A DNA stretch of 64,000 nt from Cyclobacteriaceae bacterium (GTDB lineage Bacteria; Bacteroidota; Bacteroidia; Cytophagales; Cyclobacteriaceae), in assembly GCA_023151255.1 (NCBI GenBank), contig JAKLJG010000007.1, positions 1-64,000 on the forward strand. The letters run 5' to 3'. Made by a program: the position numbers and the translations under genes. This document shows positions 1 to 64,000 of this stretch, piece after piece (the first letter of the stretch is position 1; the number at the start of each line of letters is the position of its first letter). The notes under the pieces were generated by a model. The model saw nothing but the letters and a program-made list of their open reading frames with translations. It was not told where the DNA came from and did not search any database.

Positions 1-1
1 T

Positions 2-2692
2 GTAACGGTAACTGATGTCTCAACAAACAATCCACCGCCCGACAATAATTTCTGCTATAATGACGCTGACCTGATTATACTTGGAAATCAGCCACCCAGC
101 AGCACTTATAAATATGAAATTGACTACCTGACTTTGGGTCATGTAGAAACTATAAACTCACACACTTTCACATTTGATCCAAGTTTTTACTTTGACGATG
201 CCGTAGCACGAGGAGCAAGCAACACCAGTGACGCAACTTTTAGAGTTACCTACATTGTAACAGACGCAGTCATTGGGTGTACTGCCTCTACATCATTCAT
301 TTTTGCTGTTTCTCCTTTAGCTGAGATCACAATCAGCGGAATAAATGACGGAGACATCTTCTGTTCTAATCTCCAGCCTTTTCCAATTACATTTGCCCCT
401 ATAAATGGTGTTCTGCGAATAAATGGTACACCCACGCCATTAAATCCAGTAACGAGCAGCATCAGTTCAGTTCAACTTCCTGTAAATAACAACGTAACGA
501 TAAGTTATGAATATTTTTCAGGGGTTTCCCAGTGCGTTACTACTAAAACCTATACAATCAGCCAGGTAGATGCTCCAAAGGCAACATTTACAACTACTCC
601 GATTTGTGATGGCGACCCGGCCACTTATTCAGCCGGACCTGATCCTGATAACTATTCTTGGAAATGGGTCCTTGGTGACTCCATACGATCAGGAACAACA
701 ACTGAAACCATTAACCATGTTTTTCCCGGTCTTGCAGGAGCTACTCAGACCTCTTATCTAATACGACTCATTGTAACAAATAGCCCCAGCGCTCTTAAAG
801 TTTGTCGTGATAGTACTGAGGCCATTCAGGTAATTGGAGCTTATCCTCGTGTAGACTTTGACTATTCTAATGTTTGTAAAGGCGATTTCACAAAATTTTC
901 CATCAGTTCCAACATACCCATTGCGTCCGCTCAATGGGATTTTGGTGATAGTTTTACCTTACCGAACAATCCATTAAACAACAATATTCCTGGTGGAACA
1001 CATGGCGGGCAAACTATTGCAACATATGGATCGCCCGAACATCGTTACTCAATAGCTAACTCCCGGTACCTGGTGCAGCTAATTGGCCGCACTGCAACAA
1101 ACGTTGGAGCATGCCCCGACACCATACTACACCAAGTTGGTATTCTTGAAAGACTTAAACCGAATATTACCTATCCCTATAAAATGGATTCCATTCCGGG
1201 TGGTTTATGGATTGAGGAAGATCGCTCCAATGCATCAACTTGGTCATTCGCCACACCAACAGGTAAAACAGTAATGACCAATACCCTAGGTAATGTCTGG
1301 ATAACTAATCCTTCAGCCAATTATAAGGAGTCCGACAATTCTTACGTGAATAGTCCTTGTTTTAACTTATCGGCATTTACTAAACCTGTATTTTCCATGC
1401 AATACTGGACTAACACCGACCTGGGTAAAGACGGTGCGTTACTTCAATCTTCGATTGATGGGGGCGCAACGTGGCAAGTAGTTGGAACTACAACCTCTGG
1501 GATTAACTGGTATCAAAACCAAACTATCTCTTCAGCACCAGGCGGTTTTAATCAATATGGGTGGACAGGAAGAGCTCAACAGGATTGGTTGACGGCAAAA
1601 AACTCCATCGATGCGCTGGCTGGTAACAACAACGTACGTTTTAGAATTGCTTTTTCAAGTGATGAGCGTGATGAATTTGATGGCTTTGCCTTCAATAATG
1701 TTACTATTGAAGAACGTAACCGGATAATGCTGGTTGAACATTTCAGCAATAGCGATGTCGACAATCCGCTTATTCCAGCAAGTAATAATAATTACAATTC
1801 TCATTTACCCCTAAATGACGCTGAGGTTGTTAAAATTCAATACCATGCAAGCTTCCCCGATGCCGATGTTATAAATGCGGCCAACCCTTCCGATCATAAT
1901 GCCCGAATAGCTTATTACGGGGTAACGAATCAAACCGTTCCGATCGGTTTCATAGATGGCGCACGCGATCTCACTGCTCCATTTGGATTTGCCTTACCTG
2001 CCAATCCTAATAACGGATGGTGGAATGACTTTAAACTAAAACGATCATTAACTTCTTCACCTTATTCGCTTTCAGTTAAAACACTTCCGCTGCCAGGAAC
2101 GGATTCCTTAAGAGTGAATGTTGTTTTTTCAAAAATCGGCACTGTCCAAGGGAATAAAGCCACCTTGCTCGTTGCCGTAATTGAAAAGAATGTTTCAGGA
2201 AACCAGCATGTGCTTCGTAAATTTTTGCCTACACCTGCCGGTACACTGATTGACCAGGTCACTTCAGATTCTCTTGTATTTGATTGGCGACCGGTTGGGA
2301 TAACTAACCTGAATGATATTGCTATTATTGCTTTTATTCAGGACATGACTACGAAAGAAGTTCATCAGGCAACAATTGACATTGCGCCAACCTTTATACC
2401 CAGTGGAGTAATTACTGTTATCGAAGATCCGGCCTTTGCCGAAAAGATTGACGTGTACCCTAACCCGGCCAGCCATGAACTGAACATTCTGCTTCCCGAA
2501 CCGGCACACATAACTACACCAATTGTACTGGTTGATGCGCATGGCCGCAACCTGGTTGAACAAGAGTTTAAACCCGGCCAGCAACTGAAGACCATTAACA
2601 CCAGCCAACTGGCCGCTGGCCTTTACATACTGCAGATAAAATCGCAACAGGGCACAGCAAGGAAGAAGGTGATGATTGTGCATGGAAGGTAG
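2..2692 (+). CDS. T9SS-secreted PKD-domain surface protein, 5' partial
   Basis: The reading frame is open from base 2, so the ORF-track start (TTG at 134) is an artefact and the true start lies left of the window. The C-terminal ~80 residues form a type A T9SS sorting domain: a YPNPAS motif, a beta-rich segment and the ending GLYILQI followed by basic residues. This predicts export across the outer membrane and surface attachment. Upstream are PKD-like repeats with WDFGD and WKWVLGD motifs, typical of immunoglobulin-fold adhesins. Between them, a region containing VEHFSN and later VPIGFIDG resembles Omp28/thioredoxin-like domains of other T9SS cargo but lacks the CxxC pair. No catalytic domain is recognisable. 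A role in adhesion or in an extracellular matrix is inference. The call of a T9SS substrate is firm; the function is unknown. Confidence 0.85.
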   Translation, partial: VTVTDVSTNNPPPDNNFCYNDADLIILGNQPPSSTYKYEIDYLTLGHVETINSHTFTFDPSFYFDDAVARGASNTSDATFRVTYIVTDAVIGCTASTSFIFAVSPLAEITISGINDGDIFCSNLQPFPITFAPINGVLRINGTPTPLNPVTSSISSVQLPVNNNVTISYEYFSGVSQCVTTKTYTISQVDAPKATFTTTPICDGDPATYSAGPDPDNYSWKWVLGDSIRSGTTTETINHVFPGLAGATQTSYLIRLIVTNSPSALKVCRDSTEAIQVIGAYPRVDFDYSNVCKGDFTKFSISSNIPIASAQWDFGDSFTLPNNPLNNNIPGGTHGGQTIATYGSPEHRYSIANSRYLVQLIGRTATNVGACPDTILHQVGILERLKPNITYPYKMDSIPGGLWIEEDRSNASTWSFATPTGKTVMTNTLGNVWITNPSANYKESDNSYVNSPCFNLSAFTKPVFSMQYWTNTDLGKDGALLQSSIDGGATWQVVGTTTSGINWYQNQTISSAPGGFNQYGWTGRAQQDWLTAKNSIDALAGNNNVRFRIAFSSDERDEFDGFAFNNVTIEERNRIMLVEHFSNSDVDNPLIPASNNNYNSHLPLNDAEVVKIQYHASFPDADVINAANPSDHNARIAYYGVTNQTVPIGFIDGARDLTAPFGFALPANPNNGWWNDFKLKRSLTSSPYSLSVKTLPLPGTDSLRVNVVFSKIGTVQGNKATLLVAVIEKNVSGNQHVLRKFLPTPAGTLIDQVTSDSLVFDWRPVGITNLNDIAIIAFIQDMTTKEVHQATIDIAPTFIPSGVITVIEDPAFAEKIDVYPNPASHELNILLPEPAHITTPIVLVDAHGRNLVEQEFKPGQQLKTINTSQLAAGLYILQIKSQQGTARKKVMIVHGR

Positions 2693-2846
2693 GTACTATG
2701 CAGAAACCGAAGTTTTGATTTTTTAAAGGATAACTGAGGTAATTTAAAAATGGAGCCCAAACCATAAAGGTTAGCTGGTACACATTTTGACAGGAATGGG
2801 AATTTTAAATTATTAACAATCAACCACTTAAAAGAACCTTAAACCG

Positions 2847-2877
2847 TTGCGCGATTGCCTGCCTTCGCCTATTTTTA
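2847..2877 (+). promoter_or_regulatory. Possible Bacteroidota -33/-7 promoter for terC
   Basis: TTG at 2847-2849 is followed after 20 nt by TATTTTTA at 2870-2877, one base off the TAnnTTTG consensus. Transcription would begin about 13 nt before the TerC start codon. The rest of the 204-base gap between the T9SS gene and terC shows no ORF, tRNA or clear terminator. Confidence 0.35.
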
Positions 2878-2896
2878 GAGCTCAAACAACCCCTCA

Positions 2897-3706
2897 ATGG
2901 AAATCTTTCTCCATGCCGAAACCTGGCTGGCCCTGCTAACGCTTACCTTTTTTGAGGTTGTTCTTGGTATTGACAACATCATTTTTATTTCCATCATCTC
3001 CAACAGGCTGCCGGTTGAGATACGCGCCCGCACCCGCAACATGGGCCTGATGCTGGCTATGATTGTGCGCATTGTGCTGCTGCTGGGCATTACCTGGGTC
3101 ATCACTTTTACCGAACCGCTTTTTACCGTAGGTGACATTATACCGGCATTCCTGCACAAATACGTTAACGTTGAACACGGTTTTAGTGGTCGCGACCTCA
3201 TACTTGGTTTTGGCGGCTTATTTCTGATTGCCAAAAGTACCCGCGAAATAAACCACGAAATGGAGGGTGAGGATGAAGTAATCAATGTCGGTAAAGCCAA
3301 GGTAAACGTTACCGGCATCATCATCCAGATAATTCTCATCGACATTATTTTTTCATTCGATTCCATCCTCACAGCCGTTGGTTTAACCAACCAGGTGCTT
3401 ATCATGATCTTCGCAGTAATCATATCCATCGGCATTATGATGGTCTTCTCAGGAAAAATCAGCGACTTCATCAACCGCCACCCGTCCATGGAAGTGCTGG
3501 CGCTCGGCTTCCTGATCCTTATCGGCTTTATGCTGTTCCTCGAAGGATTGGAGTACGAAATTCCGAAAGGGTACATCTACTTTGCCGTGGCCTTTTCGTT
3601 GCTTATCGAAATGGTAAACATACGCGTACGCGGACGAAGGGATAAGAAACGCAAAAAAGAGGAAGAGGAGGAGAAACTGGCAACGGCCGAAGAATCAGCC
3701 GGGTAA
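2897..3706 (+). CDS. TerC/Alx family integral membrane protein
   Basis: 269 residues, mostly hydrophobic, with about seven predicted membrane segments. It carries the two TerC-family acidic membrane motifs: EVVLGIDN in the first segment (residues 20-27) and a matching IDIIFSFDS near residue 150. TerC/Alx proteins are linked to tellurite resistance, manganese export and protection of metalloproteins during secretion, so metal export is the most likely role. The C-terminus is a highly charged, probably cytoplasmic tail of Lys/Arg followed by a run of Glu. The ATG at 2897 fits the start of the first membrane segment. It is a single-gene unit; the next gene starts 37 nt downstream on the same strand and could be cotranscribed. 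The substrate is not readable from sequence. Confidence 0.85.
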   Translation: MEIFLHAETWLALLTLTFFEVVLGIDNIIFISIISNRLPVEIRARTRNMGLMLAMIVRIVLLLGITWVITFTEPLFTVGDIIPAFLHKYVNVEHGFSGRDLILGFGGLFLIAKSTREINHEMEGEDEVINVGKAKVNVTGIIIQIILIDIIFSFDSILTAVGLTNQVLIMIFAVIISIGIMMVFSGKISDFINRHPSMEVLALGFLILIGFMLFLEGLEYEIPKGYIYFAVAFSLLIEMVNIRVRGRRDKKRKKEEEEEKLATAEESAG

Positions 3707-3743
3707 GTCCTCAAACTAAAAAACAACAATCTATACTCGCCAA

Positions 3744-4682
3744 TTGAATTACGTCCCTCCCATCTTTCTTTTCAATGGACATCTCGAAACCATCTACCCT
3801 GCCATACTCCGTAACGTAAAACTGCAAACCTACCACCGCGAACGCATCAACACACCGGACGATGATTTTCTCGATCTTGACTGGCTAAAACGAGGCTCGG
3901 AAAAACTGGCCATCATCTCGCATGGGTTAGAAGGAAACACCAGCCGTGCCTATATAAAAGGAATGGCAAGAGCATTTTTCAACCATGGTTTTGATGTTTT
4001 GGCATGGAACTACCGCGGCTGCAGCGAAGAAATGAACCGGCAACTCCGGTTTTATCACAGCGGGGCAACCGATGACCTGGCGGTAGTAATCAATCATGCG
4101 GTTAACCAACAGTATAAAAGTATAAGTCTGATCGGTTTCAGCCTGGGTGGAAATCTTACGCTGAAATACATGGGCGAAACCAGGGAACATCCGGATGTGA
4201 TCCGGAACGCAGTTGTATTTTCCGTGCCATTAGACCTGCACACCAGTTGCCTTAAGATATCACAACCCTCCAACTGGATTTATGCCAATCGCTTCCTGGC
4301 AAGCCTGAAAGAGAAAGTTAAGCACAAAGCCCGGCTGATGCCGGAACTGGATACCCGCGGATTGAGCAAAATAAAAACATTGATGCAATTTGATGACGTT
4401 ATTACCGGGCCATTGCACGGATTCAGTAACGCCTTAGATTATTACACCCGGTGTAGCTCCATAAAATTTATACACAACATTAAAGTCTCTACTCTAATTA
4501 TCAATGCTCTAAACGATCCATTTTTAAGTCGTGAGTGTTTCCCGGTTGATGCATTGAAGCAACACCCATTCGTACAACTAATTACCCCGCAACGTGGCGG
4601 GCACGTAGGCTTCAGCGAATTTGGTTCAAATGGCTTATATTGGTCCGAACGGCAAGCCATTGCCTTTTTAACGCATGATTGA
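3744..4682 (+). CDS. YheT-family alpha/beta hydrolase
   Basis: 312 residues, the usual length for the YheT/ABHD1-3 family. The N-terminus has the family NGHLETIYPA motif. The nucleophile elbow GFSLGG places Ser133 as nucleophile; NALNDPF (about residue 253) supplies the acid and RGGHVGF (about 288) the catalytic His. There is no signal peptide, so it is probably cytoplasmic or membrane-peripheral. Family members are carboxylesterases or lipases of poorly known substrate. The start is a TTG at 3744; the family motif begins only ten residues in, so little can be missing. The last 8 bases overlap the SRAP gene, suggesting cotranscription and coupled translation. Confidence 0.85.
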   Translation: MNYVPPIFLFNGHLETIYPAILRNVKLQTYHRERINTPDDDFLDLDWLKRGSEKLAIISHGLEGNTSRAYIKGMARAFFNHGFDVLAWNYRGCSEEMNRQLRFYHSGATDDLAVVINHAVNQQYKSISLIGFSLGGNLTLKYMGETREHPDVIRNAVVFSVPLDLHTSCLKISQPSNWIYANRFLASLKEKVKHKARLMPELDTRGLSKIKTLMQFDDVITGPLHGFSNALDYYTRCSSIKFIHNIKVSTLIINALNDPFLSRECFPVDALKQHPFVQLITPQRGGHVGFSEFGSNGLYWSERQAIAFLTHD

Positions 4683-5370
4683 ACGCTACAGTTTATCCGC
4701 CCCGGCAACTACCCTGAGCCAACGATTTGCTGCCGATGTACCCGAATTTTATAAACCACGGTACAATGCCGGCCCAACCCAACTTCTGCCGGCAATAACC
4801 AATACATCGCCCCAAGGGCTTTCCGTGTTCTACTGGGGCCGGCCGCCCAAAGCAGCCGGTAACAAGCCATTGAGTGAACGGATTATAAACGTAAAACTTG
4901 AAAACCTGCTTGACCGACCGATGTTGCAAAAGGCCTTATTTAAAACCCGGTGCATCATCCCTGCCGATGGATTCTACGCGTGGAAAAAAATTGGTAAGAA
5001 ATCAATTGTACCTCACCGGTTTGTAACCGATCAACCGCTTTTCTCCATGGCCGGATTTTGGGAGGAATTTGAAGACGAAGATGGGAGCATGCTTCATACT
5101 TTTGCCCTTATTACAACAACAGCCAACGAACTGGTGGCCACCGTTACCGACCGGATGCCGGTTATCCTTACACCAGAAAGTGAAAAAATATGGCTGAGCA
5201 GAGAGGCTGATGAAATTGTTTTACTCAGTCAGTTGGTAACCTACCCGGCTGCCGCCATGAATCATTACACTGTTTCACCACGTATTCTTGACAGCCGAAT
5301 TGATGTCCCCTCCTTACTCACTCCCACACCTCCGGCCGACCAGCATGGAAATCTTACACTGTTTGATTAG
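4675..5370 (+). CDS. SRAP (YedK/HMCES) family protein lacking catalytic residues
   Basis: 231 residues with the SRAP fold signature: an RYS start, PRYNAGPTQLLP, YWGRPP, RCIIPADGF and DRMPVIL. Canonical members trap abasic sites in single-stranded DNA through a Cys at position 2 and use Asn, Glu and His residues. Here position 2 is Ile (MIERYS, not MCGRYS), the GFYEW Glu is Ala102, and the His of the IHDRMP motif is Thr158. Only the Asn (Asn72) remains. A stop codon (TAA at 4669-4671) lies two codons upstream of the ATG in frame, so no longer form with a Cys can be hidden. Aromatic and proline positions of the DNA-binding face look intact. It probably binds DNA without forming the crosslink, but that is inference. 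It overlaps the YheT gene by 8 bases. Confidence 0.85.
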   Translation: MIERYSLSAPATTLSQRFAADVPEFYKPRYNAGPTQLLPAITNTSPQGLSVFYWGRPPKAAGNKPLSERIINVKLENLLDRPMLQKALFKTRCIIPADGFYAWKKIGKKSIVPHRFVTDQPLFSMAGFWEEFEDEDGSMLHTFALITTTANELVATVTDRMPVILTPESEKIWLSREADEIVLLSQLVTYPAAAMNHYTVSPRILDSRIDVPSLLTPTPPADQHGNLTLFD

Positions 5371-5375
5371 CCATA

Positions 5376-6305
5376 CTAAAATCCATCACCTTCATCCTCC
5401 TTTTTGGCGGGCGGCTTCTGTTCTCCTTTTGTTTTGGCTGGCTTTTCTCTTTTACCAAAAAGGCCTTTCTTTTTCTTAGCAGGTGCCGCAGAACTCACTT
5501 CACCTTGTTGAACACTGTCAGGTGGTGGATTATCCAAATCTTTAAAATCCAAGTTATACTGGTCTTCTTCAGAAATAACCTTGGCTGGTTGAACATCCTC
5601 GGTAGTGGTTTTCTTTTTCTTCTTACCAAACAGGTTCGAGAAAAATCCGGCAATACCTTTCTTCTCCTTTTTGGCTTTTCCTGTAGTCTTTTGAGCTTCA
5701 GCTGACTGTTCTTTGGCCAAGCGCACATCGGGCAGTACCAGTACTTCGCGTAAGTACCACATGTAATTATCCTGTTCGGTATTAAATCCTACATTTTTAA
5801 TGTAGTATTTTGGTTTCTCAGAAACATATCTTCCTGCAACCGGATCATATTTCAGACTATCAGGGAAGTTATACTTCAATACCCGAACCTCGCGATCTTT
5901 GCTTATCACGTAAAATTCCGGCTGGGCGGGGGCACTATCGGCTGGTTCAGTATCCACAATAAAGGTGCTGTCAATTACCGAACGGGCTGCTTTTTCAAGA
6001 TCTTCTTTTGAGACTTCAGCATCCATGGTAAGCGAATCAGGCACAAGCGGCTTTACCGGTTTGGCCGGTACCGTTTTAATCTGATTCAGTTTCTTCTTGT
6101 ACGTTATTGGTTCGGCTACCAGGTACTTGTTTTTACTGGCCGTCAGGATTTTCGGGGTAGAGTCTTCATTGAAATAGCTGAACTTCTTGCGCAGTTCATT
6201 TTTGTCGTAGATGTACGCACTCTGGTAAGCAGGGCAAACCATCTTTTGGGTGCACGACCCCAACAGCATGGATAAAGCAACTACGACAATAAAAACCCTG
6301 GCCAT
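5376..6305 (-). CDS. Hypothetical Lys/Glu-rich lipoprotein
   Basis: 309 residues from the chosen ATG at 6305. The ORF track begins at 6320, but a -7 box at 6322-6329 would place the transcript start downstream of that codon. The N-terminus is a signal peptide ending in the lipobox LLGSC, so it is a lipoprotein, probably inner or outer membrane facing the periplasm. The middle has YIYDKNELRKKFS and FNTEQDNYMWYLRE segments that look like a conserved domain; the C-terminal third is a low-complexity, Lys/Pro-rich tail with repeated GLFGKR/LFGKKKKK-like tracts. I do not recognise the family. It converges on the SRAP gene with 5 nt between stops. Confidence 0.7.
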   Translation of the reverse strand: MARVFIVVVALSMLLGSCTQKMVCPAYQSAYIYDKNELRKKFSYFNEDSTPKILTASKNKYLVAEPITYKKKLNQIKTVPAKPVKPLVPDSLTMDAEVSKEDLEKAARSVIDSTFIVDTEPADSAPAQPEFYVISKDREVRVLKYNFPDSLKYDPVAGRYVSEKPKYYIKNVGFNTEQDNYMWYLREVLVLPDVRLAKEQSAEAQKTTGKAKKEKKGIAGFFSNLFGKKKKKTTTEDVQPAKVISEEDQYNLDFKDLDNPPPDSVQQGEVSSAAPAKKKKGLFGKREKPAKTKGEQKPPAKKEDEGDGF

Positions 6306-6321
6306 GATAGCGCTAAACAAA

Positions 6322-6329
6322 CAAAATTA
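6322..6329 (-). promoter_or_regulatory. -7 promoter element for the lipoprotein gene
   Basis: The minus strand reads TAATTTTG, an exact TAnnTTTG match, about 16 nt upstream of the chosen ATG. No good -33 element is visible at the expected spacing, so this rests on the -7 box and its position. The remaining bases up to 6431 hold only AT-rich short inverted repeats. Confidence 0.4.
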
Positions 6330-6431
6330 AGGATTTTAAGCAGAAGTAATCCCGTACCGGCCTTAATTGTAACCAATTGATAATCAATTTTTTCAATATA
6401 CAGGCCTAATTTATTACTTCTATTAGGTACG

Positions 6432-6668
6432 TCAGTACCCAACGATATAACGCTTTAAAATCACCAACAGGCATATCAGAAACATGATTATGGCGATTTT
6501 ATTAATGGTATGCATGGCCCGGATATTGAAGCCTCCCGGCCGGGTAGGATCTTTTTTCCGAAAGAAATAACCCAGCACCTCGCCAATCTGGAAAAACTCG
6601 CGCAAGCGGCTGCGGTTACTTTGCCCAACGGTGTGATTCTTCTCAGTATTCTGCGCTTCTTCTCTCAT
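6432..6668 (-). CDS. Small membrane protein, DUF6728-like
   Basis: 78 residues: a charged N-terminus, the segment FQIGEVLGYFFRKKDPTRPGGFN, and one membrane helix near the C-terminus (IAIIMFLICLLVILKRYI). This layout matches small Bacteroidota proteins assigned to DUF6728, recalled from memory. Its start codon overlaps the ispG stop by one base (TAATG on the minus strand), so the two are almost certainly cotranscribed and translationally coupled. The function is unknown. The tight coupling may reflect only transcription or a membrane role linked to isoprenoid synthesis; the sequence does not decide. Confidence 0.7.
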   Translation of the reverse strand: MREEAQNTEKNHTVGQSNRSRLREFFQIGEVLGYFFRKKDPTRPGGFNIRAMHTINKIAIIMFLICLLVILKRYIVGY

Positions 6669-8659
6669 TACACTAATTGCTCAATGGTTTCCGGATCGAT
6701 CCAATTGCCGTCTTCCTTTATCAGGTTAATTAATTCATCAACAGCCTGGGCTGAAGGTACATTTCGCTTTACAACTTCTTTACCGCGATACAACGTGATA
6801 CGTGCCGGTCCGGAACCTACATAACCATAGTCCGCATCGGCCATTTCACCAGGGCCATTAACAATGCAACCCATAATACCAATTTTAACCCCTTTCAAGT
6901 GATCAGTACGTTTGCGAATCATGGCCGTGGTACTTTGCAGGTCAAATAAGGTGCGGCCACAGGATGGGCAGGAAATGTACTCCGTCTTCGACATGCGGTT
7001 GCGAGTGGCTTGCAAAATTCCGAAAGCCGTTTTATTGCACAAATCAGCTTGTCGCAAATAGGCGTCTTTATCCGGGGTACCGACAACCGACAACATCAGG
7101 CCATCGCCAAAGCCATCAATAAATAATCCGCCTGCATCGGTGGCACTGTAAATGCGGAATTGATCTGTCTGTATTTTAGTAAATGCCCTTTGAATAATTA
7201 CCGGAATAGCAATATGCCTTTCTGTCAATTCAAAAAATATTCTCCGCAATTCAGCCATGGCGTGATCATTGGTGGAATAAATAACTCCAACGGCTGTTTT
7301 ATCTCCACGAATTTGCTCTAAAAGAGTTTCATTCAACTCATTAATTGAAAACCGAACAAAGTTTATGCTGGAATGCCGCTCACCAGCCTGCAGGTATTCT
7401 GCCGCGGTTAGAAGCGGGAGTTTATTCTCCTTATCATCAGTTGTAAGCCATACGGCATAATCACGTATTTCCTTCAGGCCGTTGGGCAACATAAACGAGA
7501 TAGGATTGCTGCCGGTGTACACATAATCGGCACCCTGGTCGTTCATTTTCCACTTATCCGGTTCTGGTAAGTAAAAATGGCCTATGCATCGCAGATCCTT
7601 ATAATCGGTTACGGGTATGGCGCTGAGATCGGCCACAACCCGGGGAACATGATGGGGACCACCAATATTTTCAACTTCATGGGTTATCCTGCGTGAATAA
7701 CTGAACGGATCAATCGGGTTATCTGAAATTTCAGGTATCGGTTGGTGATTTGTACGGCTTAAATACCGATCCACCATCATCTTCGCCACCGGTGCCTCAA
7801 ACTCCGGTTCTTCGGTTAATGAAACGCGTACGGTATCGCCCAGTCCGTCTTCAAGCAACGTGCCGATACCCACAGCCGATTTAATGCGGCCATCTTCGCC
7901 TTCACCTGCCTCGGTAACACCCAGGTGCAGCGGATAAGGCTTAAATCCTTCTTCATCAAGTTTATTCACCAGCAACCGGTACGCTTGCACCATCACCTGC
8001 GGGTTGCTGGCCTTCATCGACAGTACAATGTTGTAATAATTCAGGTCCTCGCAAATTCGAAGAAACTCCAGGGCCGATTCAACCATGCCAAGCGGGGTAT
8101 CGCCATACCGGCTCATGATCCGGTCGCTCAACGAGCCGTGGTTGGTACCAATGCGCATGGCCGTCCCGTATTCTTTACAAATCTTTACAAGCGGGGTAAA
8201 TTTTTCGCGAATCCGATCCAGTTCGGTCTGGTAGGCGGCTTCGGTGTAGTCGATCGTTTCGAAACGTTTTTTATCAGCATAGTTGCCGGGATTAATGCGG
8301 ACTTTTTCAACAATGCGTGCGGCCAGTTCAGCTGCATTCGGTGTGAAATGAATATCGGCTATTAAAGGCACATGGCAGCCTCTGCGCCTTAACTCGTTTT
8401 TTATTTCCTGCAGGTTCTGGGCCTCTTTAATACTGGGCGCGGTAATGCGTACATATTCGCAGCCTGCATTTACCATGCGGATAACCTGCTCTACCGAACC
8501 CATTGTATCCATCGTGTCCACTGTAGTCATCGACTGGATGCGGATGGGGTTATCAGCACCAAGCGGAACATCACCAATCTTTACCTCGATGGTTTTTCTG
8601 CGGCTGTAGCGTACCAGGCTGTTGCAATACTGGCGGGTGGCTGCTATAATGGAACTCAC
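6668..8659 (-). CDS. ispG: 4-hydroxy-3-methylbut-2-enyl-diphosphate synthase (IspG/GcpE)
   Basis: 663 residues, the long form found in Bacteroidota, Chlamydiae and plants, with a large insert between the TIM-barrel (about 10-290) and the C-terminal Fe-S domain. The enzyme converts MEcPP to HMBPP in the MEP isoprenoid pathway using a 4Fe-4S cluster. Cluster ligands are visible as Cys564 and Cys567 (CPSCGRTLFD) and Cys598 (GIMGCIVNGPGE), with the conserved Glu605. The N-terminal motif YCNSLVRYSRRKT and IRIQSMTT is standard. The start is GTG at 8659; no in-frame ATG precedes the conserved block. A -7 box (TAACTTTG) lies 17 nt upstream. It is the first gene of a two-gene operon with the small membrane protein. 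Confidence 0.97.
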   Translation of the reverse strand: MSSIIAATRQYCNSLVRYSRRKTIEVKIGDVPLGADNPIRIQSMTTVDTMDTMGSVEQVIRMVNAGCEYVRITAPSIKEAQNLQEIKNELRRRGCHVPLIADIHFTPNAAELAARIVEKVRINPGNYADKKRFETIDYTEAAYQTELDRIREKFTPLVKICKEYGTAMRIGTNHGSLSDRIMSRYGDTPLGMVESALEFLRICEDLNYYNIVLSMKASNPQVMVQAYRLLVNKLDEEGFKPYPLHLGVTEAGEGEDGRIKSAVGIGTLLEDGLGDTVRVSLTEEPEFEAPVAKMMVDRYLSRTNHQPIPEISDNPIDPFSYSRRITHEVENIGGPHHVPRVVADLSAIPVTDYKDLRCIGHFYLPEPDKWKMNDQGADYVYTGSNPISFMLPNGLKEIRDYAVWLTTDDKENKLPLLTAAEYLQAGERHSSINFVRFSINELNETLLEQIRGDKTAVGVIYSTNDHAMAELRRIFFELTERHIAIPVIIQRAFTKIQTDQFRIYSATDAGGLFIDGFGDGLMLSVVGTPDKDAYLRQADLCNKTAFGILQATRNRMSKTEYISCPSCGRTLFDLQSTTAMIRKRTDHLKGVKIGIMGCIVNGPGEMADADYGYVGSGPARITLYRGKEVVKRNVPSAQAVDELINLIKEDGNWIDPETIEQLV

Positions 8660-8675
8660 AAACTAAGGTTTACTG

Positions 8676-8683
8676 CAAAGTTA
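8676..8683 (-). promoter_or_regulatory. -7 promoter element for ispG
   Basis: The minus strand reads TAACTTTG, an exact TAnnTTTG match, 17 nt upstream of the ispG GTG. No -33 TTG is visible at 17-23 nt, so strength is uncertain. Confidence 0.4.
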
Positions 8684-8724
8684 ACCGTTATGCCGCTGAT
8701 TTGTTTTGGACAGGAGAAAGTAAT

Positions 8725-9432
8725 TCAAATGTCGCCCAATTGGGGCCTAATGAGGATTTCTTCAACCACACTGCGGGTACTCAGCGACCAGGCTGCATAA
8801 ATCATCTCAGCTACATCCTCCACCTTCATAAAGCGTTGCTCAGGCAGGTTTACGCCATCCCAACTGGCTGTTTTAGTGGCCCCTGGCAAAACGGCTGTTA
8901 CCCGAATGCCATCTGCTTTCAATTCTTCACGGAGGCACTTCGAAAAACCCAGTAGGGCAAATTTAGTAATCGCATAAGAACCTCCGTTGGCATAGGCTTT
9001 TATACTGGCTATGGAGCAGATATTAAAAATATGACCGGCCTTATTCTTCTTCATAGCCGGCACCATACCACGGGTTGTGTGATAGGCGCTGTAAAGATTG
9101 GCGTTCATCATGCTCTCCAAGGTACCTTCGGGTTCAGTAGCGATAGAACCCGGCACAAAATAGCCTGCATTGTTAACCAGCACATCTACCGGCCGGTTAA
9201 GTTCCAATACAAAATCGGTAAAAGATTTTACCTGCATCTTATCTGACAAGTCGGCTACGGTGGTAAACACCCGATTACCTTTGTAGGAACTTTCAAGTTG
9301 TTGTTTAAGGGATTCCAGTTCATCGGGCTTTCGTGCGCAGGTGGCCACATCAAAATCATGAGCAATAAATTTTTCAATCACGGCCCTGCCAATACCTTTT
9401 GTGCCCCCGGTAACAACCAACAGCTTCTTCAT
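8725..9432 (-). CDS. Short-chain dehydrogenase/reductase (SDR)
   Basis: 235 residues, classical SDR length. The cofactor motif TGGTKGIG is at residues 8-15, NNAGYF follows near residue 90, and the catalytic set is the Ser in ICSIAS with the YAITK Tyr-x3-Lys. The basic residues after the Gly-rich loop (CARKPDELE) favour NADP(H). It is cytoplasmic and reduces or oxidises an alcohol/ketone; the substrate cannot be told. A 3-ketoacyl reductase or sepiapterin-reductase-like role is possible. It is divergent from the mlaE gene, with only about 50 bases between starts. Confidence 0.85.
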   Translation of the reverse strand: MKKLLVVTGGTKGIGRAVIEKFIAHDFDVATCARKPDELESLKQQLESSYKGNRVFTTVADLSDKMQVKSFTDFVLELNRPVDVLVNNAGYFVPGSIATEPEGTLESMMNANLYSAYHTTRGMVPAMKKNKAGHIFNICSIASIKAYANGGSYAITKFALLGFSKCLREELKADGIRVTAVLPGATKTASWDGVNLPEQRFMKVEDVAEMIYAAWSLSTRSVVEEILIRPQLGDI

Positions 9433-9446
9433 TTAAAACGGATTAG

Positions 9447-9454
9447 TATTTTTG
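9447..9454 (+). promoter_or_regulatory. -7 promoter element for the mlaEF operon
   Basis: TATTTTTG is an exact TAnnTTTG match. It overlaps the TTG that the ORF track uses as the mlaE start, so that codon would not be translated from this promoter. The next start, ATG at 9482, lies about 27 nt downstream. Confidence 0.4.
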
Positions 9455-9481
9455 GCTATCTTTAGCAAGATAGAGAATTCA

Positions 9482-10219
9482 ATGAAAGAAGTAGGGCGGT
9501 ACTTTATTTTTTTAAGCAACCTGCTGGTAAACCGAGAATCGTTTAAAACCCATTACAAACTTGTAATTGATGAGTGCGTTCTAATCGGATTGGATTCGAT
9601 ATTCCTCTTTGTATTGGTGTCATCTTTTATGGGCGCAGTGTCAACCGTTCAAACAGCCTTTAACCTGGTAGCCCCCTACATACCCCGGTATGTAATTTCG
9701 CAGGTCGTTCGCGAAATGACTGTGCTGGAACTGGCCCCTACCGTTATGGCCATTATTTATGCTGGTAAGGTGGGGTCGAGCATGGCCGGTAACCTGGGCA
9801 CTATGAGGATAACCGAACAGATTGATGCTTTGGAAGTAATGGGCATTAACTCGGTAAACTATTTGGTATTGCCTAAAATCACAGCCTCCGTACTGATGTT
9901 TCCGATGCTGGTAATCGTTTCAGGGGTATGTGCCTTGTTGGGTGGTTATGTAGTCGGTTTGCTTACCGGAATTCTTTCGCCAACCGAGTACATCTATGGA
10001 ATACGCTATGCGTTCAATCCTTTTACAATAACATTTGCACTGATAAAATCCATCGCCTTTGGATTTTTGGTGTCCTCCATCTCTTCATTTAAAGGCTACT
10101 ATACCACAGGCGGTGCACTTGAAGTGGGTATCTCAAGTACGAAAGCGGTTACCACAAGTGTAATTGCCATTTTACTTGCTGATTATTTACTGGCTCAACT
10201 CCTTCTTTCCCCGGCATGA
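9482..10219 (+). CDS. mlaE: MlaE-family ABC transporter permease
   Basis: 245 residues from ATG 9482; the ORF-track TTG start at 9452 sits inside a -7 promoter box. It is a membrane protein with about five or six helices and the MlaE/TTG2B signatures ELAPTVMAIIYAGKVGSSMAGNLG and the EQIDALEVMGI loop that contacts the ATPase. MlaE with MlaF moves phospholipid between inner and outer membranes in envelope maintenance. It overlaps mlaF by 4 bases (ATGA). The substrate-binding MlaD subunit is not adjacent, so it must be elsewhere or replaced. Confidence 0.9.
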   Translation: MKEVGRYFIFLSNLLVNRESFKTHYKLVIDECVLIGLDSIFLFVLVSSFMGAVSTVQTAFNLVAPYIPRYVISQVVREMTVLELAPTVMAIIYAGKVGSSMAGNLGTMRITEQIDALEVMGINSVNYLVLPKITASVLMFPMLVIVSGVCALLGGYVVGLLTGILSPTEYIYGIRYAFNPFTITFALIKSIAFGFLVSSISSFKGYYTTGGALEVGISSTKAVTTSVIAILLADYLLAQLLLSPA

Positions 10220-10974
10220 TAGAGATACAGAACATTACCAAATCGTTTGGCGACCGAAAAGTACTGCACGGCATCAGCGGGGTGTTTGAAAAGGGTAAGC
10301 CTAATCTTATCATCGGGGCATCCGGCACCGGTAAAAGCGTGCTATTAAAATGCATTGTTGAACTGGTGGTGCCAGATGAAGGGAAAGTTTTTTTTGATAA
10401 CCGGAATTTCACCGACAGCGACCGATCAAAGAAAATCGAAATCAGGCGCGAAATCGGCATGCTGTTTCAGGGTGGTGCCTTGTTTGATTCAAAGAATGTT
10501 GAAGAAAACGTTCGCTTCCCGCTCGATATGCTGGCCAATATGCCCCGCGATGAAAAGCAGGATCGGGTAAACCTGGTATTGAACCGGGTAGGATTGAAAG
10601 GGGCTAACAAAAAAATGCCCTCTGAATTGAGTGGCGGCATGCGCAAGCGTGTTGGCATTGCCCGAGCCATTGTAAACAACCCGCGCTACCTGTTCTGTGA
10701 TGAGCCTAACTCCGGCCTTGACCCGCAAACATCTATCCTGATTGATGAATTGATCCGCGATTTAACCGAAGATTACGACACCACCACCATTGTAGTAACA
10801 CACGACATGAACTCCGTACTCGGTATTGGCGAAAACATAATGTTCATTTACCAGGGACAAAAACTCTGGGAGGGCAGTAAAACGGATATTACCCACAGCG
10901 GTATCAAAGAACTGGATGACTTTGTATTTGCCAATAAGGTGATGATTGCACTTAAAGAATCCGGTAAAGGATAA
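10216..10974 (+). CDS. mlaF: MlaF-family ABC transporter ATP-binding protein
   Basis: 252 residues. Walker A is GASGTGKS (34-41), the signature is LSGGMRKR (the MlaF-type Met after SGG), Walker B is YLFCDEP followed by the D-loop GLDP, and the switch His is in VVTHDM. It powers lipid transport through the MlaE permease encoded just upstream, with a 4-base ATGA overlap indicating translational coupling. It ends 1 base before the convergent histidine kinase stop, with no hairpin terminator between them. Confidence 0.92.
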   Translation: MIEIQNITKSFGDRKVLHGISGVFEKGKPNLIIGASGTGKSVLLKCIVELVVPDEGKVFFDNRNFTDSDRSKKIEIRREIGMLFQGGALFDSKNVEENVRFPLDMLANMPRDEKQDRVNLVLNRVGLKGANKKMPSELSGGMRKRVGIARAIVNNPRYLFCDEPNSGLDPQTSILIDELIRDLTEDYDTTTIVVTHDMNSVLGIGENIMFIYQGQKLWEGSKTDITHSGIKELDDFVFANKVMIALKESGKG

Positions 10975-10975
10975 A

Positions 10976-13900
10976 TCAGTTTTTCGGAAGATCGATATAA
11001 AACCGGGTCCCCTTCCCCACTTCCGACTCGAACCAGACCTTACCCCCCATCTGTTCAATGCTTTGCCGCGTAATGGCCAGCCCTAAACCCGAACCGGATT
11101 GTTTTGTGCTGAAGTGGGGAAGAAAAATTTTATCCTGAATAGCCTCATTAACGCCTGCTCCGTTATCCGCCACGGTGATGCGATAGGTATTAGCATGTTC
11201 TTCAAGTTTAACGCTAACGGTCACTCTCTCATCAGGCCTTTCAGCCTGAAGCGCGTTTAAAATCAGGTTGGAGACCGCCCTTCCCAGAAACTGCTTGTCG
11301 GCCCGGCTAACAGCTTGGGCCAATCCTGTTTCAAAATGCACATTGCCAGCTTGCTGATGCAAAGCACATGTTTCTCTCAGCAATACAATTAAATCAACCG
11401 GTTCCATTACCGGTTCAGGCATTTTGGCGAACATGCTGAACGAGGCGGCAATGTCGTCCAGTACGTCAATCTGTGTAAGCAGTGAAGCGATGGAGGCCCT
11501 CATCTTTTCAGGGATTTCCTTTCCACCGGTTCGTTGCAACTGCTGCAGGGTAAGTTTCATGGGTGTTAGTGGATTTTTAATTTCATGCGCAACCTGCTGG
11601 GCAATTTCACGCCAGGTGCGTTCGCGTTGGTTTCGCTCCAGTTCGAGTTTACTTTCACTTAATTTAATGAGCATCTGATTGTACTTCCGCACAAGCATAC
11701 CAATTTCATCTTCCGCAGGCCACGTAATGGGTTGATTGGATTCGGTTAACGAAACACGCCCGATTTTATGCGCAATGATGGATAACGGATGAGTAAGCCA
11801 GTTTGAAGCTACAAAAGAGACTACCAACAACACAAGAAACAAAATGGTAAAGATGATCAGGATATTGGCCAATATGGTAATCTGCATAACCTCCAGCGCA
11901 TGTTCCGATTGAAAATACGGGATTGCCATAATACCCATAACGTTACCGGATGCCGCCTCCAAAATGGTAGAGTAAGCCACATAAAAACGTAACCGACCAA
12001 CCTGCTCCTGCAAAACAAATGATTGCTCTCCACCGACAATACGGTTTAAGGCCCGCGGAGAGATTACAGGAGCCAGCAGCTGATATTCAAAGATCAAAGG
12101 CTGAGTAGAGGCCGCTAGGTAACCAGCAGGGTTATATAAATTGGCATCAAGGTTTGCCAACTTTACCTGTTGAATAAATTGATTCTCCAATTCAGCACCT
12201 TCTACATCCGAAACCAGGTTAGTGAGAGCGCCCGTTATATTGCGCGATTTTAAAAGATACTCGGCATTCAGTTGTTCCTGAACTGACCGGCTGGTGAGCC
12301 CCAGTGTAACCACGCTCACGGTAATGAGTGGCAAGAAAAATGAAAGATTGAGTATTAACTGAATCCGTTCGGTAAATGAGAACTGCCGTCCGCGCAACAG
12401 GTTGTGTAAACCCGTGCTCAGTAAAAACAACAGCAACAGGGCCAGGCCGCAAATAAGCAAAAAAGAAAAATCGGCTAAGCGATAAACAATAGGGGGCGCT
12501 TTTGTTGAAGCTACAGCCACCCTGCCTTCCGTGTCTTCTGCAGCCACATGCCGAAATCCATTAAGAACTAACCCTTCCTTAAACAAAGCCGGATTACCCA
12601 AGCCATCAAACCGGTTGTAATTATATGCCCCCGAACTATACAACACTTGTTGCTTTTGAAAAACAGCATAACTATAATCCTGCATGCGGAACGAGCGCTG
12701 GAAGCGGTTATCAACCAGCAGTTCAGGGTAAACATTTTCAGGAATAACTTTACGAAGTGACAGAGTGATCACCACAAAGCCCACGGTGAGTTCGCTTCGG
12801 TTAATACGAATTAAAGAAATATAGCGGGCACCGGTCTCAGCCTTGTTGGAGTTGATAAAGTAAATATTCGGATACTCTGTTTTCTCAGCCCCGGTTTCGA
12901 ACCGGCCAAGCCATGCAGAAAAATTTTCTGTCATTGGCTCATCTAATGGGTCACCATTTCCGCTAAACAATTTTATATCAATAACATACTTATTGAAGTA
13001 TCCCGGAAGGAATACCTGCCTGATTTTCTGCTTTACAGCTTCTTTACTACTGAAGGGGCCGCTTAACCGGGCCTGCATAAAAGCATCCGTTTCTATTTTT
13101 TTTGATGCTTCAGCTAAAAGATATTCACCGAAATTATCGCGTTCCAGCAAAAAATCCGCAGCAAACTGCATCTGGCTTCTAACCTGATCTTTAGTTCCAA
13201 ACAGGGCTACTGCACTAAACGTTACCGTGGCAAACGCAAACACTGCGGTAAGAAAATACCCGAACGTTGCGTACCGTATTTGCAGCAGAGAATGATCAAA
13301 CCGAAATCCGATAATAAACCCCAGGTAACCGATTACGGTCAGCAAAGAAGGAAGGTAGTGCTGCCCGGTAAACTCATTGATCGTAATAAACACCACCACG
13401 CCAACCAACAAATAACCGTAAAAATGCAGACGAAGCCAGCTACCGGCAAGCAAACGGATAAACACGTGAATAAACATAAAAGCGCTAAGCCAGGCGAGCA
13501 GGACACATACCAGCGCAATCCACCGCAGCAAATCGAAGGATAGTGATTCGGAAATAGCCAGCGTAATGGCCGAGTTGTTGTAAATGGTTTGAACAACTAC
13601 AAATGGGAAAAGAAATCCGAACAAAATTGCCGTTGCGCTAAAGGCTTTAATGAAGACCTTATACCCCGGTCGGCTTAATGCTGTGTGAAGCCCTTCGAAC
13701 CGTGCATAATTAAAAAACAAAAAGATACACAGAATAAAAACGCAAACTGAATTGAATAGAAGGTCACCCAGGTTCGGGTTAAACCCGGAAGACGCAAAGT
13801 ACTTCGGATCAAACAGCGGAGAAGAAATATACCGGGCAGGGAACTGAACATTGAGCATAATAAACCGTAAGCCCACAAGGCCTGTCGCCATTATCAAAAA

Positions 13901-14590
13901 ACCAAGTGCCGGCCTGTTACTGAGTTTAGTTACAAAGCGGATGAGTAATACACAGAAAATAACTATTCCAAGCAACATAGTGCCTACTGCAACACGGTGA
14001 CCTGCCGTGAAAACCTGGCCGGCAGTGGCAACATCAAAAAGAGGGTACCCTTTTACTTTAACAGATACACCAGTTTGCGAAGACGGATCAAACAACTGTA
14101 CGGGATGCCGGCTAAAAATTGCTTTGTTTTGCCATGGTACCAGGTACTCATTCTGTATCCGGTATTTTTTCTGCAACGGTATAACAGCAGCCAAAACCAG
14201 GTCATCACCAACCGCATACCGCTTGCATAAAAAATCACCTGCACCGAATTTAAAATAATGTATTGGCGGCCCGTCAGTAAGTAACCGAACAGGCGGCCAA
14301 TGCAAACTACCCGTCCAGCGTACAATTTCGTGATCTTTGATCAAGAAAAAATCCTGATCGGTAAGCTTCGTAGTAAGTAAAGCATCCGGATTAGCATTCA
14401 ATTTCGAAGCAATAACGTTAGCCTCCAGGTTGGTGTCGTCCAGAAGTCGCTCAATGTTGTGTTGAATAGTAGTAGCTAATTGAACCGCGTCAGGGCCGGG
14501 CTGATTGATTAACACAAAACCCAGCATAACACTGCTGATAAGCAGAACAAGCAATACGCGGTTTATTTTATCCTTTAGGAATTCACGCAT
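10976..14590 (-). CDS. Large membrane sensor histidine kinase, NtrY-like core
   Basis: 1204 residues, much longer than a usual kinase. A first membrane helix (about 11-29) is followed by a ~170-residue extracytoplasmic domain, then a bundle of about eight helices (about 200-460), a second extracytoplasmic domain, another helix, a third sensor region and a final helix leading to HAMP (about 930-985). The HisKA box VAHEIKNPLTPMKL places the phospho-acceptor at His1002, as in NtrY. The ATPase domain has N (LILNAL), G1 (DNGAGV) and G2 (SGSGLGLAI) boxes. There is no receiver domain and no response regulator next to it, so it is an orphan kinase here. The signal is unknown. Several sensor layers in one protein are unusual. 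Confidence 0.9.
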   Translation of the reverse strand: MREFLKDKINRVLLVLLISSVMLGFVLINQPGPDAVQLATTIQHNIERLLDDTNLEANVIASKLNANPDALLTTKLTDQDFFLIKDHEIVRWTGSLHWPPVRLLTDGPPIHYFKFGAGDFLCKRYAVGDDLVLAAVIPLQKKYRIQNEYLVPWQNKAIFSRHPVQLFDPSSQTGVSVKVKGYPLFDVATAGQVFTAGHRVAVGTMLLGIVIFCVLLIRFVTKLSNRPALGFLIMATGLVGLRFIMLNVQFPARYISSPLFDPKYFASSGFNPNLGDLLFNSVCVFILCIFLFFNYARFEGLHTALSRPGYKVFIKAFSATAILFGFLFPFVVVQTIYNNSAITLAISESLSFDLLRWIALVCVLLAWLSAFMFIHVFIRLLAGSWLRLHFYGYLLVGVVVFITINEFTGQHYLPSLLTVIGYLGFIIGFRFDHSLLQIRYATFGYFLTAVFAFATVTFSAVALFGTKDQVRSQMQFAADFLLERDNFGEYLLAEASKKIETDAFMQARLSGPFSSKEAVKQKIRQVFLPGYFNKYVIDIKLFSGNGDPLDEPMTENFSAWLGRFETGAEKTEYPNIYFINSNKAETGARYISLIRINRSELTVGFVVITLSLRKVIPENVYPELLVDNRFQRSFRMQDYSYAVFQKQQVLYSSGAYNYNRFDGLGNPALFKEGLVLNGFRHVAAEDTEGRVAVASTKAPPIVYRLADFSFLLICGLALLLLFLLSTGLHNLLRGRQFSFTERIQLILNLSFFLPLITVSVVTLGLTSRSVQEQLNAEYLLKSRNITGALTNLVSDVEGAELENQFIQQVKLANLDANLYNPAGYLAASTQPLIFEYQLLAPVISPRALNRIVGGEQSFVLQEQVGRLRFYVAYSTILEAASGNVMGIMAIPYFQSEHALEVMQITILANILIIFTILFLVLLVVSFVASNWLTHPLSIIAHKIGRVSLTESNQPITWPAEDEIGMLVRKYNQMLIKLSESKLELERNQRERTWREIAQQVAHEIKNPLTPMKLTLQQLQRTGGKEIPEKMRASIASLLTQIDVLDDIAASFSMFAKMPEPVMEPVDLIVLLRETCALHQQAGNVHFETGLAQAVSRADKQFLGRAVSNLILNALQAERPDERVTVSVKLEEHANTYRITVADNGAGVNEAIQDKIFLPHFSTKQSGSGLGLAITRQSIEQMGGKVWFESEVGKGTRFYIDLPKN

Positions 14591-14688
14591 TCATAAAGTT
14601 AAGAAATTACCTTTGTTAAAGAGGGTAATCTGTAATGTGGCTTGTTAAACCGGTCATCAAATAAAAGATCCTTCGGCAGACTTTACGT

Positions 14689-14724
14689 GGCTCAGGATAT
14701 AAATGAAATTTAGTTGCCTGAGCC
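14689..14724. other. Inverted repeat between DUF983 gene and kinase gene
   Basis: GGCTCAGG and CCTGAGCC form an 8-bp perfect stem around a 20-nt AT-rich loop; the flanking CGTGG/CCACG can extend the pairing. It lies in the 145-base gap just downstream of the DUF983 stop on the minus strand. There is no following T-run, so it is a weak terminator or a regulatory structure. The rest of the gap shows nothing recognisable. Confidence 0.4.
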
Positions 14725-14735
14725 GATTCACCACG

Positions 14736-15107
14736 CTAAGCGTTCGGGTCATAACGAATACCACCAAACAGGTACAGGTAAACGATGCGCGAGTACCGGT
14801 AGTTAAAAGGAACTAACAAAACCATAATGGCAATAACCGTTGATATGTACACCCAGGGTGAGGGATCGCCCAACAGGTACAGCACTATGCCAACAATAAC
14901 AATTGCGGCCACCGTAAAGGCATAACCCACATACATTGCGCCCTGGTAAAAGCCGGGTTCAGGTTCCAGCATTACCCCGCAATGCGGGCAGGCGTGGTAC
15001 ATCACTTGAAATTTTAAGAGGTTGGAAGCCGGATAGGCAAACAACTTACCCTGCCTGCAGCGGGGGCAGCGGCCATTAAGCAGGGCTACTATCAAGCTTC
15101 GTGGCAT
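14736..15107 (-). CDS. DUF983 domain-containing membrane protein
   Basis: 123 residues. The N-terminus carries a rubredoxin-like pair of Cys motifs, CPRCRQGKLF and CPHCG, then two membrane helices. This is the DUF983 layout, with a possible small zinc site. DUF983 genes often sit beside cytochrome oxidase assembly genes, as here at the end of the oxidase cluster; a role in oxidase maturation is plausible but unproven. It overlaps the preceding small CxxC gene by 32 bases. Confidence 0.85.
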   Translation of the reverse strand: MPRSLIVALLNGRCPRCRQGKLFAYPASNLLKFQVMYHACPHCGVMLEPEPGFYQGAMYVGYAFTVAAIVIVGIVLYLLGDPSPWVYISTVIAIMVLLVPFNYRYSRIVYLYLFGGIRYDPNA

Positions 15108-15324
15108 TGCGCTTACTGTTCCGGTACCATAAATATCCCAGCACCATAACGGCCAGGTAAGGCAGGCTTAGCAAATAGAGGATACCCGTATTGATGCCGG
15201 CCGCTATGCCCACATTGCCGTTGCTGATGTTGTTTTCAAGAGTGCTGCGGCACATGGCGCACTGGCTAAAGGCGTTAACGGAGTAGATAAGGGTAAATAA
15301 AATCAACAGTACGAACCGTCTCAT
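15076..15324 (-). CDS. Small CxxC membrane protein of the oxidase cluster
   Basis: 82 residues: a signal peptide (LLILFTLIYSVNAFS), then QCAMCRSTLENN with a CxxC pair exposed to the periplasm, then one membrane helix (ILYLLSLPYLAVMVLGYLWY) and a short basic tail. I recall similar small proteins between DUF420 and DUF983 in other Bacteroidota but know no assigned name. The CxxC next to oxidase genes suggests thiol or metal handling in oxidase assembly; this is inference. Its start abuts the DUF420 stop with a 1-base overlap and its 3' end overlaps DUF983. Confidence 0.7.
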   Translation of the reverse strand: MRRFVLLILFTLIYSVNAFSQCAMCRSTLENNISNGNVGIAAGINTGILYLLSLPYLAVMVLGYLWYRNSKRNATKLDSSPA

Positions 15325-15836
15325 TAGTAATACGGACTAATCATCAAATATACGATAACACCAGTTACAGCCACATACAGCCAAACCGGAAAGGTATAGC
15401 GCGCCAGCTTTTTGTGCGCTTCAAACCGGCCGGTAATGGCCCGCACATACGTAAAGAGTACCAGCGGAATTACTCCTACCGAAAGCAGAATGTGCGAAAC
15501 CAAGATAAAGAAGTACACGTAGCGCAGCAAGCCTTCCCCGCCATAGGGTGTCGATTCGCTGGTTATGTGGTACAGCACGTACATTACCAAGAACAATGCC
15601 GAGAGAAGGATGTTGATTTTCATTAGCCGTTCATGCCATTTCCGGTGGCCGTTTTTTATAAGCATCACCGCAGTAACCAGCAGAACGGCCGTTATTCCAT
15701 TAATGGTGGCGTAGATGGGCGGCAGAAACGAAAAATCGTAGCCGGTAATCTTTACCCGAAACAGCAAAGCTACAGCTAATGGCACCACTATTGAAAATGC
15801 TATAATCAGCTTGCGGTAAGGTTCAGCGTTCTGCAT
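15324..15836 (-). CDS. DUF420 domain-containing membrane protein
   Basis: 170 residues with five predicted membrane helices and conserved histidines in helices (HRKWHERLMKIN, YHITSES, HILLS, HKKLARYTFPVWLYVAVTGV). This pattern defines DUF420; the Bacillus member CtaM is required to activate caa3/aa3 oxidase. The location directly after the oxidase genes agrees with an oxidase assembly role. It begins 2 nt after the Sco-like gene stop and shares 1 base with the next gene, so these four genes form a tight unit. Confidence 0.85.
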   Translation of the reverse strand: MQNAEPYRKLIIAFSIVVPLAVALLFRVKITGYDFSFLPPIYATINGITAVLLVTAVMLIKNGHRKWHERLMKINILLSALFLVMYVLYHITSESTPYGGEGLLRYVYFFILVSHILLSVGVIPLVLFTYVRAITGRFEAHKKLARYTFPVWLYVAVTGVIVYLMISPYY

Positions 15837-15838
15837 GG

Positions 15839-16321
15839 TTAATACTTTTTAAGAATAATAGCCGCTTCCGTTAACAACCGGTCAACATCTTCGCGGGTAT
15901 TGAAGTAATGTCCGCGGATACGTCTGTCCTGATCAACAAGTACCAGCGGCTTTTGTTCTGTAACAAACAGGTAACAGCGCGCAAGGTTTTTATGATTAGT
16001 CATGATATTTACCAAGGCAACTTCGTGTGCATTGAACGATTCCTTAACACGCTTCAGTTGCTGGTCATCCTGCATGAAAGCATAAAGTACGAGCAGGGAG
16101 GAGCCAAATCCATTCAGGGAGTCGAGAATGGTTTCCGAAATACTGTATGCTTCAGCTTTGAGAGGCGGGCAACCCGTAACCTGCATCGGGGGCCCATCCT
16201 GGTAAAGGGGTGGAACCTCAAATTCGTTTTTACCAAACTTTTTTAAGAAGAAAAAAACAAACCCCGGGATGACAAACGCCAGTGCCAGTACGATATATTT
16301 CAAAAATTTTCTACTTCGCAT
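15839..16321 (-). CDS. Sco-like thioredoxin-fold protein without the copper CxxxC motif
   Basis: 160 residues: an N-terminal membrane anchor (KYIVLALAFVIPGFVFFFLKK) and a periplasmic domain whose C-terminal part, LVLVDQDRRIRGHYF followed by DVDRLLTEA, matches SCO1/SenC proteins of Bacteroidota. SCO proteins deliver copper to CuA of oxidase subunit II through a CxxxC pair and a His. Here the expected CxxxC region reads LVLYAFMQDDQQLK with no Cys; the only Cys residues are isolated (VTGCPP, LARCYL). The frame is continuous and the termini are family-like, so this is divergence and not an obvious frameshift. It is also shorter than usual. The ATG lies about 10 nt after a terminator, so expression probably depends on read-through. 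Assignment to SCO is moderate. Confidence 0.65.
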   Translation of the reverse strand: MRSRKFLKYIVLALAFVIPGFVFFFLKKFGKNEFEVPPLYQDGPPMQVTGCPPLKAEAYSISETILDSLNGFGSSLLVLYAFMQDDQQLKRVKESFNAHEVALVNIMTNHKNLARCYLFVTEQKPLVLVDQDRRIRGHYFNTREDVDRLLTEAAIILKKY

Positions 16322-16331
16322 TTACTTGTTT

Positions 16332-16363
16332 AAACAAAAGAGGCTTAAGTTTCCTTAAGCCTC
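16332..16363 (-). terminator. Intrinsic terminator downstream of cytochrome oxidase subunit IV
   Basis: On the minus strand GAGGCTTAAG and CTTAAGCCTC form a perfect 10-bp stem closed by a GAAA tetraloop and followed by TTTTGTTT. It sits 23 nt after the subunit IV stop and ends about 10 nt before the next gene. This is the strongest intrinsic terminator in the window and should end or attenuate the act-cox transcript. Confidence 0.8.
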
Positions 16364-16385
16364 GCTGCATTATTTTCAAATAAGG

Positions 16386-16727
16386 TTAAGGTCTAACATC
16401 GGAGATGGACATCCCCTCGTACACGAAGGCCACCAGCATCCAAACCACAAACACCATTGGGATAAGGATGGACCACAGCAGCACTTTTACTTCATAACGC
16501 AGGTGCATAAACTCGCCTACAATATAGGCCGCTTTCACAATCGTCATTAATATAAATGTCCACACCCGCAGGTCTTTCATTTCGTGCGGAACACCAAACG
16601 CCACACCAAATTCCAGCAACGTAACCAGCCCAAGAATACCGGCCACGGTCCATAGTTTTTTAATCTTGGTGGTATCCGGAGGAAGAACCGTTACCTGGGG
16701 TGCATCTTCAATATGTGCCATAGTCAA
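16386..16727 (-). CDS. Cytochrome c oxidase subunit IV
   Basis: 113 residues with three membrane helices, the layout of prokaryotic oxidase subunit IV (COX4_pro). The helices are around LWTVAGILGLVTLLEFGVAF, FILMTIVKAAYIVGEFMHL and LLWSILIPMVFVVWMLVAF. It is a small accessory subunit that stabilises the catalytic core. It is encoded 6 nt after subunit III and is the last gene before a strong terminator. Confidence 0.85.
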   Translation of the reverse strand: MTMAHIEDAPQVTVLPPDTTKIKKLWTVAGILGLVTLLEFGVAFGVPHEMKDLRVWTFILMTIVKAAYIVGEFMHLRYEVKVLLWSILIPMVFVVWMLVAFVYEGMSISDVRP

Positions 16728-16733
16728 GTCAGT

Positions 16734-17486
16734 TTAAACGAGATAGAAAAATGTAAACACAAATACCCAAACCAAGTCAACGAAGTGCCAGTACAATCCA
16801 ACCTTCTCTACCATTTCATAATGGCCGCGCCTGTCGTACACTCCGGTTACCGTGTTGTAAAATACCAGAAAATTTAGCAACACCCCGCTAAACACGTGGA
16901 AGCCGTGAAAGCCAGTGATAAAGAAGAAGAATGCCGCAAAATCAGGAGGTCCATATTGATTCATGCGCAGGTTGGCGCCAAAGAATGTCGTACCCTCGGC
17001 AACCGCACTACCGGTATGCGTTCCGTGAATGAAGTGTGTCCACTCCCACGCCTGGCAGCTTAAAAAGGTAAGCCCACCGATAATGGTCCAGAGCATCCAT
17101 TTTTCAACCGCGCGCCTGTCCATACGGTGCCCGGCCTCCACGGCAAGTACCATGGTAACCGAGCTCATAATCAGGATGAACGTCATCAATCCCACAAATA
17201 CCAGCGGGGCATTAACATTGTGAAAGAAGGGGATTGAGGCAAAAACCTTCTCAGGAATAGGCCAGTAAGCCTGCGAGAATTTAAAGGCCTCAACAGCACC
17301 TTCGTAGGCATGGTGCGATGAGCGGACAAGACCGTAGGTAATCAGTAAAGCAGAAAACGTAAAGGCATCCGAGAGCAGGAAAAACCACATCATCAGTTTG
17401 CCGTAGCTGGCGTTCATCGGTGAAACTCCGCCATCCCAAACACTCTTGCCGGGTGCCGGTACCGTTACGGTTGAAGGATTTGCCAT
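16734..17486 (-). CDS. Cytochrome c oxidase subunit III
   Basis: 250 residues, seven predicted helices. Subunit III features include the WEWTHFI segment with its conserved Glu, FFFITGFHGFHVFSG and YWHFVDLVWVFVFTFFYLV at the C-terminus. Subunit III stabilises subunit I and its proton uptake. This is the longer of two adjacent paralogues, 22 nt from the shorter one; the pair is normal for Bacteroidota oxidases. The N-terminal 20 residues are a hydrophilic, Pro/Val-rich extension. Confidence 0.92.
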   Translation of the reverse strand: MANPSTVTVPAPGKSVWDGGVSPMNASYGKLMMWFFLLSDAFTFSALLITYGLVRSSHHAYEGAVEAFKFSQAYWPIPEKVFASIPFFHNVNAPLVFVGLMTFILIMSSVTMVLAVEAGHRMDRRAVEKWMLWTIIGGLTFLSCQAWEWTHFIHGTHTGSAVAEGTTFFGANLRMNQYGPPDFAAFFFFITGFHGFHVFSGVLLNFLVFYNTVTGVYDRRGHYEMVEKVGLYWHFVDLVWVFVFTFFYLV

Positions 17487-17508
17487 GAGGTAAAAATAAG
17501 GTTTCGGT

Positions 17509-18102
17509 TTAAGGATTAAGTTTAAGAAATACGAACAAATATAGCCAAAGAATACCCAAAAAATGCCAGTAGGTGCTGCACATTTCTAATCGGGTAAGAT
17601 TTTTTGAGTGTACTTTAAAATTAAAGGAATCGGCCAGCACTACCCCCAGAAAAACCAGTCCGCTTACCAGGTGCAGGCCATGCACAGCGGTAAGCACGTA
17701 TATAAACGAATGGGAAACATTACTGCCCGAAAAATACTGGTTGAGCTTAATCATTTCGTCATAAGCCACCAATTGGCCCGCCAGAAAACCGATGCCCAGC
17801 ACCATGGTAAGCCCGATACCCAGCTTAACCAGTTTCAGGTTATCGTGTCGGGCGGCCCGGTAAGCCACTATCAGTGATATACTGCTGGCTAAAATAATGG
17901 CCGTATTGATTGCCATTTGTTGTGGCATGATGATTTCTGCCCAACCGGTATCGGCCCGTTTAACCAGGTATGCGCTGGTCCACGCACCGAACAGCATTAA
18001 CACACTAACCATAAACAGCCACAATGCAAACTTTTTGGGGTTCATGGAAAGCGGCTGCTTTGCCTCTTCAACAATTTTCAACTCTTTAATATGCGTATCC
18101 AT
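17509..18102 (-). CDS. Cytochrome c oxidase subunit III, short paralogue
   Basis: 197 residues, five predicted helices, with the subunit III motifs FIYVLTAVHGLHLVSGLVFL and TYWHFLGILWLYLFVFL. It is missing the first two helices of classical seven-helix subunit III. It lies between heme O synthase and the longer subunit III. Together with the longer copy it probably occupies one or two sites in the ACIII-oxidase supercomplex; which copy does what is not readable from sequence. Confidence 0.9.
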   Translation of the reverse strand: MDTHIKELKIVEEAKQPLSMNPKKFALWLFMVSVLMLFGAWTSAYLVKRADTGWAEIIMPQQMAINTAIILASSISLIVAYRAARHDNLKLVKLGIGLTMVLGIGFLAGQLVAYDEMIKLNQYFSGSNVSHSFIYVLTAVHGLHLVSGLVFLGVVLADSFNFKVHSKNLTRLEMCSTYWHFLGILWLYLFVFLKLNP

Positions 18103-18145
18103 TGCCTTATCCTTTAACTCCTTATCTTCTTATTTATTTCCCCCG

Positions 18146-19042
18146 TTATACTTTATCCAATAAATAGGCTACCTGAACAATCGGTAAATACAAAAACGAT
18201 CCAAACATAATGCGTCTGGCGCTTTGCCGGCTTCCGTCCTTCATTAAGGAAAAAGTCTGGGCCAGGAACAACACGCCACACACCGTGGCTACAATAGCTG
18301 AATCAATACCGGTAATGCCAAACCTTGCAGGCAGCAAGCCGAGCGGAAGCAAAAAAAGTGTATAAATCATAATCTGGATAGCCGTATTCAAATCTTTACT
18401 GCCGCCAAAAGGAAGTAGTTTGAATCCTGCTTTTTTGTAATCCTCATCGGCCAGCCAGGCAATGGCCCAGAAATGCGGAAACTGCCAGATGAACTGAATG
18501 CCGAAAATAATCAGTGCTTCATGCGAAATAGTGCCGGTGGCTGCGGTCCATCCCAACAGCGGAGGGAGTGCACCCGGAATGGCTCCTACAAAAACAGCTA
18601 TTGAACCCACCCGCTTCAGCGGAGTGTACACAAAGCTGTACAGGATCATCGACAGAAATGACAGCAGTGTAGTGAGGAGGTTTGTAAAAACAAACAGGAT
18701 AGAAATACTTATCACAAAACTCAAGACTGCCAATATCGTTGCTTCCATAACACTAACCCTGTGGGTTGGCAACGGCCGGTTCATGGTGCGGGTCATCAGT
18801 TTGTCGTAATCACGCTCGAGGATCATGTTAATTGCGATGGATGATCCGCTTAGAAGAAATCCACCGATGAAAACCATCAGCAGTTTTACCCAATCAATAA
18901 CCGGTGAGGCCAGCATAAAACCGAATGCACATGAAAAAGCCACCAGGAGGGATAGCCTGAATTTTAGTAACTCCCAATACGCGTGTGCCTTGGCCAGTAT
19001 CCAAGTTATCCCGGTAATATTTTGAAGGGGTTGGACAATCAT
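18146..19042 (-). CDS. ctaB: Protoheme IX farnesyltransferase (heme O synthase)
   Basis: 298 residues, UbiA-type prenyltransferase with eight or nine helices. The first Asp-rich motif is NMILERDYDKLMTRTMNRP, and the second catalytic loop is ADEDYKKAGFKLLP. It attaches a farnesyl group to heme b to give heme O, the precursor of heme A for the oxidase encoded alongside. The first four bases of its start overlap the ctaA stop, so the two heme A enzymes are coupled. Confidence 0.95.
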   Translation of the reverse strand: MIVQPLQNITGITWILAKAHAYWELLKFRLSLLVAFSCAFGFMLASPVIDWVKLLMVFIGGFLLSGSSIAINMILERDYDKLMTRTMNRPLPTHRVSVMEATILAVLSFVISISILFVFTNLLTTLLSFLSMILYSFVYTPLKRVGSIAVFVGAIPGALPPLLGWTAATGTISHEALIIFGIQFIWQFPHFWAIAWLADEDYKKAGFKLLPFGGSKDLNTAIQIMIYTLFLLPLGLLPARFGITGIDSAIVATVCGVLFLAQTFSLMKDGSRQSARRIMFGSFLYLPIVQVAYLLDKV

Positions 19043-20061
19043 GCTGTTAAGGTTAACACTACACTTCTACGTTTGTTTATCCATAGCAACAACTGGAACT
19101 GCAATCCAAAACTCAGGGTTGCCAGTAACAAATGTACGGGCTGAAGAACAGCCGGCACAGAAAACCAAGCCATTCCGGCACCGCTCAAAAATGTTCCCAA
19201 AATTAGCAGGAATACCGTAGCCGTAAAACCTTTCAGCGACTCATATTGGCGTGATTTGAATAGAAAAACAGCGCTGACAATCAATACAATCCACGAAAAC
19301 GACCGATGGATAATGAAGTCAAAACCAAGTTGAGAAACCCAAAGGCTGCGGTCAGCCACGGCAGTTGCTACCCGATCGAGGGCTTCACGAACCTGGGTGC
19401 CGAAGATAATCTGCACCAATAACAACGCCATTGAAGCGATGAGCCATACGGTAAGACCTTGTGGGTAACTTACAGGCTTTGAATCCTGGGCTAATGAGCC
19501 AAGGTAAATGAGTAGGCACACAATAAGTAGTGCCAGCAGCATATGAAGTGTAATCGTCCAGGGGGTAAGATTCGTTGAAACAACAACAGAACCAATCCAG
19601 CCCTGAAATACTACTAGTAAAAGCGTTATCATTGAAAGAACCGGAATGATTTTCTTCTTTTTACCGAATTTCAGCGAAGCTGCCGTAACAGCTATAATCA
19701 ACAGACCAATCGTTACGCCAACAAGCCGGTTTACGTACTCAATCCAGGTTTTTATCGGGTTAAAGTCGGCTTCTTCTTTTATTGACTCATCTGCCAGAAT
19801 TGCTTCAGCGGTATCAGTAAAGCCAAGCGTACTGAGGTACTTTGCAAAGCGCTTATTCTTCTGATCGCGGTAATCCGAATAAATCTGTTTGTAGTCCGGG
19901 GGCAATTCACCGACCGAAGTTGGTGGCACCCAACTTCCGAAACATTTGGGCCAGTCGGGGCAGCCCATTCCCGAGCCCGTGCTTCGTACAATACCGCCAA
20001 CGAGAATCAAAAAATAAACGGCAATAAGAGTACTAAAAACAAGCTTACGAAATGCGTGCAT
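19039..20061 (-). CDS. ctaA: Heme A synthase (COX15/CtaA)
   Basis: 340 residues, eight helices. N-terminal GGIVRSTGSGMGCPDWPKCFGSWVPP is the COX15 signature with its paired Cys; conserved heme-binding His residues follow in TLHMLLALL, IHRSFSWIV and QPVHLLLATLSF. It oxidises heme O to heme A. It follows coxI after a 74-base gap containing a long hairpin, and overlaps ctaB by 4 bases. ATG at 20061 sits just before the first helix. Confidence 0.95.
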   Translation of the reverse strand: MHAFRKLVFSTLIAVYFLILVGGIVRSTGSGMGCPDWPKCFGSWVPPTSVGELPPDYKQIYSDYRDQKNKRFAKYLSTLGFTDTAEAILADESIKEEADFNPIKTWIEYVNRLVGVTIGLLIIAVTAASLKFGKKKKIIPVLSMITLLLVVFQGWIGSVVVSTNLTPWTITLHMLLALLIVCLLIYLGSLAQDSKPVSYPQGLTVWLIASMALLLVQIIFGTQVREALDRVATAVADRSLWVSQLGFDFIIHRSFSWIVLIVSAVFLFKSRQYESLKGFTATVFLLILGTFLSGAGMAWFSVPAVLQPVHLLLATLSFGLQFQLLLWINKRRSVVLTLTA

Positions 20062-20078
20062 GTGCTGTTTAAAAGATA

Positions 20079-20123
20079 ACGGTCAATGTTCTTAAATCAG
20101 TACTGACTAAGAATATTGACCGT
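20079..20123 (-). other. Long imperfect hairpin between oxidase subunit I and heme A synthase
   Basis: ACGGTCAAT-g-TTCTTA pairs with TAAGAA-t-ATTGACCGT: 15 paired bases with one mismatch, around a 13-nt loop that itself contains the palindrome TCAGTACTGA. On the transcribed minus strand it is followed by TATCTTTT. It may be a weak terminator or attenuator, or an mRNA processing or stability element that sets the ratio of structural to heme-assembly genes. Confidence 0.6.
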
Positions 20124-20135
20124 ATATGAAAATTT

Positions 20136-22007
20136 TTAATGCTTTCCTTCTACCACAATTGTGCCATGGCCATTTCCTTCCAACTTAATCAATTCATTTT
20201 CATGCGGAAGGTTCGACTCTGGTGTTTCGGAGAACGGAATAGTCTGTGGTATGAAATCTTCCTTTGAACCGGGTTTACTGTAGTCGTAAGGCCAGCGATA
20301 AACAGCAGGAATTTCACCCGGCCAGTTACCATGCTTGGGGAAGCGCGGAGTTGTCCACTCCAGTGTGGTAGCATTCCATGGATTGGCAGGTGCCAGGCGG
20401 CCGCGGAAAATACTATAGAAGAAGTTGAAGAGGAAAATAAACTGGGCAGCCAGCGTAAGTATTGCGGCCACGCTTACCAGCGTATTCAAATCCGAAAACG
20501 TTTCGAAGTTGGTGAACGAATAATACCTGCGTGGAAAACCGGCAATACCAATATAGTGCATTGGGAAGAACACCAGGTAAACGCCTATAAATGTTACCCA
20601 GAAATGGATATACCCAAGCCGATCGTCCATCATCCGGCCGAACATTTTCGGGAACCAGTGATAGATGCCTGCAAGCATACCAAAAAACGATGCACTACCC
20701 ATTACCAGGTGGAAGTGCGCCACTACAAAATATGTATCATGCAACTGGATATCAACAGCCGAATTGCCCAGGAAAATTCCGGTGATACCTCCTGTTAAGA
20801 AGAAGGACACCAGGCCAATGGAGAACAACATGGCCGGGGTAAACCGCAGGTTACCCTTCCACAGCGTGGTAACATAATTAAATATTTTCACTGCCGATGG
20901 TACAGCAATGATTAGCGTAAGCAGCATAAAGATGGACCCAAGAAAGGGGTTCATGCCGGTTACAAACATGTGGTGTGCCCAAACAATAAACGACAGGATA
21001 GCAATAAACAACATTGAACCTATCATGGCTTTATAGCCGAAAATAGGTTTGCGCGAATTGGTGGCAATAATCTCAGAGGTTATGCCTAAGGCAGGCAATA
21101 ACACAATATACACTTCGGGGTGGCCGAGGAACCAGAACAAATGCTGGAACAGAATCGGGCTGCCACCCATATTCGGCAGGGCCTCCCCTCCTATATAAAT
21201 GTCGGACAGGAAGAAACTGGTACCCAGGCTGCGATCAAAAATCAACAGCAGAGCCGCAGCAAATAATACCGGGAAAGACAACAACCCGATGATAGCCGTG
21301 AAAAAGAAGGCCCAAATGGTTAGCGGCAACCGGGTAAACGACATGCCCCGTGTACGCATGTTGATAACGGTAGTGATGTAGTTAATACCACCAAGCAACG
21401 TACTAACAATGAACAGCGCCATGGATACCAGCCAGAGTGTCATACCAAGGCCTGAGCCCTGAATAGCCTGCGGCAGCGCACTTAACGGAGGATAGATGGT
21501 CCAGCCGCCACCGGCAGGGCCAGTGCTGATAAACAGGGAGATGAACATGATAACGCTTGACAGGAAAAAGAACCAGTACGAGAGCATGTTCATAAATCCG
21601 GAGGCCATGTCGCGGGCACCGATTTGAAGGGGAATGAGGAAGTTCGAGAAGGTACCACTTAATCCGGCCGTTAGTACAAAAAACACCATGATGGTGCCGT
21701 GCATGGTTACCAATGCGAGGTAAAATTCAGGGTCCAACTTTCCTTCCGGTGTAATCCAGCCGCCCAACACGGGCTTTAGCCAGTCCAGGTTCATATCCGG
21801 GAAACCAAGCTGTAACCGGAATATGACTGAAAGCGTCCCTCCCAGCAACGCCCAAAAAATGCCGGTTATTAAAAACTGCTTGGCAATAATTTTATGATCT
21901 TGGCTGAAGATATAATTCGTCCAGAAATTGCCTTCATGATGCTCATGATCATCGCCATGTGCATCGTGGTGAACAGCTTCGTGTGTGTGAATATGTGTTG
22001 TTGCCAT
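20136..22007 (-). CDS. ctaD: Cytochrome c oxidase subunit I
   Basis: 623 residues, about twelve helices. It is a type A heme-copper oxidase: WFLGHPEVYIVLLPALG carries the cross-linked His-Tyr and the Glu of the D-channel, VWAHHMFVTGM the CuB histidines, and VVAHFHLVMGSASF the heme a/a3 histidines. It reduces oxygen and pumps protons. The first 27 residues are unusually His-rich (HIHTHEAVHHDAHGDDHEHH), with no counterpart in classical enzymes; a metal-binding role is speculation. It lies 14 nt after subunit II. Confidence 0.97.
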   Translation of the reverse strand: MATTHIHTHEAVHHDAHGDDHEHHEGNFWTNYIFSQDHKIIAKQFLITGIFWALLGGTLSVIFRLQLGFPDMNLDWLKPVLGGWITPEGKLDPEFYLALVTMHGTIMVFFVLTAGLSGTFSNFLIPLQIGARDMASGFMNMLSYWFFFLSSVIMFISLFISTGPAGGGWTIYPPLSALPQAIQGSGLGMTLWLVSMALFIVSTLLGGINYITTVINMRTRGMSFTRLPLTIWAFFFTAIIGLLSFPVLFAAALLLIFDRSLGTSFFLSDIYIGGEALPNMGGSPILFQHLFWFLGHPEVYIVLLPALGITSEIIATNSRKPIFGYKAMIGSMLFIAILSFIVWAHHMFVTGMNPFLGSIFMLLTLIIAVPSAVKIFNYVTTLWKGNLRFTPAMLFSIGLVSFFLTGGITGIFLGNSAVDIQLHDTYFVVAHFHLVMGSASFFGMLAGIYHWFPKMFGRMMDDRLGYIHFWVTFIGVYLVFFPMHYIGIAGFPRRYYSFTNFETFSDLNTLVSVAAILTLAAQFIFLFNFFYSIFRGRLAPANPWNATTLEWTTPRFPKHGNWPGEIPAVYRWPYDYSKPGSKEDFIPQTIPFSETPESNLPHENELIKLEGNGHGTIVVEGKH

Positions 22008-22021
22008 GTTTAAAAAGTCAG

Positions 22022-23110
22022 TTAGTTAGAACCTCCTGCGGAAAACGCAGCTTTACTTTCCATAGATACTTTATCGATCAGCATACCAGCCTTAATCATA
22101 GCCGATTCCCTGAGGTTTGCAGGCACCTTATCCATATAACCCGGGTTTTGTTTGAGCCAGGTTTCCTGCTCCTGCTTCCATTTTTCAAACTCTTCCTGCG
22201 TATCCACTACCACAGGCATGCGCATAGAGAAGTGGCCTTTACCGCAAATCTCGGTGCAGGCAAGTTCATAGTTGAATTCCGGATTGCCGGTTTCTTCACG
22301 CATCTCTTTTGTGGTTTTGGTGGCCACAAACTTAAAGTGCGTAGGCATACCGGGCACGGCATCCATTTTCACACGGAAGTGCGGAAGAAATACACTATGC
22401 AGCACATCTTTTGCACGAATCTTTAATAAAATCTCCTTGCCTTTCGGCAGGTGGAGTTCGAGCGACTTAAAGTCATCAAAACTTTTGTTATCAGTCAAAT
22501 CCAAACCAAACTCATTTCCGAAATTATCAATGAGTTTGTAGTTGACTGCGCCCAACGTATTATCCTTGCCCGGGTAGCGAACCGTCCATGCGAATTGCTG
22601 GGCCACCAGTTCCACTACTTCCGCTTCAGCCGATGCCGGGCTGGTGATATCATTCCAGGCGCGCAACCCGGTAAAAATTAGCACTGCCAACACGATAGCA
22701 GGTATGATTGTCCAGGTGAGTTCCAGATAATGATTGTCCGGGTAAAAGGCTGCCTTACGCCCTTCTTTATATTGATAGGCATACACAAACACAATCATTA
22801 CGATGAAGATGATAACAAATGCAGCCACGGTTATACCCATGGTTATCCAAAATAGCGTATCTGTTACCACACCGTGTTCGGAAGCCACAGGCAGGTTGTA
22901 GGAATCAAAATGGGTGTATGAATACCAGAAAAACGCTCCTAACCCCAACAACATAAACACCACAAACAAGGTGGCATGAATACCGTTATTATCACTTACC
23001 TCATCGGCTTTTTTTCCTTTGGCAATTCCTACCAGGCTGCTGATGCGGAAGATCAGGTAAAGGATGGCAAGTGCCAGAATTACGCCAACAACAATTATCA
23101 GACTCATCAT
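22022..23110 (-). CDS. ctaC: Cytochrome c oxidase subunit II
   Basis: 362 residues. The CuA site is complete: His in VLHSVFLPHF and the cluster CTEICGKGHFSM (Cys-x3-Cys, His, Met). It accepts electrons for the binuclear centre. The N-terminus is longer than usual, with two extra hydrophobic segments before the normal pair of subunit II helices. There is no fused cytochrome c domain, so electrons must come from a separate cytochrome or directly from alternative complex III (ActA/ActE). It starts 12 nt after actF. An ATG at 23107 is an equally good start. Confidence 0.95.
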   Translation of the reverse strand: MMSLIIVVGVILALAILYLIFRISSLVGIAKGKKADEVSDNNGIHATLFVVFMLLGLGAFFWYSYTHFDSYNLPVASEHGVVTDTLFWITMGITVAAFVIIFIVMIVFVYAYQYKEGRKAAFYPDNHYLELTWTIIPAIVLAVLIFTGLRAWNDITSPASAEAEVVELVAQQFAWTVRYPGKDNTLGAVNYKLIDNFGNEFGLDLTDNKSFDDFKSLELHLPKGKEILLKIRAKDVLHSVFLPHFRVKMDAVPGMPTHFKFVATKTTKEMREETGNPEFNYELACTEICGKGHFSMRMPVVVDTQEEFEKWKQEQETWLKQNPGYMDKVPANLRESAMIKAGMLIDKVSMESKAAFSAGGSN

Positions 23111-23122
23111 ACTGCGTTCATT

Positions 23123-24481
23123 TTAAATATGGTGATGAAGACTTTCTTCCAACATGGGATGATTCTTTCCGAACAGCGGCATTTTCGATAAACTGCTCAG
23201 CGTTATCCATAAAAAGGCAGCCAGGAAAATCAACGCCAGACCGATTTCCAGCAAACCAAGTCCACCCTGTTCTTTCATCACACCCGGGGTAACCATGTTG
23301 TAGAAATCAAACCAATGACCAACAATAACAATGGGTGCAACGACTTTTAACATTGACATATGCCGTTTAGCATCTCTTGTCATTAACAACAAAAACGGCA
23401 ACAGAAAGTTTAAAATCAGGTTTGCAAAAAATATCCAGCTATACGGGCTGGTCGTCATGCGTTCAATAAAGTACACGGTTTCTTCAGGAATATGGGCGTA
23501 ATAAATGAGCAGGAACTGACCAAACCAGATGTAGGTCCAGAAAACGGAAAATGCAAAAATAAATTTACCTAAATCGTGAAGGTGGTTGGCATTAACAATT
23601 TTCAAGTATCCGGCTTCTTTCAGGTAAACAACAATCAGCGTAATAAGTGCCAAGCCCGTTACCCACCAACTGGCAAACACATACCAGCCAAACATGGTGC
23701 TAAACCAGTGTGTGTCAATGCTCATCACCCAGTCCCAGGCAGCCACCGAAGAACTTACCGCAAAAAACACCAGGAACCAGGCGGATATGCTGCGGTTTTT
23801 TGTCCAGTAGGTTGTACCTCCGTTAATGTCTTCAGCCATCATGTTTTTCTTAATCATGATAAAGAACCAATACCACATACCGAAAAAGATGACCATCCGA
23901 GCCAGGAAGAAAACAGGCAACCCTCCGGCCTCGCCCGGCCAGAAAAAATAGGGAGCCTTGCCGGCTATGATTTCATCGAAGGTAGCCGGATTGGCTTCAT
24001 CATACAGGTAGCTGTGTGTCCAGTGGAAAATGTCATGATGGGTAGCAAACCAGAGAACAAGCGTTAACACACCTGCAATGGGCAACCAGTGACCCATGGC
24101 TAACGGAATGCGCTTGACCCCGGCTGACCAGCCGGCTTGCGCAGCATACTGAATGCACACAAAGAACAATCCGATGATACCCAGGCCCACAAAATAAACA
24201 TTGTTCATCCATAACGAGGTGTACAGGCGCTTGAGCCAGGGAGCTGTCTCATGGTGTTCGGCATGTCCTTCGCCTGATGCCTCAGGGGTCAGACTTGCTA
24301 CCAACTGATCTGTTTGAACAGCTGAATGCCCCCCGTTGTGTTGTTCGTCATGCCCGCCCGACATGGCAGCCCATAAGCCGATGACGAGCAGCAACACGCC
24401 TGCTGCCATTACGATAAGCAACTGCTTTTTTGCTCCGGGCTGAAAGGTGTATCGCTCTTCAGTTATAATTGTATGACCCAT
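23123..24481 (-). CDS. actF: Alternative complex III subunit ActF
   Basis: 452 residues with about ten helices. It is the second NrfD-like membrane subunit of alternative complex III, the quinol:cytochrome c oxidoreductase that replaces the bc1 complex. Signature segments include HDIFHWTHSYLYDE and WDWVMSIDTHWFSTMFG. The first periplasmic loop is His-rich (GGHDEQHNGGHS). It lies between actE and oxidase subunit II in the order typical of Bacteroidota. Confidence 0.92.
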   Translation of the reverse strand: MGHTIITEERYTFQPGAKKQLLIVMAAGVLLLVIGLWAAMSGGHDEQHNGGHSAVQTDQLVASLTPEASGEGHAEHHETAPWLKRLYTSLWMNNVYFVGLGIIGLFFVCIQYAAQAGWSAGVKRIPLAMGHWLPIAGVLTLVLWFATHHDIFHWTHSYLYDEANPATFDEIIAGKAPYFFWPGEAGGLPVFFLARMVIFFGMWYWFFIMIKKNMMAEDINGGTTYWTKNRSISAWFLVFFAVSSSVAAWDWVMSIDTHWFSTMFGWYVFASWWVTGLALITLIVVYLKEAGYLKIVNANHLHDLGKFIFAFSVFWTYIWFGQFLLIYYAHIPEETVYFIERMTTSPYSWIFFANLILNFLLPFLLLMTRDAKRHMSMLKVVAPIVIVGHWFDFYNMVTPGVMKEQGGLGLLEIGLALIFLAAFLWITLSSLSKMPLFGKNHPMLEESLHHHI

Positions 24482-24500
24482 TTTCTACCAATTTCAAAGT

Positions 24501-25154
24501 TTACTTTTGCAATGCTTTAACGTACCGGGCAATCTTCCACCGATCTTCCGGGCTAATCTGCGAGCCGTGGGGCATCATCAGGCCTTTGCCCATGGTAATC
24601 ACATGAAAAATATGACCTTCGGTAATGTTTTTGTAGGCATCCCCTTTCAGGTTGGCTACACCGGCATAAAGGCCACGCTCAACACCATCCACTACCGCAC
24701 CGGTTGCTACTTTACCATCGGCTTCACCTTTTGCACCGTGGCAATGGTCGCAATAAATTTCATAGAGCACCTTGCCATCGGCCAGTATGGCCTTTTCATC
24801 ACCGGTTAAAGGGCTTGGCATTTTTGCGGCCATTTCCAGACTATCTTTCGGAATATGATAAGGCATGTAGTTGCGGCTTACGGTATGCGGAGCCGGCAGG
24901 CGCATGTTCATGCGATGCGGATTGAATTTATTGGAATTGAAAAATTCGGCATGGCCATCATCATAATCAATCGATGTAAGCCAGCGACCGGCATCTTCAT
25001 CGGTAATCTGGCTGTAGGGTTCATAAGCCACCGAGTGATACATGTTGGGTGCATACTCCAACCCGGGATTATCGCCTCCGGCCTTGCAGCCAACCAGCAG
25101 GATGGCGGTGGTTACTGCCAGTGCCGTGTTGCGTAAAGTTTTCAGGTTCGTCAT
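24501..25154 (-). CDS. actE: Alternative complex III subunit ActE, monoheme cytochrome c lipoprotein
   Basis: 217 residues from ATG 25154, one base after the actD stop; the ORF-track start at 25175 would overlap actD by 20 bases. A signal peptide ends in the lipobox LLVGC, so it is lipid-anchored on the periplasmic face. One heme site is present, CDHCHG, with the distal Met probably in MGKGLMMPHG. It passes electrons from the complex to the oxidase. The short N-terminal stretch after the lipobox is hydrophilic and docks on the other subunits in known structures. Confidence 0.92.
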   Translation of the reverse strand: MTNLKTLRNTALAVTTAILLVGCKAGGDNPGLEYAPNMYHSVAYEPYSQITDEDAGRWLTSIDYDDGHAEFFNSNKFNPHRMNMRLPAPHTVSRNYMPYHIPKDSLEMAAKMPSPLTGDEKAILADGKVLYEIYCDHCHGAKGEADGKVATGAVVDGVERGLYAGVANLKGDAYKNITEGHIFHVITMGKGLMMPHGSQISPEDRWKIARYVKALQK

Positions 25155-25155
25155 A

Positions 25156-25686
25156 TTACTCAAAACTCTTTTCATTTACTTCGGATGCTCCGCTTTCTTT
25201 TAAAATACGCTTCACTTCGTCCTTACTCTTCGATGCGTTTACCGCCAGGTCAACAGCCATTACGTGCTTATCATCCGTACTGCGGATGTCAAACTGGCGC
25301 GGCCACTTGTACGGCTTCATGTCGCTTACAATCATAAAAGTACCAACCATACCCAGTGCCGAGAGCAGCACGGTCAATTCAAAGGTTACCGGAATGAAAG
25401 GCGGCAGGGAAGCAAAGTTTTTACCCCCGATAATCATGGGCCAGTCGTAACCAAGCATCCATATTTGCATAACCAGCGCCAGGATGGTTCCGGTCATACC
25501 AAACAGGAACGCGGCAATTGGCAGGCGTGTGCGCTTATAGCCCAGTGCCTCATCTATACCATGCACAGGAAAAGGCGAGTAAACCTCTTGGATCTTTACA
25601 CCGCTGGAACGCACTTTTCTTATGGCATCCAGCAGCACGTCCTCGTCATCGTAAATTCCAACTACAAAATGTTTATCGGCATCCAT
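25156..25686 (-). CDS. actD: Alternative complex III subunit ActD (DUF3341)
   Basis: 176 residues. A soluble N-terminal domain (GIYDDEDVLLDAIRKVRSSG, then EVYSPFPVHG) is followed by two helices (LPIAAFLFGMTGTILALVMQIW and FIPVTFELTVLLSALGMVGTFM). This is the DUF3341/ActD layout. It is a structural subunit with no cofactor. It starts 2 nt after the actC stop and abuts actE. Confidence 0.93.
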   Translation of the reverse strand: MDADKHFVVGIYDDEDVLLDAIRKVRSSGVKIQEVYSPFPVHGIDEALGYKRTRLPIAAFLFGMTGTILALVMQIWMLGYDWPMIIGGKNFASLPPFIPVTFELTVLLSALGMVGTFMIVSDMKPYKWPRQFDIRSTDDKHVMAVDLAVNASKSKDEVKRILKESGASEVNEKSFE

Positions 25687-25688
25687 GG

Positions 25689-27059
25689 TTATTTCTTTTC
25701 AGAGGTTGATTTCAAAATACTTTTAACTTCGGCCATATTAATAACCGGGAAAAATTTGGCAAACAGAAAGAATGCAGTGAAGAAAATGCCAAACGTAAAA
25801 ATGTATTGTCCCACATCATACATGGTCGGGTAGAACATCGTCCAGCTTGATGGAATGTAATCGCGGTGGATGGAGGTTACGATAATCACAAAGCGTTCGA
25901 ACCACATCCCGATGTTTACAATGATCGAAAGTACAAAGGTAGCCACAATGCTGGTGCGGATCTTTTTAATCCAGAACAACTGGGGTGAAATCACGTTACA
26001 GGTCATCATCGACCAGTAGGCCCAGGCATACGGACCCTGAACGCGGTTATAAAACGCGTAACCTTCATATGGCACGCGCGAATACCAGGAGATGAACAAC
26101 TCGGTAATGTAGGCAATACCCACAATGGAGCCGGTTATAATGATAATGATGTTCATCAACTCAATATGATACACCGTAATGTATTGCTCAAGCTTAAACA
26201 CTTTGCGGGTTACCAGCAGCAGGGTCAATACCATGGCAAAGCCGGAGAAGATGGCACCGGCAACAAAGTAAGGCGGGAAGATGGTGGTGTGCCAGCCCGG
26301 TATAACCGAGGTTGCGAAGTCGAACGATACGATGGTATGAACCGAAAGCACCAGCGGTGTTGAAAGGCCTGCCAGAATGAGCGCCACCGATTCGTAACGC
26401 ATCCAGGTTTTAGCCCCGCCCTGCCAGCCGAAACTTAGCGCGTTATAGGCCAGCGCACGGATTTTATTCCCTTGCACAACGGCCCTATCACGAATTACGG
26501 CAAAGTCAGGAATAAGTCCCATGTACCAAAACACGAGTGATACCGTGAAGTACGTTGAGATAGCAAACACATCCCACAGCAGTGGCGAATTAAAGTTTAC
26601 CCACAACGAACCAAAGGTGTTAGGTAGCGGAAGTGCCCAGTAAAAGCCAAGCCACAAGCGGCCCATGTGGAAGCCGGGGAAACTGGCCGCACAAATAACC
26701 GCGAAAATAGTCATTGCTTCAGCCGCACGGTTAATCGACATGCGCCAACGCTGACGGAACAACAACAAGATGGCGGATATCAACGTGCCTGCGTGACCGA
26801 TACCAACCCACCAAACGAAGTTGGTAATATCCCACGCCCAACCTACGGTTTTGTTAAGGCCCCACACCCCGATGCCGTGCCACAGGAGCATCCAGCAGCA
26901 GTAGGCACCCCACGACAGCAAAGCCAACGAAACGCCAAAGGCCATCCACCACAGGCGGGTAGGTTTGCCTTCAACCTGGCGGCTGATGTCGTGCGAAACA
27001 TCCTTCAGGGTTTTGGTTCCGGTAATTAAGGGTTCGCGTATTGCTGAAACTACTTGCAT
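25689..27059 (-). CDS. actC: Alternative complex III subunit ActC (NrfD/PsrC-like)
   Basis: 456 residues with ten helices of the NrfD/polysulfide-reductase membrane family. It holds the proposed quinol site near the periplasmic side and possible proton channels. Recognisable segments are [56 protein letters not shown] and WWLGLL-type loops around [16 protein letters not shown]. It lies 28 nt downstream of actB. Confidence 0.95.
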
Positions 27060-27087
27060 GTGTTCTTTTCAGTTACTCGTTAAACGA

Positions 27088-30000
27088 TTATGCTTTTACT
27101 TCCTCTTTATTTCTCACTTTGGTAAGATACCAGATGTTGGGCTTCACGCCCACTTCTTCAAGCACCTGGTAGGCTCGGGGATTACCCGTTTTCTTATCAA
27201 TACCATAAGGCCTGTTTTCATCGGCCGGGCTAATCTGCAGCAACTTGCTGATGCGGCTTTCCGGATCATTTACGTCACCAAACACAATGGCACCGGTTGA
27301 ACATGCAGCCTGGCAGGCGGTAATTATTTCGCCATCCTTAAGTGGCCGCTTTTCTTTTTTGGCCTGGAGTTTACCTTGCTGAATGCGCTGCACGCAGAAT
27401 GAACATTTTTCCATTACCCCGCGCGAACGTACCGTTACATCCGGATTAAGAACCATTTTACCCAACGAGGTATTCATGGCCGGGTTAACCTGTTCAAACT
27501 GACGGTTGTCGTGGTACTTGAACCAGTTGAACCGCCTCACTTTATATGGGCAGTTGTTGGCACAATAGCGTGTGCCGATACACCGGTTATAGGTCATCTG
27601 GTTTAATCCTTCCGTACTGTGCGTAGTTGCGGCAACCGGGCACACCGTTTCGCACGGAGCGTTGTTGCAGTGCTGACACAACATCGGTTGGAAAACAACT
27701 TCCGGGTTTTCGGCCGCTTTTTCCAAACCTTTCAAATCATGCACATCGGCATTGGTGCTATAGTAACGATCAATACGAAGCCAGTGCATTTCTCTGCGAT
27801 TGATTACCTCCTGGCGGCCAACCAGGTGTACGTTATTCTCTACATTACAGGCTACCACACACGCACCGCACCCGATACAGGTATTCAGGTCAATAGCCAT
27901 ACCCCAGTGGTGATTTTTGTAATCATGCCCTTTCCACATCGAAAGTTTGCCCGGCTCTACTTTGTGATTTGGATCTTTCCAGGTGGCCACTTTGGGGCGA
28001 TACCTTCCGGCACCCGGATCATTTTTGAATTCGCTAAGAACGGTTTCCTGAATAACGGTAGCCCGCTTCATATAGGTTTGATTGGTTTGCGTGGTAGCAA
28101 GCCAATAGCGTTCATCCAGCATCTGCATGGTTGCTCCGGTAGCAACAAACGACCATGATCCGTTAACAACCGAAGCGAACGGATAGGCATTGACGCCAAT
28201 ACCATCGGCCACTTTACCGGCACGGGTACGTCCATACCCCAGTGGTATGCCAATCGTGCCGGGTGTTTGACCGGGCTGCACCAGCACCGGCAGTTTTACC
28301 GTTTTACCGTTTGCCGTAATGCTGGCGTATTTTGTTTTTGCTTCCGAGAAGTTGATTTCTTTGGCATCAGCCGGTGATACGGTAACGTAGTGTTCCCACA
28401 CGGCTTTGGTTATCGGGTCGGGTAACTCCTGTAACAACGGATTGTTAGCCTGTGAGCCATTGCCTACGGTTCCGTTTTCATATACAAACAACTCGATACC
28501 ATTTGATTTAACGGATGCAATTGTGTTTGCTGCACTTTCTACATTTCCGGCAAATGATACGCTTGATGATTCTACCGGGAGTTCCAAAACACCATCATAC
28601 AGGCACTTATCCCACCAGGCGCGCAGGTTACCGCCTTTAAAGAACCAGGTCTTCCAGTTGTCTATCAGAATTTCATAATAATCAACATTGGTTTCGCCAG
28701 CCCAGATAAGAAAACTCTCCTGTGCGGCACGGGTTTTAAATATCGGGCTGATAGCCGGCTGAGCCACGCTGTAGTGGTTCTTCTTCGGTTCAGCATCGTT
28801 CCAAGCCTCCAGGTAATGGTGATCGGGCGCAAGGTATTCACACTCAACCCCGGTTTCATCTTCTTTATACGCAGTTGAAATTTTTAATCCGACTTTTTTG
28901 AGTGCGCCCGCAAGCTTCTCTCCCATCGGGTGATCGTACACCGGATTGCAGTTGTAGAAAATTACACCTGCAACATTACCGGCATCCGCATCATTGATGA
29001 AGTTTATCATGGCCTCATCGTTACCCTGCCGATAGTTCACCGGGATGTGTGGCAATATAGTGGAGCCGTAATTGCCGAGCATGTCGTTAATGGCATTAAC
29101 CACAACCTGCACGGCTTTATCGTTTGAACCGGCCACTACCAGCGACTTACCGCGGTTCTCCCAAAGTTCATCGGCTGCTTTGGCCAGAAACGGCTTATCA
29201 ATACCACCGGCAACACTGCTTCGGCCGGCCTTGGCAGCAAGCAAATTATACAGTTGCACTACCACCGCCCCTTCTTCCGAAGGTTTAATCTGAATGCGGT
29301 GATCAGCGTTGGCACCGGTAAGCGTCATGCCGGCTTCGAAGTGGTAATGGCGCGACATATCGCGTTTCTCCTCACTCACTTCGCGGGTCTGGGCATATTG
29401 TTTTGTAAACTCAATTGGCGAAAGCCAGGTGCATAAAAAGTCGGCCGCCACACTAACAATTATATTGGCTTTGCTAAAATCGTAGGATGGGATCATGGCC
29501 TTACCAAACGACTCCTCATTAGCTTTAAGCATACCGTACATCGATACCTGGTCGTACTGAATATGCTCGGTTGTGGGGTATTTGGCTTTAAATTTTTCAA
29601 TAATTGCTTTGGTAGAAGGGCTCAAGACGGTATTGCTCACAATGGCAATCTTTCCGTTACTGACCCGAATGGCACCAAGTTTATCAATCACCATCTGGTC
29701 GAGTACTTCCCACGAAGCACTCTTTGTTTCGCCAACACGTGGAGCGCGAAGGCGGGAATTATCGTATAATGACAGTACAGAAGCCTCTACCTGGGCGCTG
29801 GTTCCTCCTTTGGTAACACCCGAAAGTTTGTTGCCATCCACTTTAATAGGCCGTCCCTCACGCACCTTTACCACGATGCTGCAGTAATCGCCACCGTTAG
29901 TATAGGTTGAGGCATAGTAGTTTGGCAAACTGGGGTCAACATCCAGCGGTTTATCAACATAAGGAATTGCTTTCCGGACTGGCGCTTCGCAAGCCGCCAG

Positions 30001-30177
30001 TGAAACGGCAGCCACGCCAAAGCCCATCATCTTTAAAAAGTCTCTGCGGCTGTGACCCAGATCATCTTCAGGGGCAGGGGGTTGGCCAAACTCGTTATGA
30101 GCATGTTTAACAAATTCAGGCGAATTGCTCAGTTCGTCCAGACCTTTCCAATATACCTTCGTAGCTTTTTCTTCCAT
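27088..30177 (-). CDS. actB: Alternative complex III subunit ActB (molybdopterin-oxidoreductase-like, Fe-S)
   Basis: 1029 residues. The N-terminus has a Tat-like SRRDFLKMMGFGV signal and a lipobox-like SLAAC, so it is exported folded and may be lipid-anchored. Residues about 90-730 form a molybdopterin-oxidoreductase fold that in this family carries no cofactor. The C-terminal ferredoxin domain has four Fe-S motifs: CIGCGACVVAC, CQHCNNAPCETVC, CIGTRYCANNC and CSFCVQRIQ with CQAACSTGA. It relays electrons from the quinol site in ActC to the ActA hemes. It starts 43 nt after actA. Confidence 0.95.
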   Translation of the reverse strand: MEEKATKVYWKGLDELSNSPEFVKHAHNEFGQPPAPEDDLGHSRRDFLKMMGFGVAAVSLAACEAPVRKAIPYVDKPLDVDPSLPNYYASTYTNGGDYCSIVVKVREGRPIKVDGNKLSGVTKGGTSAQVEASVLSLYDNSRLRAPRVGETKSASWEVLDQMVIDKLGAIRVSNGKIAIVSNTVLSPSTKAIIEKFKAKYPTTEHIQYDQVSMYGMLKANEESFGKAMIPSYDFSKANIIVSVAADFLCTWLSPIEFTKQYAQTREVSEEKRDMSRHYHFEAGMTLTGANADHRIQIKPSEEGAVVVQLYNLLAAKAGRSSVAGGIDKPFLAKAADELWENRGKSLVVAGSNDKAVQVVVNAINDMLGNYGSTILPHIPVNYRQGNDEAMINFINDADAGNVAGVIFYNCNPVYDHPMGEKLAGALKKVGLKISTAYKEDETGVECEYLAPDHHYLEAWNDAEPKKNHYSVAQPAISPIFKTRAAQESFLIWAGETNVDYYEILIDNWKTWFFKGGNLRAWWDKCLYDGVLELPVESSSVSFAGNVESAANTIASVKSNGIELFVYENGTVGNGSQANNPLLQELPDPITKAVWEHYVTVSPADAKEINFSEAKTKYASITANGKTVKLPVLVQPGQTPGTIGIPLGYGRTRAGKVADGIGVNAYPFASVVNGSWSFVATGATMQMLDERYWLATTQTNQTYMKRATVIQETVLSEFKNDPGAGRYRPKVATWKDPNHKVEPGKLSMWKGHDYKNHHWGMAIDLNTCIGCGACVVACNVENNVHLVGRQEVINRREMHWLRIDRYYSTNADVHDLKGLEKAAENPEVVFQPMLCQHCNNAPCETVCPVAATTHSTEGLNQMTYNRCIGTRYCANNCPYKVRRFNWFKYHDNRQFEQVNPAMNTSLGKMVLNPDVTVRSRGVMEKCSFCVQRIQQGKLQAKKEKRPLKDGEIITACQAACSTGAIVFGDVNDPESRISKLLQISPADENRPYGIDKKTGNPRAYQVLEEVGVKPNIWYLTKVRNKEEVKA

Positions 30178-30220
30178 TGTATATAGCGAAGCGTTAAAAA
30201 TAGTAGATCACCAAACTCTA

Positions 30221-31477
30221 TTAATAATGGCACTTGGCACACTCCAAGCCACCTATATCCTCCACCTTCATCGGTTGCTTGCTGGCTGCGTTGTGAAGTT
30301 CGACCAACTTATCGTAATAGGCGTTGCCTTTTGAATTCACATCCGTTTTCCGGTGGCAGTCAATACACCAGCCCATGGTTAATAGCGAGTATTGCTTAAC
30401 CACATCCATGGTTTCGATAGGGCCATGGCAGGTCTGGCACTCTATGCCGCCAACCACTACGTGCTGGGCATGGTTAAAATAAGCCAGGTCGGGGAGGTTA
30501 TGAATGCGTACCCATTCGATGGGTTTTTGATTAGGACCGTAGGTTTTTGTTTCAGGCTGCCAGTCGGCTGCGGCCCAAAGTTTCTGTATCTGAGGAGACT
30601 CTGTTTTTACGGCACTATGGCAGTTCATACAAATATTAACCGAAGGAATGGTGGCACTTTTACCTTTTAGAGTACCCACATGGCAATACTTGCAATCAAT
30701 TTCGTAGGCACCGGCATGAAGCTTATGCGAAAAAGCGATGGGCTGCTTGGGGGCATAACCCTGCTGAACACCAATTGAATATAACCCATTAATGACTGCC
30801 TTAAAACCTAACGACACGACAATGAAGACCACAAGAAAAGCAAAACCCGGGCTGCGGGTAATACTACCAATAGTGATAGGCGAATGAACAATTTCGCGCT
30901 CTTCTTCGCTCAAGGACTTTTGATCCAAAAAGCGTTTTAGAGCTGATACCAGGAAGCCGAGAATAACCACCAATAGCACCAGTATGATAACCATACCAAG
31001 GAGGATGGCATTAAGGTAAGCGGGCGGAACACCCTGTGCGCCACCATCAGCTGATGCCGCAGGAGTTGTAGCAGCTACCGGTGGCCCCTTTTTGGTTTCG
31101 TCCTGCACATAGGCCAGTATGGCCATTATCTGTTCATCTTTCAGTCCGGTAAAGGCCGTCATTTGGGTTTTTCCGTAATCATTATAGAGTTTTACGGCAT
31201 ATTCATCGCCACTGGCAATCACTGCCGCTGAGTTACGGATAAATGCCTTAATCCAGTCGATGGAGGGGGCACGATTGTAAACATTTTCAAGAGCCGGACC
31301 CACCAGTTTCTGGTGTACGCGATGACAGGTTTTACAATTGGCATTAAATAATGATTCGCCCTCGGCTATGATGGCCGCATCAGTTGGAATATCCTGTGCG
31401 AAGCCAGGCGAAAAGAAACAAACAAGTATGAGCGCAAGGATGACTTTTGAAACTAGTGGCGGAGAGAATTTAATCAT
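30221..31477 (-). CDS. actA: Alternative complex III subunit ActA, six-heme cytochrome c
   Basis: 418 residues from ATG 31477. The ORF-track start (31513) lies inside a -7 promoter box, while 31477 begins a good signal peptide (VILALILVCFFSPGFAQ). Six CxxCH sites are visible: CKTCH in an N-terminal class I domain, then, after a membrane helix, CKYCH, CMNCH, CQTCH, CIDCH and CAKCH in the pentaheme ActA domain. The N-terminal monoheme domain fused to ActA could carry electrons onward to the oxidase. It is the first gene of the respiratory operon. Confidence 0.93.
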   Translation of the reverse strand: MIKFSPPLVSKVILALILVCFFSPGFAQDIPTDAAIIAEGESLFNANCKTCHRVHQKLVGPALENVYNRAPSIDWIKAFIRNSAAVIASGDEYAVKLYNDYGKTQMTAFTGLKDEQIMAILAYVQDETKKGPPVAATTPAASADGGAQGVPPAYLNAILLGMVIILVLLVVILGFLVSALKRFLDQKSLSEEEREIVHSPITIGSITRSPGFAFLVVFIVVSLGFKAVINGLYSIGVQQGYAPKQPIAFSHKLHAGAYEIDCKYCHVGTLKGKSATIPSVNICMNCHSAVKTESPQIQKLWAAADWQPETKTYGPNQKPIEWVRIHNLPDLAYFNHAQHVVVGGIECQTCHGPIETMDVVKQYSLLTMGWCIDCHRKTDVNSKGNAYYDKLVELHNAASKQPMKVEDIGGLECAKCHY

Positions 31478-31512
31478 GATAGGTTTAGTATCCGTTTTAC
31501 ACCAAAGGTGCA

Positions 31513-31543
31513 CAAATCTACTACCCGAAGGGGTTTTTTCAAA
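31513..31543 (-). promoter_or_regulatory. Bacteroidota -33/-7 promoter of the act-cox operon
   Basis: On the minus strand TTTG (31543-31540), exactly 19 nt, then TAGATTTG (31520-31513). This is a full match to the TTTG-N19-TAnnTTTG pattern. Transcription should start near 31506, giving a leader of about 30 nt before ATG 31477. The rest of the gap up to 31684 is AT-rich with a short CCGAT-ATAAA-ATCGG inverted repeat. Confidence 0.7.
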
Positions 31544-31684
31544 TTTATTTTACCACACTACTTTATTTATTTCAACCGGCTCATTACGCTTTTAAGTCGA
31601 TATTAAACAAACTTTGTCCCGATATAAAATCGGTTAAACAAATTTATTTAGAACCAATATAAACAATGCAGAAAATCCGCGAAA

Positions 31685-32254
31685 ATGACTCCATTTGAAT
31701 ATGTAATCGTACTTGTTTCCCTTATCCTGGGGCTGGGCATAACGGTTGTGCTAACCGGTCTTGCAGGAATCATCAGGCACTGGAATCGTGCTTCGGTATA
31801 CTGGCCATACCTGATATGGATTGTATTGGTTTTTATCATGCACATTCATGAGTGGTGGATAATGTACGAATGGCGTGACATACAAAGCTGGAGTTTGGTC
31901 ACATTTTTATTTGTCCTCCTGTACCCGATTTTACTTTTCGTTCTGGCAAATCTGATGTTTCCTACCCGGTGGCGTAAGAAGCAGATGAATATGAGACTCT
32001 ATTACTTTCGCCTATACCCGAAATTCTTTATCAACGCCCTGGCACTGATTGCTACGGCCGTGGCCAGCGATTTGATTATAGCCGGCCGTTCCGTGCAGGA
32101 ACAACTGCTTAAAGCCATCGTGTTTGTATTTATCCTTACTGTCTATCTTATTAAACCTAAAAATACCTGGGCACATGGTGTGCTGGCCCTGTTTCTGCTA
32201 CTTGCCACAATAGGCAGCCTGCTGATTCTTAGTGATGAACTGATTATCAGATAG
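31685..32254 (+). CDS. Six-helix membrane protein of unknown function
   Basis: 189 residues with six predicted helices: FEYVIVLVSLILGLGITVVL, YLIWIVLVFIMHIHEWWI, LVTFLFVLLYPILLFVLANL, FINALALIATAVASDLIIAG, LKAIVFVFILTVYLI and VLALFLLLATIGSLLI. The MTPFEYVIVLVSLILGLG start is common among Bacteroidota hypothetical proteins. There is no motif suggesting transport or catalysis. It is divergent from actA and is followed after 99 bases by the FtsX-type permease. Function unknown. Confidence 0.7.
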   Translation: MTPFEYVIVLVSLILGLGITVVLTGLAGIIRHWNRASVYWPYLIWIVLVFIMHIHEWWIMYEWRDIQSWSLVTFLFVLLYPILLFVLANLMFPTRWRKKQMNMRLYYFRLYPKFFINALALIATAVASDLIIAGRSVQEQLLKAIVFVFILTVYLIKPKNTWAHGVLALFLLLATIGSLLILSDELIIR

Positions 32255-32353
32255 ATAGACAGAATGATTTTTAACAAAAAGAACCAAAATATTACATCTG
32301 TATTACAAATTCTTAACACTTCAGTAGCTTCGTTAAACCCTTCTTACTGAATC

Positions 32354-34756
32354 ATGTTTCGAAACTACTGGACGATTGCCCTGCGCTCCTTTTCCCGCCA
32401 GCGAAACCATGTAGTCGTACTCTTTCTGGGGCTCACGGCAGGTATCACCTGTTTTATAATTACATTTTTGTTCTTCACCCACGAAACCGGCTATGACACG
32501 TTTCACGCCCAGGCCGACCGGATTTTCAGAATTCAGCAGAATCGATACAATAAGAATGAACTCACCAACAGTTCGGCCGCATCCAATTTCGGTATTGGTG
32601 CTGATATGGCAACCGAATTACCCGAAGTAGAGCGTTATGTGATGACCTTAAAAAACATCTGCATTGTGGTAAAGGATGGTGAGGTGTTTAAATCCGAAAG
32701 ATCAGGTTATGCTACCGAAGATTTCTTTAAAGTTTTTTCCATCCGCCTTCTGAAAGGCAACGATTCACTGGTACTTGCCCGACCCTTTACCATTGCCTTG
32801 TCAGAGTCGTTCAGCCGGATCATCTTTAAAGATGAAGACCCGATTGGCAAAACCTTAAGCTGGCGCGGGTACATTGATGTGGAAGTTACCGGAATTTTTG
32901 AAGACATGCCGGCAAAAAGTCACCAGGCATTCGATGTCTTGTTTTCGATGGAGTCGTACAGAAAGCGGGCAAACCCGTTTGTGCTGGAAGAGCCCTGGCG
33001 GTGGGATGGCTATTATAATTATGTGATGCTGCACCGGCCGGAACAACTACAGTCGGTGAAAGAAAAACTACCCGACCTGATTGAACGAAAAACCGGTAAC
33101 TGGCTGCGCGAAACCGACCAGAAACTTGAAATCAATTTTCAGCCGCTTCGCTCCATTCACCTCGAAAGCAATTTTAGCGATGAGTTTCGGCCGAATGGTA
33201 ACAAGCAAACGGTATATTTTCTTTTAATAGTCGGGTTAATGATGCTTCTCATCGCGTGGGTGAATTATGTAAGCTTAGCCACCGTACGCTCGATAGACCG
33301 CGCCAAAGAGGTAGGCATCCGAAAAGTAGTCGGCAGCCTGCGCACGCAGCTCATCGGTCAGTTTTTAACTGAAGCTTTCGTAATCAACCTTGCGGCCTTT
33401 TCAATCGCCTTGTTAACTGTATGGATGCTGCTGCCGCAATTTTCAGAATGGTTCCAGCGCGACCTTCAGCTTGACTTCAGGCTCAGCCCTCAACTGGTTG
33501 CAAGCGGCCTGGCGTTACTTGCCATCAGTACGCTTGCCTCCGGTTTATACCCGGCATTTGTTATCTCGGGCATCGCCCCATCACAAATACTAAAGGGTAA
33601 TTTTTCTTCCGGCAAACGCGGTCAACTGCTGCGAAAAACCATGGTACTTATTCCGTTTACAATAACCATTGTGCTGCTTATTAGCCTGTTTGCCCTGCAC
33701 CTTCAGCTAAAGCTGATGCGAGAAAAAGAACTGGGCTTTGCTCCTGCCGGCTTGTTTGTTATTCAAAACTCCACCTTGTATGATACAACCCAGAACAGGC
33801 GGATAGAGACATTTAAAAAAGAAGCTGCACGCATTGCAGGGGTAACCGGTTTAACCACCCTCACGTCATTGCCTGGCGAATTTATCATCCCTTACGCCAA
33901 CAGTGTACAGCGCATCGGGGCAGCCAAAGAGGATGTTAACCAGTACCGGTATTTTGAAGTAGATGAACATTTTGTTGAAATACTGGGCATTACCCTGGTT
34001 GCCGGAAACGGATTCGGACCAGCCGCAGTACCCTATAAGGACGTTTTGGTTAATGAAACGGCCAGCCGGCTGCTCGGTTTTTCAACACCCGATGATGCAG
34101 TGGATGAAAAGGCCTTTTTTCTGGATGATACCGTGATGATTCGCGGGGTTGTTCGCGACTATCACCACGAGTCGCCCAAGAGCAAAATCCAACCTGTATT
34201 TTATGTTTTCCACCGAGGCCGGACGAATTATTATGTTATCCGGCTGGAAAGCGAATCGCCCGAAACACGGAGACAAATAGAACAGTTGTTTATAAATACA
34301 TTTCCGGGCCAGGCCCCCGAATCGTTTATGTTGATGGATAAATATGATTCGCAATATGCCAGCGATGAGCGGCTGGGGAAAATCATCACCACGTTCACCG
34401 TAGTATTGCTCGTTATTACCTGCACAGGTTTATTCAGCCTGGCTTCCTTTACAGCCAAATTCCGGATGAAAGAAATCGGCATCCGTAAAGTAATGGGTGC
34501 TTCCGCAAGCGATGCGGCTTTCCTGCTGGTAAAAGAGTATCTGATAATTGTACTTATTGCACTGGCTGCGGGTATCCCGCTTGCTTTAAAAGTGCTTGAT
34601 GAATGGCTTGCCTCGTTTACCGAGCGCATTGAAATTTCATGGTTTATTGTAGCGCTGCCGGCCCTGCTTGTATTGTTGATAGCCCTGGCCACTATTTTGT
34701 GGCAAACGATGAAATCGGCAAGGGCCAACCCGGTAGCCGTGCTTAAATACGAGTAA
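32354..34756 (+). CDS. FtsX/MacB-type ABC transporter permease
   Basis: 800 residues with two MacB-PCD/FtsX units: helix 1 (NHVVVLFLGLTAGITCFIITFLFF), a large periplasmic domain, three helices around FLLIVGLMMLLIAWVNYVSLATVRSIDRAKEVGIRKVVG, then a repeat of the same plan ending in FRMKEIGIRKVMGAS and three C-terminal helices. The duplicated EVGIRKV/EIGIRKVMG coupling segments are diagnostic. In Bacteroidota such stand-alone permeases are numerous; no ATPase is adjacent, so the partner is unknown. Its last 14 bases overlap the convergent TIGR02757 gene. Confidence 0.88.
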   Translation: MFRNYWTIALRSFSRQRNHVVVLFLGLTAGITCFIITFLFFTHETGYDTFHAQADRIFRIQQNRYNKNELTNSSAASNFGIGADMATELPEVERYVMTLKNICIVVKDGEVFKSERSGYATEDFFKVFSIRLLKGNDSLVLARPFTIALSESFSRIIFKDEDPIGKTLSWRGYIDVEVTGIFEDMPAKSHQAFDVLFSMESYRKRANPFVLEEPWRWDGYYNYVMLHRPEQLQSVKEKLPDLIERKTGNWLRETDQKLEINFQPLRSIHLESNFSDEFRPNGNKQTVYFLLIVGLMMLLIAWVNYVSLATVRSIDRAKEVGIRKVVGSLRTQLIGQFLTEAFVINLAAFSIALLTVWMLLPQFSEWFQRDLQLDFRLSPQLVASGLALLAISTLASGLYPAFVISGIAPSQILKGNFSSGKRGQLLRKTMVLIPFTITIVLLISLFALHLQLKLMREKELGFAPAGLFVIQNSTLYDTTQNRRIETFKKEAARIAGVTGLTTLTSLPGEFIIPYANSVQRIGAAKEDVNQYRYFEVDEHFVEILGITLVAGNGFGPAAVPYKDVLVNETASRLLGFSTPDDAVDEKAFFLDDTVMIRGVVRDYHHESPKSKIQPVFYVFHRGRTNYYVIRLESESPETRRQIEQLFINTFPGQAPESFMLMDKYDSQYASDERLGKIITTFTVVLLVITCTGLFSLASFTAKFRMKEIGIRKVMGASASDAAFLLVKEYLIIVLIALAAGIPLALKVLDEWLASFTERIEISWFIVALPALLVLLIALATILWQTMKSARANPVAVLKYE

Positions 34757-35573
34757 GTTTTTCTTCGAGCCCGATTCCAAACAAAGCAAAATCATATTTC
34801 ACCGGATCGATCGGATCAAACTTTTTAAGCGCTTCGGTAAGCTCAAGTACGGTGTGCCAGTCGGTTTGTTTTCGTTTAATCAGCCGTAATTTTCGGGCTA
34901 CACGTTCAACGTGTACATCCAGCGGACAAACAAGTTGAGCCGGTTTTATCTTCGTCCAGATGCCGAAATCAACACCGCAATTATCGTTGCGTACCATCCA
35001 GCGTAAATACATGGCCAGCCGCTTGCAGGTTGATCTCCTTTCTGGTGTTGCTACATGCTTTCGGGTGCGTAGCGGATGATCAGGAAGACTAAAAAACAGA
35101 TTATGAAAACGGATTAGTGCCTTTTCAACAGACGGTTCAGCCGGCTCTGCGCAAAAGGCATCTTCCAGTGAGTAGTGACTGGAATAATACTGCTGTAAAA
35201 AAGCGATAAAGTAAAGTGCATCGGTAGCATTAAATGTACGGTGCCTGAAATCAAGAAATGGTTTCAGATCTTTTTCACGATGGTAGAGTATAAACAGATG
35301 GGGGTCGTTATCCATCCATGCGAACAACCTGCGGCAACTGTTAATAATTGTAACCCGCTGCCCCCAGGCGAGGATGGCAGCAAAGAACCCGGCTATTTCA
35401 ATATCCTGTTTTTTCGAGAATTGATGCGGAATGGTAATCGGATCATTTTCAATAAACCCGGGCTGATTGTACTGAATAACCTTAGCATCTAACAAAAACT
35501 TGATTTCTTCAACCGACTGACATTTTGTTTTCAAAGCCGCTGCAATAAGGTAGCAAGTAATGACAAAGATCAC
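34743..35573 (-). CDS. TIGR02757 family protein
   Basis: 276 residues. Conserved segments are FIENDPITIPHQFSKKQDIEIAGFFAAILAWGQR, KPFLDFRHRTFNATDALYF, CKRLAMYLRWMVR and VCPLDVHVERVARKL, which define TIGR02757 (DUF2400). The late motifs resemble the helix-hairpin-helix DNA glycosylase fold, so a DNA role is possible but untested. The start is uncertain: GTG 35573 (ORF track) or TTG 35534 (MKTKCQSVEE), and the latter gives the usual length of about 260. No ATG is available before the conserved block. Confidence 0.88.
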   Translation of the reverse strand: MIFVITCYLIAAALKTKCQSVEEIKFLLDAKVIQYNQPGFIENDPITIPHQFSKKQDIEIAGFFAAILAWGQRVTIINSCRRLFAWMDNDPHLFILYHREKDLKPFLDFRHRTFNATDALYFIAFLQQYYSSHYSLEDAFCAEPAEPSVEKALIRFHNLFFSLPDHPLRTRKHVATPERRSTCKRLAMYLRWMVRNDNCGVDFGIWTKIKPAQLVCPLDVHVERVARKLRLIKRKQTDWHTVLELTEALKKFDPIDPVKYDFALFGIGLEEKLTRI

Positions 35574-35617
35574 ACTGACAAAAGTTTAAAACCATTAAAT
35601 TACACAGCTTCATCTCC

Positions 35618-37312
35618 ATGGGCACTAATTTAAAAATCATCGAACTGCTGGCCGGCATTGGTATCTTCCTGTTTGGTATGTTCCAGCTCGAGGATTCCCT
35701 CAGGCAATTGTCGGGCGGTACATTCCGCAAACTCATCCGAAGGTTTACCAGTAATTGGTTTCGAAGCGTGCTCAGCGGCACGGTGGCTACTGCAGTATTG
35801 CAAAGCAGTTCAGCGGTATCGCTAATGGTGCTGGCATTTGCGGGTGCCGGAATTCTGGGCATGGAAAGCGCCATCGGAATAGTCTTCGGCTCAAACCTGG
35901 GAACAACGCTTACCAGTTGGATTGTGGCCTCGGTGGGTTTCAAACTTAAGATTGAAATGCTTGCATTACCGTTTATAGGGTTGGGCGGGTTGGGCCTCAT
36001 TGTTTTCGGTAAGTCAACCCGTGCCACCAACATCAGCAAATTTCTGGTGGGTTTTGGCTTTCTGTTCATGGGACTTGATTACATGAAAACCAGCATTGAC
36101 GGTTTGGCGCAAAGTTATGATCTAAGCAAATTAAGTAACTACCCCGGAGCGGCATTCATCCTGATTGGCCTTGTGCTAACCATCCTGGTGCAGTCCAGTT
36201 CGGCTGCCATGGCTATTATTTTGAGTTCGATTTATTCCGGTGTCATCACATTTCCATTGGCTGCCTATATGGTAATCGGCACCAACATTGGCACAACAGT
36301 TACCATTATCATCGGATCGCTTGGGTCGCAAACCATCAAAAAACAAATTGCTTTGAGTCATTTGCTGTTCAATGTAATCACCGCCCTGCTGGCTATCCTA
36401 TTATTCCCCTTGCTGATTAACTTTATCCAAGAAATTATCCATCTGGAAAATGATCCGGTAACGGGCATAGCACTGTTTCATACCTTGTTTAACCTGATTG
36501 GTGTAATCTTTTTCTTACCCTGGGTTGGCCGTTTTACCAAATTGGTGGTACGGCTGGTTCCGGAAAAGAAAATGACCCTTACCAAATGCCTGCATACACT
36601 TAAACCCGATATACCCGAAGCCGGCATCGCGGCACTGAAAATTGAAATCCGGCACTTGGTAATTGAGGTTATCCGATACCACCTGCGCCTGTTAAAGCTT
36701 ACCCGTAGAGAACCGTTTCAATCGTTTCTTAAAAAAGAAGATAATACCCGTTTTGCCGAAAGTTCACTTGATGACTTATACCAGGGGATTAAACTGCTGG
36801 AAGCCGAGATTTACACGTTTGCCTCAGGTTTGCAGATGCATGAACTGCACGATACAGAGGCCCGCGAACTGAATAAATTGTTGCACGCCACCCGCAATGC
36901 GGTGGCATCAGCTAAAATTATTAAAGACATCCAGCACAACCTTCAGGAGGCCGAAAGCTCAGGTAATGAAGAAGTAGAGAAACTATATAAGTTTCTTAAA
37001 GACAAATGGGCGGCAGTCCACGAAGAATTTATTTCCCTGTTGCAGGAGAAAGATACCGGTACAAGCATTGGCGCCATCCACAACCTCACCGGTAAAAACA
37101 AAGAAGAGGATATAGCCTTTACACAAATACTTACCTCAGCTATTGCTTCGCAAAAACTGTTGCCAACCGATATACCTACTCAAATAGCCATCAACCGGGC
37201 ATTTAATATTTCGGTAAGGCAAATGATCCATGCCCTGCGCGATTTGTTGTTTACCGAAACAGAGGCTGAAATTGTTGAAAAATTAAGCGAAACAACAGCT
37301 CCGAAAGCATAG
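35618..37312 (+). CDS. Na+/phosphate cotransporter family protein with PhoU-like tail
   Basis: 564 residues. Two inverted membrane repeats carry the Na/Pi signatures LQSSSAVSLMVLAF and VQSSSAAMAIILSS, with matching GSNLGTTLTSW and GTNIGTTVTII loops. Residues about 330-560 are a soluble helical PhoU-like domain. NptA-type proteins import phosphate with sodium, but some members with PhoU tails also affect c-di-AMP or osmotic responses, so the direction is open. The start is divergent from the TIGR02757 gene, with 44 nt between. Confidence 0.9.
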   Translation: MGTNLKIIELLAGIGIFLFGMFQLEDSLRQLSGGTFRKLIRRFTSNWFRSVLSGTVATAVLQSSSAVSLMVLAFAGAGILGMESAIGIVFGSNLGTTLTSWIVASVGFKLKIEMLALPFIGLGGLGLIVFGKSTRATNISKFLVGFGFLFMGLDYMKTSIDGLAQSYDLSKLSNYPGAAFILIGLVLTILVQSSSAAMAIILSSIYSGVITFPLAAYMVIGTNIGTTVTIIIGSLGSQTIKKQIALSHLLFNVITALLAILLFPLLINFIQEIIHLENDPVTGIALFHTLFNLIGVIFFLPWVGRFTKLVVRLVPEKKMTLTKCLHTLKPDIPEAGIAALKIEIRHLVIEVIRYHLRLLKLTRREPFQSFLKKEDNTRFAESSLDDLYQGIKLLEAEIYTFASGLQMHELHDTEARELNKLLHATRNAVASAKIIKDIQHNLQEAESSGNEEVEKLYKFLKDKWAAVHEEFISLLQEKDTGTSIGAIHNLTGKNKEEDIAFTQILTSAIASQKLLPTDIPTQIAINRAFNISVRQMIHALRDLLFTETEAEIVEKLSETTAPKA

Positions 37313-37384
37313 CAGCCACACATCCTAAAGCGTGGGCAAATGACTAAAAATAATGGTATCTTCAACGTTGATTTTGCTTAACGC

Positions 37385-39043
37385 ATGTCGAAGAATTTAA
37401 GCTATCTGGCCGGAAGAAAGGGGGTTACCAAAACCCTGTTTGAAGAACTGGGCATTGCCGCTGCCGAAACAGGCACACCTTCGGTTGAAAAAATGGAGGC
37501 GCTGCGAAAAGAATTTTTGGTTGGCAAAGCCAATGTGTACGGTACCGCTACCTTCTATGATTTTTTAAAACCCGAAAACCGGGGTAAAAAAGTGTATGTA
37601 TGCAACGGCAGTGCCTGTTTATGCGCAGGCACTCAACCTGCCTTAAAAGAAACGCTCCAACACTATTTTAAAGAAGAAGAAATTGGCGAAATGTGCTGCC
37701 TGGGCCGGTGCCATGAAAATGCCGCGTTTCACTATGGCGGAAAAAATTATTCGGGAAACGCAATCGACACCATCAGTGAAATAAAAAAGAACAAAACCGT
37801 AGTAGCCGATAACTACCACATCGCTTCCGAAGGCACAGCTGTTCTTACAAAAAAAATTCCAGGTCTTGAAGCCTATTATCAAATTCTGAAAGACTGCTTA
37901 AAAAAACCAGTTGCTGCGTTACAAACTGAATTAAAAGCCTCAGGTCTGCGTGGCCGCGGTGGTGCCGGTTTTCCGGTGGCCATAAAACTGGAGAGTTGCC
38001 GGAATACTGAGGCAAATCAACGCTTTATTGTTTGCAATGCCGATGAGGGCGACCCGGGTGCTTATTCCGACCGGTATTTGCTGGAACACCAACCCCATGC
38101 CGTACTCATGGGCATGATCATCGCAGGTTACCTGGCTGATGCATCGGTTGGTGTTTTATATATACGCGCAGAGTATCCCGAATCAATTGAGGCCATTGAA
38201 AAAGCTATTCAGCAACTTCGTGATCATAAGTTTATCGGAGAGAATATTTTCGGATCAGGCTTCTCGTTCAGGTTCAAAGTCATTAAAGCCCAAGGGGCAT
38301 ATATCTGCGGGGAAGAAACAGCGTTGCTTTCGTCCATCGAAGGTCAGCGCCCCGAAGTACGGGTACGCCCACCCTACCCCGCCCAGCAAGGATTGTTTAA
38401 TTTACCAACAGTAGTTAACAACGTAGAGACACTTGCTAATCTCCCCTTCATTATGCAACATGGAGGAAAAGCATTTGCTTCCATCGGCACACCTAAATCA
38501 ACCGGCACAAAACTTATTTCGCTGGACGGCCACTTTAACAAGCCGGGTATCTATGAAGTAGATATGGGCACCCCGTTGCGTGTTGTGGTGAACGAACTGG
38601 GCGGAGGTTTTCGCAAGCCCGTTAAAGCCATGCACATTGGCGGCCCGTTGGGCGGACTGGTGCCTGTTTCAAAAATCAATGACCTCACCATCGACTTTGA
38701 ATCCTTTTCCAACGAAGGTTTTCTGCTTGGTCATGCATCCATCGTCTGCATTCCCGAAGACTTTCCACTCCTATTATATATAGAGCATCTGTTTGAGTTT
38801 ACAGCCCACGAAAGTTGCGGCAAATGTTTCCCCTGCCGGCTGGGATCTACCCGCGGGAAGGAAATGCTTCAAAAAGCACGCACCGGTAATTACAAAATTG
38901 ATCGTAACCTCCTGAACGATTTGTTGGAAACCCTGGAGATCGGTTCGCTGTGTATGCTGGGTGGCGGACTGCCTCTTCCGGTAAAAAATGCCTTGCAGTA
39001 TTTTGAAGATGAATTAAAACCCTACTTCATAACTAATGTGTAG
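37385..39043 (+). CDS. NAD-dependent formate dehydrogenase, fused NuoE/NuoF-type diaphorase subunit
   Basis: 552 residues fusing two modules. Residues about 1-150 are NuoE-like with the 2Fe-2S ligands CNGSAC and CLGRC. Residues about 160-550 are NuoF-like: GLRGRGGAGFPVAIK and NADEGDPGAYSDRYLLE bind FMN/NAD, GAYICGEETALLSSIEGQRP is the family signature, and ESCGKCFPCR plus a later Cys (SLCMLGG) bind 4Fe-4S. It passes electrons from formate to NAD+. It is encoded 5 nt upstream of the molybdenum subunit. The fusion combines what FdsG and FdsB do separately in Cupriavidus. Confidence 0.92.
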   Translation: MSKNLSYLAGRKGVTKTLFEELGIAAAETGTPSVEKMEALRKEFLVGKANVYGTATFYDFLKPENRGKKVYVCNGSACLCAGTQPALKETLQHYFKEEEIGEMCCLGRCHENAAFHYGGKNYSGNAIDTISEIKKNKTVVADNYHIASEGTAVLTKKIPGLEAYYQILKDCLKKPVAALQTELKASGLRGRGGAGFPVAIKLESCRNTEANQRFIVCNADEGDPGAYSDRYLLEHQPHAVLMGMIIAGYLADASVGVLYIRAEYPESIEAIEKAIQQLRDHKFIGENIFGSGFSFRFKVIKAQGAYICGEETALLSSIEGQRPEVRVRPPYPAQQGLFNLPTVVNNVETLANLPFIMQHGGKAFASIGTPKSTGTKLISLDGHFNKPGIYEVDMGTPLRVVVNELGGGFRKPVKAMHIGGPLGGLVPVSKINDLTIDFESFSNEGFLLGHASIVCIPEDFPLLLYIEHLFEFTAHESCGKCFPCRLGSTRGKEMLQKARTGNYKIDRNLLNDLLETLEIGSLCMLGGGLPLPVKNALQYFEDELKPYFITNV

Positions 39044-39048
39044 TTGAT

Positions 39049-41832
39049 ATGGAAGCGGTGAAGACAACATCAACAGTAAACATCCACACCAACGGCAACG
39101 GTGCGGAAAAAATTAAACTGGCATACCTTAACGGCAAACCTTACGCGATTAACGAGGGTGAAACAATATTGTCGTTTGTACGCAGAAGTTTGGGTAACCG
39201 TATCCCTACACTTTGTGATGCCCCCAACCTTGAACCGTTTGGCTCATGCCGGGTGTGCAGCGTAGAGGTTGCCCTGCAACCAAACGGCCTTACAAAAACC
39301 GTTGCATCCTGCCACACACCCGTTATGGCAAACTCGTACATTTATACGGATACAGAAAAAATAACAAGACTCCGTAAAAACATCATCGAACTGGTTCTTA
39401 CTGATCACCCGCTCGATTGCCTGACCTGCGAAGTAAACAACAACTGCGAGCTGCAAACCGTTGCGGCCCAGGTAGGTGTGCGCACTGTACGCTACCCTGA
39501 AGGAAAAACACATCTCGATAGAAAAAAAGATTTGAGTCACCCCTACATGACCTCCGATCTCTCCAAGTGCATCAACTGCTTTCGGTGCGTACGTGCCTGC
39601 GATGAGGTGCAGGGCGAAATGGTGCTGAGCATGGCCGGCCGTGGTTTTGACAGTCGCATTATTAAAAGTTTTGACGACAACTTCCTGAACTCCGACTGTG
39701 TAAGTTGTGGTGCCTGCGCACAGGCTTGTCCTACGTCAGCCATTTCGGATGTGTTTGAATCGAAGAGTATCAATGTTCAAAAGAAAGTAAGAACCGTGTG
39801 TACCTACTGCGGGGTGGGCTGTAACCTGGAAGTGGCCGTTAATAATGATAAAATCAAATCCATACAAGCGCCATACGATGCCGAGGTAAACCAGGGACAC
39901 ACGTGCCTGAAGGGGCGCTTTGCATTTTCATTTTACAATCACCCCGACAGGCTGCGAACACCCCTCATCCGCAAAAATGGTGAGCTGCAGCCGGCCACCT
40001 GGGACGAGGCCTATGATTTCATCGCAGAAAAACTTACCAACATCAAAAACACCTACGGACCGGATTACATCGCGGGCATTTCTTCCGCGCGCTGCACCAA
40101 CGAAGAAAATTACCTGATGCAGAAATTTATCCGGGTGGTCATCGGCACCAACAACATCGACAGTTGCGCACGCGTGTGCCACTCGCCAACTGCATTGGGC
40201 ATGCAACGCAGTTTCGGAACAGGTGCTGCCACGAATTCAATTGAAGATTTAAACTATACCGATTGCATATTGGTTATTGGTGCCAACCCAACCGATGGTC
40301 ATCCCGTAACAGGTGCCAAGTTCAAGCAGTTTGCCATGAAAGGCAAAACTACCATCGTGATTGACCCGCGCAGAACGGAACTGGCCCGTTATGCTACCTA
40401 CCACCTGCCCCTCCGGCCGGGTACCAACGTGGCTATTCTCAACATGATGCTGTATTTCATCATCACCGAAGGATTGGAAGACAACCGGTTTATTGAATCG
40501 CGTACGGAAGGCTATGAGGATTTCAAAAAGCAAATCCTCAACGTAAACATCGATGAACTGGAACGCATCACCGGTGTTGATAAAAACCTGGTGCGCGAAG
40601 CCACACTGGCTTATGCCAAAGCAAAATCCGCCATGGCTTTTCATGGATTAGGCGTTACCGAACATTCTTACGGGACGTATGCCATCATGCTCATTACTGA
40701 CTTAGCCATGATCACGGGCAACATTGGCCGCAGGGGTGTTGGCGTTAACCCGTTACGCGGACAAAACAACGTGCAGGGCGCTGCTGACATGGGCTGCCAG
40801 CCGCACCAGGGAGCAGGGTATTTAGACGTGACCAATTCGGAATACCATAAAATGTACGAGGACTTTTATGGTGTAAAACTTCCCAACCACATTGGCTATA
40901 AAATTCCGCAGATGTACACCGCTTCGCTGGAAAACAAACTTAAAGCCCTGTGGTTGATGGGCGAAGATTTGGTGCAGACTGACCCCAATACGAACAAGGT
41001 AATGGCTGCCTTAAAAAAATTGGATTTACTTGTCGTGCAAGAGCTCTTCATGACCGAAACCGCCAAGATTGCAACAGTTGTGTTACCCGGAGCATCATTC
41101 CTTGAAAAAAGCGGAACGTTTACCAACGGAGAACGAAGAATACAACGTGTTAACAAAGTGGTAGAGCCGGTTGAAGGCACAAAGGCTGACGGACAGATTG
41201 TGGTGGACATTATGAACCGGATGGGTTATCCACAACCGGATTATGATCCGGATACGGTATTAAAAGAAATCTCCCAAATCGTTCCGTTCTTTAAAGGCGT
41301 AAAATGGAATGAACTTGGCAAAAACGGCAAACAATGGCCGGTAAAAGAAGACGGCACCGATACCAAAATCCTGCATACCGAAACGTTTAAACGCGGCAAA
41401 GGCAAGTTCCATTATTTCGATTTTAAGGAAAGTCAGGAAATTATTAGCAACGGAAAGGAATACCCGTACATCATCACCACCAACCGTGAACTGGAGCACT
41501 ACAATGCCGGCACCATGACGCGCAGGACGAAAAACGTTGAATTGCTCACCGAAGATGTGCTGTTGATCAACCCGGCCGATGCCGAAAAACACTTCATCAA
41601 AGAAGGCGATATGGTTTGTGTGGAGTCGGCACGAGGCAAGGTGGATTTGAAAGCGCGGATCACGGATGACGTGAGGCCCGGCATTCTGAGCTCCACCTTC
41701 CACTTCCCGGAAATCGGCCTGAATGTAATCGGCTCAGATGAACACGACAGCGAAGCCATGTGCCCCGAATACAAAGTGATTGCGGTGAACATCCGAAAGA
41801 GTAAGGGCTTAAAAAAATCTATTCCGGTTTAA
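39049..41832 (+). CDS. fdhF: Formate dehydrogenase molybdenum subunit (FdsA/FdhF type)
   Basis: 927 residues. The N-terminal part is NuoG-like: 2Fe-2S (CDAPNLEPFGSCRVC), a His-Cys3 cluster (HPLDCLTCEVNNNC), and two 4Fe-4S motifs (CINCFRCVRAC, CVSCGACAQAC). Then comes the bis-MGD module with its own 4Fe-4S (CTYCGVGC) and the active-site CARVCHSPT. The catalytic residue is Cys, not selenocysteine, and no in-frame TGA is involved. It oxidises formate to CO2 in the cytoplasm, with the upstream subunit as NAD diaphorase. FdhD, needed to sulfurate the cofactor, is encoded at 47151-47987. Confidence 0.94.
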   Translation: MEAVKTTSTVNIHTNGNGAEKIKLAYLNGKPYAINEGETILSFVRRSLGNRIPTLCDAPNLEPFGSCRVCSVEVALQPNGLTKTVASCHTPVMANSYIYTDTEKITRLRKNIIELVLTDHPLDCLTCEVNNNCELQTVAAQVGVRTVRYPEGKTHLDRKKDLSHPYMTSDLSKCINCFRCVRACDEVQGEMVLSMAGRGFDSRIIKSFDDNFLNSDCVSCGACAQACPTSAISDVFESKSINVQKKVRTVCTYCGVGCNLEVAVNNDKIKSIQAPYDAEVNQGHTCLKGRFAFSFYNHPDRLRTPLIRKNGELQPATWDEAYDFIAEKLTNIKNTYGPDYIAGISSARCTNEENYLMQKFIRVVIGTNNIDSCARVCHSPTALGMQRSFGTGAATNSIEDLNYTDCILVIGANPTDGHPVTGAKFKQFAMKGKTTIVIDPRRTELARYATYHLPLRPGTNVAILNMMLYFIITEGLEDNRFIESRTEGYEDFKKQILNVNIDELERITGVDKNLVREATLAYAKAKSAMAFHGLGVTEHSYGTYAIMLITDLAMITGNIGRRGVGVNPLRGQNNVQGAADMGCQPHQGAGYLDVTNSEYHKMYEDFYGVKLPNHIGYKIPQMYTASLENKLKALWLMGEDLVQTDPNTNKVMAALKKLDLLVVQELFMTETAKIATVVLPGASFLEKSGTFTNGERRIQRVNKVVEPVEGTKADGQIVVDIMNRMGYPQPDYDPDTVLKEISQIVPFFKGVKWNELGKNGKQWPVKEDGTDTKILHTETFKRGKGKFHYFDFKESQEIISNGKEYPYIITTNRELEHYNAGTMTRRTKNVELLTEDVLLINPADAEKHFIKEGDMVCVESARGKVDLKARITDDVRPGILSSTFHFPEIGLNVIGSDEHDSEAMCPEYKVIAVNIRKSKGLKKSIPV

Positions 41833-41845
41833 TATTCCTAAAAGC

Positions 41846-41908
41846 TACACAAAGTTTCACTTTGTTCATGGTGATTATTGATCCTTCTTCGTGTACTTTG
41901 TGGTTCAA
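41846..41908. repeat. Possible relic of a dispersed CACAAAG/CTTTGTG intergenic repeat
   Basis: The stretch holds ACAAAGT-ttc-ACTTTGT (7-bp stem) and then CGTGTACTTTGTGGTTC. Repeats built of ACAAAG/CTTTGTG units are scattered between genes in many Bacteroidota, as recalled. It lies between fdhF and the serine hydrolase. A copy count in the whole genome is needed; only one copy is visible here. Confidence 0.3.
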
Positions 41909-41920
41909 CAAACCGTCTTT

Positions 41921-43306
41921 ATGCAAAAACTCATTTTTCGTTCTCTGATCATCATTCTACTAGGGGCACTAACCTATGGCATCTACTATGCCTGGCTTGC
42001 CTTTCCGATTATTACCGGTTACGGGGCAAAAATTCTTTGCTCCTGCACCATGCTGGTCGGACGCAGCGAGAGCGATGTCATCAGCAATGAATTAAGCGCA
42101 GGATTATTAACACTCGGTTCCTATAGAGCCGATTACTCCGACTCCTCGGCTACTGCTACCGTTTTCGGGTTAGCCAAACGCAAGGCCATTTATCGGAAAG
42201 GATTGGGCTGCACCCTGATTAATGAAATTAAGGAAGAAGAATTGCGCAATCAACCCTGGGTAGTTGCCTCCGTGCCGAAAATTGACCAGGACACTATACC
42301 CTGGCCTGCCGGAAATCAACTGCCGGATTACCTTGATCTTACCCCTTACGACATCAACAAAATACAGCAAACCATAAACGAAGCCTTTGCAGAACCCGGT
42401 GAAGAAAATAGCAGACGAACCCGGGCTATTGTGGTTGTTCATGACGGGAAGATAATAGCCGAAAAATATGCCAGCGGGTTTACCAGTAAAACCCGGCAAA
42501 TGGGCTGGAGTATGACAAAAAGTTTAACCAATGGCATCATCGGCTTATTGGTAAGAGAACAAAAAATTTCGCTGAACGACCACCCACCTATTAAAGCCTG
42601 GCAGCAGGATGAGCGCGCAACGGTATTACTTCACCACCTGATGCAGGCCAGCAGCGGCCTGGAATGGGAGGAAATTTATTCGGGACCAAGCACCGCCACC
42701 ACCATGTTGTTTAAAAAGCGTGATGCCGGCAGTTACGCTGCTGCATTTCCGTTAAAAAACACACCCGGTGAAGTCTTTTACTATTCCAGCGGCACCACCA
42801 ACATCCTATCAAAAATTTCCCGGCAACTCATTGGCGATACCGAATACCATAGCTATCCCTACCATCATCTCTTTTATAAAATAGGTATGCATTCACTCGT
42901 AATAGAACCCGACCCAGACGGAACGTTTGTTGGCTCTTCGTTTTCCTATGCTACCGCCCGCGACTGGGCACGGTTCGGTTTGCTTTACCTGAATGATGGC
43001 TATTGGATGAACGAGCGGATCCTCCCGGAAGGCTGGGTAGAATACACTGCCACACCGGCTAAAGGTGCTAAGCGCGGAGAATACGGAGCGCAGTTCTGGC
43101 TTAATGCTGGCAATGCTGATAATCCATCCGATCGCCATTTTCCCGATGTTCCGGCTGATATGCTTTATTGTTCAGGCTATGAAGACCAGTATGTATTCAT
43201 TATACCTTCCAAAAACCTGGTGGTGGTAAGGTTAGGTTTAACCACTGGCAATGGAGTTGATTATAATCAGTTTTTAAAACACATCATTGATGCCCTGCCG
43301 GAATAA
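41921..43306 (+). CDS. Serine hydrolase, class C beta-lactamase fold
   Basis: 461 residues from ATG 41921; the ORF track used a GTG 30 nt upstream, which only adds residues before the signal. A membrane anchor (SLIIILLGALTYGIYYAWLAF) leads to a periplasmic domain. The nucleophile motif SMTK (GWSMTKSLTNG) and YSSG (FYYSSGTTNIL) correspond to SxxK and YxN/YxS of the family; the third motif is probably near the C-terminus but unclear. Likely activities are esterase or D-amino-acid peptidase rather than antibiotic hydrolysis. Its stop abuts the convergent DUF885 gene. Confidence 0.85.
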   Translation: MQKLIFRSLIIILLGALTYGIYYAWLAFPIITGYGAKILCSCTMLVGRSESDVISNELSAGLLTLGSYRADYSDSSATATVFGLAKRKAIYRKGLGCTLINEIKEEELRNQPWVVASVPKIDQDTIPWPAGNQLPDYLDLTPYDINKIQQTINEAFAEPGEENSRRTRAIVVVHDGKIIAEKYASGFTSKTRQMGWSMTKSLTNGIIGLLVREQKISLNDHPPIKAWQQDERATVLLHHLMQASSGLEWEEIYSGPSTATTMLFKKRDAGSYAAAFPLKNTPGEVFYYSSGTTNILSKISRQLIGDTEYHSYPYHHLFYKIGMHSLVIEPDPDGTFVGSSFSYATARDWARFGLLYLNDGYWMNERILPEGWVEYTATPAKGAKRGEYGAQFWLNAGNADNPSDRHFPDVPADMLYCSGYEDQYVFIIPSKNLVVVRLGLTTGNGVDYNQFLKHIIDALPE

Positions 43307-44950
43307 TCATTTGTTTACCGCATCATTAACCATTTGCTTGTCACCCGTCATTTCCCAATGTACAAGTGATGCTGGAATACAGCCAATGGTATTGATCTGA
43401 TCAAAAAATTCCTTCACCCGAAACGCTTCATTTTGCTTTTCCTTCATTCTGGCATATTCGGCCATAACCTCTTCGAGCAGGTACTTGCCGGTAATGTAGC
43501 TCGTTCCGTAACCCGGCTGGCGCAAATACAAATGTTGTTCAAAAATCAATAGTTCCTTCTCTGTTTTCATCCAGCCGCGCGGGGTGTATTCGGAGTGTAT
43601 CCCCCCGGCTTCTTCCATAGTCATTTCGTTGGCATGCGCGTAGAGCGAACCCAACCCGCGGGCTGCGCGCTGGGCTATCATGATATACACAATCTCTTTC
43701 ACCCGTGGATCATCATTGTATAAGCCGGCTTGCATAAACATCTCTTCCACGGCTGTGGCTGTACCTTCATTACGCGAGTCAAAAATATTATACAGCAACG
43801 GAACCCTGCGGATTTCACTTTCATGCGGCTCATTATCCATACGGGCCAGTTCGAACCAGTGATAGAAATGCGAATAGAGTGGCCGCGGATCAAGATGCAT
43901 CCCGATAACAAAAAAGTTTCGCTTTTCGGCCGGCACAAACCGGCCCAGGTGTGCACGCAAGGCAGGTTCGAAATATTCTTTAACGGTAACGATTTCATCT
44001 TTATCTAAAAAATTCAAAAGACTTTTAGCCGATCGCTCCGCCAGTGCATTAAATGCTTCAGGCGTATCGGCTGTTTTTAGCTGAGGCAGGTTGCGGTTCC
44101 GGTGCTCTTCCAGTTTCAGGGCCGTCCATGCGCGTGCCAGTTCGCGCTTCAGCAGCATCACTTCATCTTCCCATGTTAATGGAACCAGGTGAACATGGTG
44201 TTGGTACCAGGTGTAATTATCCTTACCGATACCAGATGGACCGGTTTTGGAAGCTGATTGTTTCTCCAGCCAGTCGGCCAGGTCAGTTGTGGCGGTAATA
44301 GCCTCCTCAATAGCATTAACCAGATCGTTGTGAAGCCGTACTTCGGGATACTCCAATAACGCAGCAAGATCTGCCTGTTGTGTTTTAATGTCTCTGATGC
44401 CGGCAATCCATAAATCGCGGGCGTTACCCGTCAGGTTAGTTTTTGCCTGCTGGTAGAAGAGCGGTATAACCCGCAATGCGTTGATCAATTTTTCTTTGCT
44501 TTCTGGTGAGAGGGGGAACGTATAAGTCCATAACTCAATAATGGCCGAATGCGTGGGTCCTTCATGGGCAGGCACATCGCTGCGCTCCATCCACAACGTT
44601 TTATAATAAGCCGGGTCGCGTTCCCAGGGGCGCAGCACGCGGTGATCAAACTCAAGCCCGTTCATTTCAGCATAAACAATATACCAATCCACCTGGTGCT
44701 TTACCGGCCACCCGGTGGTATCAAATGCATGCAGCTTTTGTTGCCATTGTTTTAGTTTGGTGTACTGCTTTTTCATGGCGCTGACCGAATAATCCGGAAC
44801 ACCATTTACCGTTAACGGTTTTTGGAACTGGCGCCATTCCTTAAAAATGGCAACCAATTGATCGTAAGTTGTTAGTTTTTCCTGCACAGGTTTTTCCGAT
44901 ACACACTGAGCAAGCAACAGCCCTACAACAATAAGCGAAACATACTTCAT
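43307..44950 (-). CDS. DUF885 family lipoprotein, probable metallopeptidase-like
   Basis: 547 residues from ATG 44950, which begins a signal peptide with lipobox LLLAQC; the ORF-track start is 18 nt upstream. The C-terminal half has the DUF885 features FDSRNEGTATAVEEMFMQAG and YLRQPGYGTSYITGKYLLEE. DUF885 proteins are often annotated as zinc peptidase-like, but the classical HExxH is not obvious here, so catalysis is uncertain. It overlaps the amidinotransferase-fold gene by 4 bases and may be the last gene of the fdhD operon. Confidence 0.75.
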   Translation of the reverse strand: MKYVSLIVVGLLLAQCVSEKPVQEKLTTYDQLVAIFKEWRQFQKPLTVNGVPDYSVSAMKKQYTKLKQWQQKLHAFDTTGWPVKHQVDWYIVYAEMNGLEFDHRVLRPWERDPAYYKTLWMERSDVPAHEGPTHSAIIELWTYTFPLSPESKEKLINALRVIPLFYQQAKTNLTGNARDLWIAGIRDIKTQQADLAALLEYPEVRLHNDLVNAIEEAITATTDLADWLEKQSASKTGPSGIGKDNYTWYQHHVHLVPLTWEDEVMLLKRELARAWTALKLEEHRNRNLPQLKTADTPEAFNALAERSAKSLLNFLDKDEIVTVKEYFEPALRAHLGRFVPAEKRNFFVIGMHLDPRPLYSHFYHWFELARMDNEPHESEIRRVPLLYNIFDSRNEGTATAVEEMFMQAGLYNDDPRVKEIVYIMIAQRAARGLGSLYAHANEMTMEEAGGIHSEYTPRGWMKTEKELLIFEQHLYLRQPGYGTSYITGKYLLEEVMAEYARMKEKQNEAFRVKEFFDQINTIGCIPASLVHWEMTGDKQMVNDAVNK

Positions 44951-44964
44951 GGCAGTACTATTAA

Positions 44965-45846
44965 TCATAAGATTTCCCGTAACAAAGGGCGGGTAAGGCA
45001 GGTCGGGCCGCCTCCGCCTTTTATACTAATTTCATTTCCATTGTATAGGTGTACACGGCAACCCGCCCCTTCCAATCGTTGACGCGTAACAGGGTTACCC
45101 GATACCATAATGCACTCGCGCGGTGAAAGGGCCAGCACATTACAGCCCATAGAATCCCACTCGCTATCGGGGACTTCAATGAATGAATACCCACGATCAA
45201 GCAATCCGTTGCGGAATGCGATGGGCATCAATGGCGAATACACCACAGCCAGATTTTTATCAACCGGACTGAATACCGACATGAGGTGAAACACATCGGA
45301 CGGACCTTTGTAGTGGGGCATGTGCGCAACCAAAACTGTAATACCAAACGGTTGCAGCAAGTGTTTTAACTGCCTGATGCCTTCTTCATTGGTACGGTAG
45401 GTATGGCCGACAGCCAATGTGTTTCTATCAATCCAGGCCACGTCACCGCCCTCCAACGTTCCGGGCGCCTGGATCACCCCGAGTATCGGAATATTCAATC
45501 GTTCAAACTCCCGCTGTTCGGCTGCAGGCTCCGGTATTCTGGCAGGCTTGCCCATGTTGCAGATAACCATGCCATAATCCGTGGCAATGGCGGCATCCCT
45601 GCAATAGATGGAGTCCATGGTAACGGCAGGATCAGCGGGTAAAAAATATAGGTGTGCTCCCGAGGCTGCTACCAGGTTTTCAAAGTTCCTGTATTCGGCA
45701 ACGGCCATCGCCAGGTCGGGCTTCGACAAAAAGTTTAATTCTTTCCACTGCTCATCTACTTGCTTATCATTTACAAAAGCCTGTTCAGGGCGCTTTAAAA
45801 ACACCGAGCGTAAATTGCCATATTCGGAATGATGGGTTGTTGCCAT
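44965..45846 (-). CDS. Arginine deiminase/DDAH-type amidinotransferase-fold enzyme
   Basis: 293 residues. The five-bladed propeller signatures are IYCRDAAIA, LEGGDVAWI, HYKGPSDVFHLMSVFSPV and the terminal nucleophile Cys in GGGPTCLTRPLL. These match dimethylarginine dimethylaminohydrolase-like and arginine-deiminase-like enzymes, which hydrolyse guanidino groups to citrulline or an amine. The exact substrate is not decided by these motifs. A neighbouring APC permease 6 nt upstream suggests uptake of its amino-acid substrate or export of the product. Confidence 0.85.
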   Translation of the reverse strand: MATTHHSEYGNLRSVFLKRPEQAFVNDKQVDEQWKELNFLSKPDLAMAVAEYRNFENLVAASGAHLYFLPADPAVTMDSIYCRDAAIATDYGMVICNMGKPARIPEPAAEQREFERLNIPILGVIQAPGTLEGGDVAWIDRNTLAVGHTYRTNEEGIRQLKHLLQPFGITVLVAHMPHYKGPSDVFHLMSVFSPVDKNLAVVYSPLMPIAFRNGLLDRGYSFIEVPDSEWDSMGCNVLALSPRECIMVSGNPVTRQRLEGAGCRVHLYNGNEISIKGGGGPTCLTRPLLREIL

Positions 45847-45852
45847 AGCTGC

Positions 45853-47154
45853 TCAGGTTCGTTTCATCAGCATGTGGGCGTAGAACGGAAGGCCAAGCAT
45901 CAGCAATACAAAACCCCAATACACCGTTTCCTCGCCCGAGCCGATTACAGCCCACATGGAGTAGGCGAAGGCAAGCAGGGCAACCACGTAGCGGTTGCCG
46001 TTCAGTTTGGTTATCCCCCTAAGGCGGTTCTCCATAATTACAAACGAAGCAACAGAAAACAGAAAAGCAATGAGCGAGGTAAGCGTTGAAAGCAGAATGA
46101 TAAACTTATACGTATCGGCCAGGCTGCGACTAAAGTTCATGCTCATCATTACCGAAACAAGGATGCTGGAAACAACCAGGCCGGCTACTGGCGTACGGTT
46201 TTTATTTTCGATAGCAAACAATCTTGGAAAGAGCCGGTCGCGTGCAGCAGCAAAGGGCATTTGTCCCTGTATCAATATCCAGCCGTTGAGTGCACCAAAA
46301 GTTGAAATCACTGCCCCGCCCGCAACCAGTAACCGGCCGCTTTCACCAAACACCGAAGCAGCGGCATCAGCAAAGGGCGCTGCTGAGGCATGTAATGCTG
46401 CCGGTGGAATCAGCCCCATTACAGCTACCGTACTGGCAATATAAATAATGGTGGTAAGCAACGTTCCGATAATTGTTGCCTTTGATATGGTAGTTTCCGG
46501 ATTCCTTACACTTTCTGACGGAATGGTTGCACACTCCAATCCCAGAAAAGCAAACAGCGTTAATGTAGTTACGCTGGTGATGGCTGACATATCGGATTGC
46601 GTGCTGACGTTGAACGGAAAAAAATTATCGGATTTTAAGAAGATCAGACCAGCAATCGTAATCACTACCAGTGGGGCCAGTTTTAAGATGGTTGTTATTA
46701 CCTGAACAATCCCGGCAGCTTTAACACCCCGCGTATTGATATAGGTTAACAGCCAAATCGCAGCAAGCCCGGTGATAACGGCCAAGGCCGGATTATGATC
46801 GAGCGCAGGGATAAAGGCGCTGAGGTAACTTACAAATGCAACAGCTATGGCTGCATTGGTACACCACACCGAAATCCAGTACCCCCAGGCGACAAGAAAA
46901 GCAGCAAACGGACCAAGGCCATCGCGTGTGTAAGCATACGGGCCACCCGTAGCCTGCGGATTGATTTTACTCAACCAACTGAACACAAGCGCCAAACACA
47001 TAGCGCCCGCTCCGGAGATGAGCCACCCGATAATACTGATGCCGCCATAAATGCCGAGCGTAGCGGGCAACATGAACAGAGCCGAGGCAATCATATTGCC
47101 CATCACCAGCGAAGTGCTGGTCCACAGCCCGATTTGCTTTGGTGGTTTCGTCAT
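45853..47154 (-). CDS. APC family amino acid permease
   Basis: 433 residues, about twelve helices. The first helix has the APC motif GLWTSTSLVMGNMIASALFMLPATLG, and FAFLGLECATIPSESVRNPETTISKAT is the family signature after helix six. Relatives include arginine/agmatine antiporters (AdiC) and other amino acid exchangers. Paired with the amidinotransferase-fold enzyme, an arginine-like substrate is a reasonable guess. It overlaps the fdhD stop by 4 bases. Confidence 0.9.
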   Translation of the reverse strand: MTKPPKQIGLWTSTSLVMGNMIASALFMLPATLGIYGGISIIGWLISGAGAMCLALVFSWLSKINPQATGGPYAYTRDGLGPFAAFLVAWGYWISVWCTNAAIAVAFVSYLSAFIPALDHNPALAVITGLAAIWLLTYINTRGVKAAGIVQVITTILKLAPLVVITIAGLIFLKSDNFFPFNVSTQSDMSAITSVTTLTLFAFLGLECATIPSESVRNPETTISKATIIGTLLTTIIYIASTVAVMGLIPPAALHASAAPFADAAASVFGESGRLLVAGGAVISTFGALNGWILIQGQMPFAAARDRLFPRLFAIENKNRTPVAGLVVSSILVSVMMSMNFSRSLADTYKFIILLSTLTSLIAFLFSVASFVIMENRLRGITKLNGNRYVVALLAFAYSMWAVIGSGEETVYWGFVLLMLGLPFYAHMLMKRT

Positions 47155-47987
47155 GCCAGCCGTTCAGGAACAGAATAACAATTAAACCGATTATCGCGCA
47201 CAAAACCTAACAGCGTCATTCCACAGTCGGCAGCCAATTGCACCGCCAGGCTGGAGGGTGCGCCCACTGCGGCCAGAACAGGAATACCGCCCATTGCTGC
47301 TTTTTGTACAAGTTCAAAACTGGCACGCCCGCTAACCAACAAAATAAAATCAGTTAATGGGATTTCGCTCTTTACCAGCATAGCTCCCATTACTTTATCC
47401 AACGCATTATGCCGGCCTACATCTTCACGAAGCAATTCCAGTTTGCCCTCTTGTGTAAACAATCCGGAAGCATGCAGGCCACCCGTGTATTCAAAAACCT
47501 GCTGGGCGTTACGGAGTGTAACCGGTAATTGGTGAATTATCTCCGGCTTAACTGACCACGAAACCGGAATAACCGGGCAGTGTTGTGCAACTGCTTCAAT
47601 AGACGACTTGCCGCACACTCCGCAACTGGAGGTGGTGTAAAAATTCCGCTGAAGTTTTTGAAAGTCAATTTCAATATCGGGTTTCAATTCTACCCGAACA
47701 ACATTGTCTTTTTCCTCCTGCCGTCCAACGTCTTCACAATATTTTATGCTTTCAACTTGCTGATAGGATTGAATAATTCCTTCCGTAAATAAAAAACCAA
47801 CAGCCAACTCAAAATCATGGCCGGGTGTGCGCATAGTAACCGAAAGGCTTTTTTGTTGACGATCGGTTTGTGTGCCGAAACCCAACCGTATTTCAAGGGG
47901 CTCTTCAACTGCCAGAATATCCGAGGCGGTTCCGCGTGAGTTAGTAGTAACCTTGATAATTTGGATTGGGTGTACGTGAGGCATCAT
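47151..47987 (-). CDS. fdhD: Formate dehydrogenase accessory sulfurtransferase FdhD
   Basis: 278 residues. The catalytic loop SSCGVCGKSS with its CxxC is intact, together with GRHNALDKVMGAML and LVSGRASFELVQKA. FdhD moves sulfur from a cysteine desulfurase to the molybdenum cofactor of formate dehydrogenase. It serves the FdhF encoded 5.3 kb to the left. The start is ATG 47987; a second ATG follows immediately. It heads a minus-strand run with the APC permease, amidinotransferase-fold and DUF885 genes. Confidence 0.94.
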   Translation of the reverse strand: MMPHVHPIQIIKVTTNSRGTASDILAVEEPLEIRLGFGTQTDRQQKSLSVTMRTPGHDFELAVGFLFTEGIIQSYQQVESIKYCEDVGRQEEKDNVVRVELKPDIEIDFQKLQRNFYTTSSCGVCGKSSIEAVAQHCPVIPVSWSVKPEIIHQLPVTLRNAQQVFEYTGGLHASGLFTQEGKLELLREDVGRHNALDKVMGAMLVKSEIPLTDFILLVSGRASFELVQKAAMGGIPVLAAVGAPSSLAVQLAADCGMTLLGFVRDNRFNCYSVPERLA

Positions 47988-48050
47988 ATCTTCTATCGAA
48001 AGTTAATGGATTACCCAGTAAACAATTATCATTATTTAGTAAATTTCATT

Positions 48051-48227
48051 ATGAAAGTTCGGAAACTACCGATTGAACAAGACCAGCATGAAAAAGAAGA
48101 ATATTTTCGTAGGCTGTCCGGTGAAGAACGGTTAAGAATGATGCGTATTTTAAACGACCGCTTACGCAAGCCCGGAATCAACTACGAACTCCGAAACAAA
48201 AAAGTAAGAGTGACTCGATTGCCGTGA
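48051..48227 (+). CDS. 58-residue basic protein, possible partner of the truncated nucleotidyltransferase ORF
   Basis: The ORF-track start (47961) lies inside fdhD; the ATG at 48051 gives MKVRKLPIEQ, a 58-residue, strongly charged protein with a helical segment (EEYFRRLSGEERLRMMRILNDRLR). It ends with GTGA, overlapping the next start by 4 bases, the mark of a two-gene cassette. I do not recognise it. The arrangement resembles small partner genes that precede nucleotidyltransferase genes, as in some toxin-antitoxin pairs. Confidence 0.5.
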   Translation: MKVRKLPIEQDQHEKEEYFRRLSGEERLRMMRILNDRLRKPGINYELRNKKVRVTRLP

Positions 48228-48394
48228 GCATCTTCAGTCAATACCATACCGGCTTCTTAAAAACGCTTTTGCGCCATGATGTGAAGTTTCTGATTATAGG
48301 AGGCCAAGCTGCATTAGATCGTAAAGGCGAGAAAAGTTGCTCGATCAGTATAATTTCGCAGTACTCAAAAAAAATCAACCAACAGCAAAAGTAA
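48224..48394 (+). pseudogene. Truncated nucleotidyltransferase-like ORF
   Basis: This ORF is not in the track because it is only 56 codons. It starts at GTG 48224, overlapping the upstream stop by 4 bases. Its first ~30 residues, YHTGFLKTLLRHDVKFLIIGGQAAL, read like the N-terminus of a nucleotidyltransferase (conserved hydrophobic strand then GGQAA). The GDLD-type metal-binding segment that should follow is missing: the sequence turns into a Lys/Ser-rich tail and stops, 2 bases before the fhs stop. Probably most of the gene was deleted. The family assignment rests on a short stretch. Confidence 0.5.
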
Positions 48395-48396
48395 TT

Positions 48397-50073
48397 TTAC
48401 GATAATCCGATGATTCTTCCTTCATTGTCAATATCCATCGCCAGGGCGGCCGGCACAACGGGCAGGCCCGGCATGCGCAGGATGTCTCCGGTTATCGGAA
48501 TTACAAAACCGGCCCCTGCAGCTACTTCTATCTCCCTTACCGTAATGATAAAATCTTTTGGTCTGCCCAGTTTTTTTGCATCATCCGAAAAACTGTTTTG
48601 TGTTTTGGCAATGCACACGGGCACTCCATTCAGCCCGATACGGTCGATGCGCTTGAGGTTTTGTTTTGCCTTTGGCAAAAACTCCACATCCTTTGCTCCG
48701 TAAATTTTTACGGCAACTGTTCTTACCTTTTCTTCGATCGAAGCTTTCCAGTCGTACACCGGCCAGTATTTGCCATGGAAGCTATCAGCCGCTTCGGTAA
48801 CCTTTTTAGCCAGGTCAACCATGCCGGCACCGCCTTTCTCCCACCCTTCGGATAGGGCAATATCAACCCCTAATTCCTCGCACTTATTGATCACCCATTT
48901 TATCTCTTCATCCGTATCGGAAATAAATTTATTGAGTGAAATTACTGCCGGTACTCCGAAGATCTTGGTGTTCTCGATGTGCTTTTCAAGATTAACAAAA
49001 CCTGCTTCAAGCGCTTTCAGGTTGGGCTTCGTCAATTCTTCGCGGGGCACGCCACCGTGGTACTTCAACGCCCGGATGGTGGCTACCAGCACCATGGCAT
49101 GCGGAGAAAAGCCTCCGTAACCACAAACAATATCTATAAACTTTTCAGCGCCCAGGTCGGACCCAAAGCCGGCTTCGGTAACCACATAATCCGACAGGCT
49201 CATGCCCATACGGGTTGCGATGATGGAATTGGCGCCCTGGGCAATGTTGCCGAACGGACCGCCATGAATGATGGCCGGGTTGCCTTCAAGGGTTTGCACC
49301 AAGTTGGGTTTAATGGCATCCTTTAACAAGAGTGCCACCGCTCCCTGTGCTTTCAGGTCGCGCGCGAAAACAGCCTTACCACCGTAGGTATCGCCCACAT
49401 AAATATTTCCAATCTTTTCTTTTAAGTCATTCATATCCTTTGCCAGGCAAAGGATGGCCATAATTTCGGAGGCTGCCGTAATGTTGAAGCCGGTTTCGCG
49501 TATCATCCCGCCATTTTTTCCGCCAAGGCCTGTAATCAGGTTACGCAACGCCCGGTCGTTCATATCCATTACCCGCTTCCACTCAACGGTACGGGGATCA
49601 ATTTTTAATCCGCCATCCGGTTTTTGAATGTCGTTATCAATCAGGGCGGCCAGCAGGTTATTGGCTTTTTCAACGGCAGCAAAATCACCGGTAAAGTGCA
49701 GGTTAATGTCTTCCATGGGCACCACCTGCGAGTAACCTCCGCCTGCAGCTCCGCCTTTCATCCCGAATACCGGGCCTAGGGAAGGCTCGCGCAACACCAC
49801 CGTGGTCTTCTTACCGATTTTATTCATACCCTCGCACAGCCCGATGGATGTTGTGGTTTTTCCCTCCCCGGCAGGCGTGGGCGTCATGGCTGTTACCAGG
49901 ATGAGTTTACTCTTCTTGTACCCATTTTCATTGAAAAGTTTAAGCGGAAGTTTTGCCTTGTAGTTGCCGTATAATTCGAGGTCGCTTTCAGCAATCGAAA
50001 GCCGGCTGGCAATTTCTTTTATGGGTTTAAGGCGCGCAGCCTGCGCAATTTCAAGATCAGATTTAAAGGCCAT
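48397..50073 (-). CDS. fhs: Formate--tetrahydrofolate ligase
   Basis: 558 residues, standard length. The P-loop is TPTPAGEGKTTTSIGL; other signatures are REPSLGPVFGMKGGAAGGGYSQVVPMEDINLHFTGD, PAIIHGGPFGNIAQGANS and VCGYGGFSPHAMVLVATIRALKYHGG. It activates formate with ATP to 10-formyl-THF. Together with the formate dehydrogenase nearby, it links formate to one-carbon metabolism. The start is divergent from trmN6, with 41 nt between. Confidence 0.97.
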   Translation of the reverse strand: MAFKSDLEIAQAARLKPIKEIASRLSIAESDLELYGNYKAKLPLKLFNENGYKKSKLILVTAMTPTPAGEGKTTTSIGLCEGMNKIGKKTTVVLREPSLGPVFGMKGGAAGGGYSQVVPMEDINLHFTGDFAAVEKANNLLAALIDNDIQKPDGGLKIDPRTVEWKRVMDMNDRALRNLITGLGGKNGGMIRETGFNITAASEIMAILCLAKDMNDLKEKIGNIYVGDTYGGKAVFARDLKAQGAVALLLKDAIKPNLVQTLEGNPAIIHGGPFGNIAQGANSIIATRMGMSLSDYVVTEAGFGSDLGAEKFIDIVCGYGGFSPHAMVLVATIRALKYHGGVPREELTKPNLKALEAGFVNLEKHIENTKIFGVPAVISLNKFISDTDEEIKWVINKCEELGVDIALSEGWEKGGAGMVDLAKKVTEAADSFHGKYWPVYDWKASIEEKVRTVAVKIYGAKDVEFLPKAKQNLKRIDRIGLNGVPVCIAKTQNSFSDDAKKLGRPKDFIITVREIEVAAGAGFVIPITGDILRMPGLPVVPAALAMDIDNEGRIIGLS

Positions 50074-50114
50074 AAGTCAATGAAGGTTAAACTTTTAAAG
50101 TTAATGTAATTTTA

Positions 50115-50831
50115 ATGCCGATGAATGACTATTTCCAGTTCAGGCAATTCCGGGTGGGGCACAGGCGAAGCAGCATGAAAGTTGGCACTGATGCGGTATT
50201 ACTTGGAGCCTGGGCTGATGTTACACAGGTACACACTATACTTGATGCAGGTACCGGCACGGGCATACTTGCGTTGATGCTGGCCCAGCGCACAGCCGGC
50301 CAGGCTAAAATTGATGCCGTGGAAATTGACCACGAGGCTGCCACTGATGCTAATGAAAATTTTTCTGCTTCACCCTGGGCTGATGCAATTGAGCTTTTCC
50401 ACACGCCTCTTCAACAATTTTCGCCAAAACAAAAATATGATCTCATCATCAGCAACCCGCCCTACTTTGTAAACAGCCTGAAGCCACCCGATGTCTCTCG
50501 TAAAAACGCCCGCCATACTGAAGCAATGAAGTTTAATGACTTGATTGCTTTCGCAATAAAATACCTGCAAAAATCAACCGGCCGGCTTGCCATTATTCTT
50601 CCATCGGCTGAAGCTACCCTCTTTACCCAACTGGCAACAGGCAATGGCTTATTCCTTAACCGCGAGTGTAACTTCAAAACCCGCAAACACAAACCCCTGG
50701 AGCGGAAACTGATGGAATTCGCGTTTACCAACACCGGTTTACAGACCGAAGCACTTTGCTTGTACGAACAAAACGATGATTGGTCGGCAGCTTACAAAGA
50801 ATTAACAGCACCTTTTTACCTTAAAGGCTAA
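50115..50831 (+). CDS. tRNA1(Val) (adenine(37)-N6)-methyltransferase-like protein
   Basis: 238 residues of the TrmN6/YfiC family. SAM binding is at LDAGTGTGILALMLAQR, the acidic residue after strand 2 is in DAVEID, and the catalytic NPPY is in IISNPPYFVN, which marks N6-adenine methyltransferases. It would methylate A37 of tRNA-Val. ATG 50115 and ATG 50121 are both possible starts. It is divergent from fhs. Confidence 0.88.
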   Translation: MPMNDYFQFRQFRVGHRRSSMKVGTDAVLLGAWADVTQVHTILDAGTGTGILALMLAQRTAGQAKIDAVEIDHEAATDANENFSASPWADAIELFHTPLQQFSPKQKYDLIISNPPYFVNSLKPPDVSRKNARHTEAMKFNDLIAFAIKYLQKSTGRLAIILPSAEATLFTQLATGNGLFLNRECNFKTRKHKPLERKLMEFAFTNTGLQTEALCLYEQNDDWSAAYKELTAPFYLKG

Positions 50832-50855
50832 AAATTCCGCTCATCTAAATTAAGG

Positions 50856-50886
50856 TTGGCACGCTTGATGTGTCCGGCTAATTTTG
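50856..50886 (+). promoter_or_regulatory. Bacteroidota -33/-7 promoter of the first DUF5916 gene
   Basis: TTG (50856-50858), exactly 20 nt, then TAATTTTG (50879-50886), a full -7 match. The ORF-track start codon is the TTG of this -33 element, so that start cannot be right. Transcription should begin near 50893, about 14 nt before the GTG at 50907. Confidence 0.6.
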
Positions 50887-50906
50887 AGGTTTACCATCAC
50901 ACCATT

Positions 50907-53138
50907 GTGGCTATTCGAATACTGTTTGTAATACTACTTGCCGTACAGGGCTATTCGGCTTTAACTCAGCAAATCTTTATTAAAAAAGCAAAAGGGTCAA
51001 TTGAAATAGACGGGGTTATGGATGAACCCGACTGGCTGGAGGCTGCAGTGGCCAATAAATTTATGCAATTCTTTCCCAGCGATACCTCGCTGGCCGTTAG
51101 CCAGACCGAAGTGCGTATGACCTACGATGACCGTTTCATTTACATTATTGCGCGCATGGAAAACCTGGCCACCAGCCGTCAGTACATTACTCCGTCACTG
51201 CGCAGGGATTTCCGGGGTGAAGGCAATGACGGCATTACTGTGGTACTCGACCCCTTTAGCGACCGCACCAACGGTTTTATGTTTGGAGTAAACCCGTTTG
51301 GTGTGCAGCGCGAAGGGCTCATTGCCAATGGCGGATCACGGCCAACCGACTTATCCCTCATTTGGGATAATAAATGGTATTCGGAGGCTAAAATTTATGA
51401 TGGCTACTGGATTGCCGAGATGGCTATTCCCTTTAAGTCCATCCGCTTTAAAGAAGGACTCTCCACCTGGAACATTAACTTTTACCGCATCGACAGTGAA
51501 CATGCAGAGCGATCGACCTGGTCGCCCATACCCCGCAACTTTGATATCGTAACAATGGCCTTTAACCGCCAATTAGTTTGGGATGAACCATTAACTAAAA
51601 CAGGAACCAATATCTCCGTCATTCCATATACCCTAATCGGGGGAACAAAAAATTTTACCGAAGGAACTCCGACCGATACTCAACAGGAGATTGGCTTTGA
51701 TGCCAAAGTGGCGATAAGTTCGGCCATGAACCTTGATTTAACAGTTAATCCCGATTTCTCGCAGGTGGAAGTAGATGCCCAGGTGACCAATCTGGATCGA
51801 TTTGAAATATTTTTTCCGGAGCAACGGCAGTTCTTCCTTGAAAATGCCGACTTATTTGCCGACTTCGGTGTTGAAGGAACACGGCCCTTTTTCTCACGAA
51901 GAATTGGAGTGGTCCGTGATGAAGCCACTGGTCAAAATCTTCAAAATCCGATTTACGGTGGTTTTCGCTTAAGCGGAAAAATTGATAACAACTGGCGGGC
52001 CGGTATAATGGATATTCAAACCGTTGAAGATAACCAGGTGAATGTGCCCTCTACCAACTTTCTGGTTGCATCGCTACAGCGAAAAGTATTCACCCGATCG
52101 AACATCGGAATGATTCTGATAAACAAACAAGCCTTTCAGGATTCCATCAACGGTGAGTTTACCACAAGCCCGAAAAAATATAACCGGCTTTTAGGCATTG
52201 ATTACAACCTGGCCAGCAAAAATAATGTATGGAATGGTAAACTTTTTTACCATCGTTCATTTGACCAGAATAAACTCGATTCGACATTTGCATACGGAGG
52301 ATTTATCAATTACAGTACATTAACCTGGTCTATTAACCTATTTACCCGAAACGTTGGCGCAAATTATAATCCGGAAGTAGGTTTTGTTCGCAGAAAGGAC
52401 ATTCAGCAGGTTGCCTATACCCAATGGTATAACATTTACCCGAAGTCCGGAGGCATCCAAAGTCACGGGCCTGGATTCGATTTTGATATCCTTGGAAACC
52501 AGGTTTATGGCCTGTTGGATTGGGATGTTAACCTGATGTACCGGGTACGGTACAAAAACACAGCCAACTGGAATATCCGACTGCGCAGAGAGTACACCTA
52601 CTTATTTAACGACTTCGATCCCAGCGGAACAAATGGCATAAAACTACCAGCAGGAACCGATTACTACCAGGATGTAATTGTAGGAAATTTCAACTCCGAT
52701 GCCCGCAAAGTTTTTTTTACCAATCTGTCAGGACGGGTAGGCGAATACTTTAATGGCCACCGGTTCAACATTAGTGGTTCGGCTACTTACCGGTACATCC
52801 CCTGGGGCTTCGCCTCACTCAACTTTTCTTACAACCGAATCCGATTACCTGAGCCCTACAGCGATGCCGACTTGCTGTTAATTGGCCCGCGTATTGACCT
52901 CACCTTTACACGCAGCCTGTTCTTTACCACCTTTATTCAATACAACAACCAAATCAATAACCTGAACATCAACTCCAGGCTGCAGTGGCGCTTTAAGCCT
53001 GTTTCCGACATTTTTTTGGTTTACACAGATAACTATGTTACCGAAACCTTTACCGATACCGATGGCCGGTACTTCGTAAAAGGCGACCCCAGGCTGCGGG
53101 GCGTAGTGCTAAAAATCAGCTATTGGCTGAACATTTGA
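50907..53138 (+). CDS. DUF5916 outer-membrane protein with CBM9-like N-terminal domain (copy 1)
   Basis: 743 residues from GTG 50907, chosen because a -33/-7 promoter covers the upstream alternatives (TTG 50856, ATG 50868) and a signal peptide begins here (RILFVILLAVQGYSALTQ). The N-terminal ~200 residues have the carbohydrate-binding family 9-like pattern IEIDGVMDEPDWLEA and AEMAIPFKSIRF. The rest is a beta-rich DUF5916 domain with a DLTVNPDFSQVEVDAQVTNL signature and FFPEQRQFFLENADLF, ending in alternating barrel-like strands and a C-terminal aromatic-rich WLNI. It is an outer-membrane barrel of unknown substrate; sugar or peptide uptake is possible. A second copy lies at 61246-63507. Confidence 0.85.
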   Translation: MAIRILFVILLAVQGYSALTQQIFIKKAKGSIEIDGVMDEPDWLEAAVANKFMQFFPSDTSLAVSQTEVRMTYDDRFIYIIARMENLATSRQYITPSLRRDFRGEGNDGITVVLDPFSDRTNGFMFGVNPFGVQREGLIANGGSRPTDLSLIWDNKWYSEAKIYDGYWIAEMAIPFKSIRFKEGLSTWNINFYRIDSEHAERSTWSPIPRNFDIVTMAFNRQLVWDEPLTKTGTNISVIPYTLIGGTKNFTEGTPTDTQQEIGFDAKVAISSAMNLDLTVNPDFSQVEVDAQVTNLDRFEIFFPEQRQFFLENADLFADFGVEGTRPFFSRRIGVVRDEATGQNLQNPIYGGFRLSGKIDNNWRAGIMDIQTVEDNQVNVPSTNFLVASLQRKVFTRSNIGMILINKQAFQDSINGEFTTSPKKYNRLLGIDYNLASKNNVWNGKLFYHRSFDQNKLDSTFAYGGFINYSTLTWSINLFTRNVGANYNPEVGFVRRKDIQQVAYTQWYNIYPKSGGIQSHGPGFDFDILGNQVYGLLDWDVNLMYRVRYKNTANWNIRLRREYTYLFNDFDPSGTNGIKLPAGTDYYQDVIVGNFNSDARKVFFTNLSGRVGEYFNGHRFNISGSATYRYIPWGFASLNFSYNRIRLPEPYSDADLLLIGPRIDLTFTRSLFFTTFIQYNNQINNLNINSRLQWRFKPVSDIFLVYTDNYVTETFTDTDGRYFVKGDPRLRGVVLKISYWLNI

Positions 53139-53173
53139 ATTTTTATTTACCTAATAATCAAGTATTTACAAAG

Positions 53174-53196
53174 ATCTAAATTAGATGTTTAAACAT
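53174..53196. promoter_or_regulatory. AT-rich palindromes upstream of yceI, candidate MarR operator
   Basis: ATCTAAATTAGAT (53174-53186) is a perfect 6-bp inverted repeat around one base; it is immediately followed by ATGTTTAAACAT (53185-53196), a perfect 12-base palindrome. Both lie 55-77 nt before the YceI start. A MarR regulator, whose class binds such AT-rich palindromes, is encoded just downstream, which makes an operator plausible. No footprint or motif comparison is possible here. Confidence 0.45.
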
Positions 53197-53250
53197 TTAT
53201 TCTGTCCCCGGTGTTATACTGGCATATCAAATTCAGAAATAACTAAAACT

Positions 53251-53829
53251 ATGATGAGAAAACTACACTTTATTCTGACTGCGTTGCTGCTGAGCGGCAG
53301 CGTACTGGCCCAAACCACCTGGAACATCGACAAGGTTCATTCCAAAATCGGGTTTAGCGTGGTACACATGGTCGTATCCGAAACGGAAGGCGTGTTTAAG
53401 GATTATTCCGCAACCGTGGTAAGCAAGAGCGATGACTTTAACGGTGCCGAAGTTACCTTCTCGGCAAAAGTGGCCTCCATCAACACCGAAAACGAAAGGC
53501 GCGACAACCACCTGAAGTCACCTGACTTTTTCGATGCTGAAAAATTTCCAGAAATTACCTTCAAAGGCAACCTGGTAAAAGAAGGCAGTAAGTACAAACT
53601 AAAAGGTGACTTTACCATGAAGGGTGTTACCAAGAAGGTAGAATTTGATGTGGTTTACGGTGGTACGATAAACACCGGCCGCGGTACCAAGGCAGGATTT
53701 AAAGTAACTGGCACCATTAACCGCCAGGAGTATGGTGTGAGCTGGGCCAACAAACTGGCTGGTGGCGAAATGGTAGTGAGTGATGACGTGACGCTGGTTA
53801 TTAAAGTAGAATTAGATAAGCAGGCATAA
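53251..53829 (+). CDS. YceI family periplasmic lipid-binding protein
   Basis: 192 residues from ATG 53251 (a second ATG follows); the ORF-track start at 53185 lies inside a palindrome and adds non-conserved residues. A signal peptide ends near SVLAQ. The mature lipocalin-like domain has WNIDKVHSKIGFSVVHMVVSETEG, SINTENERRDNHLKSPDFFDAEKFPEITFKG and FTMKGVTKKVEFDV, all family signatures. YceI proteins bind isoprenoid quinones or amides in the periplasm. It is followed by a terminator and then a MarR regulator. Confidence 0.93.
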   Translation: MMRKLHFILTALLLSGSVLAQTTWNIDKVHSKIGFSVVHMVVSETEGVFKDYSATVVSKSDDFNGAEVTFSAKVASINTENERRDNHLKSPDFFDAEKFPEITFKGNLVKEGSKYKLKGDFTMKGVTKKVEFDVVYGGTINTGRGTKAGFKVTGTINRQEYGVSWANKLAGGEMVVSDDVTLVIKVELDKQA

Positions 53830-53836
53830 CTGAACT

Positions 53837-53868
53837 GGCCGGGAGAAAGTCCCGGCCTTCTTATTTTC
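53837..53868 (+). terminator. Intrinsic terminator after yceI
   Basis: GGCCGGGA and TCCCGGCC form a perfect 8-bp GC-rich stem with a 5-nt GAAAG loop, followed by TTCTTATTTT. It lies 7 nt after the yceI stop and ends about the marR start, so marR is expressed by read-through or as a minor transcript. Confidence 0.75.
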
Positions 53869-53869
53869 A

Positions 53870-54316
53870 ATGAAAATTGAAGATGAAATAAAGCAAACAA
53901 AATTTGTAAGCCCACACCAAAAGGCGGTGCTAAATCTTCTTTTTACAGCAAGTTGGCTACAGGCCCGCCACCAACAATTTTTTAAATCCTTCGGCATCAC
54001 CACCCAGCAGTTTAACATTCTCCGCATCCTGAAAGGACAACATCCAAAAAGCCTGTCGGCCAAAGAAATTAAAAGCCGCATGCTTGATCAGAATTCCGAT
54101 GTGTCGCGGATCCTTAGCCGGATGGTGGCGAAAAAACTTATTCAAAAACAAACCTGCCCTGCCGATAAGCGGGCTGCCGATATTTTTATAACTGAGCAGG
54201 GTATCGAATTACTAAGCCGGGTAAATAAATATCAGCAAAATCTTGATACCACCCTTCAATTATCCGAATCAGAGGCAACAACCCTGAGCAATTTACTGGA
54301 TAAAAGCCGGGGTTAA
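53870..54316 (+). CDS. MarR family transcriptional regulator
   Basis: 148 residues, MarR length. A winged helix spans about residues 35-105: GITTQQFNILRILKG, SAKEIKSRMLDQNSDVSRILSRMVAKKLIQKQ and a wing at PADKRAADIFITEQG. Flanking helices would form the dimer interface. It is probably a repressor of yceI and perhaps itself, given the palindromes upstream of yceI. The ligand is unknown. Its last 4 bases overlap the convergent M3 peptidase stop. Confidence 0.9.
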   Translation: MKIEDEIKQTKFVSPHQKAVLNLLFTASWLQARHQQFFKSFGITTQQFNILRILKGQHPKSLSAKEIKSRMLDQNSDVSRILSRMVAKKLIQKQTCPADKRAADIFITEQGIELLSRVNKYQQNLDTTLQLSESEATTLSNLLDKSRG

Positions 54317-56037
54317 CCTAACCGCTTTAATTCATCCGTAACAAAAGCTATCAGTTCACTGATATAGCCTGCACTAAAATCAAACCGGATGCCGGCTGCC
54401 TTATAGATTTCGGGGATACTTTTTAAATAGCCCAGTTTTAACGCCTCCATATAACCGGTTAGTCCGGCTGGTGGATTGTTACGGTAATTCCGCCACACGG
54501 CAATCGCGCCAAGCTGGGCCATGCCGTACTCGATGTAATAGAACGGCACCTCGTACAGGTGTAGTTGTTTCTGCCATAAATAATCACGGTTCCCTTCCAG
54601 GCCCTGCCAGTCTGTTACCGAATCGGTAAACGCGCTGAAGATGGTATTCCAACTTGCTTTCCGGGCAGTTTCCGTGTGATTCGGATTTTCATAAATCCAG
54701 TGCTGAAACTTATCAATGGTGGCTACCCAAGGCAAGGTTTCGATAATATCCTCCAGGTGTTCGCGTTTAGCCCGTTTTAATTCGTCAGCATCAGAAAAAA
54801 ATACATCCCAGTGATCCATTGAAATCAGTTCCATCGACATGGAAGCCAGTTCGGCTACTTCCGATGGGGTAGATTTAAAGTCATTTAATTCAAGGTTGCG
54901 CGTCAGAAAATTATGAACAGCATGACCGCCCTCGTGCATCATGGTAACCATATCGCGCAACGTGGTGGTGGCATTCATAAAAATAAACGGTACACCAATT
55001 TCGGCCAGCGGGTAGTTATACCCTCCGGGCGCCTTGCCTTTACGCGATTCCAGGTCGAGGTGGCCCATGTTGCGCATAATGTTGAGGCACTGGCCCAGGT
55101 ACGGATCAATTCTTTTGAAGCATTCAATGGTTTTTTCCGTCAGATCCTTTCCGTCAGTAAAAGCTTTTAGCGGTTTACGCCCTTGCGGGTCAACCGCCTT
55201 ATCCCAGGGTTTTAGCACATCCACACCTAACGTTTGCTGGCGTTCACCGGCCAGTTCATTGAGCAAGGGCACCACCTGTGTTTGCACCGAATGGTGAAAA
55301 TCAAAACAATCCTGCGGGGTATAATCAAATCGCCCCAGTGCTTTAAACATATAATCGCGAAAGTTGACAAATCCTGCATTTACGGCTACCTGATGGCGGA
55401 GGGTAACCAGTTTGGTAAACAGTGCATCGAGTGCCTCTTTATCCTGTAACCTGCGCGCAGCAATTTTTTTATAAACATCTTCGCGTAAAGCCCGATCGGT
55501 TTCCATCAGCAACACAGATGCCTGTTGTAAAGTCAATTCTTTACCATTGACTTCAACGCTCATCGCACCCGAAAGCTGGTTATACTTTTGTTGTTCCAGG
55601 CTTATTTCGGTAAACAAGGGTACGTTTTCATCACGGTAAAGTTCAATGTCTTTTTTAAGGTTGCGGACCAGAATATCAAACCCGGTTTCCTTTTCCAGTT
55701 CATTCAGAAAAGGCGATTCAGCAACTTTGCGGTTTAGCCTATCCGATACCGGGGCAATTTCCGGCTGAATGGTTTCAACAAAGTGCTGATAGGCTTTGCT
55801 GTATTCCTCATGATCGGTATAGCGGGTCATGTTGATGTACCGCCAGCCCAGGTCTTCAGCGATGACGGCCTCGAGTTCGCTTCGGTCGGTAAACCATTTA
55901 CGCAACGTGTTCACTGAATCAATTTTTCTCTCCAGTAATTCATCAAAATAAGGCTTAAGGGCCGGCCACCCGGTTACCGCAAAGTCATCGGGTAAAAACG
56001 TACGCGCGGGACGCGAAATCTTTTCAACTTCAGGCAT
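54313..56037 (-). CDS. M3 family oligoendopeptidase
   Basis: 574 residues. The zinc motif is MHEGGHAVHNF (HExxH) followed by the third ligand in the ELASMSMELISMDHW segment. The helical N-terminal region matches PepF/M3B oligoendopeptidases. There is no signal peptide, so it acts in the cytoplasm on short peptides. It converges with the marR gene with a 4-base overlap, and is divergent from the TauE exporter. Confidence 0.93.
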   Translation of the reverse strand: MPEVEKISRPARTFLPDDFAVTGWPALKPYFDELLERKIDSVNTLRKWFTDRSELEAVIAEDLGWRYINMTRYTDHEEYSKAYQHFVETIQPEIAPVSDRLNRKVAESPFLNELEKETGFDILVRNLKKDIELYRDENVPLFTEISLEQQKYNQLSGAMSVEVNGKELTLQQASVLLMETDRALREDVYKKIAARRLQDKEALDALFTKLVTLRHQVAVNAGFVNFRDYMFKALGRFDYTPQDCFDFHHSVQTQVVPLLNELAGERQQTLGVDVLKPWDKAVDPQGRKPLKAFTDGKDLTEKTIECFKRIDPYLGQCLNIMRNMGHLDLESRKGKAPGGYNYPLAEIGVPFIFMNATTTLRDMVTMMHEGGHAVHNFLTRNLELNDFKSTPSEVAELASMSMELISMDHWDVFFSDADELKRAKREHLEDIIETLPWVATIDKFQHWIYENPNHTETARKASWNTIFSAFTDSVTDWQGLEGNRDYLWQKQLHLYEVPFYYIEYGMAQLGAIAVWRNYRNNPPAGLTGYMEALKLGYLKSIPEIYKAAGIRFDFSAGYISELIAFVTDELKRLG

Positions 56038-56100
56038 GCAGATACAGATTAATTGAACGAACTTTCACCGCGGTAAAAATAAACCGAAATACGATACGCG

Positions 56101-56832
56101 GTGGAGATACTTATTTTCTTCCTCATCACGCTGATTTCCGAAATACTGGGCACCCTGGGCGGATTCGGCTCTTCGTTATTTTTCGTTTCCATCGCCCAGT
56201 TCTTCTATAATTTTCAAACCGTGTTGGTGCTTACCGGGCTGCTGCACGTGTTCAGCAACACAGCCAAACTCACGTTGTTCTGGAAAGCCATTAATTGGCG
56301 CTTGGTACTCTGGTTGGGTATTTCCAGTGTGGTATTTGCCATTGGCGGTGCCTACCTTGTGCGCCATATCGAATTTGTTTACGCCAAACTGATATTAAGT
56401 TTCTTTTTAATCGGCTTTAGCTTGCTGCTCTATTTCAAACCCGATTACCGGGTTGATGCCTCCCTGTTCAATTCCATCGGGGGCGGAGCGTTGGCCGGCT
56501 TCCTGGCAGGTTTTATCGGCACGGGCGGTGCGGTGCGCGGGTTGGTGCTTGCTGCATTTAACCTTGAAAAAAATATGTTGGTAGGTACCTCCGCGGCTAT
56601 TGATTTTGGGGTTGATCTGAGCCGCTCGCTCATTTACCTCGACAGCAACTACCTGCAACGCGAACAATGGTGGACACTCCCGTTTCTGGTAGTGCTGGCC
56701 TTTGCCGGAAGTTATATCGGAAAATTGATCCTGAATCGTATTTCGCAACAAACGTTTCGAAAAATATTACTTGGATTGGTTTTTCTGATCGGTGTAATTA
56801 TGTTGGTTAATGAATTGAATAGCTGGCTATGA
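56101..56832 (+). CDS. TauE/SafE family sulfite exporter-like protein
   Basis: 243 residues, eight helices. Two repeats carry the family pattern: ISEILGTLGGFGSSLFFVSIAQF and GGGALAGFLAGFIGTGGAVRGLVLAAFNL. TauE/SafE proteins export sulfite, sulfonates or similar anions; the substrate is not decided. It starts with GTG 56101, right at the first helix. It overlaps the next gene by 4 bases, beginning a three-gene operon with a CBU_0592-like protein and a CDF transporter. Confidence 0.88.
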   Translation: MEILIFFLITLISEILGTLGGFGSSLFFVSIAQFFYNFQTVLVLTGLLHVFSNTAKLTLFWKAINWRLVLWLGISSVVFAIGGAYLVRHIEFVYAKLILSFFLIGFSLLLYFKPDYRVDASLFNSIGGGALAGFLAGFIGTGGAVRGLVLAAFNLEKNMLVGTSAAIDFGVDLSRSLIYLDSNYLQREQWWTLPFLVVLAFAGSYIGKLILNRISQQTFRKILLGLVFLIGVIMLVNELNSWL

Positions 56833-57071
56833 AACTGTTGATTGATATCATCGGCTGGAGTGGTTCGGTAATGGTTATTGCTGCCTATGGGTTTAACAGT
56901 TACCAAAAAATAAAATCTGATTTGTTAATTTTTCTATTCCTGAACCTGGTGGGTGGAATCTTTCTGATTATTTATTCGGTGTACTACACTGCGTACGCCA
57001 ACACGTTTATTAATGTGGTGTGGGTACTTATTGCCATTCCGGCACTGATTAAACTGATTGGTAAAAAATGA
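56829..57071 (+). CDS. CBU_0592-like small membrane protein
   Basis: 80 residues with three helices: IDIIGWSGSVMVIAAYGFNSY, LIFLFLNLVGGIFLIIYSVYY and FINVVWVLIAIPALIKLIG. The GWxGxxxxxxAY and NxxGG patterns recall the CBU_0592 family of small membrane proteins; function unknown. It overlaps its neighbours on both sides by 4 bases, so it is translated in step with the exporter and the CDF gene. Confidence 0.75.
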   Translation: MKLLIDIIGWSGSVMVIAAYGFNSYQKIKSDLLIFLFLNLVGGIFLIIYSVYYTAYANTFINVVWVLIAIPALIKLIGKK

Positions 57072-58057
57072 TAGAAGCCCGCAAAGAAAATTACCGGATA
57101 CAGCAATGGGTGGCTATTTCAGCTTCGCTGCTGCTTATTATAAAAGTAACAGCTTATTTTTTAACGGGCTCTGTTGCCATTTTAACCGATGCCTTAGAAA
57201 GCATTGTTAATGTAGTGGCCGGTTTTTTGGGATTATACAGCCTATACCTGTCGGCCCAGCCTCGTGATACCAACCATCCTTATGGACACGGCAAAGTTGA
57301 GTTTCTGTCGGCCGGTATTGAAGGCAGTATGATTATGGTGGCCGGCATCCTGATCATAATTGAGGCCATCCGCAACCTGATTAATCCGTCCCCGCTGCAT
57401 CAGTTGGATACCGGTATGGTACTGATTGGAGGAACGGCCGCGGTGAATGCCGCCTTGGGCATGTGGTGCATCCGCACGGGCTTAAAAAACAACTCGCTGG
57501 CGCTGCAGGCAAGCGGAAGACACCTGTTATCTGATACCTATTCAACCCTCGGCATACTGGGTGGCTTGTTAGTAATCTACTTTACAGCGATTGACTGGAT
57601 TGACAGCGCCATTGCGCTGGTGTTTAGCTTCATAATTCTCTACACCGGTTACAAAATCATCCGCACCTCGCTGGCGGGCATCATGGATGAACAGGACACC
57701 GAGCTGCTTACCCGGTTGGCAACGGTTTTAAATGCCAACCGAAAGGAAAACTGGGTGGACCTGCACAACATGCGCATCATCAAATACGGCAGCGCCCTGC
57801 ACCTGGATTGCCACCTTACCGTACCCTGGTACCTGAATGTGCACGAAGCCCACCACGAAATTGATGAACTGGCCGCGTTGGTGCGCAAACACTTTGGCGA
57901 TTCGCTTGAGCTTTTTGTACACTCTGATGGCTGCCTTGATTTTTCCTGTCGCCTGTGTAATAAAAAAGAGTGCCCCCAGCGAAAGCACCCTTTTGAAAAA
58001 CAAATTGAATGGACCGTTGACAATATGGCGCTGAACAAGAAACACCAGATAACCTGA
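57068..58057 (+). CDS. Cation diffusion facilitator (CDF) transporter with Cys-rich C-terminus
   Basis: 329 residues. Six helices carry the metal site residues: TDALESIVNVVAGF in helix 2 and GRHLLSDTYSTLG (His-x3-Asp) in helix 5. The C-terminal domain is a ferredoxin-like regulatory fold with HLDCHLTVPWYLNVHEAHHEIDEL. After it comes an extra cluster CLDFSCRLCNKKECPQRKHPF with spacing C-x4-C-x2-C-x4-C, a likely extra metal site. It exports Zn2+, Fe2+ or similar metals in exchange for protons. It is the last gene of the TauE operon. Confidence 0.9.
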   Translation: MIEARKENYRIQQWVAISASLLLIIKVTAYFLTGSVAILTDALESIVNVVAGFLGLYSLYLSAQPRDTNHPYGHGKVEFLSAGIEGSMIMVAGILIIIEAIRNLINPSPLHQLDTGMVLIGGTAAVNAALGMWCIRTGLKNNSLALQASGRHLLSDTYSTLGILGGLLVIYFTAIDWIDSAIALVFSFIILYTGYKIIRTSLAGIMDEQDTELLTRLATVLNANRKENWVDLHNMRIIKYGSALHLDCHLTVPWYLNVHEAHHEIDELAALVRKHFGDSLELFVHSDGCLDFSCRLCNKKECPQRKHPFEKQIEWTVDNMALNKKHQIT

Positions 58058-58077
58058 AGTACGGTTACTAACCACCG

Positions 58078-59949
58078 TTACTTACTCTCCCACACATTAT
58101 TCTGTGCATGAGCATCGCCACTCAGCGGCACAACCAGTTGCACCGATTGAATTTTTTTCTTGCCGGTGTTGGCTTTGTGATTGTATGTTTTTGAAGACTT
58201 CCATACAACCGGGCTTACCTCTTCGGTTGCCGATGTGCCATCGGTGAATTTGAGCATGACTTTAAAATACACGGGCCGGCCTCCTTTGTTTTCGATGGTA
58301 ATAACGTTCCCTTTTACACCGGTAACACCCACGTCCATATAACCCCAGTCGAAATACCATTTATTCCAGAACCAGTTCAGGTTTTGGCCCGATACCCGAT
58401 TGAATACAAACATGAAGTCATACGGTGTCGGGTGTTTGTGTTTCCATTCATTCATATAGGCATGCAGGCATTTCAGAAATACATCCTTACCCAACAGTTG
58501 GTACAGTGAAATATACGATTGCGAACCGATGGTGTAGGAGTTTAGTCCGCTGCCCTCGGCAATATGGCTGGGCACCATTATGGGCAGCACCCGCTGAGAC
58601 CCAAGATAAGGCTGATCCCAATTACCGGAAGGAAACAACTGCTCAATGAAATATTCGGAGAAACTGGCAAAGCCTTCGTCCATCCAGGCGTATTTCTTTT
58701 CGTTAATGCCCATCATAAACGGAAAGTACATGTGGCACATTTCATGCAGCGTGAGACCCAGTTGGGCATCCGCATCGGATATTTTTTGGCCTGTCCACTG
58801 TTCAATCATCGCGCCTGAAATCTCCTGGTCGTTGGCCATACCCGGAAATTCCATGCCTCCGCCCTGCAGCCCGTTGAAAATGGTAAAGTGCTTGTATGGA
58901 AAAGCATATACCGGAAACTGGGTATGAAAAACCTGTAACGACTTTTCAATGGCTTCGAGTACTGCGCCAAACTCGGGGTGATTAAGCGGATAGGCCACAT
59001 TAATAAAATATTCGCCCATGGCATCGGTATAACTGCGGGCATCCCACCGGAAGTGGTCGCTCAGCGCAAAGGCAAAATCAGGAAAGTTCGTGGCGGTGTA
59101 CTTCCAGGTTTTGCTGCCGGATGCCACTTTACGGAAATCGCTTTCGCCATAAACAGTTACCGGTGTTTTACTGCCGCGGGCCTGGTTGATGCGCTGCTGA
59201 ATTACAGTTGAATAAACCTCCTGTGGATTAGAAGGCGCTACCGAAGCCCACACTATAAAATTGTCGGGCACAGTGAGCTCTACTTCGTAATCAGAATAGT
59301 CATGGTAAAACTCGGTGGCTGCATCATACACAATGCGATCCCACAGGTCAATATCATCCAACACGGCCATTTCAGGGTACCAGTAGGCAACAAACATGCT
59401 GGTGCTGTCAATGGCTCCGCTTCGTTCAAAGCCTTTGCCCGGAATTTCGTACTGCCACTCAATGCTTAGTTGCATAGTGCCTTTTGGAGCCAGCGGTTTT
59501 TTCAGCCGGATGGTATAGTTGGTGCCGCCATAAAAGGCTTGCTCTTCATTACGCAAATCAACAGGCTCACCATCAACTGTAATTTTTGTGATGAGTACGC
59601 CTTTATGATCAAGAAATGCATTTTCTCCACGATTGAAAAAACCTGCTTTTCGCGAAGTAGGTTTATAGTAATCGTGATAGGTATGAAAAGTGGGGTTGCG
59701 AACAGTATCAACATTGTTGTTGTAGTAGGTAATATCCGCTTGTCCTTTCAGCAGTTTGCTGTGCGGATCAACCGATGCTTTTATTTTATAAACGGAGCGG
59801 TTTTGGGTATAGGTTGGCGAAACGGAACCATCCCACCTGCGCGTACCCTGCTGGTAGGCCTTTTGAAACTCCAACGGCATATAAAGCGACTGGCTAAAAG
59901 AACTAAATGAACTTAAAATCAGGGAGATAAACAGGAATTTGATCTTCAT
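58078..59949 (-). CDS. M1 family metallopeptidase
   Basis: 623 residues with a signal peptide (FLFISLILSSFSSFSQS). The zinc motif is LHEMCHMYFPFMMG with the second-metal Glu in DEGFASFSEYF, giving HExxH-x18-E. The upstream GGGMEFPG corresponds to the GAMEN substrate loop. It is a periplasmic or secreted aminopeptidase-like enzyme. The HEMCH variant with Met/Cys inside the zinc motif is slightly unusual. There is no sign of a T9SS tail. The 128-base gap upstream (59950-60077) shows no clear promoter or RNA. Confidence 0.9.
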   Translation of the reverse strand: MKIKFLFISLILSSFSSFSQSLYMPLEFQKAYQQGTRRWDGSVSPTYTQNRSVYKIKASVDPHSKLLKGQADITYYNNNVDTVRNPTFHTYHDYYKPTSRKAGFFNRGENAFLDHKGVLITKITVDGEPVDLRNEEQAFYGGTNYTIRLKKPLAPKGTMQLSIEWQYEIPGKGFERSGAIDSTSMFVAYWYPEMAVLDDIDLWDRIVYDAATEFYHDYSDYEVELTVPDNFIVWASVAPSNPQEVYSTVIQQRINQARGSKTPVTVYGESDFRKVASGSKTWKYTATNFPDFAFALSDHFRWDARSYTDAMGEYFINVAYPLNHPEFGAVLEAIEKSLQVFHTQFPVYAFPYKHFTIFNGLQGGGMEFPGMANDQEISGAMIEQWTGQKISDADAQLGLTLHEMCHMYFPFMMGINEKKYAWMDEGFASFSEYFIEQLFPSGNWDQPYLGSQRVLPIMVPSHIAEGSGLNSYTIGSQSYISLYQLLGKDVFLKCLHAYMNEWKHKHPTPYDFMFVFNRVSGQNLNWFWNKWYFDWGYMDVGVTGVKGNVITIENKGGRPVYFKVMLKFTDGTSATEEVSPVVWKSSKTYNHKANTGKKKIQSVQLVVPLSGDAHAQNNVWESK

Positions 59950-60077
59950 TGGCTATGGGTTAAACTTAAAAGTAAGAATAAAGGTGAAGCGGATGGTAAA
60001 AAGGTTATAATTCCTAAGGGATATGGCTTAAAAATCTAATAAAACTTCAGAATGTACGGATTTGCAGCACAAAATGT

Positions 60078-61190
60078 TTAGCCAATTTCAATCACGACAT
60101 CATCGGTTAAGGGATGGCCCACACAGGTGAGCACATAGCCTGCATCACGTTCGGCCTGCGAGAGACCTTCCTCTTCATCCAACTTCACTTTACCCGAAAT
60201 AGCTTTTCCACGACAAGCCGTGCACAGGCCGCTCTGGCATGAATACGGCAAATCAATGCCCTGGTCGAGTGCTGTTTCAAGAATGGCACGGTTGGGCTCC
60301 ACCATAATTTTATATTCCTGGCCATCGTAGCGGATGGTTACTTCGCGGGCTTTCAGTTCGCCTGGTGCGGGCTGGGCTTCTTGCTTTTTATCTTTATCGA
60401 TAGTACCCTGCACAAAACTTTCTTTAAATACTCTTTCTTTTGGGATGCTTTGTTGTGCCAGCAGGGTTTCTACATTTTTCATCATCCCTTCCGGGCCGCA
60501 CATCAGGTACGTTGTTTTATCAATACCCCAGTTGGGAATACGCTCAAATAATTTCACCAGCATTTCATGATTGAGCAAGCCGGAATATCCCTGCCAGTTC
60601 ATCGGTGCATTATCGAGTACGTGGATAACATGAAGCCTGCCCTGGTAGTTGGTTTCCCATTTGGCCAGCTCGTCTTTAAAGATAATGCTGTCGATATCGC
60701 GGTTGCAGTAAATAAGCGAACAGATGCTGTCGGGCTCCTGGGTTAAAATACTTTTGATGATTGACATCATCGGGGTAATGCCCGACCCACCGGCAAACAT
60801 GATGAGGTGGCGTTTGCGGTCTTTACTGAACTCGGTGGTAAACTGGCCCATGGGTTCCATCACCTTCAGTGTATCGCCTACCTTCAGGTTATCGTTCAGC
60901 CAGTTGCTCATCAGGCCGTTATCAACCCGTTTAACAGTTACCGCCAACTCGTCATCCACAAACGGGGAAGAGCACAGCGAATACGCCCTGCGAACTTCTT
61001 TACCGCCAATCGGAACAATGAGTGTTAAAAACTGACCGGCTTTATAACTGATTTTGCCGGATGGGGGCTGCTCAAATACGATGGTTATGGCATCCTTTGT
61101 TTCGTGGATAATGTTTTTGACTCTCAGAGCGAAGTAATGTTGAACGTTTTCTTCCTTCTTAGGCGCCTTTTTGAATAATCCGAATGCCAC
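60078..61190 (-). CDS. Ferredoxin reductase-type protein with C-terminal 2Fe-2S domain (PaaE-like)
   Basis: 370 residues. FAD binding is at RRAYSLCSSP, NAD(P) binding at GGSGITPMMSIIKSIL, and YLMCGPEGMM is the reductase C-terminal motif. The C-terminal plant-type ferredoxin domain has CQSGLCTACRG plus a fourth Cys (LTCVGHP). Such proteins pass electrons from NADPH to an oxygenase or desaturase, as PaaE does for phenylacetyl-CoA epoxidase, but no oxygenase is adjacent. In Cytophagales they are also common as general ferredoxin reductases. A ~60-residue hydrophilic linker joins the two halves. Confidence 0.9.
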   Translation of the reverse strand: MAFGLFKKAPKKEENVQHYFALRVKNIIHETKDAITIVFEQPPSGKISYKAGQFLTLIVPIGGKEVRRAYSLCSSPFVDDELAVTVKRVDNGLMSNWLNDNLKVGDTLKVMEPMGQFTTEFSKDRKRHLIMFAGGSGITPMMSIIKSILTQEPDSICSLIYCNRDIDSIIFKDELAKWETNYQGRLHVIHVLDNAPMNWQGYSGLLNHEMLVKLFERIPNWGIDKTTYLMCGPEGMMKNVETLLAQQSIPKERVFKESFVQGTIDKDKKQEAQPAPGELKAREVTIRYDGQEYKIMVEPNRAILETALDQGIDLPYSCQSGLCTACRGKAISGKVKLDEEEGLSQAERDAGYVLTCVGHPLTDDVVIEIG

Positions 61191-61245
61191 AATTAGTTGA
61201 TTTAGGCCCTAAATTTACAACAATTCAAAAGAAAAAAGGTTGCCG

Positions 61246-63507
61246 TTAAAGGTTAAACCAGTAAGTCAGCTTAAGTACCAATGCGCGGTTTTTACTCTGA
61301 AAGGGTTCGGGGAGGTAATTCTCGGTATAGACAATAAAAAAATCCGATGCCGGCTGGAAGCGCCACTGAAAGCGCGCGTTTAAATTCACGTTGTCGGCCA
61401 GGTTATTGTATTGAACGAACGTGGTGAGAAACAATTTATCGGTAAATGTTAAATCAAGCCGGGGGCCCAGTAATAACAACTGCGCTTTGCCGTAATTACC
61501 GGTCAGGTCAACATCGTTGTAACTGAAGCGTACACCCAGGCTGCCGTAGGGTTGGTACCGGTAATTCATTTCGCCATTTATAACAAAGCTTCTTCCAGTA
61601 TAAAATCCGCCAACATTTCCTTCAACCTGGTAATTAAATAACTTTCGGTTATCGGATTGGTACCGAAACTGAAACTGATTCCACGAAAAAACTTCATCGG
61701 CCAGGTAATTCTGCTCACCGCCAATCGGATTAAAATCCTGGGTCAGATACTGGTAGGTATGCTGAAGACCTATTGAAAAAGATGAGGTGTTTAGAAATGA
61801 AATGATATAACCGGCATTGTAATTCTGGTCAGTATTTCGTCCTCCGGGGATAAAGCCCCAGTTGCCTTCGGCAAACGGACCATGGTTGGCCACAAGTTTA
61901 CTCTTTGGATAAGTGAGGTACTCTACCCGTGTGAAACTTCCGGTGAAGCCGGGGTAAACATCCAGGTTAGGAACAAAGCCTGCTTCGGCATTATAATTTT
62001 TTCCGAGTAGCTGCACAGCGCCCATCACGGCAAGGTTGCGGCCAAAATACCCCAGGAAGGTTCCGGCTGAATACCGATCAGTGGTATTGAAATCATCGAT
62101 AGACTGATGGTAATACACATCGCCACGGAAACGCGTATCCTTTGAATTAATATTAAAATCAAATCCGAAAACACGGTTGTACGTATTCAGTTCGCGCAGG
62201 GTATCGGTACCAGTTATTGTTTCGTGCACGAGGCTGGAGTGGTAAAACCGGTCCGGATCATATTCATCACCTAGTCCCAGCGATTGTTTGTTCACAAAAA
62301 AGAAGTCCACATTAGAGCGGGCCAGCACCTGGCGCTGCACAATAGCCATGGTGTAGTTTTGATCGGGCAGGCCAAGCGATCGGGTTTCCTGTGTTTGCAG
62401 ATTCAATACACCCACACGCCAATCTTTACCTATTTTGCCGCTGAGCCGCGCCCCATATAAAATAGGCACCCGCCTGAGGATACCGGAAGTATCGGCTGCC
62501 AGGCCGAGCCTGCGCGTAAAAAACGGGCGTGAGTCCGGAAAGCCGGGTGCAGAAAATAAATCGCTGTTCTCCAGAAAAAATTGCCTGCGCTCCGGAAAGT
62601 TAAATTCAAACCGGGTGAGGTTGATGACCTGCTGATCGACTTCAACCTGAGAGAAGTCGGGATTAACCGTCAGGTCAAGGTTCAGCGATGGTGTTAGCCC
62701 CACTTTGGCATCGAAGCCAACCAGTACTTCACTTTTGGCTGGCACGTTATTTTCCTTATCGGTAAACGAAGAACCTGCCATATACGGAATAAATGAAACA
62801 TTAGTACCCGGCTTGGGCAACTCATCATCCCAGATCAATTTGCCGCTCCATGCAAACGAGGCCGGAAGGTATTGTACAGGTGTGGCAATCCAGCTTGAAG
62901 TTTGGTTGCGTTCTAAATCATTACGCAACACGTTAAAGTTCCACTCGCCCCGGTTGTAGCGGATAGACTTAAACGGAATGGCCAGTTCGGCCACCCATAG
63001 GGTATCGCTACGGGTTACGGCACTATACCATTTATTATCCCAAAAGGGCGAGAAGCTTTCGGGCTCGGCACCGCCATTGGCCATGAGCCCTTCGCGCTGA
63101 ACGCCATACGGTGAAATATTAAAATAAAAACCGTTGGTGTAGTCGTTGTAGGGGTCGAAATAAAAACCAACATTATCGTTAAACCTGAAATCAAAATCCC
63201 TGCGCAGCGATTGCACTACCGGTGCCTGGCCGTCATCCCGGCACTCAAAGGCCAGGTACAGGTTATGGTCATCAAAGGCAATGCGTACCGTAGTTTCATT
63301 AACGGGCGGCACCGAATCATACGGTTTGCTCATCCAAAAGCCGGTGGCCACGTTGGCTTTTTGCCAGGTTTGTTCGTTTAGGATGCCGTCAACTACGATG
63401 GCGTCATGTATGCGGCCCGCATGGTATTCGGTTCCTTGCTTGTGTTGGCCGGTGAGAGTAAACGGAAGCACTGCGGTTACAAAAACTAGGGAGCGTAAAA
63501 ACATCAT
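61246..63507 (-). CDS. DUF5916 outer-membrane protein with CBM9-like N-terminal domain (copy 2)
   Basis: 753 residues from ATG 63507, which begins a signal peptide (MMFLRSLVFVTAVLPFTLTG); the ORF track adds 20 unlikely residues. The domain plan and signatures match the copy at 50907-53138: VVDGILNEQTWQKA, RREGL-type loops around ISPYGVQREGLMANGG, DLTVNPDFSQVEVDQQVINL and FPERRQFFLENSDLF. The C-terminal strands end in KLTYWFNL, compared with KISYWLNI in copy 1. The two proteins are clear paralogues, not recent duplicates. It is divergent from purB. Confidence 0.87.
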   Translation of the reverse strand: MMFLRSLVFVTAVLPFTLTGQHKQGTEYHAGRIHDAIVVDGILNEQTWQKANVATGFWMSKPYDSVPPVNETTVRIAFDDHNLYLAFECRDDGQAPVVQSLRRDFDFRFNDNVGFYFDPYNDYTNGFYFNISPYGVQREGLMANGGAEPESFSPFWDNKWYSAVTRSDTLWVAELAIPFKSIRYNRGEWNFNVLRNDLERNQTSSWIATPVQYLPASFAWSGKLIWDDELPKPGTNVSFIPYMAGSSFTDKENNVPAKSEVLVGFDAKVGLTPSLNLDLTVNPDFSQVEVDQQVINLTRFEFNFPERRQFFLENSDLFSAPGFPDSRPFFTRRLGLAADTSGILRRVPILYGARLSGKIGKDWRVGVLNLQTQETRSLGLPDQNYTMAIVQRQVLARSNVDFFFVNKQSLGLGDEYDPDRFYHSSLVHETITGTDTLRELNTYNRVFGFDFNINSKDTRFRGDVYYHQSIDDFNTTDRYSAGTFLGYFGRNLAVMGAVQLLGKNYNAEAGFVPNLDVYPGFTGSFTRVEYLTYPKSKLVANHGPFAEGNWGFIPGGRNTDQNYNAGYIISFLNTSSFSIGLQHTYQYLTQDFNPIGGEQNYLADEVFSWNQFQFRYQSDNRKLFNYQVEGNVGGFYTGRSFVINGEMNYRYQPYGSLGVRFSYNDVDLTGNYGKAQLLLLGPRLDLTFTDKLFLTTFVQYNNLADNVNLNARFQWRFQPASDFFIVYTENYLPEPFQSKNRALVLKLTYWFNL

Positions 63508-63568
63508 GGCGGTAAAGCTATTCAAATTGTCGGGCCGATGCTGTCCGCTAACGTAAAAGATAACCATA

Positions 63569-63576
63569 TAGTTTTG
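63569..63576 (+). promoter_or_regulatory. -7 promoter element for purB
   Basis: TAGTTTTG is an exact TAnnTTTG match, 26 nt upstream of the purB GTG. No -33 TTG is visible at the right spacing. Confidence 0.4.
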
Positions 63577-63602
63577 CTATTTTTACATCGTAATAATCTG
63601 CT

Positions 63603-64000
63603 GTGCAACTCACACCACTTACCGCCATTTCACCGGTTGACGGCCGGTATTTTGCCACCACCCAAACTCTTACGCCTTACTTTAGCGAATACGGCCTGAT
63701 GCGCTACCGCGTTCGCGTTGAGATAGAGTACTTTATCGCCCTTACGTATACCCTGCCCGAACTGGCCGATGTTCCAAAAGCCGCTGAAGAAAACCTGCGT
63801 AACCTGCACCGGAATTTTGCAGAAGCCGATGCACACGCCATTAAGGAAATAGAAAAGAAAACCAACCACGATGTTAAAGCTGTTGAATACTTTTTAAAAG
63901 AAAAACTCGAAGCGCTGAATTTGGGCAAATACAAAGAGTTCATCCACTTTGGCCTCACTTCGCAGGATATCAACAACACAGCCATCCCGCTTTCGCTGAA
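63603..64000 (+). CDS. purB: Adenylosuccinate lyase, 3' partial
   Basis: This gene runs off the right edge and is missing from the ORF track because no stop is reached. From GTG 63603 the translation begins QLTPLTAISPVDGRYF, continues with YGLMRYRVRVEIEYFIAL and reaches FGLTSQDINNTAIPLSL, the N-terminal hallmarks of PurB. An in-frame TAA lies three codons upstream, so GTG is the only start before the conserved region. It converts adenylosuccinate to AMP and SAICAR to AICAR in purine synthesis. 132 complete codons are visible. Confidence 0.94.
   Translation, partial: MQLTPLTAISPVDGRYFATTQTLTPYFSEYGLMRYRVRVEIEYFIALTYTLPELADVPKAAEENLRNLHRNFAEADAHAIKEIEKKTNHDVKAVEYFLKEKLEALNLGKYKEFIHFGLTSQDINNTAIPLSL

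Follow-up and report, generated by a model that had tools for sequence, protein, structure and literature searches.

SRAP proteins such as YedK and HMCES are the closest described relatives of the protein reported here, and the demands of their crosslinking chemistry have been dissected in YedK, in which the stable crosslink does not form without the Cys2 thiol, Glu105 is second in importance only to Cys2, and the reaction of the H160A variant is at least 10-fold slower (PMC9436759). Cys2 of the family has been termed "absolutely conserved" (PMC3765255) and "invariant" (PMC9436759). The window analysed here is a 64,000-nucleotide stretch of DNA from a Cyclobacteriaceae bacterium (contig JAKLJG010000007.1, assembly GCA_023151255.1), in which a plus-strand gene at positions 4675-5370 encodes a SRAP (HMCES/YedK-fold) protein of 231 AA residues, followed by a TAG stop codon. 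Its translation reads MIERYS...GFYAWKK...VTDRMPV...QHGNLTLFD. A first-pass annotation had proposed that Cys, Glu and His of the active site are replaced in this protein and that Asn is kept, and this was borne out when the translation was aligned to canonical orthologues and, by means of PDB searches, to YedK. Ile2 (codon 4678-4680) stands at the position of the catalytic Cys2, Ala102 (GCG, 4978-4980) at that of YedK Glu105 and Thr158 (ACC, 5146-5148) at that of YedK His160, all on the plus strand; of the residues expected in a crosslinking SRAP, the equivalent of Asn75 is present as Asn72 (4888-4890, plus strand), which is retained in 50/50 members of the Cys-less clade described below. The canonical orthologue L061, with Cys2, GFYEW and IHDRMP, aligns over the Cys, Glu and His positions.

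The assignment to the family is supported by both sequence and structural modelling. The Pfam SRAP model PF02586 matches residues 1-204 with E = 3e-46, covering model positions 1-211 of 214. An AlphaFold2 model built from a 60-sequence alignment gave a mean pLDDT of 91.2 and a pTM of 0.88, with the C-terminal residues dropping to a pLDDT of 75 and then 47. A Foldseek search with this model returned 21 PDB chains at E <= 0.001, every one belonging to the SRAP family and including BT_1218, YedK with and without DNA, and HMCES; the TM-scores against the YedK and HMCES structures are 0.75-0.80. The protein shares with YedK and HMCES the fold, the length and the domain's Asn, Arg and Trp residues, but differs from them in the absence of Cys2, Glu and His, in the expected retention of Met1 and in a C-terminal LTLF tail. 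The only match in PHROGs was one family of unknown function. Membership of a defence system was considered and rejected, as PADLOC gave no match for the SRAP protein or its neighbour.

Formation of the stable YedK crosslink requires the Cys2 thiol and is strongly dependent on Glu105 and His160 (PMC9436759), so the protein described here is expected not to form such a crosslink. A longer start carrying a hidden Cys, which the annotation had also discounted, is ruled out by an in-frame TAA (4669-4671, plus strand), the second codon 5' of the SRAP ATG. Following the methionine aminopeptidase rule, Met1 is expected to stay on in front of Ile2.

No second, canonical SRAP copy was found by a PF02586 search of the source genome (3.17 Mb, 99.9% complete), a check that the first-pass annotation had called for, and the 4675-5370 protein is the sole SRAP of this genome. 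Restoration of Cys in close relatives, which would point to a single-strain mutation, was also looked for and did not hold: a Cys-less orthologue is present in 16 of the 17 genomes of the genus, and a degenerate SRAP is the lone SRAP in 11 of the 17. Extra SRAP copies of other types occur in the genus (L021/L024, L022 and L023), some of them apparently split or truncated fragments. A scan of named genomes gave 80 orthologues with both forms represented, the Cys-less form in Ohtaekwangia, Dawidia, Chryseosolibacter, Pseudochryseolinea, Fulvivirga and many MAGs, and the canonical form in Algoriphagus and Cyclobacterium. Of 119 genomes sampled from the GTDB family, 118 have a SRAP, and a hand count gave about 18 in which the sole SRAP is degenerate. 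A single-strain mutation or an assembly error is rejected, as the Cys-less form is clade-wide and occurs also in isolates.

Codon models gave an omega of 0.065 for the genus, 0.037-0.066 in six close groups and 0.018-0.028 in most canonical groups; one canonical group, whose tree is very short, gave 0.067. Partial saturation of synonymous sites makes the approximately twofold difference from the canonical groups soft. Values near 1, which the first-pass annotation had named as a sign of decay, are excluded. It might be supposed that the gene is a slowly decaying pseudogene, given that every catalytic residue is gone and that omega is perhaps twofold above that of most canonical groups. This is extremely improbable in view of omega values of 0.04-0.07, unbroken frames across dozens of species, isolates among them (Ohtaekwangia koreensis, Dawidia soli and Fulvivirga spp.), and the preservation of both the tail and a length of 230-233 AA residues. 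Decay is thus rejected by omega, and the view of the first-pass annotation, that selection has kept this variant even though its crosslinking residues are gone, stands: the form is clade-wide, under purifying selection and, in the source genome, the sole SRAP.

Phylogenetic analysis placed the 4675-5370 protein in a 50-sequence clade (SH-aLRT 97) in which no member has Cys2. The annotation had raised the possibilities that the Ile/Ala/Thr set is conserved and that the three residues were lost together, and neither survived the comparison. Although frequent in the genus, the set is not fixed: close relatives have Val or Leu at position 2, Cys, Gly or Thr at position 102 and Cys or His at position 158, and a fixed new Ile/Ala/Thr site is accordingly rejected. 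Other members of the clade retain His or Glu, so that the losses were stepwise. The full canonical set is present in 59 of 148 distinct SRAP sequences; the other 89 are degenerate, with more than 50 residue combinations over the five positions checked. The order of residue loss differs among lineages, because some keep Cys without Glu and His (CNNLS, CNNAA and CNNLQ) and others keep Glu without Cys (SNNEH and FNNET). In a wider tree, several changes are needed among Cytophagales sequences, at least two of them forced by well-supported branches, in trees that come from a short search and lack support on many inner branches. A second Cys-less clade (L301-L311 and L321; SH-aLRT 99), from genomes of a single family belonging to a different class of the phylum, is separate in this tree. 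Its proteins lack Cys, Glu and His (MKRYVL...GFYKWKE...TMP) and have their own conserved end around QPIPKLRDED in place of an LF tail; they have no hydrolase neighbour, and in some genomes they are the lone SRAP.

Comparison of the 50 columns that are near-invariant in active SRAPs revealed which parts of the protein are still held. The Cys-less clade keeps the canonical residue at positions 2, 102 and 158 in 0, 6 and 12% of members, respectively, and positions 3 and 73, sequence neighbours of catalytic ones, are relaxed too. R4, N31, G55, N72, E76, R92, C93, P113, R115, W129, F143, P162 and W173 are kept in 100%, and W103 is essentially fixed; Arg160 is likewise kept, together with Trp103, Glu76, Asn72 and Arg4. 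The suggestion of a changed chemistry fares poorly here, as positions 2, 102 and 158 are among the most variable of those invariant in active SRAPs. Because the catalytic positions vary freely within the clade, it is likely that the crosslinking chemistry was lost and not replaced.

A replacement activity can nevertheless be envisaged, in which a free alpha-amine or another side chain provides an AP-lyase or other reaction. The YedK C2A variant has lyase activity through its N-terminal amine, which drops 25-fold without Glu105 (PMC9436759). Both Glu and His are gone here, Met1 is expected to remain, and no new invariant polar residue has appeared at the catalytic positions of the clade, which makes such an activity very unlikely. 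Another possibility is that abasic sites in single-stranded DNA are protected non-covalently and reversibly within the SRAP pocket. The retention of Asn72, Glu76, Trp103, Arg4 and Arg160 would fit such shielding, as would the finding that the E105Q and H160Q proteins of YedK with a blocked Cys2 still bind DNA (PMC9436759). Against it, positions 2, 3, 73, 102 and 158 vary freely, Met1 before Ile2 would place an extra residue in the pocket, and Asn72 has been lost in other dead lineages; the relaxed positions 3 and 73 would speak against specific recognition of an abasic site. We consider this explanation unlikely, if worth keeping in mind. Several other dead SRAP lineages lack Asn72, Glu76 and Arg160, which also weakens a general DNA-binding role.

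Directly upstream of the SRAP gene lies a plus-strand gene at 3744-4682 encoding a YheT-like alpha/beta hydrolase, the 3' end of which shares 8 bases (ATGATTGA) with the start of the SRAP gene. The nearest NCBIfam model is PRK10985, with a score below the cut-off of that model, and the nucleophile-elbow and His motifs are retained. The hydrolase is a conserved partner: 111 of 124 loci have it directly upstream of the SRAP gene, regardless of whether the SRAP active site is intact, and in the two main clades examined this holds for 34/34 Cys-less and 29/29 canonical loci. Many Cys-less loci have 4- or 8-base gene overlaps, and the remaining neighbourhood differs between Cys-less and canonical loci. 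The same two genes adjoin each other in a further family of the order (L225, L226, L230, L239 and L242). This conserved adjacency supports the orthology of the SRAPs as judged from gene order. The canonical orthologues of Algoriphagus and Cyclobacterium (MCGRYS...GFYEW...IHDRMP...GNYTLFG) share with the protein in the window the position 3' of the hydrolase, about 48% identity and the DQxGN tail, but have intact catalytic residues and end in GNYTLFG where GNLTLFD is found here.

The adjacency also suggests a functional link between the two proteins. It has been considered that the SRAP fold could partner or regulate the hydrolase, a role for which the DNA chemistry would be dispensable. The near-constant pairing in otherwise different neighbourhoods and the gene overlaps favour such a role, as do the occurrence of the pair in a second family and the retained motifs of the hydrolase. 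However, the argument is one of gene adjacency with no fusion seen, and the second Cys-less clade does not adjoin a hydrolase; a role as partner to, or control on, the hydrolase is judged improbable, though not far-fetched.

The most constrained stretch of the protein is its C-terminal tail, DQHGNLTLFD (5338-5367, plus strand), a candidate sliding-clamp-binding peptide. It coincides with the low-confidence end of the AlphaFold2 model. The tail consensus of the clade is DQxGN(L/Y)TLF: D222, G225, N226, T228, L229 and F230 are identical in 50/50 Cys-less and 44/44 canonical clade members, Q223 is found in all but one (49/50 in the Cys-less clade), and position 227 is Leu in 50/50 Cys-less members and Tyr in canonical members. 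The tail persists even in degenerate lineages without Asn72 and Glu76. QLxLF is the consensus of C-terminal peptides that bind the sliding clamp (beta/DnaN) (PMC4549789). The tail resembles these peptides, and the HQISLFD motif of DinB from the same genome, in carrying a hydrophobic LxLF at its very C-terminal end, but differs in having Asn in place of Gln at position 1, and binding is a prediction. An LF or IF ending occurs in 30 of 54 SRAPs outside the orthologous group, which are not phylogenetically independent, compared with 21 of 1009 neighbouring ORFs (p = 6e-30). Among these endings are QLSLFE, QQLGLF, QLKLFD and QLDLF, several of them exact QLxLF. In canonical SRAPs (L256, L190, L146, L161, L245 and others), the C-terminus is very often an exact or closely similar clamp motif (QLSLFE, QQLGLF, QLKLFD, QLDLF or QGSLF). 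A description of clamp motifs at the ends of bacterial SRAPs was not found in the literature searched.

Docking of the tail on the sliding clamp is a supported guess from these sequence patterns. The Asn at the position of the consensus Gln, and the Tyr at position 2 of the motif in canonical relatives, make the match imperfect, and the tail may alternatively be conserved because it packs against the domain. The absence of an LF tail from the second Cys-less clade indicates that some dead SRAPs do without one.

We propose that the Cytophagales ancestor may have possessed an ordinary crosslinking SRAP encoded beside the YheT-like hydrolase. The chemistry provided by the Cys2 nucleophile and by Glu and His in acid-base catalysis would then have ceased to be needed in the lineage, freeing these positions, with purifying selection presumably holding the fold, the C-terminal tail and the majority of the basic and aromatic residues. 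The xLTLF peptide would dock on the beta sliding clamp and bring the SRAP to the replication fork, where the kept surface (Arg4, Asn72, Glu76, Trp103, Arg115 and Arg160) may bind single-stranded or junction DNA, the bound protein serving transiently as a cap or competitor, with no thiazolidine crosslink formed. That the protein is a pseudoenzyme of the SRAP family, probably acting non-covalently at the fork through a clamp-docking tail, is close to an even call, tilted slightly towards doubt. A broader statement is offered tentatively, with the chances leaning against it as a whole: SRAPs would have lost the crosslinking chemistry at least twice in Bacteroidota and persisted as selected pseudoenzymes, the output in Cytophagales would be clamp docking by the C-terminal peptide combined with non-covalent DNA binding, and many bacterial SRAPs would use such a clamp peptide.

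No earlier description of a Cys-less SRAP clade was found in the literature searched, which had subscription journals mostly outside its scope. The Cys-less family apparently has a second, non-crosslinking job. A large natural Cys-less clade that is under selection, and often supplies the lone SRAP of the cell, suggests that a function of the SRAP fold is separable from crosslinking. Its members may be regarded as natural separation-of-function variants, which allow one to ask which SRAP action at the fork needs the covalent bond, and the clamp-like tails suggest a possible route by which bacterial SRAPs reach the fork.
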